Source of the DNA: Clostridia bacterium
GTDB taxonomy: Bacteria; Bacillota; DSM-521; Neomoorellales; SLTJ01
Length of the DNA stretch: 40,941 bases
Assembly (NCBI GenBank): GCA_004347685.1
Contig: SLTJ01000015.1
Location: forward strand, 1-40,941
Direction: 5' to 3'
This document shows positions 1-40,941 of this stretch, piece by piece. Position numbers and translations under genes: made by a program. The notes beneath the pieces were generated by a model, which was given only the letters and a program-made list of their open reading frames with translations, ran no database searches and was not told where the DNA came from. Each line of letters begins with the position of its first letter. Position 1 is the stretch's first letter.

Positions 1-109
1 ATTGGTGAGCATTTCCAGCCCTAAAAATGGCTAAGTAGGAAAGTCACGCTAGCTGAGGGCAGAAGGTTTTTTCACCCTGCGTTCAATCCGGGTGAGAGGG
101 GCAGTGCCG

Positions 110-1624
110 GTGAAGAAAGCTATCAAGGCCCTGGCCAGAGCCGCGGGGATGGCCGCTGCCATACCCTGCAGGCACCACCGCAAGAAGGCGGAGCGAGAGC
201 CGATGCTTCTCCAGGGAGTCATTGACGGCGTGGCGGAGGCCATCATGGTCATCGCTCTGGATTACCGGGTCGTCTTGATAAACCAGGCGGCCCGCGAGTT
301 TTACTCCTTGGCGCCCGGGGCTGCTGAGCCCCTGTTCTGCTACCGCCTCTCCCATCACCGATCCGCGCCGTGCCACGGGGTCGAGCACCCTTGCCCGCTT
401 GAGGAGGTGCGCCGTTTGGAGCATCCCGTGGTAGTAGTTCACGAGCACAAAACTTCCAGCGGGGTGGCCAGGTTCGTGGAGATCCAGGCCACGCCCTTAC
501 TAAGCCCGGAAGGCAATATAGTGGGGATCATTGAATCCTCGCGCGACGTTACTAAGCGCCGGCGGGCGGAAGAATGGCTGCGAAGGAATCTCGCTTTGGA
601 GCACGCCCTGCGTTTGGTGGATGCAACTCTGATCCAGGAGAAGGCAGTCGAAGATATGCTGGCTGCGGTCTGCGAAGGCGTAGCGCAAATGGGATACCGT
701 ATGTGCTGGGTGGGGCTGGCTCAACCCGACTACACGGTGCGCCCGGTGGCCAGTTGCGGCTTTGAGGCCGGTTACCTGGACACCATCCGGGTGCGGTGGG
801 ACGACACCCTAGAAGGGCGAGGCCCCGGGGGGCTGGCTATTCGCACGCGGGAAACCGTCCTCTGCCAGGATACGGCCCGGGATCCTGATTTCGCGCCCTG
901 GCGAGATGAGGCCCTGGCGCGGGGTTACAGGTCTGTAGCCGCTATCCCGCTGAGGGCCAACGGCGAGGTGCTCGGGATAGTAGCTGCCTATAGTGAGCGC
1001 CCGCAAGCCTTCGACTCCGACAGCCTCCGCTCCCTAGAGATTTTGGCACAGCACGCCACCCTGGCTTTGCTCACCGCCAGGAGGCGGGAGGCCTTCGAAA
1101 CCCAACTCGTACACCTGGCCACCCACGATCCACTCACTGACCTTTTTAACCGCCGCCGGCTGCTGGAAGAACTGGAGAAGGAGCTGGCCCACGCCCGCCG
1201 TTACGGAACCCACGGGGCACTGCTTTTCCTGGACGTAGACGATTTCAAGAGCGTCAACGATAGGTTTGGCCATCTGGTAGGGGACAAACTCCTTAAGGAC
1301 CTGGCGGTTCTCCTTTGCCAGCGGCTGCGGGATACGGATACCGTAGCCCGCCTTGGCGGCGATGAGTTTGCCATCATCCTGCCTCATACAGATGCACATC
1401 AGGCCCGGATAGTTGCCGAACACCTCTTGGAAGCGATCCGCCAATGTACCGTGGAGGTGGAAGGGCAAACTGCCGCAATTACCGTGAGCATCGGCATTGC
1501 CCTGTTTCCCCAGCACGGGACCACAGCGGATGCCCTCCTAGCCCACGCTGACCAGGCCATGTACCGGGCAAAGGGAGCCGGCCGCAGCCGTGTTTACTTG
1601 TATGCTTCAATATATCCCACATAG
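110..1624 (+). CDS. PAS-GAF-GGDEF diguanylate cyclase
   Basis: Predicted cytoplasmic diguanylate cyclase that makes cyclic di-GMP. From the chosen start it is 504 residues. A PAS domain occupies about residues 30-145, a GAF domain about 160-320 and a GGDEF domain about 340-500. The signature reads RLGGDEFAIIL, so the active-site loop is intact. An RDTD motif lies five residues before GGDEF and fits the RxxD inhibitory I-site, suggesting product feedback. No transmembrane segment is visible, so the signal should be cytoplasmic; PAS and GAF could bind a ligand, heme or flavin, but nothing decides which. GTG at 110 is preferred because AGAGGGG precedes it at good spacing; GTG at 92 or ATG at 203 are alternatives. 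It converges on the response regulator gene and has no EAL or HD-GYP partner in the window. Confidence 0.9.
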   Translation: MKKAIKALARAAGMAAAIPCRHHRKKAEREPMLLQGVIDGVAEAIMVIALDYRVVLINQAAREFYSLAPGAAEPLFCYRLSHHRSAPCHGVEHPCPLEEVRRLEHPVVVVHEHKTSSGVARFVEIQATPLLSPEGNIVGIIESSRDVTKRRRAEEWLRRNLALEHALRLVDATLIQEKAVEDMLAAVCEGVAQMGYRMCWVGLAQPDYTVRPVASCGFEAGYLDTIRVRWDDTLEGRGPGGLAIRTRETVLCQDTARDPDFAPWRDEALARGYRSVAAIPLRANGEVLGIVAAYSERPQAFDSDSLRSLEILAQHATLALLTARRREAFETQLVHLATHDPLTDLFNRRRLLEELEKELAHARRYGTHGALLFLDVDDFKSVNDRFGHLVGDKLLKDLAVLLCQRLRDTDTVARLGGDEFAIILPHTDAHQARIVAEHLLEAIRQCTVEVEGQTAAITVSIGIALFPQHGTTADALLAHADQAMYRAKGAGRSRVYLYASIYPT

Positions 1625-1660
1625 CCTGTCTCTATTTCTTAGTTATGGCTTTATAAACAT

Positions 1661-1690
1661 GTGGACGTGGCCGTGGCCGTGGCCGTGGCT
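1661..1690. repeat. Five tandem GTGGCC-type hexamers
   Basis: Five head-to-tail hexamers (GTGGAC, three GTGGCC, GTGGCT) sit between the convergent cyclase and response regulator genes. They could expand or contract by slippage. No coding role is visible, and the 132-base gap has no convincing T-tailed terminator. Confidence 0.7.
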
Positions 1691-1756
1691 TCACTACCTC
1701 TCTGTGGTGAGGCGAGAAATATCTGAGGGTAATAGCTAGCAGATTAGGCCTTACCT

Positions 1757-2533
1757 TTATCCCAGCCCATGTTCGCGGGCATAGCGTACCAGGTCGGAAC
1801 GCCGCTTGAGGCCGGTTTTTTCCCGGATATGGGCCTTGTGGGTTTCTACGGTCTTAATGCTGATGAACAGGGTGGCGGCGATTTCTTGGTTGCTGAGGCC
1901 CCGGGCCACGAGCCTGAGCACTTCCTTTTCCCTCTCGCTTAGGGGTGCTTCTTCGCTTCCCTTTGGTCCCCGAATGGTTTGGGCTGGGGAATGGTGCAGG
2001 GCCTGTTTTACCAAGTAACGGGTCAGGGAAGGGTCAACATATGCCTTTCCCTGGCTCACCGCAGTTATGGCGGTGAGGAGTTCCGCATCGGCCGCCTTTT
2101 TCAGGACGTACCCGTCGCATCCCGCGGCCAGGGCCTGGCGCAGGTAGCCCTCGTCGTCGTACATGGTTAAGACCAGGATCTTGCTCCGGGGGCTGCTTTC
2201 TTTGATGGCGCAAATCAAGTCCAGGCTGCTCCCGTCTTCGAGATGAATGTCAAGAATAACTATGTCGGGTTGCAGGGCGCGGACTTGAGCTAAAGCTTCC
2301 TGCCTGGTGGCTGCCTCTCCGACTACCTGGATGTTTTCCGCCTTTTCTAGCAAAAGGCGCAGGCCACTGCGCAGCAGGGTATGGTCATCGGCCACTAGCA
2401 CGCGCAAGGCAGCGGCAGGGGCTGTCCCGGCCGGTGCCGGCCCCGAGGGTCCCGTGGCCTGGCCATCTTGGGCGGGAGGTGGTTGTGCCGGCCTGTGGCT
2501 GTGCCCTTCTGCATCAATGCATTCCGGGGCCAT
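1757..2533 (-). CDS. NarL/LuxR-family response regulator
   Basis: DNA-binding response regulator of 258 residues. A Pro/Ala-rich N-terminal extension of about 42 residues precedes a receiver domain (acidic pair D49-D50, phosphoacceptor D95 in VILDIHLEDG). A LuxR-type helix-turn-helix follows at about 190-250 (LSEREKEVLRLVARGLSNQE). The start has a clear GGAGG seven bases upstream. It lies 156 bases downstream of the histidine kinase on the same strand and is probably its partner. NarL-type regulators bind paired heptamers, and a perfect 7-2-7 palindrome is present upstream of the divergent molybdoenzyme operon, its likely target. The unusual N-terminal extension may be disordered; a start nearer the receiver domain cannot be excluded. 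Confidence 0.9.
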   Translation of the reverse strand: MAPECIDAEGHSHRPAQPPPAQDGQATGPSGPAPAGTAPAAALRVLVADDHTLLRSGLRLLLEKAENIQVVGEAATRQEALAQVRALQPDIVILDIHLEDGSSLDLICAIKESSPRSKILVLTMYDDEGYLRQALAAGCDGYVLKKAADAELLTAITAVSQGKAYVDPSLTRYLVKQALHHSPAQTIRGPKGSEEAPLSEREKEVLRLVARGLSNQEIAATLFISIKTVETHKAHIREKTGLKRRSDLVRYAREHGLG

Positions 2534-2689
2534 GCTTATTCCTCCATTCTATCCTCGAGATTGATTTGCCGAGGGACTTCCAGTCCACGGGTCAGGTAAT
2601 GCGACCCATCATAACGCCACCGTTTAGCAGCACTCATAGCCATCCGGTTAACTATTCTACCTCTACTCTCTAACCTCCGACCTCCAATT

Positions 2690-4105
2690 TTACGCTAGGG
2701 GCACGCGCAGGTAGACGGTGGTTCCTGCCCCGGGAGCTGATTCGATTTGCAGGGTCCCGCCCACCAGCTCGGCCCGTTCCTGCATGCCCGCCAGCCCCAG
2801 GGCCGCGTCCGGGCCCGCCTCCACGGTTCGTTCCACCTCAAACCCTATCCCGTCATCCTCAATAATGGCCAGCAACTGGTCCTCCCTTTTTTCCAGCACC
2901 ACGCTGATGTTTTCGGCCCGGGCGTGGCGGGCTGCGTTATTTAAGGCTTCCTGGATAATACGGTAGGCGATTATCTCAATTTCACCCGGCAGGCGGCCGT
3001 CCAGCCCGGATATGTGCCACCCGATCTCTTTCCCCCATTGGCGGGAACAATCCTGGACGTAACGTTCCACTGCCGCTCCCAGGCCCAGGTCGTCCAGGGC
3101 ACTGGGGCGGAGGCGATAGGAGAGGGCCTTTATTTCCTCCATGGCCCGGTAGGCGGTGGCCTTCAGCGCAGCTATCCGGCGCGCCGCTTCCTCTGACTCA
3201 GAGCCGGTAGCCAGAGAACTTAACCCCAGGTTTAGGGTGGTGAGGGCCTGGGCCGTCTGGTCGTGGAGTTCCCGGGCCACCCGCTTGCGTTCTTCCTCCT
3301 GGGCCGTAATTACCTTTTGCAGCAGGTGGGTGCGGACTTCGGCCAGGCGCTGTTTTTCCGCATCGGCCTGCTGGAGGCTGTCCAGCATGGAGTTAAAGGC
3401 CGCCCCCAGGCGGCCGAATTCGTCCCGCAGCCAGTCCAGGGGCACGCGCCAGTGGAGCTCACCGCCGGCGATCTTTTCTGTAGCCAGCACCAGTTCCTGC
3501 AGGGGCCGGGTGAGCATGTTGGCCAGGGCATAGGCCATACTCACTCCCAGGGCCGAGACAAGCAACGTTATCAGCCACAGGCGGCGCTTCAGGGAGGCCA
3601 CAGCGTGATCCAACCTGGCCTCTGAGAGTCCCAGGTGCAGGACACCGCCGTCACCCTCCAGGATCGGATATGCGATGTCGTGGATTATCCCTTCCTCGCT
3701 GCGAAAGGTCCTTAAGCTGTAAGGCTGCCCTGGAGACCAGGGGTTAAATGAAAGGAGCCCTTTAGGCAGGCCATCAGCAAAGGTATCTACCAGGAGCCTT
3801 CCCCGGGCGTCGGTTACGAATACGTATCGCAGGTCCTCGTTATTTTTCTTCGCATCAGCTATCAGCTCATGCAGGGCATAAATGTTGGCGGTCAAGATCA
3901 GACCCTCGCTGCGCGCCGCCACGTAGGCGGCCAGGGAATAACCACCACTAATGAGGTTGGCCCGCATGGTCCCGGCATAGATAGCCTGCGCCTGCCAGAT
4001 CAGGCAACTGGCCAGAAGGAACACCAGGGCCAGGGCTATGCCCATGATTTTCGCCTTCACGCCCGCCAGGTTAAACAGAAGCCTTAGCCATTGCCGCCGC
4101 TTCAT
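2690..4105 (-). CDS. Membrane sensor histidine kinase (HAMP, HisKA_3)
   Basis: Sensor kinase of 471 residues in the NarX/DegS class. Transmembrane helices at about 19-42 and 176-198 flank an extracytoplasmic sensor region of about 130 residues. HAMP follows at about 198-250, then a HisKA_3 dimerisation domain with phosphoacceptor H281 in ARELHDQTAQALT. The HATPase_c domain shows NAARHARAE, DDGIGF and GLAGMQERAELVGG. The start codon overlaps the stop of the upstream PhnD-like lipoprotein gene by four bases (ATGA), so the two are translationally coupled. This supports a three-part system in which the lipoprotein binds ligand and touches the kinase sensor domain. The partner regulator is the next gene downstream. 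Confidence 0.92.
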   Translation of the reverse strand: MKRRQWLRLLFNLAGVKAKIMGIALALVFLLASCLIWQAQAIYAGTMRANLISGGYSLAAYVAARSEGLILTANIYALHELIADAKKNNEDLRYVFVTDARGRLLVDTFADGLPKGLLSFNPWSPGQPYSLRTFRSEEGIIHDIAYPILEGDGGVLHLGLSEARLDHAVASLKRRLWLITLLVSALGVSMAYALANMLTRPLQELVLATEKIAGGELHWRVPLDWLRDEFGRLGAAFNSMLDSLQQADAEKQRLAEVRTHLLQKVITAQEEERKRVARELHDQTAQALTTLNLGLSSLATGSESEEAARRIAALKATAYRAMEEIKALSYRLRPSALDDLGLGAAVERYVQDCSRQWGKEIGWHISGLDGRLPGEIEIIAYRIIQEALNNAARHARAENISVVLEKREDQLLAIIEDDGIGFEVERTVEAGPDAALGLAGMQERAELVGGTLQIESAPGAGTTVYLRVPLA

Positions 4106-5046
4106 TTTCCCACCAACATTCCTAAGGCCCGCACCGAAGCGTAATCATCGTCGGTAGCCGGCTGGTACCGGTCAATACCCATATTTTGCAGGATCGCCTT
4201 TCCCCGGCTGTTTTCGTGCAGGGTGAGGAAGAAATCGCGCAGCCGGGTTTCCAAGGCTTCATTCAGTCCAGGCCGCACAATTACCGGTGGGGCGGAAAAG
4301 TCGGGGGAATGCTGGATGACGCGTATGTGGCGTTGCAGCTCCGGGTCCCGAGCCATCATTTCGTCCAGAACCTGGCTTTCTACCGAGGCCCCGTCCACAA
4401 TGCCGTCGCGCACGGCCCGGACCGAATTATCGTGGCTGTAGGTGAAGATGTGGGAGGCGAAGAAATCTTCCGGCCGGGTTTCTTGCAGTTTGAGCAGGGT
4501 CAGGGGGTAGAGGTAGCCGGTGGTAGACAGGGGGTCGGTAAAGGCAAAGCGCTTCCCCTTAAAGTCGCTGAAATCATTAACGCCGCTATCCTTCCGGGTG
4601 ATGATGTAGGCCTGATACGTGGTAGCCCCGTCTATTTCAGGAACAGCTAGGAGCCTGGCCCCGAATTCGTCGTGGGCGCGCACATAGGCATAGGTGCACA
4701 CAAAGGCCAGGTCCACGGCGCCGGTGCGCAGCAGTTCGTTGGTTTCAGCATAGGTGTTGCGTTGCACCATCTCCACCGGCTGCCCCAGGTATTCCGCAAG
4801 GAAATCCAGGAGTTCCTTGTAGTAGCGCAAGCTTTCCCTGGTTGAGGTCATGGAGGCCACCGATACCCGCAGCGGCTCGACCCCGGTGTGTCTACTGTCC
4901 GGCGAAACAGTTGCGGCCTCGCGCTCATGAAAGGAGATAAAGGGCAGTTGCTCACCATTAGCGCGGCACCCGGAAAGGAGCAAAGACCAGCCAAGGGCGC
5001 CCAGGCTAAGGAAGATCCAGCATAGATGTTTTCTCCCTTTTATCAC
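4102..5046 (-). CDS. PhnD-like substrate-binding lipoprotein (sensor component)
   Basis: Extracytoplasmic solute-binding lipoprotein of 314 residues, PhnD family (phosphate/phosphite/phosphonate-binding type). A signal peptide ends in a lipobox LLSGC with lipidated C27. The binding fold begins near VEPLRVSVASMTSTRE and includes DLAFVCTYAYVRAHDEFG (C117) and FAFTDPLSTTGYLYP. No ABC permease or ATPase is nearby. Coupling to a histidine kinase suggests sensing rather than transport, as known for AioX/ArrX (arsenic oxyanions) and the PhnD-like domain of TtrS (tetrathionate). The ligand is not determined; C117 is shared by many PhnD-like proteins, so it does not prove arsenite binding. GTG at 5046 is preferred because AAGGGGGA lies seven bases upstream; TTG at 5049 is adjacent. 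Confidence 0.88.
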   Translation of the reverse strand: MIKGRKHLCWIFLSLGALGWSLLLSGCRANGEQLPFISFHEREAATVSPDSRHTGVEPLRVSVASMTSTRESLRYYKELLDFLAEYLGQPVEMVQRNTYAETNELLRTGAVDLAFVCTYAYVRAHDEFGARLLAVPEIDGATTYQAYIITRKDSGVNDFSDFKGKRFAFTDPLSTTGYLYPLTLLKLQETRPEDFFASHIFTYSHDNSVRAVRDGIVDGASVESQVLDEMMARDPELQRHIRVIQHSPDFSAPPVIVRPGLNEALETRLRDFFLTLHENSRGKAILQNMGIDRYQPATDDDYASVRALGMLVGK

Positions 5047-5475
5047 CAATTCGTCCCCCTTCGGCCAGGTCTGTAAGCAGATTTCGCTTCTTGCGACCAG
5101 TTTCCTTCTTGCACCCTCAAAATGGGGTTCAATGCTCGTGGGAACTGGTTCGAGTCCCTAGGTTGAAATCCAGGCCCCCGCCCTCGCTGTTTTCATCTTT
5201 CTGTTGGTGTCGTCTCAGTGGCATGAAGGCTTTCTTCGGAATTCGGGGTACATGGCCGCGAAGCACAGAAGCTTGGGTAAAAGGCGGCGTTAAGCATAGC
5301 CTGTTTCTTGCTAGCTCAGGGTTTTTCCCTGATATCAGGGATTTACCAGTAAGGGCGAGTGTCCTAAAAATCCTGGCTTCTAACGGATGTTTTTGGCCCC
5401 AGAAATCCTCTAGGCTAGAAGGTGAAATACTCGCTGTAAATTTTGTTACACAAGGAACATACAGGAGGGAAGAAC
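5047..5475. other. Divergent control region, 429 bases without a gene
   Basis: This gap separates the divergent sensor and molybdoenzyme operons and must hold promoters for both. An open frame across it on the plus strand resembles nothing and has atypical composition, so it is not called. The clear elements are the palindrome at 5326-5341 and the Shine-Dalgarno AGGAGGG at 5463-5469. A possible weak promoter (TTGGCC, 17 bases, TAGAAG) lies around 5394-5422, but I do not rely on it. Confidence 0.6.
5326..5341. promoter_or_regulatory. Perfect 7-2-7 palindrome, candidate NarL-type operator
   Basis: TCCCTGATATCAGGGA is a perfect 16-base palindrome that can be read as inverted heptamers TCCCTGA and TCAGGGA separated by two bases. 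NarL-family regulators typically bind inverted heptamers in this 7-2-7 spacing. It lies about 135 bases before the molybdoenzyme start, and a NarL-type regulator is encoded next door. The sequence is not the E. coli NarL consensus, so the link is inference. Confidence 0.5.
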
Positions 5476-8028
5476 ATGAGGGTATCCCGACGCACCTTCG
5501 TTAAGGGTTCGGCAGCGGCGGTCGGTGGCCTGGCCTTGAGCCAGTACCTCAACGGCTTTGAGCTCCTGAAGCCACGCGGAGCCCAGGCCGCGCCTGCGGT
5601 GGCCGAGGACTGGTTTCCCAGCGCCTGCTGGATCGGCAAGCAGGATTGTGGTCTTTTGGCCCGGCGCATCAACGGCCGGGTGGTGAAGCTCGAAGGCCAC
5701 CCTGACGACCCGAGAAACCGCGGCCGGCTGTGCCCCAAGGGCCAAGCCCAGATTATGGCCCTTTACGACTACAACCGGGCAAAAACCCCCCTCATCCGGA
5801 CCAACGAAAAAGGGATAGCGGGTAAATGGCGTCCCGCCTCCTGGGATGAAGCCCTAGCCCTGGCCGGCGAAAAGATCAAAGAAGCGCGGGCCAGAAATCC
5901 GGAGCTGGTGGCCTGGCAGAAGGGAAGGAGCAAGGCCGGAAGCTTTTACGACGAGGCCTTTGTCAAGGCCGCCGGCGCCCTCAAGCTCCACCACGGCGCC
6001 TTCTGTTCTGACGCCGGGTACCGGGCGGGGGAGTATACCGTGGGTCCCAGCGGCGTTCTCCACCCCGATTTCCGCCACACTAAGTACGTGCTGGCCTGGG
6101 GCTGGAACATCACCAATTCCGGGGGAAATAAGCTCTGCTGGATTACCTATCCCAGGGAGCTAATTATGGCCAAGGAGCGGGGCATGAAGGTGGTGGCCAT
6201 TGACCCGCGGTTGCGGGGAGCCGGGCCCTTTGCCGACGAGTGGCTGCCCATCAGGCCGGGCACTGATCTCGCCCTGGCTCTCGCCCTGGCCAACGCCCTG
6301 GTGGGCGAAGATCGCATTGACCGGGAGTTCCTCAAGAAATACACTAACGCCCCCTTCCTGGTCAAAGACGACGGTTTCTTCCTCAGGATTGACGGTAAGG
6401 AGCAGGTTTGGGACGCCGCTTCGGGATCGGCCAAACCGTTTGACGCCGCCGGTATAGATCCGGCCCTGGAAGGCGAATTTACCGTTGGAGAGGCAAAGGT
6501 CAAGACGGCCTTCCAGGTGTTCCGCGAGCACCTCGCCCAGTATACTCCGGAGTGGGCCGCCGGGGTGTGCGGCGTGCCGGCGGAAAAGATACGGAAGGTG
6601 GCCAGGGAACTGGGCGAAAACGCGGCCATCGGCCAGACCATCGTTGTAGATGGGGTGGAGCTCCCCTACCGGCCGGTAGCCATCCACGCCTATCATGTGT
6701 CCCAGCAGGAACTCGGCTTCCAGGCGGTGCGAGCCATGATCCTGCTCATGATGCTCCTGGGCGCCGTGGAGGCCGTGGGCGGCCAGCGGGTAGACTTTAC
6801 CTGGAAACCGCATGAAAACTTTGAGAAGCTGGACCAGGCCAAGGTCAAGGATCCACCCTACAACATTTACCTGAAGGACAGCAAGTTCTACCCCATTAAC
6901 AGCAATAACTCCTCGGTGGCGGCCAGGGTGATGCTGGAGCCGGAAAAATACGGCGTAACTACCATCCCCGAAGTGCTGATCATCCATATGACCAACCCGC
7001 TATTGGCTTTTGGGGATCAGGAGGCCCTTATCAAGGCCTATAAGAAGTTTAAGTTCGTGGTGGCCATTGACACCTGGCTTAGCGAGACGGCAGACTACTT
7101 TGCCGATGTCGTGCTGCCGGCAGCCGCCATGGAGAAGTACGAGGGCCCGATCGGGTTAGCCACCGGGTATGAAGATGGGAAAGCCCTTCGGTTGCCGCTT
7201 ATGGAGCCCTTGTTCCAGTCCAAGGGCGAAATAGACATTTATCTGGACCTCTGCGAGAAGGCCGGGATTCTGTACGGTAAAGATGGTTACCTTGACCAGC
7301 TCAACAAGGCCCTAAAGCTCAAGGATGAATACAAGCTGGACGCAAATACCCGACCAGCAGTGCGGGATATCTTCGACCGTTGGGCCAAGTCCGAGGGCTT
7401 TGCCGAGGGCATTCGCTATTTCGAGGAAAAAGGGGTAAAGGTGAGCCAGGTCCCGGCAAGCAAGCGCTACGGCCTGGCGGCAAGCCCGCCCTTCAGCGGC
7501 AAGCGCCTGCGCCTCTACGGGGAATCCCTGTTGCGACTGCAGGAGGAAATGAAGGGGAAAAAGGTGGAGCAGATATACTGGCAAGATTACACGCCGCTGC
7601 CGGTATGGCGGAAACCCACCATGGACCTGTCCGGGCCCGAGTATGACCTTTACCTGATCAGCTTTAAGAAAATCGAGTACAAGCAATCCAGGGCGCACGT
7701 TCCGCTCTTGATTGAGCTGGCTCCGGAGCAGTATGTGGAGATCAACCCCCAGGCGGCCGGGGCCAGGGGCATCAAGGATGGCGAGGAAGTCTACGTGGAA
7801 TCCCACAATGCCGTCACTGGGGAGACCAGGAGGGTTAGGGTCAAGGCCAGGTACGTGGAAGGTATCAGGCCGGACACCGTTGGACTCTCTCACCATTACG
7901 GGCTGTGGACTAACCCCTGGGCCAAGGATCGCGGTCCGACTCCCAATACGCTCTTCTTCAGCACCGCAGGATATGTAACCAATACTGCCGATCAGTCCTT
8001 CCATGTGAAGGTACGGGTTTACAAGTAG
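5476..8028 (+). CDS. Tat-exported molybdopterin oxidoreductase, catalytic subunit
   Basis: Catalytic subunit of a DMSO-reductase-superfamily enzyme, 850 residues, nearest in layout to the ArrA/TtrA/PsrA group. The N-terminus has a twin-arginine signal (SRRTFVKG) and an AQA-type cleavage region, so it acts outside the membrane. The N-terminal Fe-S motif is C51-x2-G54-x3-C58-x27-C86: spacing matches CxxCxxxCx27C but the second cysteine is glycine. A likely molybdenum ligand is C177 in HGAFCSDAGYRAG, with histidine four residues before it. The C-terminal molybdopterin dinucleotide-binding domain is present (about 720-850). ATG at 5476 follows AGGAGGG at ideal spacing; the upstream TTG at 5443 is rejected because it would displace the Tat signal. 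Seventeen bases precede the Fe-S subunit gene. The substrate (arsenic, sulfur, selenium or other oxyanion) is not resolved. Confidence 0.9.
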   Translation: MRVSRRTFVKGSAAAVGGLALSQYLNGFELLKPRGAQAAPAVAEDWFPSACWIGKQDCGLLARRINGRVVKLEGHPDDPRNRGRLCPKGQAQIMALYDYNRAKTPLIRTNEKGIAGKWRPASWDEALALAGEKIKEARARNPELVAWQKGRSKAGSFYDEAFVKAAGALKLHHGAFCSDAGYRAGEYTVGPSGVLHPDFRHTKYVLAWGWNITNSGGNKLCWITYPRELIMAKERGMKVVAIDPRLRGAGPFADEWLPIRPGTDLALALALANALVGEDRIDREFLKKYTNAPFLVKDDGFFLRIDGKEQVWDAASGSAKPFDAAGIDPALEGEFTVGEAKVKTAFQVFREHLAQYTPEWAAGVCGVPAEKIRKVARELGENAAIGQTIVVDGVELPYRPVAIHAYHVSQQELGFQAVRAMILLMMLLGAVEAVGGQRVDFTWKPHENFEKLDQAKVKDPPYNIYLKDSKFYPINSNNSSVAARVMLEPEKYGVTTIPEVLIIHMTNPLLAFGDQEALIKAYKKFKFVVAIDTWLSETADYFADVVLPAAAMEKYEGPIGLATGYEDGKALRLPLMEPLFQSKGEIDIYLDLCEKAGILYGKDGYLDQLNKALKLKDEYKLDANTRPAVRDIFDRWAKSEGFAEGIRYFEEKGVKVSQVPASKRYGLAASPPFSGKRLRLYGESLLRLQEEMKGKKVEQIYWQDYTPLPVWRKPTMDLSGPEYDLYLISFKKIEYKQSRAHVPLLIELAPEQYVEINPQAAGARGIKDGEEVYVESHNAVTGETRRVRVKARYVEGIRPDTVGLSHHYGLWTNPWAKDRGPTPNTLFFSTAGYVTNTADQSFHVKVRVYK

Positions 8029-8044
8029 GAGGTGAGGTTAAACC

Positions 8045-8785
8045 ATGGCCAGGTACGGAATGGTTATTGACTTGGATCGCTGCATGGGGTGTCGGGCATG
8101 TATGGAGGCCTGCAAGATAGAGAATAACACGCCCCAAGGCATCTTCTGGATGCGGGTGTTCCGCTTTGAAGAGGGGGAGTATCCTGACGTCAGGTACAGG
8201 TTTTTGCCCCGCCCCTGCATGCACTGCGATAATCCCCCCTGCACCAAGGTATGCCCCACAGGGGCCCGCTACAAGCGGGAAGACGGCCTAGTGGCCACAG
8301 ACTGGGAGAAATGTATCGGTACCAGGTATTGCCACGCGGCCTGCCCTTATGGGGCCAACTATTTCAATTGGAAGGAACCGCAAAAAAACTACTATCTGGA
8401 CTGGTCAGCGGCGCCTGAGCTGGCGTCTGTAACCGGGGGCATGGTGCCTCCTTATAAGAATCCGGATCTGGAGGTGCCGTACGGGAAGGAAGGGCGGCGG
8501 ATCGCCGGCGGCGGCCACCGGTTGCGGGTGATTGAAAAGTGCACCTTCTGCGTGCACCGGGTAGAGAAAGGAATCCTGCCTGCCTGCGCGGCCAACTGCC
8601 CGGTCGCGGCCATCCACTTTGGCGACCTGGACGATCCGGAGAGTGAGGTTGCTAAGCTCTTGCGCGAGAGGAATCCACTCCGGCTTCGCGAGGAGTTCGG
8701 CACCAGCCCGAAGGTCTATTACCTGAGCAAATCTGGCCCGCCGACGGCCAAATCCCGCGAGATCGAAAAGGTGGGAGCGCGATGA
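8045..8785 (+). CDS. Four-cluster Fe-S electron-transfer subunit (NrfC/PsrB/TtrB type)
   Basis: Electron-transfer subunit of 246 residues that should pair with the upstream molybdoenzyme and be carried across the membrane with it, since it has no signal peptide of its own. Cysteine groups in order: CMGCRACMEAC (13-23), CMHCDNPPCTKVC (58-70), CIGTRYCHAAC (about 89-99) and a split group CTFC plus CAANC near 175-195. Threonine replaces the second cysteine of the third group, a known variant (CIGTRYC) in this family. AGGAGGTGAGG lies before the ATG. Its stop overlaps the start of the next gene (ATGA), indicating translational coupling to the cytochrome fusion. Confidence 0.92.
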   Translation: MARYGMVIDLDRCMGCRACMEACKIENNTPQGIFWMRVFRFEEGEYPDVRYRFLPRPCMHCDNPPCTKVCPTGARYKREDGLVATDWEKCIGTRYCHAACPYGANYFNWKEPQKNYYLDWSAAPELASVTGGMVPPYKNPDLEVPYGKEGRRIAGGGHRLRVIEKCTFCVHRVEKGILPACAANCPVAAIHFGDLDDPESEVAKLLRERNPLRLREEFGTSPKVYYLSKSGPPTAKSREIEKVGAR

Positions 8786-9549
8786 AGCAAGAAAAGAAAG
8801 CGTACCAGACGGTTGGCCGTGGCCGGCACGGCCGGCGGGAACCGGTGGCCAGCCAGCGCTGGCTGGGCTGGAGTGCCATGGTGCTGGCAGCCTTGTTAGT
8901 ATTCAGTTTGCTGGCTGGTGCGGCCCTGGCTGCCACCAGCGAAGTAAGGTTTGCCGTCGGGAAGAAGGGATTTGCCGTTGGCGGGCAGAATATGAGTACG
9001 GAGGCTGCGGCCTTCGTCAAGGATGGCCGGGCCTACGTTCCCGTTCGTGGCCTGGCCCAGGCCCTGGGACTGGCGGTAGGCTGGGACGGGATCAAGAAAA
9101 AGGTAACCGTAACCAAAGGTGAGGTTAAAGTAGAACTCGTCATTGGCAACAAGGAGATTGTCATAAACGGTAGGAGCCAACGCCTTGGTGCAGCTCCGGT
9201 GATCCGGGCCGGGCGGGCGTACGTGCCAGCCAGGGAGATAGCCGAATCCTTAGGGTATCAAGCGAGATGGGACGCAGCCGGGCGGGCAGTGGTTGTCATG
9301 CCCGCGGCCGGACAAGGGCCGGCGGAGGCAGCCCAGAAGTACGGCTTGAGCCTGAACCAGGCTTACCATAACCTGCATGCCCAGCAATTGGGCGTGGCCT
9401 GCACTACGTGCCATGTACAGCAGGTAACGGGCGAAATACAGGTATTCTCGGGCCAGGATGTCTCGCCGGCGGCCCCCGGGCCGGTGGACCGGAAGGCCTG
9501 CCTGGCCTGCCATACCGCAGGGCCAGGCCGGAAGCTTTACGGCCGCTAG
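8782..9549 (+). CDS. Copper amine oxidase N-like domain fused to diheme c-type cytochrome
   Basis: Exported protein of 255 residues. A basic N-terminus leads into one hydrophobic segment (about 30-52, ending AALAATS), a signal peptide or anchor. Residues about 55-175 carry two repeats of the copper amine oxidase N-terminal (stalk-like) fold, with the recurring signatures GRAYVPVRGLAQALG and GRAYVPAREIAESLG. The C-terminus has two CxxCH heme c sites, CTTCH (207-211) and CLACH (240-244), with extra histidines in YHNLHAQQ as possible distal ligands. The stalk domain alone is common in Firmicutes wall proteins and does not imply amine oxidase activity. In this operon it likely hands electrons to or from the Fe-S subunit, perhaps in place of the missing NrfD/PsrC anchor. 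That role is inference. Confidence 0.85.
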   Translation: MKQEKKAYQTVGRGRHGRREPVASQRWLGWSAMVLAALLVFSLLAGAALAATSEVRFAVGKKGFAVGGQNMSTEAAAFVKDGRAYVPVRGLAQALGLAVGWDGIKKKVTVTKGEVKVELVIGNKEIVINGRSQRLGAAPVIRAGRAYVPAREIAESLGYQARWDAAGRAVVVMPAAGQGPAEAAQKYGLSLNQAYHNLHAQQLGVACTTCHVQQVTGEIQVFSGQDVSPAAPGPVDRKACLACHTAGPGRKLYGR

Positions 9550-9577
9550 GAGGCTGTTGAAAAAGGCCTCTTGCCGT

Positions 9578-9650
9578 CTGCAGGGCTGGCGTCTATGCCG
9601 GCGGGTGGGTGGAGAGGACCGGATACGGCCCGGACCGCCAGCCCCTGCAG
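9578..9650. repeat. Imperfect inverted repeat between cytochrome and torD genes
   Basis: CTGCAGGGCTGGCG (9578-9591) is matched by CGCCAGCCCCTGCAG (9636-9650), a 14-base inverted repeat with one bulged C and a 44-base loop. It lies in a 258-base gap inside the operon. No T-run follows, so it may be an RNA stabiliser or processing structure, or a remnant of a small mobile element. Confidence 0.55.
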
Positions 9651-9807
9651 CCCGAACTGGTTCTTGCCTGGGGCCTTGCCTGGGTTATCTCCACTTTGCG
9701 GGGGCTACCTGGCCCCTGGCATAAAAATTGGGGATACCTAAGAGACCTTGCCTGTTGCGAAGTCGGGTGGTGTCGTAAACCGCGTGCAAGGAAGGCGTGA
9801 GAATATA

Positions 9808-10566
9808 GTGCATCTGGCAGATCTGGCCCAGTTTCGCCAGGCAGCCTACCGGTTGATAAGTTCAATGCTTATTTACCCGGAAGAGGAAAGGCTTAGGACG
9901 GTGGCGGCGGCCGCCGCCGGCCTGCTGCCCGAGAGCAGCGTTCTGGCCGAGTTTCTCTTTTATCCCCAGTGGCAGCGGCTGCTGGCCTGCCTGGCCGAGG
10001 TGGCCGGACGCCGCTCCCTGGGCGAGGACTACGTGCGCCTGTTCTGGCACGGTTCTGGTGCCGCGCCGTGTCTCCCCTACGAGTCCGTCTATGCTGATCC
10101 GAACCGCCAGGCTGCGCCCTGGATTATGGCCATGCTGGAGGACGAGTACGGCCAGGCCGGCTTGACCCTCTCGGCTTCTGTGGAGCCCCCTGACCATATT
10201 GCGGTAGAGATGGAGTTTATGGCCTATCTCTGCTGCCAGGAGGTAGAGGCTTGGAGGGAAGGGAATCTGGCGCAGGGGCTGGTGGCCATGGGGCGCCAGC
10301 TTGCCTTCCTGGACCGGCACCTCATCCGCTGGGTACCGGGGTGGGCGGTAAAGGTCATGGAGGCTGACACCAGCGGCGTTTACTTGGTGGTGGCTGAAGC
10401 GGCGCGCGTTTTCGTGCTTCATGATTGCGACCTGATTGATGTCCTCCTGCGCAGATTTAAGGGCCTTGCGAAAGCAGATCATGGCGAAACGGACTTTTCG
10501 ACTGCCGTCAGGGTTAGCGGAACAAGTGACCAAGAACTCGGGGGTGGCCAGAATGCTCCATCGTGA
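9808..10566 (+). CDS. TorD/DmsD-family molybdoenzyme chaperone
   Basis: Cytoplasmic all-helical chaperone of 252 residues. Family signatures include LPYESVYADPNRQAAPW and EPPDHIAVEMEFMAYL in the middle third. TorD-type proteins bind the Tat signal and immature form of their partner molybdoenzyme so that cofactor is loaded before export; the partner here should be the upstream catalytic subunit. GTG at 9808 is chosen because AAGGAAGG lies upstream and homology begins just after (LADLAQFRQAAYRLIS). GTG at 9784 and TTG at 9748 are alternatives. The 3' end overlaps the next gene by 14 bases. Confidence 0.88.
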   Translation: MHLADLAQFRQAAYRLISSMLIYPEEERLRTVAAAAAGLLPESSVLAEFLFYPQWQRLLACLAEVAGRRSLGEDYVRLFWHGSGAAPCLPYESVYADPNRQAAPWIMAMLEDEYGQAGLTLSASVEPPDHIAVEMEFMAYLCCQEVEAWREGNLAQGLVAMGRQLAFLDRHLIRWVPGWAVKVMEADTSGVYLVVAEAARVFVLHDCDLIDVLLRRFKGLAKADHGETDFSTAVRVSGTSDQELGGGQNAPS

Positions 10567-12277
10567 CGCAGTAGTTTCCTTTCCTGGTGACGAGGTAAGG
10601 GCCGCCATCCTTCTCTGCGACGACCTGGCGCGAGTCGGGAGGGGACTGGACCTTGCGGAGTTGCGCTCCTCCTTGGCAGGTACCCTGGCGAACATTGTGG
10701 TAGAGGTCGTGCCTGGCCTCTGCCGCGACCCGGAACAGGTGTCCTCCATCCTGGCGGACCTGGGCGCGGCCAGGTGCGTGCTCGGATTGTGTGCGGGCGA
10801 GTATCCCCAGTTCGCGTTACATGCTGGGGTGAGAAAGGTCGGCATGGACCCCTTTGGGCTAGAGATAGTGCCTCTTGGCACATGGTGCGCTGAGGTACAC
10901 GCTCGGCCCCAGGCCACAACCAAAGCTTCGGTGTTGCTGGCCGCGGCTGTGGCCAGGGCCAGGGCCTTTGCCGGGTGCGGGCCGGAATACGCACAGATTT
11001 CCTTCCTTCCCCTGGCGTTGGAGGAGGCGCGACACTCCCTGTTGACCCTGCCCCCGGTCGTATACCGGCCGGTGCCGGCCGTGCGGCAGGACCGGTGTGC
11101 CGTAGGGAGCGGGTGCCACCTCTGCGCCAGGGCTTGCCCGCGAGGCGTCATAGAAGAGGGGGAAGGGCGCCTCTTTATTGATAAGGGCCGGTGTGAGGGC
11201 TGTGGCGTCTGCCTGGTCGCTTGCCCCCAGGAGGCCGTAGACTTTCCCGGCCAATCCCTCTCCCAGTTTGAGGCCCAGCTTGCAGTTCTGCTGGATTTTG
11301 CCTCCCGCAGTGCCGAGCCGGCCGGCCTCTTGCTCACCTGCGAGAAGGCAGCCCCCGCCCTCGGCGAGCTGGCCGCCGCGGGGATTTCCTATTCGTCTTC
11401 CTGGCTGCCGGTGGTCGTCCCCTGCCTGGGCATGGTCACGCCTGGCTGGGTATTCCAGGCCTTGGCCCGGGGTGCCGGAGCAGTAGGCATGGTTGTCTGT
11501 TGCAGCCAGTGCTCCCTCGGGCAGCAGCAGGTTATCAGCGGCAGGGTGGGGTTCTGTCGCCGGCTCTTGCAGCAGCTCGGCCTGCCCCCCGGGCGGGTGC
11601 AGCTCGTAAGTGCCACCGGCCGCGCCAAGCTTTTAGGCCTGTTGCAACGGCCTCCACTCGGGCAGCAAACTCGGCCTCCACAGATGGCAGGAGAGGTGCA
11701 ACTCCTGGATCCGCAGGCAACTGCGCAGGCCCTTCATCATTTGGCATGCGGGTTGCCACGCCTGGCAGATGTGGAGCACGAATATTCTCCCTTTGGCGCG
11801 CTAAACTTCCGGGCCGATGGCTGTACCGGGTGCTTGGCGTGCGTTTTCTCTTGTCCGGCCGGGGCCCTGGTGGCCGAAGGTGACGGGGACAGGGTGACTA
11901 TAAAATATACAGGTTCTGCCTGTACAGGTTGCGGGATGTGTGCGGAAGCCTGCCCGGGAGGCCGGGATCTCGGAGAAACTGGCTGCGATTTAGGATCCCG
12001 AATACTTGAGGTGCAGAAGATAACAAGATGGAGCCTCTTAAACGGCGGCGCAGTGGTCCTGCGTGACCACGGGCTTCTAAGGTGCGAAGGTTGCGGTGCC
12101 GAGATAGCTCCGCTGGCCATGTTGCGCCGCCTCGAAGCCGCACTTGATGGTGGAGGTGAGGCTATACGCCTGGCCCTTCGCCGCTATTGCCCAGCCTGCC
12201 GCCCGTCCTTTGTGTGGGGAGGCGAGGCCGCCGTTCCCTGGCCTGACGAGGTGGGGACTGGCGAAGCTTACAAGTAG
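10553..12277 (+). CDS. HdrA-N / ferredoxin / FlpD(MvhD)-like multidomain Fe-S protein
   Basis: Predicted cytoplasmic electron carrier of 574 residues with no signal or membrane segment. Residues about 10-150 resemble the N-terminal region of HdrA (CRDPEQVSSILADLGAARCV, then a conserved CAGEYPQF step and GMDPFGLEIVPLG), but the FAD domain of HdrA is absent. A two-cluster ferredoxin segment follows at about 180-235 (GCHLCARACP, CEGCGVCLVACP). An FlpD/MvhD-like domain follows at about 245-385 (VVPCLGMVTPGW, VVCCSQCSLGQQQ). A second ferredoxin pair lies at about 420-475 and a C-terminal CxxC...CxxC zinc-ribbon-like tail ends the protein. ATG at 10553 has GGGGGTGG just upstream and overlaps torD by 14 bases; an upstream in-frame ATG at 10481 would overlap more. 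The layout recalls QmoB/HdrA-MvhD fusions, but its partner is unknown. Confidence 0.75.
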   Translation: MLHRDAVVSFPGDEVRAAILLCDDLARVGRGLDLAELRSSLAGTLANIVVEVVPGLCRDPEQVSSILADLGAARCVLGLCAGEYPQFALHAGVRKVGMDPFGLEIVPLGTWCAEVHARPQATTKASVLLAAAVARARAFAGCGPEYAQISFLPLALEEARHSLLTLPPVVYRPVPAVRQDRCAVGSGCHLCARACPRGVIEEGEGRLFIDKGRCEGCGVCLVACPQEAVDFPGQSLSQFEAQLAVLLDFASRSAEPAGLLLTCEKAAPALGELAAAGISYSSSWLPVVVPCLGMVTPGWVFQALARGAGAVGMVVCCSQCSLGQQQVISGRVGFCRRLLQQLGLPPGRVQLVSATGRAKLLGLLQRPPLGQQTRPPQMAGEVQLLDPQATAQALHHLACGLPRLADVEHEYSPFGALNFRADGCTGCLACVFSCPAGALVAEGDGDRVTIKYTGSACTGCGMCAEACPGGRDLGETGCDLGSRILEVQKITRWSLLNGGAVVLRDHGLLRCEGCGAEIAPLAMLRRLEAALDGGGEAIRLALRRYCPACRPSFVWGGEAAVPWPDEVGTGEAYK

Positions 12278-12412
12278 GCGCAGCGCGGGTTTGGGGAACT
12301 GCACAAAGGATTGAACTGACAGGCGGCGAAGGATGGAGTACAGGGGCGGGATCTTGATGAGGAAGCAGGAATCCTTGCGTGAAGATATTTCTCCTTAACG
12401 GGAGGTACCGGT

Positions 12413-13546
12413 GTGGATATCTTGAAAATGGTGGAGAACTTTTCTTCCCGGCTGGCCAGGATTGGGGTACAGGCGGAACGCTGTTGCCGGGTGCGCTCCC
12501 TTCTCGCCCGGTGCACCCGCTGTCTTGAAGTTTGCCCTACGGGAGGCATCTCCTGGCCGGCCGGGGAACTGCATATCGGCCGCTGCCTGGACTGCGGCCT
12601 GTGTACGGCCGTCTGCCCCACCGGGGCCCTGTGCCTGCAGGAGCCGGGGGAAGAACAAATAATCAGGCGGGTAGAGGTTCTGGCTGCAGAATATGGCGCG
12701 GCCGTCATCCTTTGCGAGCGGCAAGAATCTGCCCGTAACCTGCCCCAGGGGATGGTGGTCCCCTGCCTGGGAGCCCTGTCGCCGGATTTCCTCCTCCTGG
12801 TCCTGGCCAGAAGCCTGGCGGTGCAGTTTTATCTGGCGCCGGAAGCCTGTTCAGCCTGCCAGGTGGCCGGAGGAGGCGAGATCTTCCGCCTGCGTTTGGA
12901 GGAAATAGGGGTCGCCAACAAGCTGGCCGGGCTGTCCGCTGTGGTGGTGAATGAGGTGCGGCCGGCCGCAGGCCGGGAAAGGGGCCACGGAGGAGCAGGG
13001 GAGCAGGTCACCAACCGCCGGAAGCTTCTTACCCAGGCCTGGCAGGGCCTGCGGCAACTCCCGCTGGTCATGTTGCGAGACGCTCTGGTGGAGGAAGATG
13101 GGGCGGACGGCAAGAGAACAAAGTTGGCAGAGTTACCGGGGCAGGTACCTCCCAGGAGAAGGCTTTATCTGGAAGCGGTAAAGCACGGGGGTAACATGCC
13201 TGATCTTTACCAGCAGCCAGGGGTTCGGGGCACGTGCTTTTTCTGTCGCGCTTGCACCATTCTCTGCCCGACGGGAAGCTTGCGGCAAGTGGAGGAAGGG
13301 GATTCTGTTTCCCTGTACCTGGATACGGCGACCTGCACCGGGTGCGGGCTCTGTGCTCAGGCCTGCTTCCACCAGACCCTCCTCCTGGAAGGAGGGTGTG
13401 AAGACCCGGGCCAGGACCGGCACCTGGTACTGGTTAAAGGCTGGCAGCAAAGATGTGCTGAATGTGGCCAGGAGTTCAGCGCCAGCACCGAGAGCAGCCG
13501 GTGCCCAGGTTGTGCCGGCAAAGAGGGCGCGCTGTTTGCGGGGTAG
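12413..13546 (+). CDS. Ferredoxin/FlpD-like Fe-S protein, paralogue of the upstream gene
   Basis: Cytoplasmic protein of 377 residues repeating the C-terminal two thirds of its neighbour: ferredoxin clusters (CTRCLEVCP, CLDCGLCTAVCP) at about 30-75, an FlpD-like middle (VVPCLGALSPDF, then PEACSACQ), a second ferredoxin pair at about 265-330 (CFFCRACTILCP, CTGCGLCAQAC) and a terminal zinc ribbon (CAECGQEF...CPGC). The HdrA-like N-terminus is missing. GTG start follows GGGAGGT. The shared order of domains points to an old tandem duplication. Electron transfer during enzyme turnover or cofactor assembly is possible; nothing in the sequence decides it. Confidence 0.75.
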   Translation: MDILKMVENFSSRLARIGVQAERCCRVRSLLARCTRCLEVCPTGGISWPAGELHIGRCLDCGLCTAVCPTGALCLQEPGEEQIIRRVEVLAAEYGAAVILCERQESARNLPQGMVVPCLGALSPDFLLLVLARSLAVQFYLAPEACSACQVAGGGEIFRLRLEEIGVANKLAGLSAVVVNEVRPAAGRERGHGGAGEQVTNRRKLLTQAWQGLRQLPLVMLRDALVEEDGADGKRTKLAELPGQVPPRRRLYLEAVKHGGNMPDLYQQPGVRGTCFFCRACTILCPTGSLRQVEEGDSVSLYLDTATCTGCGLCAQACFHQTLLLEGGCEDPGQDRHLVLVKGWQQRCAECGQEFSASTESSRCPGCAGKEGALFAG

Positions 13547-13710
13547 GCGCCTATGGGAGTCCCGGTTTATCGTACTCAGGTCGTGGGCAATGGCACCCGA
13601 ACGTCGGCTCCCGCGGCGGTCGGCGCGTCATAGGCTGGCCCGTGTGGACCCGGCGAGCCGTCTCATGCGTAGCACGAGCAGTTAGAATTTCGACAAGGGG
13701 GGTGAAGCTG

Positions 13711-13926
13711 GTGCCGTTTCATATTGGTCTTCCAGAGCTGGTGATTATCCTGGTCATCGCTCTGATTGTTTTTGGGGCCGGCAAGCTCCCGGGCGTGGGC
13801 CGTGCCCTGGGGCGGAGCATCCGTGAATTCAAGGAAGCATCCGGCGGCAAAATTGACGCCATCGCCACCAGTGAAGGCAAGGATGAGGTCAACTTGGCGG
13901 AAGGGCAAAAACTCGCGGCGAGATAA
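13711..13926 (+). CDS. tatA: Twin-arginine translocase subunit TatA/TatE
   Basis: Short membrane protein of 71 residues: one N-terminal hydrophobic helix (LPELVIILVIALIVFG), the hinge GAGKLPGVGRALG and an amphipathic helix (SIREFKEAS), then a charged tail. This is the TatA/E pattern. GTG start follows AAGGGGGGTGAAG. Placed at the end of the molybdoenzyme operon, it likely serves export of the Tat-signal catalytic subunit. No tatC lies in the window. Confidence 0.9.
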   Translation: MPFHIGLPELVIILVIALIVFGAGKLPGVGRALGRSIREFKEASGGKIDAIATSEGKDEVNLAEGQKLAAR

Positions 13927-14234
13927 GGTTGTGGTGACCTCTGGCAGGGCCTGGGGGCCATGGGGCCCTTCGGCACCGCCTCCATTCCCAGTCCCTGGAT
14001 GGTGGTTTATGCCGTAGGCTATCTGGTCCAGTCAGGGGGGCGGCCACCTGGCGAAGATGTTCGTTAGAAAGCATATATCAAAATCAGCTTGTGAGCACTG
14101 GCAAACGGAAATGACCCCTAAGGAAGTTAGCTCTTGATTTTGACTCGTCTGGGTTAGGTATTTTTAACCTTACCCGGCAGGATTTACAGCGCCCCCGCCG
14201 AAGTAATAATTACTAAGTGGCGGGGGTGATTTTC
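13927..14234. other. 308-base gap upstream of the glucan genes
   Basis: No gene is recognised here. The right part is AT-richer and may hold a promoter for the glucan operon (TTGACT near 14138, 17 bases, then TTTAAC), of low confidence. It ends in the hairpin at 14192-14226 that covers the ribosome-binding site of the next gene. Confidence 0.5.
14192..14226 (+). promoter_or_regulatory. Hairpin sequestering the Shine-Dalgarno of the DUF4912 gene
   Basis: CCCCCGCC (14192-14199) pairs perfectly with GGCGGGGG (14219-14226) around a 19-base loop, which itself contains the palindrome AGTAATAATTACT. The 3' arm contains the G-rich ribosome-binding site eight bases before ATG 14235. In mRNA this would hide the site, suggesting translational or temperature control of the operon. 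No known riboswitch class is recognised. Confidence 0.5.
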
Positions 14235-14672
14235 ATGAATGGCTCCCGGCAGCGCGGTCTGCCCGTGGCCTACGGAAAAGATTACCTGGTCTTGCTGGTA
14301 GAGGATCCCTTCAATCTCTTTGCCTACTGGGAAATTACATCCGGCCGCCGGGACCTGGCGCGAAGCTATCTAGGGCCAAGCCAGAGCGAAGGCGGACTGG
14401 CGGTTCGCCTGCTGGCGCGCGACGCCGACGGTTACCGCCTGCTGGCCGCGCGCCCGGCCACGGCCATTGGCCAGGCATATTTTTCTGGACTGGAACCCGG
14501 GCAGACCTACGAAGCCGAACTCGGCCTGACCGGCGACCGGGGTGGTTTCCTCGTCTTGCTCCGTTCCAACCCGGCCACGACGCCCTCGCTGAGCTCCGCA
14601 CCGCGCACCATGCCTGAAGTGACCGATACGTTGACCATGGCCATCCCCCTGGACCTGGGCCACCGATCCTAA
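14235..14672 (+). CDS. DUF4912 domain protein
   Basis: Protein of 145 residues with the DUF4912 pattern: YLVLLVEDPFNLFAYWEIT near the start, then YFSGLEPGQTYEAELGL in the C-terminal half. DUF4912 proteins often sit beside GH57/GT4 glucan genes in Firmicutes; their biochemical role is unknown, though the fold resembles a small beta-sandwich. The start at ATG 14235 is favoured over GTG 14217 by the GGCGGGGGTG element. It lies 84 bases before the branching enzyme fusion and probably starts that operon. Confidence 0.75.
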   Translation: MNGSRQRGLPVAYGKDYLVLLVEDPFNLFAYWEITSGRRDLARSYLGPSQSEGGLAVRLLARDADGYRLLAARPATAIGQAYFSGLEPGQTYEAELGLTGDRGGFLVLLRSNPATTPSLSSAPRTMPEVTDTLTMAIPLDLGHRS

Positions 14673-14756
14673 GCTCACGCAAGGTGCAGGAAGCAACTAT
14701 GTCATTTTCTGGCTAACCGTTCGGGCGGCTGATTTTCTTAATCTGGAGGGATCGCC

Positions 14757-17570
14757 GTGGCCGTACAGGGTTACCTGGCCCTGGTGCTGCATTCCCACCT
14801 GCCTTTTGTCCGCCACCAGCGCAGCCGGCGCCTGCAAGAGCGGTGGCTTTTTGAAGCTATCCACGAATGTTATTTGCCCCTCCTTGACGCCCTAGACCGG
14901 CTGGTGCAGGAAGGCGTCAACTTCAGACTCACGCTTTCCCTTTCGCCGCCGTTGATTACCATGCTGGATGACCACCTCCTTCAAGACAGGTTCAGCAGCT
15001 TCCTGGACGACCTCCTCGAGTTGAGCGCCAGGGAGATAGATTACCTGCACGCCAGCCCGGCGCTCCGTTCCGTGGCCGAGTTTTATCACCAGCGTTTCCT
15101 ACACTGGCACGAACTCTATCACCACCGGTACGGTGGGGACCTGGTAGGGGCTTTCGCCCGGTTGGCCAGGAGCGGAAACTTGGAATTGATCACCTCCGCC
15201 GCTACCCATGCCTACCTGCCCCTGGTCCACACCCCTGAAGGCCGGCACGCCCAGGTGGAAATAGCCCTGGAACTTTACCGCCGCCGTTTCGGCCGGGACT
15301 GCCCCGGCTTTTGGCTGCCGGAATGCGCCTTTACCCCGGGGCTGGATTCGTTGCTCAGAGAGTACGGGATCAGGTATTTTATCGTGGACACCCACTGTCT
15401 GGCCTATGCCGCCGGCTCTGAAGCGCCGGATATTATTTACCAGCCCCTGGCCTGCCCCGCGGGCGTGGCCGCCCTGGCCCGGGACCCGGAATCTTCCCAG
15501 AGTGTCTGGAACCGCTGGTCGGGCTATCCCGGGGATCCTGTTTACCGGGAGTTCTACCGGGACATAGGTTATGAGCGGGCCTATGCTTACCTGCGCCCCT
15601 ACCTGCCCCCAGGCGTTAGCAAGGCCGATACCGGGTTGAAATACTACCGTATAACCGGGGATACAGAGGCCAAGGAGCCCTACGATCCCGCGGCCGCAGC
15701 CCTGCGGGCCGGGGTCCACGCCCGCAACTTCATGTTCAACCGGGAAAAACAGGTCGAGTTCCTGGCCCGTAACATGCAGCAGCCGCCTCTGGTGGTTTCC
15801 CCGTATGACACGGAACTTTTCGGCCACTGGTGGTTTGAAGGCCCCATCTGGCTGGAGGAACTATGCCGGGCTGTAGCCGGGGAACAGGATACCCTGGCCA
15901 TGACCACCATCTCGCGTTACCTTGACGGGCACCCTCCGGCCCGAGAGGGAAATCCAGGCCTGGCCAGTTGGGGAGAGGGCGGCTACAGTCATGTCTGGCT
16001 TAACCCCAGCAATGACTGGATCTACCGCCACCTCCACCAGGCCGAGAAGACCATGGTCTATCAGGCCGCCACCTGGACTAACCCGCCGGAAATGACCCGG
16101 CGGGCCCTCAACCAGATGGCGCGGGAACTGCTGTTGGCCCAGGGCAGCGACTGGCCGTTTATCCTCAACGCCGGCACGGATACAGGTTATGCCACCCGCC
16201 GGGTGGTCAGCCACCTGCTCAATTTTTCCCGCCTCGCCCGGCAGGTCGAGGCGCAGGCCATAGATACCAAGTTCCTCACAACCCTGGAAGGCCAGGACAA
16301 CCTCTTTCCCTTCATGGACTACCGGGTTTACCGGCCGCGCCGGCCCATGCCGGCCTATGGCCCGCCGGCCTTTCCCCCGGCCGGCCCCAGACATGCGCGG
16401 GCCCTGATGCTCACCTGGGAGTACCCGCCCCGGGTAGTTGGCGGCATAGCGCCACATGTCCACGACCTTTCCGAGGCCCTGGCCCGACAAGGAACTGAGG
16501 TTGATATCATCACTATCGCCGAAGTCAATTCCGTCACCGTGGAGCATCGCCCACGGATACACATATACCGCCTGCCGGTATGGCCGGCCCACAGCAGTTC
16601 CTTTCGCGAGTGGGTCTTCCAGTTTAACCTCTCCATGCTGGACTTCCTGGAGAACAACGTCCCGGCCGGCCGAGCCCCTTGGCAGGTAATCCACGCCCAT
16701 GACTGGCTGGTGGCTTACGCGGCCGTCAGCTCGGCCCAGGCTTACGGTCTCCCCCTGGTGGCCACCATCCACGCCACTGAATACGGCCGTAACCACGGAG
16801 TGTTCACCGAGGAACAGCAAGCCATCCACCAGGTAGAGTCCTGGCTGGTGGGCCAAGCCGCCCAAGTTATCTGCTGCAGCCAGTATATGGCCAGGGAGAT
16901 AACCACGCTGTTCTCGCCTGCTGCCGGCAAGGTCCACATGGTGCCCAACGGAGTTGATTTGCCGGCGACGGGAGATGAGCTGCCGCCGGACGAAAGAAAC
17001 TGGCCGGACAATACCAGGCTGGTACTCTTTGTGGGGCGGCTGGTACCGGAAAAGGGAGTCCAGACGCTCCTGGCAGCCGCGCCCAGCGTCCTGGCCGGGC
17101 ACCCGGAAGCCCACTTTGTCATTGCCGGGAACGGCCCGTACGAGCCGGAACTGCGCCGGATGGCCTGGGACCTGGGCCTGGGCGACCGGGTAACCTTTGC
17201 TGGATTCGTCGGCGCCCGGACCCGCAACTGGCTCCTTTCCCGGGCTGAAATCTGCGTCTTTCCCAGCCTGTACGAGCCCTTCGGCATTGTCGCCCTGGAA
17301 GCCATGGCCGCCGGCCGGCCGGTGGTGGCCGCAGCCAGCGGCGGGCTGGCCGAAATCATTACCCATGGGCAGGACGGTCTCCTCTTTCCGCCGGGAAAAG
17401 CGCCGGCCCTGGCCGCCGCCCTCATCCAGTTGCTGGATGAGCCGGAACTGGCCCGGTACCTGGGCCGTCAGGGCCGGGAAAAGGTAAAACGGCTGTACAA
17501 CTGGGACGATATCGCCCGGGCCACCCAGGAGGTCTACAGCCTAGCCGTGACGGCCGGAGCGGCGAAATAG
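14757..17570 (+). CDS. GH57 1,4-alpha-glucan branching enzyme fused to GT4 glycosyltransferase
   Basis: Bifunctional cytoplasmic protein of 937 residues for alpha-glucan (glycogen-like) synthesis. Residues 1 to about 530 are a GH57/DUF1957 branching enzyme: HSHLPF, the nucleophile E189 in GFWLPECAF and the acid/base D351 in SPYDTELFGHWW all match family motifs. From about 549 a GT4 glycosyltransferase of glycogen-synthase type follows: WEYPPRVVGGIAPHVHDLS, FVGRLVPEKGV and the E-x7-E pair E840/E848 in EPFGIVALE. One chain could therefore extend and branch glucan; which sugar nucleotide it uses is not visible. GTG start follows GGAGG. A long open frame on the opposite strand is a GC-driven shadow. 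Confidence 0.93.
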   Translation: MAVQGYLALVLHSHLPFVRHQRSRRLQERWLFEAIHECYLPLLDALDRLVQEGVNFRLTLSLSPPLITMLDDHLLQDRFSSFLDDLLELSAREIDYLHASPALRSVAEFYHQRFLHWHELYHHRYGGDLVGAFARLARSGNLELITSAATHAYLPLVHTPEGRHAQVEIALELYRRRFGRDCPGFWLPECAFTPGLDSLLREYGIRYFIVDTHCLAYAAGSEAPDIIYQPLACPAGVAALARDPESSQSVWNRWSGYPGDPVYREFYRDIGYERAYAYLRPYLPPGVSKADTGLKYYRITGDTEAKEPYDPAAAALRAGVHARNFMFNREKQVEFLARNMQQPPLVVSPYDTELFGHWWFEGPIWLEELCRAVAGEQDTLAMTTISRYLDGHPPAREGNPGLASWGEGGYSHVWLNPSNDWIYRHLHQAEKTMVYQAATWTNPPEMTRRALNQMARELLLAQGSDWPFILNAGTDTGYATRRVVSHLLNFSRLARQVEAQAIDTKFLTTLEGQDNLFPFMDYRVYRPRRPMPAYGPPAFPPAGPRHARALMLTWEYPPRVVGGIAPHVHDLSEALARQGTEVDIITIAEVNSVTVEHRPRIHIYRLPVWPAHSSSFREWVFQFNLSMLDFLENNVPAGRAPWQVIHAHDWLVAYAAVSSAQAYGLPLVATIHATEYGRNHGVFTEEQQAIHQVESWLVGQAAQVICCSQYMAREITTLFSPAAGKVHMVPNGVDLPATGDELPPDERNWPDNTRLVLFVGRLVPEKGVQTLLAAAPSVLAGHPEAHFVIAGNGPYEPELRRMAWDLGLGDRVTFAGFVGARTRNWLLSRAEICVFPSLYEPFGIVALEAMAAGRPVVAAASGGLAEIITHGQDGLLFPPGKAPALAAALIQLLDEPELARYLGRQGREKVKRLYNWDDIARATQEVYSLAVTAGAAK

Positions 17571-17746
17571 ACTCCCGCCGTATAGACGGTCACGTGCCGC
17601 ACTGGAGCCGGTACCCCGGTGCCAAGAGCGGGATGAAAAGCTCTGGCCTCCTGCCTCCCACCTATATTTTATGGCAGGATTCTACGCCGGCGGAGCGAAC
17701 AGAGACAGACATGAGCCAGCTCCGGCTTGGAGAAGGGGGAGGAAAA

Positions 17747-19762
17747 ATGCCCAGAAAACTCGTCCTGGGTAACGGCCGTATGTTGCTGAATTTCGATGCC
17801 GGCCTGAATATCCGTGACTTCTTCTATCCTTACGTAGGCCAGTGGAATCACATCGGCGGCCACAAAAATTCCTTTGGTATCTGGCTGGAAAGCCAGTTTG
17901 CCTGGTGTGACGACCCGGAATGGGATTATACCGTCACCTACGAAAAGAACTGCCTGGTCACCCGGATAACCGGGTGGCACAAGAAGCTGGAAATCGGCGT
18001 GGAGATCAACGATGCCGTGCACTACAACGATTGCATCTACTTGAAGCGGGTAACCGTCCGCAACCCGTATAACTACCGGCGGGTGGCCATGCTTTTTTTT
18101 ACCCATGACTTCAGCATCCAGGAGAGCGACATTGGCGATACGGCGGTATATGACCCCTTACTGGAGGCCGTATACCATTATAAGCGGAACTTCTATTTCC
18201 TGGCCAACGGCCGCGCCCAAAACCGCGGCCTGCTCCAGTTCAGCACCGGGGTAAAGCGGTTCGGAGGGGCCGAAGGGACCTGGCGCGACGCCGAGGACGG
18301 TATTTTGGAGGGGAACCCCATCGCCCAAGGCTCAGTAGATTCCACCATTGGCCTGCGGCTGGAGTTGCCGCCTAACGGCGAGGTTACCGCCTACTACTGG
18401 CTAGTCTGTGGTCGCAACTACCAGGAAGTGCGGCAACTGAACCAGTACGTGCTGGACGAAACGCCGTCAGGTCTCCTGCGCCGCACCCGCGCCTATTGGC
18501 GCAACTGGCTTCGCGCCTCCCGGCCACCCCAGAGCAATCTGCCGGCCGAGGTTCTCGACCTGTACCATACCAGCCTGCTGATAATCCGCACCCACATGGA
18601 CCAGCGCGGCGCCATCATCGCGGCGGCTGACTCTGACATCATGCAGTTCAACCGCGATCATTACGCCTACGCCTGGCCCCGGGACGCGGCTTTCATAGCC
18701 ATGGCCATGATCAAAGCCGGCTACCCGGAAAGCACGGTGCCTTTCCTCCAGTTCTACGCTGATGCCATCACCGAGAAAGGCTACCTGTTACATAAGTACA
18801 ACCCGGACGGCACGGCCGGCTCAAGCTGGCACCCCTGGTACGCCGAGGGCCAGATCCAAATACCGATACAGGAAGACGAAACGGCCCTGGTGCTCATTGC
18901 CCTTTGGCAGCATTACCGCCGGGAACGCAACCTGGAATTCTTGCTCAGCCTGTACCGGTCCCTGGTGGAACCGGCCGCCGAGTTCATGGACGGATACATA
19001 GACGAAGAACTGGATCTCCCGCAAGAGAGCTACGACCTGTGGGAAGAAAAACGCGGGATTTGGACCTTTACCGCCAGCGCCGTCTACGCGGCCCTCATGG
19101 CCGCGGCCCAGATAGCCCACCTGGTCGCCGACGACGGGCAGGCGGCCCGTTACCGCAACACAGCGGCCAGGATCAAGCGGGGCATCCTGCGCTACCTGTA
19201 CGACCCAGAAACCGGGCATTTCATCAAGGGCCTGCGCCGGAATCCCGACGACAGCCTAACGCGTGATATGAGTCCCGAGAGCAGCGTCATGGGGGTCTTT
19301 ATCTTCAATCTCCTTTTGCCCGGTGATCCCAGACTCGTGGGCACCGTGAGGTACATAGAGAACAACCTGCTCAACCACCAGCCTAACGGCGGGGTGGCCC
19401 GCTACGCGGGCGACCGCTATTTCCTGACCCCCGGCAACGAAGGCCTCCCGGGTAACTCCTGGATAATCTGCACCCTATGGCTCGCCCAGTGGTATATCGC
19501 CGCCGCCCGGTCCCTGGCCGAGCTCGACCGGCCACTGGAACTCTTGCGGTGGGCGGCGACGATCGCCGGCCCGACAGGGATTCTCCCGGAGCAGATAAAC
19601 CCATTGACTGGAGAGCACCTGTCCGTCTCGCCCCTGACCTGGTCCCACGCTACCTTGGTGGAGACGGTGGTCAACTATGCAAAAAAGTACCACCAGCTTA
19701 ACGAGCGCCTGCAATGCGAAATACCAACCGCTGGCGGGCCCGGATTGATGGGGGTCGGCTAG
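17747..19762 (+). CDS. GH15 glucoamylase-type glycoside hydrolase
   Basis: Intracellular hydrolase of 671 residues, no signal peptide. The N-terminal half is the beta-sandwich of prokaryotic GH15 enzymes; the catalytic (alpha/alpha)6 barrel starts near 260. Motifs include YAWPRDAAFIAMAM, the general acid region DLWEEKRGIWTF (E433/E434), GNSWIICTLWLAQW and the base E615 in LPEQINPLTG. It should release glucose from alpha-1,4 or alpha-1,6 glucans, or cleave trehalose as some GH15 members do. ATG at 17747 follows AGAAGGGGGAGG; in-frame starts further upstream (to 17594) lack support. It follows the synthase/branching fusion and would supply glycogen breakdown. Confidence 0.9.
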   Translation: MPRKLVLGNGRMLLNFDAGLNIRDFFYPYVGQWNHIGGHKNSFGIWLESQFAWCDDPEWDYTVTYEKNCLVTRITGWHKKLEIGVEINDAVHYNDCIYLKRVTVRNPYNYRRVAMLFFTHDFSIQESDIGDTAVYDPLLEAVYHYKRNFYFLANGRAQNRGLLQFSTGVKRFGGAEGTWRDAEDGILEGNPIAQGSVDSTIGLRLELPPNGEVTAYYWLVCGRNYQEVRQLNQYVLDETPSGLLRRTRAYWRNWLRASRPPQSNLPAEVLDLYHTSLLIIRTHMDQRGAIIAAADSDIMQFNRDHYAYAWPRDAAFIAMAMIKAGYPESTVPFLQFYADAITEKGYLLHKYNPDGTAGSSWHPWYAEGQIQIPIQEDETALVLIALWQHYRRERNLEFLLSLYRSLVEPAAEFMDGYIDEELDLPQESYDLWEEKRGIWTFTASAVYAALMAAAQIAHLVADDGQAARYRNTAARIKRGILRYLYDPETGHFIKGLRRNPDDSLTRDMSPESSVMGVFIFNLLLPGDPRLVGTVRYIENNLLNHQPNGGVARYAGDRYFLTPGNEGLPGNSWIICTLWLAQWYIAAARSLAELDRPLELLRWAATIAGPTGILPEQINPLTGEHLSVSPLTWSHATLVETVVNYAKKYHQLNERLQCEIPTAGGPGLMGVG

Positions 19763-19885
19763 GAGGCCGCCTGTAAACTCCGCCTGGCTTTGTCGGGCTA
19801 GCCGACAGGTCGCTACGTACCGCAAAGATACGCTCCGCTCGCGTACATGCGTCGCCCGTTGCGCAAAACGTTATGAGTCTTGTTC

Positions 19886-20461
19886 TCAATAACCGGGCAC
19901 GAGCAGCTCAAAGAAGGCCTGGGGGTGGGCGCAGGCCGGGCACGTCCCCGGGGCCTCGGGGCCCTCATGGATGTAGCCGCAGTTGCGGCAGCGCCATTTC
20001 ACCCCGGCGTCGCGCTTGAAAACACGGCCCTGTTCGATATTGGCCAGCAGCGCCAGGTAACGTTCCTCGTGTCCCTTCTCGGCCACGGCAATGGCCCGGA
20101 AAACAGCCGCGATATCGCCGAAGCCCTCGACCGCGGCCGTAGCCGCATACTCCGGATACATGCTGGTGTGCTCGAAGTTTTCGCCGGCGGCCGCCGCCTT
20201 CAGGTTGTCCCGAGTCTGGCCGATTACCCCGGCCGGGAAAGCGGCAGCAATCTCCACCTCGCCGCCCTGGAGAAACTTGAACAGGCGCTTAGCGTGCTCC
20301 TTTTCGTTATCGGCCGTTTCCAGGAAGAGGGCGGCAATCTGTTCGTAGCCCTCCTTTTTGGCCTGGCTGGCGAAATAGGTGTAGCGGTTCCGAGCCTGGG
20401 ATTCACCGGCAAAGGCGGTCAGCAAGTTGCGCTCGGTACGGGTACCCTTTAGTTCCGGCAT
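19886..20461 (-). CDS. rbr: Rubrerythrin
   Basis: Peroxide-reducing rubrerythrin of 191 residues. The N-terminal ferritin-like four-helix bundle carries diiron ligands in [31 protein letters not shown] and [11 protein letters not shown]. The C-terminal rubredoxin domain has [12 protein letters not shown] and [13 protein letters not shown], giving the usual Fe(Cys)4 site. ATG at 20461 follows GGGAGGTTGAG; the in-frame extension to 20527 is not conserved in type. It stands alone on the minus strand, divergent from the 2-oxoacid oxidoreductase operon across 221 bases. Confidence 0.95.
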
Positions 20462-20682
20462 AATCTCAACCTCCCTGTTTAGATCTACCATTATGGCTTT
20501 CGCCAAACGGATATATTTTCCTTCCATGGCTTTGGATATTTTTACCCTGAAAAACCCACCTTATCCCGAGACTCAAAGCAGGAAATGGCGCAGGTATGTT
20601 GAATTACATCTTCAGGCTACCACTAAATAGTTATTGTTCCTATCTAGAAGTTGAAAAGCCTTACCTGGAAAGGAGAGATCTG

Positions 20683-21621
20683 GTGAAGGAAATCCGCATC
20701 CACGGCCGGGCTGGTCAGGGGGCTATCACCACAGCCACCTTGCTGGCCCAGGCAGCCTTTATGGAAGGCAAGTACGCTCTAGCCTTCCCCCATTTTGGGG
20801 CCGAGCGCATGGGCGCGCCTCTTAATGCCTACGTCCGCCTCAGCCAGACCCCCATCCGCCTCCGTACCCAGATAACCCGGCCGGATTACCTCCTGGTGCA
20901 GGACGCTACCCTACTGCGGGGCTTTGCCGTGACGGCCGGCCTGAAAGAAGGGGGCACGGCGGTGATAAATGACCCTCGCCTTCCGGCCGCACTCGGATTA
21001 CACTCAGACGCGGCCTGCCACATCGTCACGGTACCGGCCGGCCGCATTGCCGAGGAATGCATCGGCCGGGCCGACCGGGCCAACACCGCCCTGCTGGGCG
21101 CCTTTGCCGCAGCTACCGGCGAGATCGGGCTGGAGGCCCTGGAAAAGGTCATCGCCGACCGGTTCGGGGCCCGGGCCGGGGAAAAGAACATTGCCGCCTT
21201 GCGCCGTGGTTATAACCACGTGCGGGAAACCCCGGACACCAGCCTATCGGCCACGGGCGCCACGGCCGCCGGCCAGGCACCTGCCGGCCAGGGCGGGCCT
21301 CCCGTACAGCTTACCGTAGGGGTAGTGGCCCGGCCAGGGACCAGCCGCAAAAACCTCACTGGGAGCTGGCGGGTGGCTGACCGGCCCCAGTTCCTGCACC
21401 GGAAATGTACCGCCTGCGACCTGTGCGCCCTGGCTTGCCCGGAAGGCTGCATTGCCAGTGAGGGGAAGAACAACTACTGCCCGGATTACGACTACTGCAA
21501 GGGCTGCGGGGTATGCGTCACCGTATGCGCGGCCGGGGACATCATCATGGTGCCTGAGGAAAACGGCCAGCCGTGTATTCCCGGCCAGCCCCCAGCCAGC
21601 CCCAGAGAGGGAGTGGAATAG
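20683..21621 (+). CDS. 2-oxoacid:ferredoxin oxidoreductase, fused gamma and delta subunits
   Basis: 312-residue fusion of PorG and PorD. Residues 1 to about 185 are the gamma subunit (IRIHGRAGQGAITTATLLAQAA, GAPLNAYVRLS). From about 225 the delta subunit adds two [4Fe-4S] clusters: CTACDLCALACP and CKGCGVCVTVC, flanked by the long FLHRKCTAC lead. The linker is Ala/Gly/Pro-rich. It works with PorA and PorB to oxidise a 2-oxoacid such as pyruvate to acyl-CoA with ferredoxin reduction; substrate is not resolved. GTG at 20683 follows AAAGGAGA. One base separates its stop from the porA start. Confidence 0.92.
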   Translation: MKEIRIHGRAGQGAITTATLLAQAAFMEGKYALAFPHFGAERMGAPLNAYVRLSQTPIRLRTQITRPDYLLVQDATLLRGFAVTAGLKEGGTAVINDPRLPAALGLHSDAACHIVTVPAGRIAEECIGRADRANTALLGAFAAATGEIGLEALEKVIADRFGARAGEKNIAALRRGYNHVRETPDTSLSATGATAAGQAPAGQGGPPVQLTVGVVARPGTSRKNLTGSWRVADRPQFLHRKCTACDLCALACPEGCIASEGKNNYCPDYDYCKGCGVCVTVCAAGDIIMVPEENGQPCIPGQPPASPREGVE

Positions 21622-21622
21622 G

Positions 21623-22807
21623 ATGGCCAAGGAAATCCTAGAAGGATCGCGGGCCGTGGCCCGGGCGGTAGCCATGTGCCGGCCGCAGGTAATCGCCGCC
21701 TATCCCATCACCCCGCAAACACATATCGTGCAGGAACTGGCGCAATTAGTAGCCGATGGCGAGCTGGCCGCCGAGTACGTCAACGTGGAGAGCGAACATT
21801 CAGCGGCCTCGGTGATCCTGGGGGCCAGCGCCGCCGGGGTCCGGGTCTACACCTCTACCACCTCCCAGGGCATGCTCTTGATGAACGAAGTGCTCTATAA
21901 CCTTGCTGGGCTACGCCTGCCGGCGGTAATGACCTGCGTCAACCGCGCCGTCAGCGCCCCGCTGAACATCTGGAACGACCACCAGGACTCCATTTCCGTG
22001 CGGGACAGCGGCTGGATGCAGTTCTACGCCGAAAACAACCAGGAGGCGGTAGACCTCCTGCTCCAGGCCTACCGGTTGGCCGAGGATCACCGCGTCCTCC
22101 TGCCGGCCATGGTCTGTATGGACGGGTATATCCTCTCCCACGCCTGGGAGGTGGTGGACATACCCACGCCGGCTGCGGTGGACACCTTCCTGCCGCCGTA
22201 CCCCCCACTTTACCGCCTGGACACAGAAAACCCGCTTACCTTTGGGGCCTACGCCGAGCCGGACAAGTATACGGAAACCAGGTATATGATGCAGGAGGCC
22301 ATGAACCGGGCCCTGGAGGTGCTCCCGGAAATCCAGGCTGACTTTGCCCGCATCTTTGGCCGGCGGTATCAGGGGCCCGTGGAAGGCTACCGGCTAGAGG
22401 ATGCGGAAACCGTCTTTATCGGGATGGGATCTACTATGGGCACGGTCAAAGAAGCGGTAGATGCCCTACGGCAGCAGGGAGAAAAGGTGGGCGCCGTGCG
22501 GCTGATCGCCTACCGTCCCTTCCCGGCCCAGGCCCTGTACGCGGCCCTGCAGCGCGTCCGCCAGGCCATTATCTTTGACCGCGCCGTTTCCCTGGGCAGC
22601 GGCGGCCCCCTGGCCACCGAAGTCAGGGCCCTGTTCCAGTCCGCACCGGATTGCCCGGCCATCAGCAGCGGCTTTCTTGGCCTGGGAGGCCGGGATGTTA
22701 CCGAGGAAACCGTGATTAACGCCTATGCGCAGACACGCGGCCGGACGGTTCAGGGGATCTTCTTTGACCTGCGCCATGACGTCGAGATGGAAGGGGTGGA
22801 AGGCTAA
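21623..22807 (+). CDS. porA: 2-oxoacid:ferredoxin oxidoreductase alpha subunit
   Basis: Alpha subunit of 394 residues. The pyrimidine-binding domain begins with AYPITPQTHIVQELAQ, followed by EYVNVESEHSAASVILGAS, which carries the glutamate that activates thiamine pyrophosphate. STTSQGMLLMNEVLYN and NIWNDHQDSISVRDSGW are typical of pyruvate-type enzymes. Domain II at the C-terminus shows FIGMGSTMGTVKEAVD and the RLIAYRPFP step. The gene starts one base after porGD stops and is followed at one base by porB, so all three are one translational unit. Confidence 0.93.
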   Translation: MAKEILEGSRAVARAVAMCRPQVIAAYPITPQTHIVQELAQLVADGELAAEYVNVESEHSAASVILGASAAGVRVYTSTTSQGMLLMNEVLYNLAGLRLPAVMTCVNRAVSAPLNIWNDHQDSISVRDSGWMQFYAENNQEAVDLLLQAYRLAEDHRVLLPAMVCMDGYILSHAWEVVDIPTPAAVDTFLPPYPPLYRLDTENPLTFGAYAEPDKYTETRYMMQEAMNRALEVLPEIQADFARIFGRRYQGPVEGYRLEDAETVFIGMGSTMGTVKEAVDALRQQGEKVGAVRLIAYRPFPAQALYAALQRVRQAIIFDRAVSLGSGGPLATEVRALFQSAPDCPAISSGFLGLGGRDVTEETVINAYAQTRGRTVQGIFFDLRHDVEMEGVEG

Positions 22808-22808
22808 C

Positions 22809-24011
22809 ATGGCTATCATGGAGGACCATCTCTTTGCCCCCGGACACACAGCCTGCTCCGGCTGCGGTCAGGCCCTGGCCGTGCGCCTGGTGCTCCGGGC
22901 CGCCGGCAGCAACGTTATTATAGCCAATGCCACGGGGTGCCTGGAAATCTTCAGCTCCAACTACCCCTATTCTTCCTGGGAAGTGCCCTGGATTCACTCC
23001 CTGTTCGAGAATACGGCCGCCGTAGCCTCTGGCATCGAGGCGGCCCTGAGAATAACCGGCCGACTGGGAAATACCAAGGTCATTGCTCAAGGCGGGGACG
23101 GCGGCACGGCCGACATCGGCTTCGGCTCCCTCTCCGGCATGCTGGAGCGCGGCCATGACGTTCTCTATGTCTGCTACGATAATGAGGCCTATATGAACAC
23201 CGGCATCCAGCGCAGCGGCCTCACCCCCTATGCGGCCAGCACCACCACCAGCCCAGCCGGGAAACAATCCTGGGGTAAGCCCCAGGGCAAAAAGGACATG
23301 GTAGGTCTGGCCCTGGCCCACGGCGCTCCCTATGTGGCCACGGCCTCAGTGGGGTATCCCCATGACCTGGACCGGAAGGTGAAGCGGGCGCTGGAAATAA
23401 CCGGCCCCAAGTATCTCCAAATTCACTGCCCCTGCCCGCTGGGCTGGCGGCACGATACCTCCCTGACCATCGAGATCGCCAAGCTGGCCGTGCAGAGCGG
23501 CCTCTTCCCACTCCTGGAGTTCCGGGACGGTGAACTCGTGCAGGCGCATAAAATCAGCCGGCCCAGGCCCGTTGAGGAGTACCTGCGGCCCCAGGGCCGG
23601 TTCGCCCACCTCTTCGCCGGTGAGGCCGGCCAAGAGCAAATTGCCGCCATCCAGCAGATCGCCGAGCGGAATATAGCGCGCTACGGCCTGCGCCGGCAGG
23701 AGCGGACGGCGGCCAAGGTCCCGGCCACTGCCGGAGAAGTGACGACTGAGGAAAAGGCAGCCAGAGACCGAGAAAGGGTTTTTACGGCGGCCGAACTGGC
23801 CGGTTTTGACGGCCGCGAAGGCCGGCCGGCCTACCTGGCCTATCAAGGTCTAGTCTATGACGTGAGCGGCAGCAGCCTGTGGCCTGACGGCGACCACCAA
23901 GGGATGCACCAGGCCGGCGAGGACCTAACCGCAGCCATGGCCGATGCCGGCCACGGCGACGAGATCCTGGCCCAGTTCCCGGTGGTGGGCCGGCTGGCCC
24001 GGGACATCTAA
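22809..24011 (+). CDS. porB: 2-oxoacid:ferredoxin oxidoreductase beta subunit fused to cytochrome b5-like domain
   Basis: Protein of 400 residues, about 90 longer than a normal PorB. Residues 1 to about 312 are the beta subunit: Fe-S ligands C16 and C19 (HTACSGCG), C44 (ATGCLE) and CPC near 200. The thiamine pyrophosphate motif runs GDGGTADIGFGSL to DNEAYMNTG. After a charged linker, residues about 323-400 match the small clostridial cytochrome b5-like heme/steroid-binding domain (FTAAELAGFDGREGRPAYLA, VYDVSGSSLW, DHQGMHQAGEDLT, AGHGDEIL, FPVVGRL), with histidines that could bind heme. The fusion is in one uninterrupted frame. It may link the enzyme to an extra heme or small-molecule ligand; this is inference. 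Confidence 0.9.
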   Translation: MAIMEDHLFAPGHTACSGCGQALAVRLVLRAAGSNVIIANATGCLEIFSSNYPYSSWEVPWIHSLFENTAAVASGIEAALRITGRLGNTKVIAQGGDGGTADIGFGSLSGMLERGHDVLYVCYDNEAYMNTGIQRSGLTPYAASTTTSPAGKQSWGKPQGKKDMVGLALAHGAPYVATASVGYPHDLDRKVKRALEITGPKYLQIHCPCPLGWRHDTSLTIEIAKLAVQSGLFPLLEFRDGELVQAHKISRPRPVEEYLRPQGRFAHLFAGEAGQEQIAAIQQIAERNIARYGLRRQERTAAKVPATAGEVTTEEKAARDRERVFTAAELAGFDGREGRPAYLAYQGLVYDVSGSSLWPDGDHQGMHQAGEDLTAAMADAGHGDEILAQFPVVGRLARDI

Positions 24012-24030
24012 AAGAGGAGGTATGTGCGAA

Positions 24031-24363
24031 ATGAAGTGGCGGTGCCAAGTATGCGGTTATGTTCACGACGGCGAAGAAGCTCCGGAAAAATGTCCTAAGT
24101 GCGGTGCCGGCAAGGATAGGTTTGCGCAGGTGGCTGCTGACGAGGCTGGCCTCATTGACCGTTCCCGCCGCACCAACGACCTGCACCTGCAGCTCAGCGC
24201 CCTGCTGGACAAGGTGGCGACAGCGGCCCAGGAAGGAATTGATGACAACCTAGACCCGGGCTGCGTCAACGTATTTAAGAAAGCAGCCGTGGCGGCCACG
24301 GAAATCAAGCAGATGATCAAGGCGGAAATCCAGACGCATATCAGCAAGGGCAAGTGGGGTTAA
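24031..24363 (+). CDS. Rubredoxin-like domain protein
   Basis: 110-residue protein. The N-terminus is a rubredoxin-type Fe(Cys)4 domain like that of rubrerythrin (CQVCGYVHDGEEAPEKCPKCGAGKDRF). The remaining 70 residues are predicted helical and lack ferritin-type ExxH ligands. ATG at 24031 is favoured by AGAGGAGG ten bases upstream; ATG at 24022 would lie too close to it. It follows porB by 19 bases and starts a run of small redox genes. Likely an electron carrier for peroxide or superoxide reduction. Confidence 0.85.
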   Translation: MKWRCQVCGYVHDGEEAPEKCPKCGAGKDRFAQVAADEAGLIDRSRRTNDLHLQLSALLDKVATAAQEGIDDNLDPGCVNVFKKAAVAATEIKQMIKAEIQTHISKGKWG

Positions 24364-24516
24364 GTCCCTCTTACTCCTGCCGGACGGCTGGGTCTGCCCG
24401 GCTTGCGCGGCCGGTAAGGACGAGTTCAGCGCGGGGGTACTAAATAGGAGCGAAGGGAGGATATTGCCCCATAGCTGGCGAAAAGCTTATTCTATTGCCT
24501 GAAGGAGTGAGGTTAC

Positions 24517-25140
24517 ACGCCGGTCGTCCTCGGCCTCGCCGGCAGCCCCCGGCGGCACGGCAACACAGAAACGCTCCTGGACGCCTGCCTGGCTGCCTGC
24601 CAGGAACAAGGGGTTCAGATTGAGAAGATCGTAGTGTCACAGCTCGACGTCCGCCCATGCCGGGGCTGCAACTGGTGCGCTAAACATGGGCAGTGCATCC
24701 AGCGCGACGACATGGACTCGCTGTACCCCCGCCTGGCCGCCAGCGATGGCCTGGTGGTGGCCGCGCCGGTTTTCTTTTACGGGCTGCCGGCGCAACTGAA
24801 GGCCGTAATTGACCGGGCGCAGATGTTCTGGAACCGCAAGTACAGACTGCGGCTGCCGGTGCGGCAACCGCCCCGGGCCCGGGGACGCGGGGTTCTCCTC
24901 TCCGTGGGCGCCACCACGGGCCGCCAGCTCTTTACTGGCACCGTCTTGACGGTAAAATACTTCTTCGACGCCCTGGATGTGGATTACGGCGGGGACCTGC
25001 TGCTACGGGGGATAGACGCCAGGGGGGAGGTGAAGGAGGACAGCCAGGCCATGGAGCAGGCAGCCGGGTTAGGAAAAAATCTGGTGGCAGGATTTTCAGG
25101 CGCGGGCCGCGAAAATAAGGTGGAAATGGAAAACGAGTGA
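24517..25140 (+). CDS. Iron-sulfur flavoprotein (NADPH-dependent FMN reductase family), apparent ACG start
   Basis: 207-residue flavodoxin-like protein if read from ACG at 24517. The frame opens after TGA at 24508 and encodes VVLGLAGSPRRHGNTETLLDA, the FMN-phosphate loop expected at the N-terminus. The Fe-S motif C48-x2-C51-x2-C54-x5-C60 matches the compact cluster motif of archaeal iron-sulfur flavoprotein (Isf). The first ATG/GTG/TTG in frame is GTG 24634, which would remove the flavin loop, so it is unlikely. GGAGTGAGG precedes ACG at normal spacing, so either ACG is a real start or ATG has mutated to ACG. Isf proteins reduce oxygen or peroxide with ferredoxin electrons, fitting the neighbours. 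Confidence 0.8.
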   Translation, partial: TPVVLGLAGSPRRHGNTETLLDACLAACQEQGVQIEKIVVSQLDVRPCRGCNWCAKHGQCIQRDDMDSLYPRLAASDGLVVAAPVFFYGLPAQLKAVIDRAQMFWNRKYRLRLPVRQPPRARGRGVLLSVGATTGRQLFTGTVLTVKYFFDALDVDYGGDLLLRGIDARGEVKEDSQAMEQAAGLGKNLVAGFSGAGRENKVEMENE

Positions 25141-25193
25141 TCATTACAGCCGGTGCTCAAGACCAGACCAAACTATTTCAGGGGGTATGAAAT

Positions 25194-25343
25194 GTGGGCC
25201 AGTGGAAATGCTCCAACTGCGGGTATACCCTGGAGGCTGAAGGGCCGCCGGATAAGTGTCCCGCCTGCCAGCAAAGCTGCAGCTTCGTGGACAATACCTG
25301 TTACATCCCGGACTGCGGGGGGCCGCCCCCGCAAGACAATTAG
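25194..25343 (+). CDS. Small rubredoxin-like protein, 49 residues
   Basis: Short gene starting GTG with GGGGG upstream. The product opens [20 protein letters not shown] and continues with [10 protein letters not shown] and a C-terminal CYIPDCGG. Two CxxC pairs (KCSNCG, KCPAC) form a rubredoxin-like metal site; three extra cysteines follow. Similar small proteins sit beside ferritin-like genes in anaerobic Firmicutes. It lies 15 bases before the ferritin-like gene and is likely its electron donor. Confidence 0.85.
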
Positions 25344-25358
25344 TAGGGGTGCCCGGAC

Positions 25359-25841
25359 ATGTTCCGCGCCAGTGAAGTTATCGAGATTGCCGTCGCTATG
25401 GAAAGAAACGGCCGGGCCCTGTACCAGGCCATGGCGGCCGCCGCCGCCAGCCCGAAAGTGAAGGATCTGCTGGATAAGCTGGCGGCAGCAGAAACCCAGC
25501 ATATCACCGACTTCAGCACCCTCGGCCGGCAGTTCGAAAACTACGCGCCACCTGAAAGCTATCCCGGCGAATATGAGGATTACGTTAAGGCCCTGGTGGA
25601 TGCCGGCGTCTTTGCCCGCGACCTAGACCCCAAAGAACTGGTGGGACAGTGTACCACTGACGAAGCCATCCTGGACCTGGCCCTGAACTTTGAAAAGGAA
25701 ACGATCATTTTCTTCCACACTTTCCCACGTTTGGTTTTCTCCCCTGAGGAACAAAAAGCCGTGAGCAGACTAATCCGGGAGGAAGAAGAACACATCGTGC
25801 AGCTTTCCGCGGCAAAAAGACAAAGGGATGCCAAGGCCTAA
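25359..25841 (+). CDS. Ferritin-like diiron protein (rubrerythrin family, no rubredoxin domain)
   Basis: 160-residue four-helix protein. Diiron ligands appear in AVAMERNGRALYQ, AAETQHITDF, ALNFEKETIIFFH and REEEEHIVQL, the ferritin/rubrerythrin pattern, but there is no C-terminal rubredoxin domain. The small rubredoxin encoded just upstream may supply it in trans. Predicted to reduce peroxide or handle iron. ATG follows TAGGGGTG. Confidence 0.88.
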   Translation: MFRASEVIEIAVAMERNGRALYQAMAAAAASPKVKDLLDKLAAAETQHITDFSTLGRQFENYAPPESYPGEYEDYVKALVDAGVFARDLDPKELVGQCTTDEAILDLALNFEKETIIFFHTFPRLVFSPEEQKAVSRLIREEEEHIVQLSAAKRQRDAKA

Positions 25842-25921
25842 ACACCTCCTCAGGCGGCCTTGCAAGGGGGAGTATCTCTCTTGCGGCGCTGCACTACCGG
25901 AAAAGAAGGGAATCAATAAAG

Positions 25922-27112
25922 GTGACACGCCAAGTTTATATGGACCACATGGCCACCACTCCCCTGCTCCCGGAAGTCCTGGAGGCCATGCTCCCTTACT
26001 TCACCCAGCATTTCGGCAACCCGGCCTCCCTGCATTCCTGGGGTGACGCCGCCCGGGAAGCCGTGGAAGCCAGCCGCGCCCAGGTAGCTGCCTTCATCGG
26101 GGCGCGGCCCGAGGAAATAGTCTTCACCGGCAGCGGCACCGAAGCCAACAACATGGCCATCAAAGGCCTGGCCCAAGCCCAAGAGAAAAAAGGCCGGCAC
26201 ATTGTCGTTTCAGCCATCGAGCACTTCTCCGTGCTCCAGGCGGCCCGGACCATGGAGAAGCGGGGGTTTGAAGTTACACTGGTGCCGGTGGACGCCGACG
26301 GGCTGGTATCCCCGGCCGCCGTGGCCGCCAGCCTGCGGCCGGACACGGTGCTGGTATCGGTGATGCTGGCCAACCCGGAAGTGGGTACAATCGAGCCGGT
26401 AAGGGAAATAGCCACGGTGGTCAAGGAGCACGGGGCCATCATGCATACCGACGCGGTGGCCGCGGCCGGACAGATCCCGATCAACGTCGAGGAATTGGGG
26501 GTTGACGCGCTGAGCCTGGCCGCCTGCCAGTTCTATGGCCCCAAGGGGGTCGGAGCCCTGTACCTGCGGCGCGGGGTGCGGCTCATTCCCCTCATGGACG
26601 GCGGCGTCCAGGAAGGGGGGCGCAGGCCGGGGACCGACAACGTCCCGGGGATCGTCGGCATGGGCCGGGCCGCCGCGCTGGCCCCGGCCAGGCTCCCCCA
26701 GTACGCCGAACACCTGCAGTCCCTGCGGGAGCGCCTGTTCACCGGGATAACGGCCTCGGTAGAGCATATTCTGATAACTGGCCACCGCCAGCAACGCCTG
26801 CCGGGACATGCCAGCTTCTGCGTCCGGTTCATTGAGGGTGAGGCCATGCTGATGCTCCTGGATGCTCGGGGGGTGGCCTGCTCTAGCGGCTCAGCCTGCA
26901 CTTCCCGGGCACTGAAAACTTCCCACGTCCTGACCGCCATGAATGTTCCGGCTGAGACCGCTCAGGGCTCCCTTGTCTTCAGCCTGGGACTTGACAATAC
27001 GGCCGAAGATGTGGATCATGTAGTAGAGGTTCTGCCTCCCGTGGTACAGCGGCTGCGGCAGATGTCGCCCCTCTGGGACAAATTTCTTAAAGGTAAGAAG
27101 GAAGGTTCGTAG
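25922..27112 (+). CDS. NifS/IscS-like cysteine desulfurase homologue lacking the PLP lysine
   Basis: 396-residue fold-type I aminotransferase class V protein. Conserved parts: VYMDHMATTPL at the N-terminus, GSGTEANN, the stacking histidine in AIEHFSVLQAA, HTDAVAAAGQIP and the catalytic-cysteine loop SSGSACTSRALKTSHVL (C326). The usual SAHKxxGPKG motif reads AACQFYGPKGVGALYL: the Schiff-base lysine is Q203, its histidine is C202 and the phosphate-binding serine is alanine. As written the protein should not form the normal internal aldimine. The Archaeoglobus fulgidus IscS is a known precedent, with Asp at this position and no PLP. It is followed at two bases by nifU/iscU. It may be a scaffold partner or sulfur carrier rather than a desulfurase. 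Confidence 0.88.
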   Translation: MTRQVYMDHMATTPLLPEVLEAMLPYFTQHFGNPASLHSWGDAAREAVEASRAQVAAFIGARPEEIVFTGSGTEANNMAIKGLAQAQEKKGRHIVVSAIEHFSVLQAARTMEKRGFEVTLVPVDADGLVSPAAVAASLRPDTVLVSVMLANPEVGTIEPVREIATVVKEHGAIMHTDAVAAAGQIPINVEELGVDALSLAACQFYGPKGVGALYLRRGVRLIPLMDGGVQEGGRRPGTDNVPGIVGMGRAAALAPARLPQYAEHLQSLRERLFTGITASVEHILITGHRQQRLPGHASFCVRFIEGEAMLMLLDARGVACSSGSACTSRALKTSHVLTAMNVPAETAQGSLVFSLGLDNTAEDVDHVVEVLPPVVQRLRQMSPLWDKFLKGKKEGS

Positions 27113-27114
27113 CC

Positions 27115-27507
27115 ATGCCAGCTTATAGCGAAAAGGTCATGGAGTACTTCATGAATCCCCGGAATGTCGGGGAGATTCCGGATGCAGACGGGATCGGCGA
27201 GGTGGGAAACCCGGTCTGCGGCGACATGATGACTTTTTACGTCAAAGTAGATGGGGACCGTCTAGCGGACGTGAAGTTCAAAACCTTTGGCTGCGGCGCG
27301 GCCATAGCAGTTTCCAGCATGGTCAGCGAGATGGCCAAGGGCAAAACCCTCGAGGAAGCCATGCAAATTACCAACAAAGACGTGGCCCAAGAACTCGGCG
27401 GGCTCCCGCCCAATAAGTATCATTGTTCCAATCTGGGAGCGGATGCCCTGCACAAGGCCATCGAGGATTACCTCCAGAAAGCCGGAAAAGAATCACCCCA
27501 AGTCTAA
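27115..27507 (+). CDS. IscU/NifU-N Fe-S cluster scaffold
   Basis: 130-residue scaffold protein. The three cluster ligands and the conserved aspartate are present: C35 and D37 (NPVCGDMM), C60 (FKTFGCGAAIA) and C104 (YHCSNLGADAL). The GGLPPNK segment corresponds to the LPPVK chaperone-recognition motif of IscU. The C-terminal Nfu-like domain of full NifU is absent. It starts two bases after the IscS-like gene and should receive sulfur from it or from another donor. Confidence 0.92.
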   Translation: MPAYSEKVMEYFMNPRNVGEIPDADGIGEVGNPVCGDMMTFYVKVDGDRLADVKFKTFGCGAAIAVSSMVSEMAKGKTLEEAMQITNKDVAQELGGLPPNKYHCSNLGADALHKAIEDYLQKAGKESPQV

Positions 27508-27528
27508 GCAGGAGGTGAATTAGCTATC

Positions 27529-27702
27529 ATGGTAGACAGCGAAAAGATATGCTTCTGCCCTTATTGCGAAACCGAAATAGACGACGATCACCCGGCATAC
27601 TGCCTGGCCTGCGGGGTAACCATCAACTACTGCAACTCCTGCCAGGCCCCTCTGCCCCGGGACGCCACCACCTGCCCCGAATGTGGCGCCCCGGTTAAGT
27701 AA
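27529..27702 (+). CDS. Small double zinc-ribbon protein, 57 residues
   Basis: Short gene with AGGAGGTG upstream of ATG. The product opens MVDSEKICFCPYCETEI and has nine cysteines, mostly in CxxC pairs (CPYC, CLAC, CNSC, CPEC), with aspartates between. This is a double zinc ribbon or rubredoxin-knuckle pattern. No function is assigned. Its place between the IscU gene and the DsrE/TusA genes suggests a part in metal or sulfur delivery. Confidence 0.8.
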   Translation: MVDSEKICFCPYCETEIDDDHPAYCLACGVTINYCNSCQAPLPRDATTCPECGAPVK

Positions 27703-27714
27703 GAGTGGTGTTAT

Positions 27715-28191
27715 ATGGGTAACAAAATGACTGTCATTGTTTTCAGCGGGGACATGGATAAAGCTATGGCAGCCTTTAACCTGGCCATCGGCGGCGCTTC
27801 CATGGGCCTGGAGGTAACCATGTTTTTTACCTTCTGGGGGCTCAACATCATCCGCAAAAACAGCGCGCCGGTGGCCGGCAAAGGCTGGCTCCAGAAAATG
27901 CTCAACCGCCTCAACCGGGGAGGCAGCCAGCGCCTCCCCCTTTCCCGTTTCCATATGTTGGGCCTAGGTAAATGGGCCTTAGGCCAACTCATGCGGCAGG
28001 CCAAGTTCCCGCCAGTGGAGGAATTGCTGTCCATGGCCAAAGGCCTTGGGGTAAAATTCGTGGCCTGTACCACCTCCATGGGCATCATGGGCTTGACCAA
28101 GGAAGATTTTCTTCCGGACGTTGACAACTTCGCTGGCGTCGCTACCTACCTAGGCGACGCGACGCAAGGCCAGGTCAATCTCTTTATTTAA
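27715..28191 (+). CDS. DsrE/DsrF/DrsH-like family protein
   Basis: 158-residue protein of the DsrE/F-like fold: TVIVFSGDMDKAMAAFNLAIGGASMGLEVTMFFTFWGL at the N-terminus, then VKFVACTTSMGIMGLTKEDF with the single cysteine. Family members transfer sulfur as persulfide or bind thiolates, usually together with TusA, which is encoded next. ATG is at 27715; a second ATG four codons later is possible. It is 12 bases after the zinc-ribbon gene. Confidence 0.85.
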   Translation: MGNKMTVIVFSGDMDKAMAAFNLAIGGASMGLEVTMFFTFWGLNIIRKNSAPVAGKGWLQKMLNRLNRGGSQRLPLSRFHMLGLGKWALGQLMRQAKFPPVEELLSMAKGLGVKFVACTTSMGIMGLTKEDFLPDVDNFAGVATYLGDATQGQVNLFI

Positions 28192-28206
28192 GGCGGTGGA
28201 GAACAA

Positions 28207-28446
28207 GTGCAAGCTGATGTGACCCTTGATTGCGTCGGCCTCTACTGCCCGATGCCGATTGCCCATACCCTCCAGAAGATCAAGGAAATGCAACCCGGCC
28301 AGGTGCTGGAAGTGCTGGCCGATGATGAAGGCATCAAATCTGACATGCCGGCCTGGTGCCAAGCCACCGGTAACGAGTTCCTCGGCCTGGAGGAAGAAGG
28401 CGGGGAGTACCGGGTATACGTGCGCAAGGGGCAGGGTTCCAAGTAG
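28207..28446 (+). CDS. TusA/SirA-like sulfur carrier protein
   Basis: 79-residue protein with the TusA signature LDCVGLYCPMPI, where C14 of the CPxP motif carries persulfide sulfur. The rest follows the family: KIKEMQPGQVLEVLADDEG and DMPAWCQATGNEFLG. GTG start is preceded by AGGCGGTGGAG. With the DsrE-like gene it forms a typical sulfur-trafficking pair, probably feeding the IscU scaffold or another acceptor. Confidence 0.92.
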   Translation: MQADVTLDCVGLYCPMPIAHTLQKIKEMQPGQVLEVLADDEGIKSDMPAWCQATGNEFLGLEEEGGEYRVYVRKGQGSK

Positions 28447-28523
28447 AGGTTGCCCTAAGAACCGAACCTCAGCCTTTCCTAACGGGCCACCAGATTAACG
28501 ATCGCCCACGGCCGATACCGCTG

Positions 28524-28539
28524 CTAAACGGTCGTTTAG
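28524..28539. promoter_or_regulatory. Perfect 16-base palindrome, candidate repressor operator
   Basis: CTAAACGGTCGTTTAG is a perfect palindrome (seven-base arms, two-base centre) 25 bases before the nitroreductase start. AACGNNCGTT cores are common in TetR-family operators. No TetR gene lies in this window. Confidence 0.45.
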
Positions 28540-28564
28540 GTGAACTACAAGGGGTTAGAACGAG

Positions 28565-29218
28565 TTGGACTTAAGCGATTTAGAACAACTCATCAAAGGA
28601 CGCCGCTCAATCCGACGCTGGCAGGCCAAAGAAGTCAGCGAGGACCTGCTACTCAAAGCTATAGAACTGGCCACCTGGGCTCCCAACGGCGGCAACCGGC
28701 AGAATTGGCACTTCTACGTGATCTTGAACCGGGAAACGATCGGCAGAATAGCCGACGCGGTCCAGACCAGCGCTGACCTCATGGCGTCCTGGCCGGAAGC
28801 GGTGGAGATGGGTGATACTCTTAGGCGCTGGCAGGCCACTTCTTCCTTTTTCCGCGCCGCGCCTGCAGCCATAGCGGTAGCTGCCGCCCAGTACCAATCC
28901 CTGGCCGACCAGATCCTGATCCGGCGGGAGGCGGTTGACCCCCGAGCGGCGCAAATGCGGCAGTGGCGGCAGACAGCCAATTCCCGCATCCAGTCGGTGG
29001 CAGCAGCCATCAGCTACCTCCTGCTGGTGTTGCACCAGATGGGACTGGGAGCCGTATGGATGACCGGCCCCATGCAGGCCAAGGGCGAAATCGAAAAGAT
29101 CCTCAACGTCCCCCCGGGCATGGATCTGATCGCCTTTATCCCCGTAGGTTATCCCGACGAGGAAATCCGGCCCGCGAACCGGCGGCCGGTAACCGAGGTA
29201 GGCACGCTAATCATGTAG
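28565..29218 (+). CDS. Nitroreductase-family flavoprotein
   Basis: 217-residue FMN-dependent oxidoreductase. Family features: KGRRSIRRWQAKEV at the N-terminus (phosphate-binding RRSxR), ATWAPNGGNRQNWHFYVI, and GLGAVWMTGPMQ in the C-terminal part. The start is TTG 28565 with AAGGGG upstream; no nearby ATG or GTG fits better. A palindromic operator candidate lies just upstream, so it may be induced separately from the sulfur genes. Substrate is not indicated. Confidence 0.88.
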   Translation: MDLSDLEQLIKGRRSIRRWQAKEVSEDLLLKAIELATWAPNGGNRQNWHFYVILNRETIGRIADAVQTSADLMASWPEAVEMGDTLRRWQATSSFFRAAPAAIAVAAAQYQSLADQILIRREAVDPRAAQMRQWRQTANSRIQSVAAAISYLLLVLHQMGLGAVWMTGPMQAKGEIEKILNVPPGMDLIAFIPVGYPDEEIRPANRRPVTEVGTLIM

Positions 29219-29323
29219 GGCCCGTGGCGCCGTCGCCGCCCGGCACCGCGCGAAAACAGCGGGGAGGCGCAAGGCTCAATCTCAAGGGCGGGGCAGCGGT
29301 AGGAGTTGAGGCAGGTGACGAGT

Positions 29324-29743
29324 ATGACCGAAATGCGCATCAAAGCCGATGGCAAGTGGTACTGGGGAGATAACGAGATATTCCGCCCGGAAATATTGCG
29401 GCTTTTCGCCTCCCATCTCGTCCGAAGGGAATCTGGATATTTCATTGAGATGAACGGCCAGACCTATCCAGTTACCGTAGACGATGCCCCCTTCGTGGCT
29501 GATGCCGTATGGCCAGAAGGTGCCGAGCTGCAAATGCGCCTGGTGGATACGCGCGTGCTGCCCTTCCCGCCCGGTGAGATCATGCTCAGGGACGGCAAAC
29601 CCTATACCAGCTTGGACCAGCCGGGAGACATCAGACTTTCCCGGGCCGCCTTCTGGCAATTGGCCCCATATCTGCAGGAAAATGACGGCAGCTACGAATT
29701 CACCTATGGGGACAAACACTGGTCTGTCCAGGAAGCTAGGTGA
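29324..29743 (+). CDS. DUF1285-like protein
   Basis: 139-residue protein resembling DUF1285: IKADGKWYWGDNEIFRP, then LFASHLVRRESGYFIEMNG and VTVDDAPFVADAV. The function of that family is unknown. ATG at 29324 is favoured; the in-frame extension to 29306 lacks a better ribosome site. The C-terminal half, ending GDKHWSVQEAR, has no recognised motif. It is the last gene before the tRNA-linked island. Confidence 0.6.
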   Translation: MTEMRIKADGKWYWGDNEIFRPEILRLFASHLVRRESGYFIEMNGQTYPVTVDDAPFVADAVWPEGAELQMRLVDTRVLPFPPGEIMLRDGKPYTSLDQPGDIRLSRAAFWQLAPYLQENDGSYEFTYGDKHWSVQEAR

Positions 29744-29862
29744 AGCAGACACCTCAGGAGCAACCCTGTGGTAGGACACGATCTCCATAGTCTAAAGATG
29801 TAGCCTTCTGAGGCCAGCACCAGACCCTTACAATCCCTTGCCGAAAAATCTCATCCTACCCC

Positions 29863-29891
29863 TTGCAAAAAGTAAAGCTATATGCTAGAAT
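29863..29891 (+). promoter_or_regulatory. Sigma-A-type promoter of the tRNA gene
   Basis: TTGCAA at 29863-29868 and TAGAAT at 29886-29891 are separated by 17 bases, close to consensus. Transcription should start near 29898, about 13 bases before the mature tRNA. Confidence 0.75.
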
Positions 29892-29910
29892 ATCCGTCGG
29901 CAAGAGAAGC

Positions 29911-29986
<76 letters not shown>

Positions 29987-30018
29987 GATTTGACAAGGGT
30001 TTCAGGGTTCGGCAGGTG

Positions 30019-30057
30019 ACATCAAAAAGGGGGTTGACATCAACCGTACATCAACCC
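30019..30057. repeat. Short direct repeats beside the tRNA, possible integrase arm sites
   Basis: ACATCAA occurs at 30019-30025, 30037-30043 and 30048-30054; the last two extend to ACATCAACC with an 11-base period. GGGTTGA (30031-30037) and TCAACCC (30051-30057) also form an inverted repeat. Such repeats next to a tRNA 3' end and an integrase remnant resemble arm-type binding sites of tyrosine recombinases. Confidence 0.45.
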
Positions 30058-30072
30058 AACCCTGGTGACAAC

Positions 30073-30109
30073 AAAAATAGCCGGCCAGGGGTGCTATCCC
30101 TGCCGGCTA
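30073..30109 (-). terminator. Rho-independent terminator of the former integrase gene
   Basis: On the minus strand TAGCCGGCAGGG pairs with CCCTGGCCGGCTA (one bulge) around a seven-base loop and is followed by five T residues. It lies 16 bases after the stop of the minus-strand integrase tail, so it was built for that gene and still fits it. Confidence 0.8.
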
Positions 30110-30124
30110 GGGTATCTAGCATCT

Positions 30125-30328
30125 TTAGCTCCTTTCCACCTTGGAAGGGGCTTTTTCTTTCTTCAGCACCTCGTTCAGCCGGGCCGCCGCCTTCCTCTCC
30201 AGGTCCAGCGATACATGGCTATAAGTGTCCGGCATACCTTCGCGACCATCATGCTGGAGTTGGGGGAATCGCCCAAGGTAGTGCAGCAAATACTTGGCCA
30301 CAGCAGGATTGCTATGACCCTGGACTAA
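30125..30328. pseudogene. Rearranged C-terminus of a tyrosine integrase
   Basis: Two adjacent pieces of one integrase lie in opposite orientations. On the minus strand 30229-30125 encodes DTYSHVSLDLERKAAARLNE and a charged tail up to a stop; it holds the catalytic tyrosine. On the plus strand 30230-30325 encodes RHTFATIMLELGESP, then VVQQILGHSRIAMTLD, the part that should come just before DTYSH. The join is exactly where the two would meet, so about 100 bases have been inverted at the codon before the nucleophile region. The rest of the integrase is gone. It marks an old element at the tRNA-Ala gene. Confidence 0.85.
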
Positions 30329-30435
30329 ACTACGAGGTGACAAACATAGTCTTGGAATGCAGGAAAAATTTTTTCCCTGTCGAAACTATCACCATCAGCT
30401 TACAATTACCGACTTTAAACACGGTGTGATGCAGC

Positions 30436-31389
30436 GTGCAGCAAGCTTATTCCGAAGACCAGATTCTTGGTGGACTTTGGGGCGTGGTTGTCGGTGACGC
30501 CCTGGGAGTACCTGTGGAATTTGTAGACCGGGAGGTCCTGAAAAGAAACCCGGTCACCGGTATGCGAGGATACGGATCGCATCACCAGCCTCCGGGCACG
30601 TGGTCAGACGACAGTTCCCTCACCCTCTGCACAGTGGAGAGCTTGATCGAGGGCTATAACCTGAAGGATATGGCGGCCAGGTTTGTACGCTGGTTCAAGG
30701 AGGGCTACTGGACACCGTGGGGCCAGGCTTTCGACATCGGCTTTACTACCCGGGAAGCCATTACCAGGTTGGCGGCGAAAGTTCCCCCAGAGCAGGCCGG
30801 GACCAACGCCGAGAGCGCCAACGGCAACGGCTCGCTGATGCGCATCCTTCCCGCGGGTCTTTATTTTGCCAGAGCCAGTGCTACCGAAATTCTAGCTACG
30901 GCCCACCAGGTTTCGAGCCTCACCCACCGGCATCCCCGTTCGCAGATGGCCTGCGGGTTCTATTGCGTCTTGGCGACCAACCTGCTCTACGGCCTGGACT
31001 TCGCCCGTGCCTGCCAAGAGGCTACCGGGCAGGTTCTCCCGCATTACCAGCAACCGCCGTACAGCAATGAACTACCCCATTTCGAGCGGGTGCTTTCCGG
31101 AAGGGTGGCCGGACTGGACGAAACCGAGATATCTTCTGACGGGTATGTCATCCATACCTTGGAGGCCGCCCTCTGGTGCATGTATCACAGCACTTCCTTT
31201 GCCGAAGCGGTACTCAAAGCTGTCAACCTGGGCGACGACAGCGACACCACCGGGGCGGTGACCGGAGGACTGGCGGGGACCATGTACGGGTTCAGGGCGA
31301 TACCCGGTGAGTGGCTGGGTGCGGTTGGGCGGCACGGTGATCTAGAGAACCTGTTCAAACGTTTTGTCGCGAGGTTGATTTCGCAGTAG
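30436..31389 (+). CDS. ADP-ribosylglycohydrolase (DraG family)
   Basis: 317-residue enzyme predicted to remove ADP-ribose from modified macromolecules. Family motifs for the dimetal site are intact: GVVVGDALGVPVEF, PGTWSDDSSLTLC, NGNGSLMRILP and VNLGDDSDTTGAVTGGLAG. Start is GTG 30436. It ends 51 bases before the likely zorA start and is on the same strand, so it may be co-transcribed with the Zorya genes. No ADP-ribosyltransferase such as DarT is seen in the window. A housekeeping role or an accessory defence role are both possible. Confidence 0.92.
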   Translation: MQQAYSEDQILGGLWGVVVGDALGVPVEFVDREVLKRNPVTGMRGYGSHHQPPGTWSDDSSLTLCTVESLIEGYNLKDMAARFVRWFKEGYWTPWGQAFDIGFTTREAITRLAAKVPPEQAGTNAESANGNGSLMRILPAGLYFARASATEILATAHQVSSLTHRHPRSQMACGFYCVLATNLLYGLDFARACQEATGQVLPHYQQPPYSNELPHFERVLSGRVAGLDETEISSDGYVIHTLEAALWCMYHSTSFAEAVLKAVNLGDDSDTTGAVTGGLAGTMYGFRAIPGEWLGAVGRHGDLENLFKRFVARLISQ

Positions 31390-31440
31390 CGGGCATCCTG
31401 GGGGATGTTTCTTCTCCCACAGAAGGGGCTTTGCCAGGGC

Positions 31441-32745
31441 ATGAGTAGTCTTATTGCCGTCTTGTTTCCTGCCGGAAACGCCTTGACAATCTATTGGATT
31501 GCCGCCACCATGGCCATATTTGCCGTGTTTCTGGGATTCTATTTCAGGGATTTCTGGTCGTGCAGGCGGGTAATCAAGCAGGCCAAATTGGTTGTATCGG
31601 AAGGCTCAGCCCGAGATACCGAGATCCATTATAGTGACCTCAATAGAAGGCTAGCCGGGATCCTTGGCCAGTCGTGGCAGGAGTTCGAGAAAACCCTGGT
31701 CCAGGAGGATTGCGGCGGGCAGCCAGGATATGTGGCGACGGTTGAGGCCGCATATTTCTTTAACGAGAACAGCATAGTTGCCCCAATGATCAACCAGCGG
31801 CTATATAACATCGTGCCGGGAAGTCTAACCGGCCTGGGTATCCTGGGAACCTTCGTCGGACTAACATGGGGATTAAGCCAGATCAATCTTGACACGGATA
31901 ATGTAAATAGCCTGCGGCAAGGCATACAAAGTCTTCTTTCCGGCATGGGCGTAGCCTTCAGCAGCTCCTTATGGGGTATATCGCTTTCACTTGTATTCTC
32001 GTTTGTAGAGAAGGTCCTCAGTAACCAACTCCGTTATGACATTCGCCAACTGCAAACAGCTATTGATGCGCTGTTCCCCCATAAGAACCCCGAGACGTGG
32101 CTTTCAGAAAGCCTGTGGGAATCCCGCCAGCAGACGGCAGAACTGAAGAGGTTCAATACCGACCTGGCCGTCAGTATTGCTGCCGCCCTGGAAGAAAAGC
32201 TGGCCACCAGCCTAACTCCTGCCCTTGAGCAGCTGCTCATAGCCATCGAAAAGCTCTCCAGTACGGGAACCGCAGAAGTGGCCAAGACCATTAGTGAACA
32301 GGCGGGCGGCGAACTGGCAAGGTTAGGTGAAACACTGAATCTGGCACAAGGGACTCTAAAGGAGATGGTTGATTACTCCCGGAATTCGCAGCTAGAGCTC
32401 GCAGGCACGATGCAGAGTAATCTGCAACAGTTTACTTCGAGTGTTGGGGAAGCCCTGAGCACCATAGGTGAAAAGCAGCAGTCGTTCGGTATGCAACTAG
32501 AAACGGTTTTGAGTACTATTACCTCTCGGGTAGAGGAAGGCCTGGGCAAACAACAGGAGTTGTTGCGCAGTGTTACCTCCCAGACGGCTGAACAGTTATC
32601 ATTTCAAGTTACCAAAGTAACCGAAGAAATGTCCGGGCTGCGGTGGAAGATCTGGGTGACGCGGTCGCAAAACGGTAAGCCGTACCCGGCTACCAACGGT
32701 GAACTGCTGACCCGGCAGGGAGATTGTTATGAAGCGACGTTATGA
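31441..32745 (+). CDS. zorA: ZorA, MotA/ExbB-like channel protein of Zorya (3' end probably frameshifted)
   Basis: Inner-membrane proton-channel subunit of the Zorya anti-phage system, 434 residues as read. Hydrophobic segments: YWIAATMAIFAVFLGFYF near the start, GSLTGLGILGTFVGLTWGL and GVAFSSSLWGISLSLVFSF in the MotA/ExbB core. A long helical tail follows (from about 220) with repeated coiled-coil heptads, shorter than in E. coli ZorA. After EEMSG the frame becomes un-coiled-coil-like and overlaps zorB by 17 bases. The next frame reads AAVEDLGDAVAKR and stops at 32678, a natural ending, as if one G of a GGGG run near 32635 were lost. Start is uncertain: ATG 31441 (AAGGGG upstream) or ATG 31405. 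Confidence 0.85.
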   Translation: MSSLIAVLFPAGNALTIYWIAATMAIFAVFLGFYFRDFWSCRRVIKQAKLVVSEGSARDTEIHYSDLNRRLAGILGQSWQEFEKTLVQEDCGGQPGYVATVEAAYFFNENSIVAPMINQRLYNIVPGSLTGLGILGTFVGLTWGLSQINLDTDNVNSLRQGIQSLLSGMGVAFSSSLWGISLSLVFSFVEKVLSNQLRYDIRQLQTAIDALFPHKNPETWLSESLWESRQQTAELKRFNTDLAVSIAAALEEKLATSLTPALEQLLIAIEKLSSTGTAEVAKTISEQAGGELARLGETLNLAQGTLKEMVDYSRNSQLELAGTMQSNLQQFTSSVGEALSTIGEKQQSFGMQLETVLSTITSRVEEGLGKQQELLRSVTSQTAEQLSFQVTKVTEEMSGLRWKIWVTRSQNGKPYPATNGELLTRQGDCYEATL

Positions 32746-33457
32746 CCGGCCTGCTCCGGACGCCGGGGAGGCAGGCGAAAGCTATTCCATCTCCATCAGC
32801 GACTTGATGGCCGCCTTGTTAACCATTTTCATTCTGGCCCTCACGTACTATATGCTCAGCTTTAGCCAGGCCACAGCCCAACTTATGGATAACGAAGATA
32901 AGCGCAGGGAAATTTTGGAGAAACTCGAAGGAGACCTTTTAAGCCGCGGCATCAAGGTGGAAGTAGATATTGAGCACGGAGTCCTTCGTCTCCCCGAGGG
33001 GATCTTGTTCGATAAAGGGCAGGCCGACCTCAAACCGAGCGGCATACACGTTATGGATGTGCTCGCTCCGGCGTTAAAAACTATATTGCAAGACCCCGAA
33101 TATCAGGGGAGCATAGAAACTATTTTTATTGAAGGTCATACGGACAGCGACCCTGTTAGGAGCGGGCGGTTCCCTTCCAACTGGGAACTTTCGACCCAGC
33201 GTGCTATTAATACTTGGAACAAGATGCTGGAAATGGAGCCTGGACTGGAGAGCATCAGGAACAGCATAGGCCAGCCCATCTTCTCAGTTAGCGGGTACGC
33301 GGACCGAAGGCCCGTGCCCGGGGCCGTGGCCGATACAGAGAACGACAAACAAAAAAACAGGCGGATTGATCTACGGTTCTCCATGACGCCGCCCAGGCGG
33401 GAGGAAGCCGCAGTTATCGAGGATTTACGTAGGGGTCTGGAGGGGGCAAGTCAGTGA
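32729..33457 (+). CDS. zorB: ZorB, MotB/OmpA-like stator protein of Zorya
   Basis: 242-residue protein that forms the Zorya membrane motor with ZorA. One transmembrane helix (SDLMAALLTIFILALTYYML) carries D25 at its base, matching the essential proton-binding aspartate of MotB and ZorB. A short coiled linker leads to an OmpA/MotB peptidoglycan-binding domain: FIEGHTDSDPVRS, NWELSTQRAINTW, VSGYADRRPV and NRRIDLRF. AGGGAGA precedes the ATG. Its stop overlaps the zorC GTG start by four bases. The frame is intact. Confidence 0.92.
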   Translation: MKRRYDRPAPDAGEAGESYSISISDLMAALLTIFILALTYYMLSFSQATAQLMDNEDKRREILEKLEGDLLSRGIKVEVDIEHGVLRLPEGILFDKGQADLKPSGIHVMDVLAPALKTILQDPEYQGSIETIFIEGHTDSDPVRSGRFPSNWELSTQRAINTWNKMLEMEPGLESIRNSIGQPIFSVSGYADRRPVPGAVADTENDKQKNRRIDLRFSMTPPRREEAAVIEDLRRGLEGASQ

Positions 33458-34830
33458 CTGCAGTGACTGCATTGCTGGAGAGCTTTCGCCAGCGGATTAA
33501 ATATGCCTTGCAGCCGGTGTCCTTCCCTGAGCCAGTGCATGTGGTGCGGCAGCATAGCAAGATCATGGAAAGATATGATGTGGCTCCGCAGATCCCCACG
33601 AAGATCGAGCTGGGGGCATTGGCGAATAAGGCAAAGACGTTATGGGATTCACAAGGAAGCAAGGGACTGTTGGCCTTGAGCAAAAGTGAAGTCGGTAATC
33701 TTCCCTGGGTGTTGTATTATGGTGAGCCCCCGCAAATCGCCTCTCAAGCAGAGCTGGTGCAGCATATCCTGCGTCTCCTGGAACCCCGTGCTCGAACTAA
33801 CATCCTCAAACTTATTCATGCTTACCTGCTATTCTTCGACCCGACACTCCCCGGTACTGAGGTGATTAGAAAGTTCCTTGTTAGGAGCCTGGCCCAGTAC
33901 CAGGGAAGGAATCCCAGAGTGCGGCGCTGGAGAGAGAGGGCTTCTTTGGTCTTTGCACCGGATGGACCCCGACATGCGGCGGGATGGATACTCACCAGCG
34001 AGAAGGAAACCGCTGCCTTGCTATCAGAGGACTTAGGGCTTGAGGGCGACCTGGCGACAGGCGCATTCGTCAAAGCATTGACACGTACCTGCCTCACTAT
34101 GGTAGAGAAAACTTTCCCCAACGGGCTTGGCAAGGCACTTAATTTGCTTGAGACGCCCGGGATACCGCCAAGGGCCCGGTTTAAGGAAATGTTGCCGGAA
34201 GCGGCCACGAAGCTGATATCCAGGGCCGGACCTGAAGCCAACCAGGAAATTCAGGACAGGCTACGCTCGTTCTTTCTCAAACATATGGATGACCCTAGAC
34301 TCCCCGGGGGAAGGGTGTGGTGGAAGGATGTAAGTCCAGAGGCCCAACGCATTTTCGCCCAGTGGATCTCAAAAAGGGACTTAGAGTTCTTTTTCAGCAT
34401 TGTAGACCGCACGGCTGTAGACCGCCAGTGGGCTTACCGCAGACGGTTTTGGGAGGCCTACCTGCCATACATCGAGAATACCTGGGTGGCCCTCGGTCCC
34501 AGGGCGCGCGCTCTGGTTGATAGTCCACAAATGCGAGCCCATATGGAGGAGCGCCACTTTGCCATCTTGTCCGGCGTAGAGGGTAACCAAAGCGTCTTTT
34601 TTGTTCAAATGGGCGGGTACATATTTCTGGAGTGGAGTCATAGCGGCGCCTGCCGGGTGTGGGACCAGCAAACTTGCGGGTTCGAGTTAGGTCAACCAAA
34701 GTACTCTGGTTCGGAACTGCGGGCCGATAATTATGTCCACTACCAAAGACATATTGGTCCGTGGCAGGAGAAGCTTGCCCAATGGATCCTGTTGCGTACC
34801 GGCATAAGACCGGCAAAGCCATATTTGTAA
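33454..34830 (+). CDS. zorC: ZorC, EH_Signature domain protein of Zorya
   Basis: 458-residue cytoplasmic protein with no membrane segment. The C-terminal half has the tryptophan-rich EH_Signature pattern (RRRFWEAYLPYIENTWVALG, FLEWSHSGACRVW), which defines ZorC of type I Zorya. The N-terminal half (about 80-250) is helical and unmotifed. ZorC binds DNA and acts downstream of the ZorAB motor together with ZorD. GTG start overlaps the zorB stop. The frame appears intact through to KPYL. Confidence 0.85.
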   Translation: MTAVTALLESFRQRIKYALQPVSFPEPVHVVRQHSKIMERYDVAPQIPTKIELGALANKAKTLWDSQGSKGLLALSKSEVGNLPWVLYYGEPPQIASQAELVQHILRLLEPRARTNILKLIHAYLLFFDPTLPGTEVIRKFLVRSLAQYQGRNPRVRRWRERASLVFAPDGPRHAAGWILTSEKETAALLSEDLGLEGDLATGAFVKALTRTCLTMVEKTFPNGLGKALNLLETPGIPPRARFKEMLPEAATKLISRAGPEANQEIQDRLRSFFLKHMDDPRLPGGRVWWKDVSPEAQRIFAQWISKRDLEFFFSIVDRTAVDRQWAYRRRFWEAYLPYIENTWVALGPRARALVDSPQMRAHMEERHFAILSGVEGNQSVFFVQMGGYIFLEWSHSGACRVWDQQTCGFELGQPKYSGSELRADNYVHYQRHIGPWQEKLAQWILLRTGIRPAKPYL

Positions 34831-34842
34831 GGGTGGTGTGGA

Positions 34843-36075
34843 ATGGCCTGCCGAGCGGAACGATGGTGGTCTGTTGAAAGCCAGGGCTTTCTTTTTCCGG
34901 TGGACTTGGAGGCCGCAAATATGAAGGATGTCAGCGCCCAGGTCTTGCAGCAGCTGGTTGACGAGGATCGAGCCCAAATTGACGGCAGCCTGGTAATTAT
35001 TCCTCACCACGAGGCCGCCAATCTTGGTGAGGACGAAAGAAGGTCCCTGGGGCTCCCGGAGGCCTTTCCATTTATCATTGAGATTAGATCTAATGGTAAC
35101 CTGGGAAGCCCTGACTTTTATTACATTTACCGTTTCCTGGACGGGAATGGGCAGCCCTTCTCCAGCCCCAAGAAGACTGGAGCATTTCTGGAAATAGGTT
35201 CTGAACTGGCTTACCTCCTGGTGGGCGACCAGTACAGCCTACTTGAGGCCATAGGTGCCTTCAACAGCCGCGAGCAGGCCCCTGCGGGTGAGGCCATCAA
35301 GAACAACCTCCTGACCTTCGCCCAGGTGAAGGGCCTGGCCCAGGCCACCGGTGCCATGCTGGATATGTATCTTAGCGGCGAACAGGTTGTCGCACCTTCC
35401 AAAATCCGGGTACAATTACGCCAGGTAGATCAGGATACCATAGAGATTGAGCCCGTGCTCTGCGAAGAAAAGGAAAGCACCACTGGGGAAGCCGAAACAA
35501 GCCCGCTGCTGGACGCCAAACAGCAGGAAAGTTTTCTCCGGGTCTTCGACCGATTTTCAACGATTCGCGAAATCTATGTGGTTCCAGAAGGCCCAGGGGT
35601 CGTTCTCGATGCACCGGTAAAAAGGTCATTAGAACAACATGGACCTCGTTCCCGTGGCGGACGCCTCCTCTGAAGAAGCCCTGGAGCGCTACCGGCAAGG
35701 GACCGGTACCAGGAAAGTCTTGATAATAAGAGATAACTTCCTGGAGGATACCTATAGTGTCTCGGATCACGTTCGTCCGGGAACACCCGGCCAGCCACGA
35801 AGTCTAAAACGTGAAGCCAGACTCCTACCACACCAGCAAGAGGGACTGGAATGGCTAGAGAGACTCTGGATCCGGGGTGCCAAAGGAGCACTGCTGGCGG
35901 ACGACATGGGCCTGGGTAAGACCCTACAGTGCCTGGCTTTTATGGCCTGGCTAACAGAGCTAATGGACGGTGACGATAGGGTACCCCGCAGGCCTATGCT
36001 GATCGTCGCGCCCGTGGTCCTACTGGAGACATGGAAGCAGGAATATCGCCGCTTTCTGGAACCCGTTTTTGGCAA
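34843..36075 (+). pseudogene. zorD: zorD, frameshifted and truncated Snf2-type helicase/nuclease of Zorya
   Basis: N-terminal part of ZorD in two frames. Frame one (34843-35673) gives 276 residues with the ZorD N-terminal domain, intact up to VVLDAPVKRSLEQ. The protein then continues in the next frame from about 35639 (MDLVPVADASSEEALERY), reaching the Snf2 motor: LLPHQQEGLEWLERLW, Walker A in LLADDMGLGKTLQCLAF and LIVAPVVLLETWKQEYRRF. The shift lies between 35629 and 35672. Homology stops near 36075 just after motif Ia, so the DEAH-type Walker B, the second RecA lobe and the nuclease domain are missing. E. coli ZorD is about 1,080 residues. Activity should be lost. Confidence 0.85.
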
Positions 36076-36474
36076 CACATATTCGCGACCATCGCTACCT
36101 TGCGAGACGTATCCTTGCTCCCGTATCTCGTCTTTACCGACCAAAGTCTGGCCGAACTACCTGACGAGGAGATTATTAATACTTCGGCCAGGCTGTCAAA
36201 AACCGTGATTATAGGTTTGGAGGGAGTGGGCTCCTTCCCGGAGGCCACCAAGGGCCGCGCCCTCTGCCGGATAAATTTCTGGAGCCTGGTTCTGATAGCC
36301 GAAACTACCTCCTCTAACCAGCGATTGGGCGCTAGCCTTACGTGCCGGTAACGGCCAGAGCCGATTACGTTTCCCAGCGGTCTACCGGCCATGCCCGCCG
36401 CATATGCATAGATGCAGGTATACCCGGGCAGGTTCCCTGGCTTACGCCTGAAGGGAAATAAGGGGAGGAGCGCC
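36076..36474. other. Island right edge, 399 bases of unassigned sequence
   Basis: Past the end of zorD homology one frame stays open to 36351 and reads HIFATIATLRDVSLLPYLVF, then LAELPDEE and IIGLEGVG. I do not recognise it; it could be debris of another island gene. The last 120 bases lead into the spmA ribosome site (GGGGAGGAG). No copy of the tRNA-Ala 3' end is found here, so no right attachment site is visible. Confidence 0.4.
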
Positions 36475-37062
36475 GTGGTCAGTATCATCTGGGCTGTCCT
36501 GATCATCTCGGGAATCTTTTGGGCCGGCCTCAGCGGCAACGTTGACCTGGTGACCACCACGATCTTTAGCCAGGCTACCCGCGGCCTGACCGCCGGCCTC
36601 GAACTGATAGCCATAACCGCCGTCTGGTTCGGCGTAAGCCGGGTGGCGGAAAAAGCTGGCCTGTTGACCGGCTTGGCCCGGCTCGTGACCCCCCTCCTCC
36701 GCGCCCTTTTCCCCAGCATTCCTCCGGGCCACCCCTCCCTGGGCTCCATGGCCATGAACTTAACCGCCAATCTCCTGGGGCTGGCCGACGCGGCCACTCC
36801 CTTTGGCCTGAAAGCCATGAACCAGCTCCAGGAGCTCAACCGTCAGCCCGACACCACCACGCCGGCCATGATCACCTTTCTGGTCATGAACAGCGCCTGC
36901 GTCACCCTGGTGCCGGCTACGGCCATTGCCCTCCGGGCCAGTGCCGGAGCTGCCGAACCCAGCGTGATAATACTCCCGGCGGCCCTGGCCTCGGTCATCG
37001 CTACGGCCACTGTCCTGGTGGCCGATCGCCTACTACGGCGGCGGTTGTTTGGGCTCAGGTAG
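36475..37062 (+). CDS. spmA: Spore maturation protein A (nucleoside-recognition/gate domain)
   Basis: 195-residue membrane protein needed for spore core dehydration in Bacillus. Several hydrophobic helices surround the gate signature NLTANLLGLADAATPFGLKAM and the later FLVMNSACVTLVPATAIALR. GTG at 36475 follows GGGGAGGAG; an in-frame upstream extension to 36412 is not supported. It is followed at three bases by spmB. Presence of the pair shows the organism forms endospores. Confidence 0.93.
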   Translation: MVSIIWAVLIISGIFWAGLSGNVDLVTTTIFSQATRGLTAGLELIAITAVWFGVSRVAEKAGLLTGLARLVTPLLRALFPSIPPGHPSLGSMAMNLTANLLGLADAATPFGLKAMNQLQELNRQPDTTTPAMITFLVMNSACVTLVPATAIALRASAGAAEPSVIILPAALASVIATATVLVADRLLRRRLFGLR

Positions 37063-37065
37063 GCC

Positions 37066-37593
37066 ATGCTGGTCACGGCTAGCGCCTGGATCCTGCCCGG
37101 ATTAATCGCACTTACCCTCTTGGCCGCCATGGCCCGTGGGATTAACGTCTATGACGAATTCATCGCCGGCGCCTCTGACGGGGTACGCCTGGCCGTGCGC
37201 CTCCTCCCGCACATCATTGGCATTTATGTTGCCATCGGGCTGTTTCGCGAAAGTGGCTTTCTCGCCTGGGTAACGCGCCTGTCCGCTCCGCTCCTGGTGC
37301 CCCTCGGGTTACCAGCGGAAATCCTCCCGCTGGTCTTTATCCGTCCCTTTTCACTAGCGGCAGCCATGGGGATGGTTACCAACATTCTGGGAACTTACGG
37401 CCCGGACTCCTTTGTCGGCCGCCTGGCCTCGGTGATGCAGGGTAATTCGGAGACTACCTTTTACGTTCTTACCGTCTACCTGGGGTCGGTGGGCATCCGC
37501 CGCAGCCAGTATGCCGTCCCCCTCTGCCTGCTGGGAGATGTCGTGGGATATCTGGCTTCCCTCTGGATGACCCTGCTCGTCTGGGGAAGGTAA
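37066..37593 (+). CDS. spmB: Spore maturation protein B
   Basis: 175-residue membrane protein, partner of SpmA. Motifs: YDEFIAGASDGVRLAVRLLPHIIGIYVAIGLFRESG, IRPFSLAAAMGMVTNI and MQGNSETTFYVLTVYLGSVG. ATG starts three bases after the spmA stop. Same length as Bacillus SpmB and no sign of decay. Confidence 0.93.
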   Translation: MLVTASAWILPGLIALTLLAAMARGINVYDEFIAGASDGVRLAVRLLPHIIGIYVAIGLFRESGFLAWVTRLSAPLLVPLGLPAEILPLVFIRPFSLAAAMGMVTNILGTYGPDSFVGRLASVMQGNSETTFYVLTVYLGSVGIRRSQYAVPLCLLGDVVGYLASLWMTLLVWGR

Positions 37594-37722
37594 GGATGGT
37601 TTTCGGCTACCATTTTGGCTAGATCAGGCAGGGTTAAGGGCCGGGCTATGGTACAAACTACTTTTAATCCCCGCTTTTCAGTGTCACGTAGTGGTATAGC
37701 GGCTTAAGGGAGGAAAGGCTGT

Positions 37723-38718
37723 TTGTTGCGTTTTGCCAGATGGATCGCTTTCACGGCCCTGGCTTTGGTAATTTCCTGGGGGCTCATAGGGGTAGCGGGG
37801 CTTTCACCGGGAGCCACCGGGCAAGTAGTCGAGCACCGCGGTGACTTGCTCAGCCGCCTCTGGCCGGAGCACTGGTGGAAGTCTGATATCCCTGACCCGG
37901 ACAAGAAGCAAAACGGATCAGCCCCGGTCGCCCCCCCAAAAGACCCGGACGCAGCCCAAGCCCCAGTCAGTCCGCTGCCCTGGGCCAATGATCCGCGCTT
38001 CCAAAGGGCTCTGCAGGAGAATGGCACGCCGGTACTGATGGCCGCCTACAAAGCCACCCTGCCTGACCCGATCCAAAACGAAAGATATAATATCGCCCTA
38101 GCCGCGGACATGCTGGCCGGCACCGTGGTACAGCCGGGCGAGGTCTTTTCCCAGAACCGGTGCGTGGGGCCGTACACCCAAGCCCGGGGGTTCCGCGCCG
38201 GCCCCACTTACTCCGGCGGCCGGATAACCACTACCACTGGCGGGGGCGTCTGCAAGATCGCCTCCCTGCTGTATAACGTAGCCGTCCTCAGCAACGTGGA
38301 AATAGTGGAGCGCCATCCCCACTCCTTAACTGTTCCCTACGTGCCGCCCGGGCAGGATGCCACGGTATCCTATGGTACCTATGACTTTCGCTTCAGGAAC
38401 AATACCGGGGGACCCATACTTATTTGGGCGAAAAACACTGGCGACACTCTATACATGGCCTTTTACGGCCAAAAGAAGCCGCCCCGGGTCAGATGGCATC
38501 ATGAGACCTTAAGGGACATCCAGACTTGGACCGAGTACCACTACAACCCCACTCTGCCGACCGGCAGCCAGCGAGTGGTAATGCCGGGTCAGGCCGGTAT
38601 TGTAGTTCGCTCCTGGATAACCATCGAAACTGCTAAGGGCGAGATCATCCGCAAGGACCTGGGGGTGGATTCCTATGACCCCAGCCCGCGCATTGTGGAA
38701 AAGGGCCCGCGCGCCTAA
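37723..38718 (+). CDS. VanW-domain exported protein
   Basis: 331-residue protein. An N-terminal hydrophobic segment (WIAFTALALVISWGLIGVAG) is a signal peptide or anchor. A Pro-rich linker precedes the VanW domain at about 110-240: LAADMLAGTVVQPGEVFSQN, TTTTGGGVCKIASLLYNVAVLS, VERHPHSL and VSYGTYDFRFRN. VanW proteins are common in spore-formers; the original association with vancomycin resistance clusters does not show that this one gives resistance. TTG start follows GGGAGGAAAGG. It ends flush against the convergent decarboxylase gene. Confidence 0.88.
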   Translation: MLRFARWIAFTALALVISWGLIGVAGLSPGATGQVVEHRGDLLSRLWPEHWWKSDIPDPDKKQNGSAPVAPPKDPDAAQAPVSPLPWANDPRFQRALQENGTPVLMAAYKATLPDPIQNERYNIALAADMLAGTVVQPGEVFSQNRCVGPYTQARGFRAGPTYSGGRITTTTGGGVCKIASLLYNVAVLSNVEIVERHPHSLTVPYVPPGQDATVSYGTYDFRFRNNTGGPILIWAKNTGDTLYMAFYGQKKPPRVRWHHETLRDIQTWTEYHYNPTLPTGSQRVVMPGQAGIVVRSWITIETAKGEIIRKDLGVDSYDPSPRIVEKGPRA

Positions 38719-40236
38719 TTACCGCATTACCCTGATGGAATTCAGGGTGGGGTCAGCCGGGCCCTGCAGGCGCACCCCCAGTTCCCGGGCCAGGACGAGG
38801 TAGGTAACCACCTCACTGGTAATCACTTCTCCCGGACAGAGGGCCGGGATTCCCGGCGGGTAGCAACTGATAATTTCCACGCTTGTTCGGCCTACGGCCT
38901 CCTCCAGGGGTAGGGCTACGGCCGGGGCCAGGAAAGCCTCCCGCGGCGTGACTGATAACACGGGATCGGGGGGCAAGAGATGGTGAGGGCAAGGCCCGAA
39001 TTCAGACCCATATCGCCCGGCTGCACGGGCCTGCATTTCCCGTAAGCCGTGCAGCAACAGCTCGATGTCCTCCCCGGTATTGCCAAAGGTGACGATGGCC
39101 AGCAGGTTGTACGGGTCGGACATTTCCATCTGAATATGATAGTGCTTCCGCAGCCATTCTTCGGCCCACAGGCCGCTGATTCCAGCCTCCTTGCCGGTAA
39201 TGGTTACCTTAAGCCGGTCCAGGCCAGCCGCTCCCCTCTCTCGCGCCCACTCCTCGTCAAAGGAAAAGAGCCCTTCGATCTCATTTACGGACCGGCGCAG
39301 GCCTTGCGCCAGCTCCAGGGCCTGTTGCAGCAACTGGCGGCCGGAAACGGCCACCTGCCGCCGCGCCGCGTCCAGGGAGCCCAGGAGCAAGTATGAAGTG
39401 CTCGTGCTCTGCAGGATCCGGAGGACGGCTTCCAGGCGGGCTCGATCTATCCTTTCTCCTCGGACATGGAGCATGGCAGCCTGGGTGAAGGCGGCCAAAA
39501 TCTTATGGGTACCCTGCACCGAGGCATCGGCTCCCTGGTCCAAGGCACAGGGAGGCAGTACCTCGTGGAAGCGCAGGTGCGCCCCGTGGGCCTCATCCAC
39601 GAGCAACGGGAGGCCATAAGCATGTACTGTGTCGGCGATCAGCGCCAGGTCAGAGGTGATACCGTGATAGGTGGGATTGACCACGAAGACGGCCCGGGCG
39701 GCGGGGTGCTGGGCCAGGGCTTCGGCGATGCTTGGCGGCGATACGGCCAAGGGAATCCCCAGGTCGGGATCGTAGGCAGGCTTGAAAAATACCGGGAGAG
39801 CGCCGCTCAAGATCAGGCCGCTGAGGAGAGAGCGGTGCAGATTGCGCGGCACCAGGATTTCGTCCCCCGGATTGCAGATGGCCATCACTAGCGCCTGCAA
39901 GCCGCAGGAAGCGCCGTTAATTAAGAAATAGGTGGCCTCGGCACCAAAGGCGGTGGCGGCCAGATCCTGGGCCTGGCGGATAACGTCCGTTGCTTGGTGC
40001 AGGTCGTCCATACCCGGGACATTGGTCACATCATGAACAAAGGCACATCTTCCCAGCAGGTTGAGGATCAGCGGATCGGCACCGTATCCCCCCTTGTGGC
40101 CCGGCATATGGAAGCGGACAGTGTGCTGCCGGGTGTATTCTGCTAGGGCCTCGAGGATGGGCGCGGTAGCGTCGGTGTCATCTGCGGCGGCACGGGGCAC
40201 CGATGCGGATGGGTGGGCTTGGAAATACGCGGGCAA
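38719..40236 (-). CDS. Orn/Lys/Arg decarboxylase-family PLP enzyme
   Basis: 505-residue fold-type I PLP enzyme of the short Firmicutes SpeA/YaaO type. Motifs: RFHMPGHKGG at the N-terminus, FGAEATYFLINGASCGLQALVMA, LLVDEAHGAHLRF and the PLP lysine in QGTHKILAAFTQ. The C-terminal decarboxylase domain includes ISCYPPGIPALCPGE. It lacks the response-regulator-like wing domain of the large inducible enzymes. Likely substrate is arginine or lysine, not proven. TTG start follows GAGGAGGT. The stop abuts that of the VanW gene. Confidence 0.9.
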   Translation of the reverse strand: MPAYFQAHPSASVPRAAADDTDATAPILEALAEYTRQHTVRFHMPGHKGGYGADPLILNLLGRCAFVHDVTNVPGMDDLHQATDVIRQAQDLAATAFGAEATYFLINGASCGLQALVMAICNPGDEILVPRNLHRSLLSGLILSGALPVFFKPAYDPDLGIPLAVSPPSIAEALAQHPAARAVFVVNPTYHGITSDLALIADTVHAYGLPLLVDEAHGAHLRFHEVLPPCALDQGADASVQGTHKILAAFTQAAMLHVRGERIDRARLEAVLRILQSTSTSYLLLGSLDAARRQVAVSGRQLLQQALELAQGLRRSVNEIEGLFSFDEEWARERGAAGLDRLKVTITGKEAGISGLWAEEWLRKHYHIQMEMSDPYNLLAIVTFGNTGEDIELLLHGLREMQARAAGRYGSEFGPCPHHLLPPDPVLSVTPREAFLAPAVALPLEEAVGRTSVEIISCYPPGIPALCPGEVITSEVVTYLVLARELGVRLQGPADPTLNSIRVMR

Positions 40237-40314
40237 GGCGGCTTACCTCCTCTGACAGCAAAAATCACTGTCTTTGTTATATGCCGCTGCCCGGCCAGGA
40301 GTTACAGGGTGACC

Positions 40315-40746
40315 TCACAATTTAGCCTGGATCCCGACGAGAAAAAGCCCTGTAACCACCAGGAAAGCGCCCAGGAGTTGAGGAAGGGTAAGCCTTTCAC
40401 CCAGAAAAAAATAGGCGGCGATAATGGTGACCAGCGGTGAAGCTGCCAGCACCAGGGTAACCTGATTGATATTGCCATGCTTGAGGGCGGCAAAGTAGGC
40501 CAGATCCCCGACCAGGGTAGCCAGCAGGGCTTCAACCGCAATAAATACCAAGTTGCGGGAGGCGGCAACGCGACGTAGTTGGCCGATGTCGCCAAAGCCC
40601 AGGGTCCAGGCTACCACCAGGCTGGCGGCGATCATGGTCCGCACGCTGAGCGCGGTCATAGGGCTGGCCCCGCGCAGGCCATACTTCCCGAACAAGGGTG
40701 CCAGCCCCCAGCAAAGCATGCCTACAAAAGCCAGGAAAAGAGCCAT
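40315..40746 (-). CDS. Single-domain EamA/DMT-family transporter
   Basis: 143-residue membrane protein with about five helices and one EamA domain: FVGMLCWGLAPLFGKYGLRG, TLVGDLAYFAALKHGNINQVTLVLAASPLVT and FFLGERLTLPQLLGAFLVVTGLFLV. Full EamA transporters have two such domains, so this likely dimerises. Substrate unknown. ATG follows GAGGGTGA. It is upstream of the decarboxylase on the same strand with a 78-base gap. Confidence 0.88.
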   Translation of the reverse strand: MALFLAFVGMLCWGLAPLFGKYGLRGASPMTALSVRTMIAASLVVAWTLGFGDIGQLRRVAASRNLVFIAVEALLATLVGDLAYFAALKHGNINQVTLVLAASPLVTIIAAYFFLGERLTLPQLLGAFLVVTGLFLVGIQAKL

Positions 40747-40941
40747 CGCGTCACCCTCGTCGCGGCAATTGGAAGCTATCAGTAATCGGGGCTCCAGTCT
40801 GAGAGGGGATTCCTTATTTTCACTCTCCTGCTAGTGCCAGGGCACGAGTCCCTGCATGGGATCTTAGACATAATGGAGGGGCCGGCCCCCACTAGCGCTA
40901 CGTAGGTTATGATGGTACAATCAGTGCCATCACAGAGCTAC

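Follow-up and report, generated by a model that had tools for sequence, protein, structure and literature searches.

A TorD-linked family of HdrA/FlpD-derived polyferredoxins, probable accessories of Tat-exported molybdoenzymes

The window analyzed here, a stretch of 40,941 nucleotides from a Clostridia bacterium, contains a Tat molybdoenzyme operon. A first-pass annotation had placed two ferredoxin proteins at 10553–13546, and these boundaries proved right: the region holds the open reading frames 10553–12277 and 12413–13546, henceforth referred to as P0001 and P0002. The TorD chaperone, the Tat-signal molybdenum enzyme, the ArrB-like Fe-S subunit and TatA were confirmed in the operon by Pfam and NCBIfam searches. 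The genes are arranged as follows.

5476–8028, + strand: PhsA/PsrA-like molybdoenzyme with the Tat signal SRRTFVKG, the presumed client (Pfam/NCBIfam matches)
8045–8785, + strand: ArrB/PsrB-like Fe-S subunit (Pfam/NCBIfam matches)
8782–9549, + strand: exported protein with a Cu-amine-oxidase N-terminal domain and two CxxCH haem motifs
9748–10566, + strand: TorD/DmsD-family chaperone, exact start uncertain (PF02613, E 5.8e-25)
10553–12277, + strand: P0001, long-form TorD-linked HdrA/FlpD-derived polyferredoxin, 574 aa (ORF, ATG start)
12413–13546, + strand: P0002, short-form family member of 377 aa without the HdrA N-terminal domain, HdrA-N (ORF, GTG start)
13711–13926, + strand: TatA-type translocase subunit (PF02416, E 2.7e-19)

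The start of the P0001 reading frame overlaps the torD stop (10566). No HdrB or HdrC partner was found among the operon proteins scanned, and the cytoplasmic layout assigned earlier to both P0001 and P0002 was upheld. P0001 contains the following parts.

10592–10969, + strand: HdrA-N, aa 14–139 (phmmer and profile alignment)
11096–11242, + strand: first 2[4Fe-4S]-type ferredoxin (Fd1), aa 182–230, with eight cysteines
11333–11614, + strand: FlpD/MvhD-like domain, aa 261–354 (PF02662, fold match, alignment)
11813–11962, + strand: second 2[4Fe-4S]-type ferredoxin (Fd2), aa 421–470
12083–12199, + strand: C-terminal cysteine quartet, CxxC-x31-CPxC (C511, C514, C546, C549), HycF-like

The HdrA-like N-terminus lacking its FAD domain, as proposed for P0001, was borne out. 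Residues 14–139 align to residues 3–132 of HdrA 5odc_A (phmmer, domain i-E 6e-5), and a profile built from P0001 and two relatives aligns to residues 5–130 of HdrA 9sfi_A (i-E 1.6e-9). The first CxC of this domain is degenerate (C22, D24) and C57 is kept. P0001 matched no FAD/Rossmann family in Pfam or NCBIfam, and residues 139–182 are too short a stretch for an FAD-binding thioredoxin-reductase-like domain. Similarity to FlpD was likewise detected, with PF02662 scoring 44.7 bits against a cut-off of 22.3. Foldseek matched the P0001 model to the FlpD/MvhD chains 5odh_D, 5odc_D and 8rvu_F; the mean pLDDT of this model is only 51 because few relatives could be used, and it is good only at about residues 173–365, the N-terminal fold being unusable.

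The corresponding parts of P0002 are listed below.

12503–12640, + strand: Fd1
12698–12862, + strand: degenerate FlpD-like part (paralogue alignment, short-form relatives)
13016–13030, + strand: internal RRKLL motif, of the RRxFF type found in the linker of short forms
13226–13372, + strand: Fd2
13454–13513, + strand: C-terminal cysteine quartet (C348, C351, C364, C367)

The order ferredoxin, FlpD, ferredoxin, cysteine motif had been claimed for both proteins. It was found in full in P0001; in P0002 both ferredoxins and the quartet were present but Pfam detected no FlpD domain (PF02662). The FlpD part of P0002 is assigned from its alignment with P0001 and from short-form relatives matched by PF02662 (G129 above the cut-off, G008 and G184 just under it). 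The description of the two proteins as paralogous stands as far as homology is concerned (E 3e-15), but they are not simple local paralogues: a FastTree tree places them in two old branches, the long and the short forms, of one family, which rules out a local tandem duplication. They are old subfamilies of that family and not recent duplicates.

The family-defining core, carried by both window proteins, consists of Fd1, Fd2 and the C-terminal quartet. Cysteine conservation was scored on 60 very diverged family sequences. The 16 ferredoxin cysteines are nearly invariant (each in 54–60 of 60), and the quartet cysteines are nearly always present where aligned. The label "zinc-ribbon" given to the quartet in the first-pass annotation was dropped in favour of a metal-neutral name; the motif is like a HycF site tentatively given iron. 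The FlpD cysteines behave as an all-or-none set, kept in 27/60 and lost in 33/60 relatives. The second cysteine of the FlpD CxxC is missing from P0001, its relatives L002 and L021, P0002 and L044, which leaves the canonical FlpD/MvhD set (CxxC, PC, GC, xC) incomplete in these proteins. HdrA-N is absent from short forms and kept in most long forms; as the alignment reads, the HdrA-N and FlpD parts are both optional within the family. An RRxFF motif ahead of Fd2, which belongs to the short forms, turns up in 37 of the 60 family sequences overall, where 6.4 would be expected.

Comparison with known proteins suggests that the family consists of cytoplasmic polyferredoxins derived from HdrA2-type proteins, in which HdrA is fused to FlpD, by loss of the flavin domain. 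The Fd1–FlpD segment is collinear with the C-terminus of HdrA2 (573–747 of 777), and the HdrA2 NCBIfam model was matched by P0001 (E 4.7e-28, below cut-off) and by 19/19 family members; the score lies far under the cut-off (98 vs 1100 bits). P0001, and not P0002, has the HdrA-N domain in common with HdrA2 and HdrA. The family differs from these in lacking the FAD/thioredoxin-reductase domain and HdrB/HdrC neighbours and in having the additional Fd2 and quartet. Identity with HdrA, subunit A of the archaeal-type, bifurcating CoB-CoM heterodisulfide reductase, was rejected on the sub-threshold score and the missing FAD domain. With FlpD/MvhD, P0001 shares the Pfam domain and the fold, but not the second CxxC cysteine.

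The Fd2 and quartet region matches HycF 7z0s_F at 6e-19, and HycF, like the family, combines a ferredoxin with a CxxC-CPxC quartet. In HycF the quartet is close to where that protein meets FdhF, which is a molybdenum formate dehydrogenase (PMC9474812). FDH-H interacts with the ferredoxin-like protein HydN and reaches full dye-linked activity only in its presence (PMC6004506). In contrast to the family, HycF is one subunit of a complex bound to the membrane, and the clients of HycF and HydN remain cytoplasmic. NapF, too, is a polyferredoxin of the cytoplasm encoded in the operon of a Tat molybdoenzyme, and it has a double-arginine motif, SRRGIL, ahead of its ferredoxins, where the short forms have RRxFF ahead of Fd2. 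It carries four [4Fe-4S] clusters and is required for cluster assembly in NapA (PMC10609526). In vitro reconstitution of the NapA cluster has been carried out with NapF. The role of NapF varies between organisms. NapF is unrelated to the family beyond the ferredoxin repeats, partners NapD rather than TorD, and has no FlpD, HdrA-N or quartet; identity with NapF was rejected (TIGR00402, 43 bits vs a cut-off of 102.2), leaving homology at the ferredoxin level only.

The first-pass annotation had hinted at a new module, but genome surveys ruled out that the family is peculiar to the window operon. It was present in 18/398 genomes sampled from the window's phylum (about 5%), in 24/200 genomes (12%) from the phylum of a Methylobacterium record, and also on a haloarchaeal plasmid. 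The "4Fe-4S binding protein" of ordinary proteobacterial formate dehydrogenase clusters (DUF3305/DUF3306-TorD-FdhA) belongs to the same family by profile and has the same cysteine core. It too adjoins TorD and a Tat-exported enzyme, although that enzyme is a formate dehydrogenase whereas the window enzyme is PhsA/ArrA-like. In the long forms from proteobacteria the FlpD cysteines are gone and a degenerate Rossmann part often survives. By gene neighbours and annotation, Shewanella SO_4506, beside FdhT (SO_4507), is probably a member; SO_4506, SO_4507, SO_4509 (FdhA) and SO_4510 (FdhB) respond together (PMC5826389). "Fer4" and hypothetical ferredoxins have also been located near torD-fdh genes (PMC4464133).

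The expected linkage to molybdoenzyme genes was recovered. Within the same 18 genomes of the window's phylum, a TorD gene lay within 8 kb of 14/20 family members and of 0/55 canonical FlpD controls (p = 7e-11), with about 0.9% expected at random positions. TorD was in the neighbourhood of 13/19 loci of this phylum, 20/25 loci of the Methylobacterium-record phylum and 10/10 plasmid loci, the last chosen among tblastn hits, and of 0/20 control loci. The control genes rule out that the linkage simply comes with FlpD or HdrA genes in general. Genes for MoeA, MobA, MobB, FdhD or TatA/TatC lie close to many family loci, and the linked molybdenum enzyme bears a Tat-like signal at 33 of the 34 loci having a recognisable one, so that a cytoplasmic protein would meet it only before export. 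Against a TorD-linked role count the 6/20 sampled members of the window's phylum without TorD within 8 kb, and genomes G084 and G184, which have a family member and no detectable TorD. Several f3-family genomes pair the family gene with TorD and have no nearby molybdenum enzyme recognised by the profile used.

Of the two roles offered in the first-pass annotation, cofactor loading or maturation is the likelier. P0001, P0002 and their relatives are probably NapF-like cytoplasmic accessories that work together with TorD on the molybdoenzyme prior to its export by Tat, by analogy with what has been proposed for NapF and NapA. The conserved core of two bicluster ferredoxins and HycF-like quartet would dock on the catalytic subunit and supply or stabilise its Fe-S cluster, or alternatively give the electrons needed to complete or check cofactors, all prior to export. 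The HdrA-N and FlpD parts may be optional adaptors for different donors. That most long forms keep HdrA-N points to electron transfer more than to mere cluster delivery and counts against the maturation reading. A bolder version, which we regard as unlikely, has the HdrA–FlpD input module, its flavin lost, as a redox-driven pre-export checkpoint: the Tat-like motif would bind TorD or the translocase, Moco/[4Fe-4S] would be completed reductively or tested, and the donor-facing domains would be interchangeable, both versions occurring in the window operon.

It is also rather doubtful that the proteins form a cytoplasmic module that exchanges low-potential electrons, derived from ferredoxin, Hdr or hydrogenase, with the exported enzyme's respiratory chain, for instance by way of a partner in the membrane. 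HdrA-N, FlpD and ferredoxin domains do serve electron transfer and four canonical FlpD genes are found in the genome, but the Tat signals nearly always place the linked enzymes across the membrane, no family-specific membrane partner was found, and none of the 55 canonical FlpD genes is near TorD. Two losses argue against a bifurcation-type role: the FAD domain is gone, and over half of the family no longer has the FlpD cysteines.

The nearly invariant quartet has a counterpart in HycF, where FdhF binding has been suggested to be under redox-dependent control (PMC9474812), and the RRxFF motif resembles a Tat signal; both would suit a regulator that informs TorD of the redox state of the cytoplasm or of the Fe-S supply and thereby gates export. 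We consider such a sensor quite improbable, since no DNA-binding or signalling domain was found in the family proteins scanned and four predicted [4Fe-4S] sites exceed a sensor's needs. Least credible is that the proteins are relics or passengers whose linkage reflects operon history, with no part in enzyme maturation: the HdrA-N cysteines of P0001 are degenerate and the FlpD part of P0002 is eroded, but the linkage recurs over phyla and domains, and the ferredoxin cysteines and quartet persist despite great divergence.

Unnamed itself, the family seems to correspond to the protein annotated as "4Fe-4S binding protein", uncharacterised so far, in the formate dehydrogenase clusters of proteobacteria. 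Its derivation from HdrA/FlpD, the optional modules, the RRxFF motif inside the protein and the occurrence of both subfamilies in a single operon seem not to have been described before, and no functional study was found in literature drawn largely from outside subscription journals, a weak negative. How Tat-exported molybdoenzymes receive [4Fe-4S] clusters and are checked before export is a question with few answers listed for NapA (PMC10609526). A family linked with TorD in both bacteria and archaea, and assigned no function in the literature found, would offer a direct way into this pre-export maturation, and it may also be relevant to heterologous formate dehydrogenase production.

The window's two polyferredoxin genes, encoding P0001 (long form, 574 aa) and P0002 (short form, 377 aa), belong to the following operon, within which a further exported protein is encoded.

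5476-8028, plus strand, Tat-signal molybdoenzyme, operon gene
8045-8785, plus strand, ArrB-like Fe-S subunit, operon gene
8782-9549, plus strand, exported fusion protein joining a Cu-amine-oxidase N-terminal domain to two CxxCH haem motifs, operon gene
9748-10566, plus strand, TorD, operon gene
10553-12277, plus strand, P0001, operon gene
12413-13546, plus strand, P0002, operon gene
13711-13926, plus strand, TatA, operon gene

The torD stop is overlapped by the P0001 start, which suggests translational coupling of the two. No NrfD membrane anchor adjoining the A and B genes was found in the window operon; its place is taken by the exported fusion at 8782-9549. The best PDB match of the molybdoenzyme is the Thermus thiosulfate/polysulfide reductase 2vpw. 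The window enzyme's Fe-S motif (about 5600-5740) reads C-x6-C and then C (ACWIGKQDCGLL...GRLC), with Gly where C-x2-C-x3-C normally has its second Cys, and the FS0 cluster may therefore be altered or absent. A divergent minus-strand region upstream (1757-5049), encoding a PhnD-like binding protein, a sensor kinase and a LuxR-type regulator, resembles in its arrangement the substrate-sensing systems of respiratory oxyanion operons.

P0001 consists of an HdrA N-terminal domain (HdrA-N), a first 2[4Fe-4S]-type ferredoxin domain (Fd1), an FlpD domain exceeding the Pfam cut-off, a second ferredoxin domain (Fd2) and a CxxC-x31-CPxC quartet. P0002 is homologous (E 3e-15) and repeats this layout from Fd1 onward with the FlpD part eroded. 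No FAD domain was detectable. Both proteins look cytoplasmic by sequence, given maximum 19-residue hydropathy averages of 1.67 and 2.02 and no signal peptide seen on reading the sequences. Across the family, the ferredoxin cysteines are retained in 54 to 60 of 60 sequences and those of the quartet in 56/58, 58/58, 51/51 and 48/48 aligned sequences. The three FlpD cysteines are all present in 27 and all absent in 33 of the 60, the second Cys of CxxC is absent in all five members aligned with canonical FlpD, and HdrA-N is absent from every short form. A linker motif, RRxFF, precedes Fd2 in 37/60 sequences versus 6.4 expected from shuffled linkers, a descriptive count rather than a p-value as the sequences are related. 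It is most consistent in short forms, absent from P0001 at both places searched, and sits before Fd1 in P0001's two relatives.

Those full-length relatives were found in 2 genomes when the window's phylum was searched with P0001 (61 genomes, then 398); in both, TorD lies directly upstream, preceded by CISM subunits. Proteobacterial relatives were found by one scan of genome contigs. A 19-sequence family profile (E <= 1e-30) matched 18/398 genomes of the window's phylum and 24/200 from the phylum of a Methylobacterium record. All 19 profile members matched NCBIfam HdrA2, P0001 with a score far below the cut-off; its match spans Fd1 and FlpD, collinear with the HdrA2 C-terminus. Because of these matches and the collinear Fd1-FlpD order, descent from an HdrA-FlpD fusion is the simplest reading; this fits the long forms of proteobacteria, in which a degenerate Rossmann stretch, seen by eye, separates HdrA-N from Fd1. 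By FastTree, P0001 groups with long forms (support 0.92 for that side, lower inside) and P0002 among short forms of its own phylum. An archaeal (Haladaptatus) member at locus L044 (6101-8846), annotated 'hydrogenase iron-sulfur subunit', adjoins TorD and formate dehydrogenase and retains both HdrA-N and FlpD cysteines.

The family gene is widely annotated as '4Fe-4S binding protein', without a name. Its neighbourhood with TorD and FDH has been noted (PMC4464133), and co-regulation was reported for a likely Shewanella counterpart (PMC5826389); our literature search found no paper assigning the family a function or noting its HdrA/FlpD origin. In 18 genomes, 14/20 members lay <=8 kb from a PF02613 (TorD) gene, the two genes sharing a strand in all 14 cases, versus 0/55 canonical FlpD genes (Fisher p = 7e-11); same-genus members are not independent in this count, and by genus 9/12 have a TorD-linked member. 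The genes around 54 family loci and 20 control loci were classified by local profiles, those for TorD and Mo enzymes being built partly from these same clusters: TorD was near 13/19 loci in the window's phylum, 20/25 in the Methylobacterium record's phylum and 10/10 on plasmids, versus 0/20 controls. The plasmid rate is biased, its loci having been picked among tblastn hits; all 10/10 annotated plasmid relatives inspected, one haloarchaeal, adjoin TorD and a Mo enzyme. The linked enzyme carries a Tat-like signal in 33/34 loci with a recognisable Mo enzyme, and Moco-biosynthesis, FdhD or Tat genes recur near family loci. Two loci without TorD are telling examples: L068 (6932-13760), with neither TorD nor a Mo enzyme nearby, clusters a short-form gene with MoaA, MoeA, MobA, TatC and a molybdate-type ABC ATPase, and L073 carries FdhD and TatC. 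A Rhodobacter xanthinilyticus plasmid operon (L038, 1509-9900) encodes cytochrome c, Mo enzyme, Fe-S protein, TorD, short-form protein, sensor kinase and regulator in nearly the window's order; its Mo enzyme is distant.

By analogy, three parallels point to a role in maturation of the client, the exported Mo enzyme encoded alongside. HycF has the same ferredoxin and quartet (E 6e-19), the latter situated near the FdhF interface (PMC9474812). HydN and YsaA, which are ferredoxin-like proteins, interact with FDH-H and are required for its full dye-linked activity (PMC6004506). Rhodobacter NapF is required for Fe-S assembly in NapA (PMC10609526). Its likeness to the family is that of a cytoplasmic polyferredoxin serving a Mo enzyme, and its RRxFF-like motif is counted as a further parallel. 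That double-arginine-like motif is reportedly not essential in NapF, from a published mutant study. Tat clients are exported folded, with cofactors already in place; a cytoplasmic family protein would thus act on its client only before export, and its help may consist of cluster delivery, electron delivery, or both.
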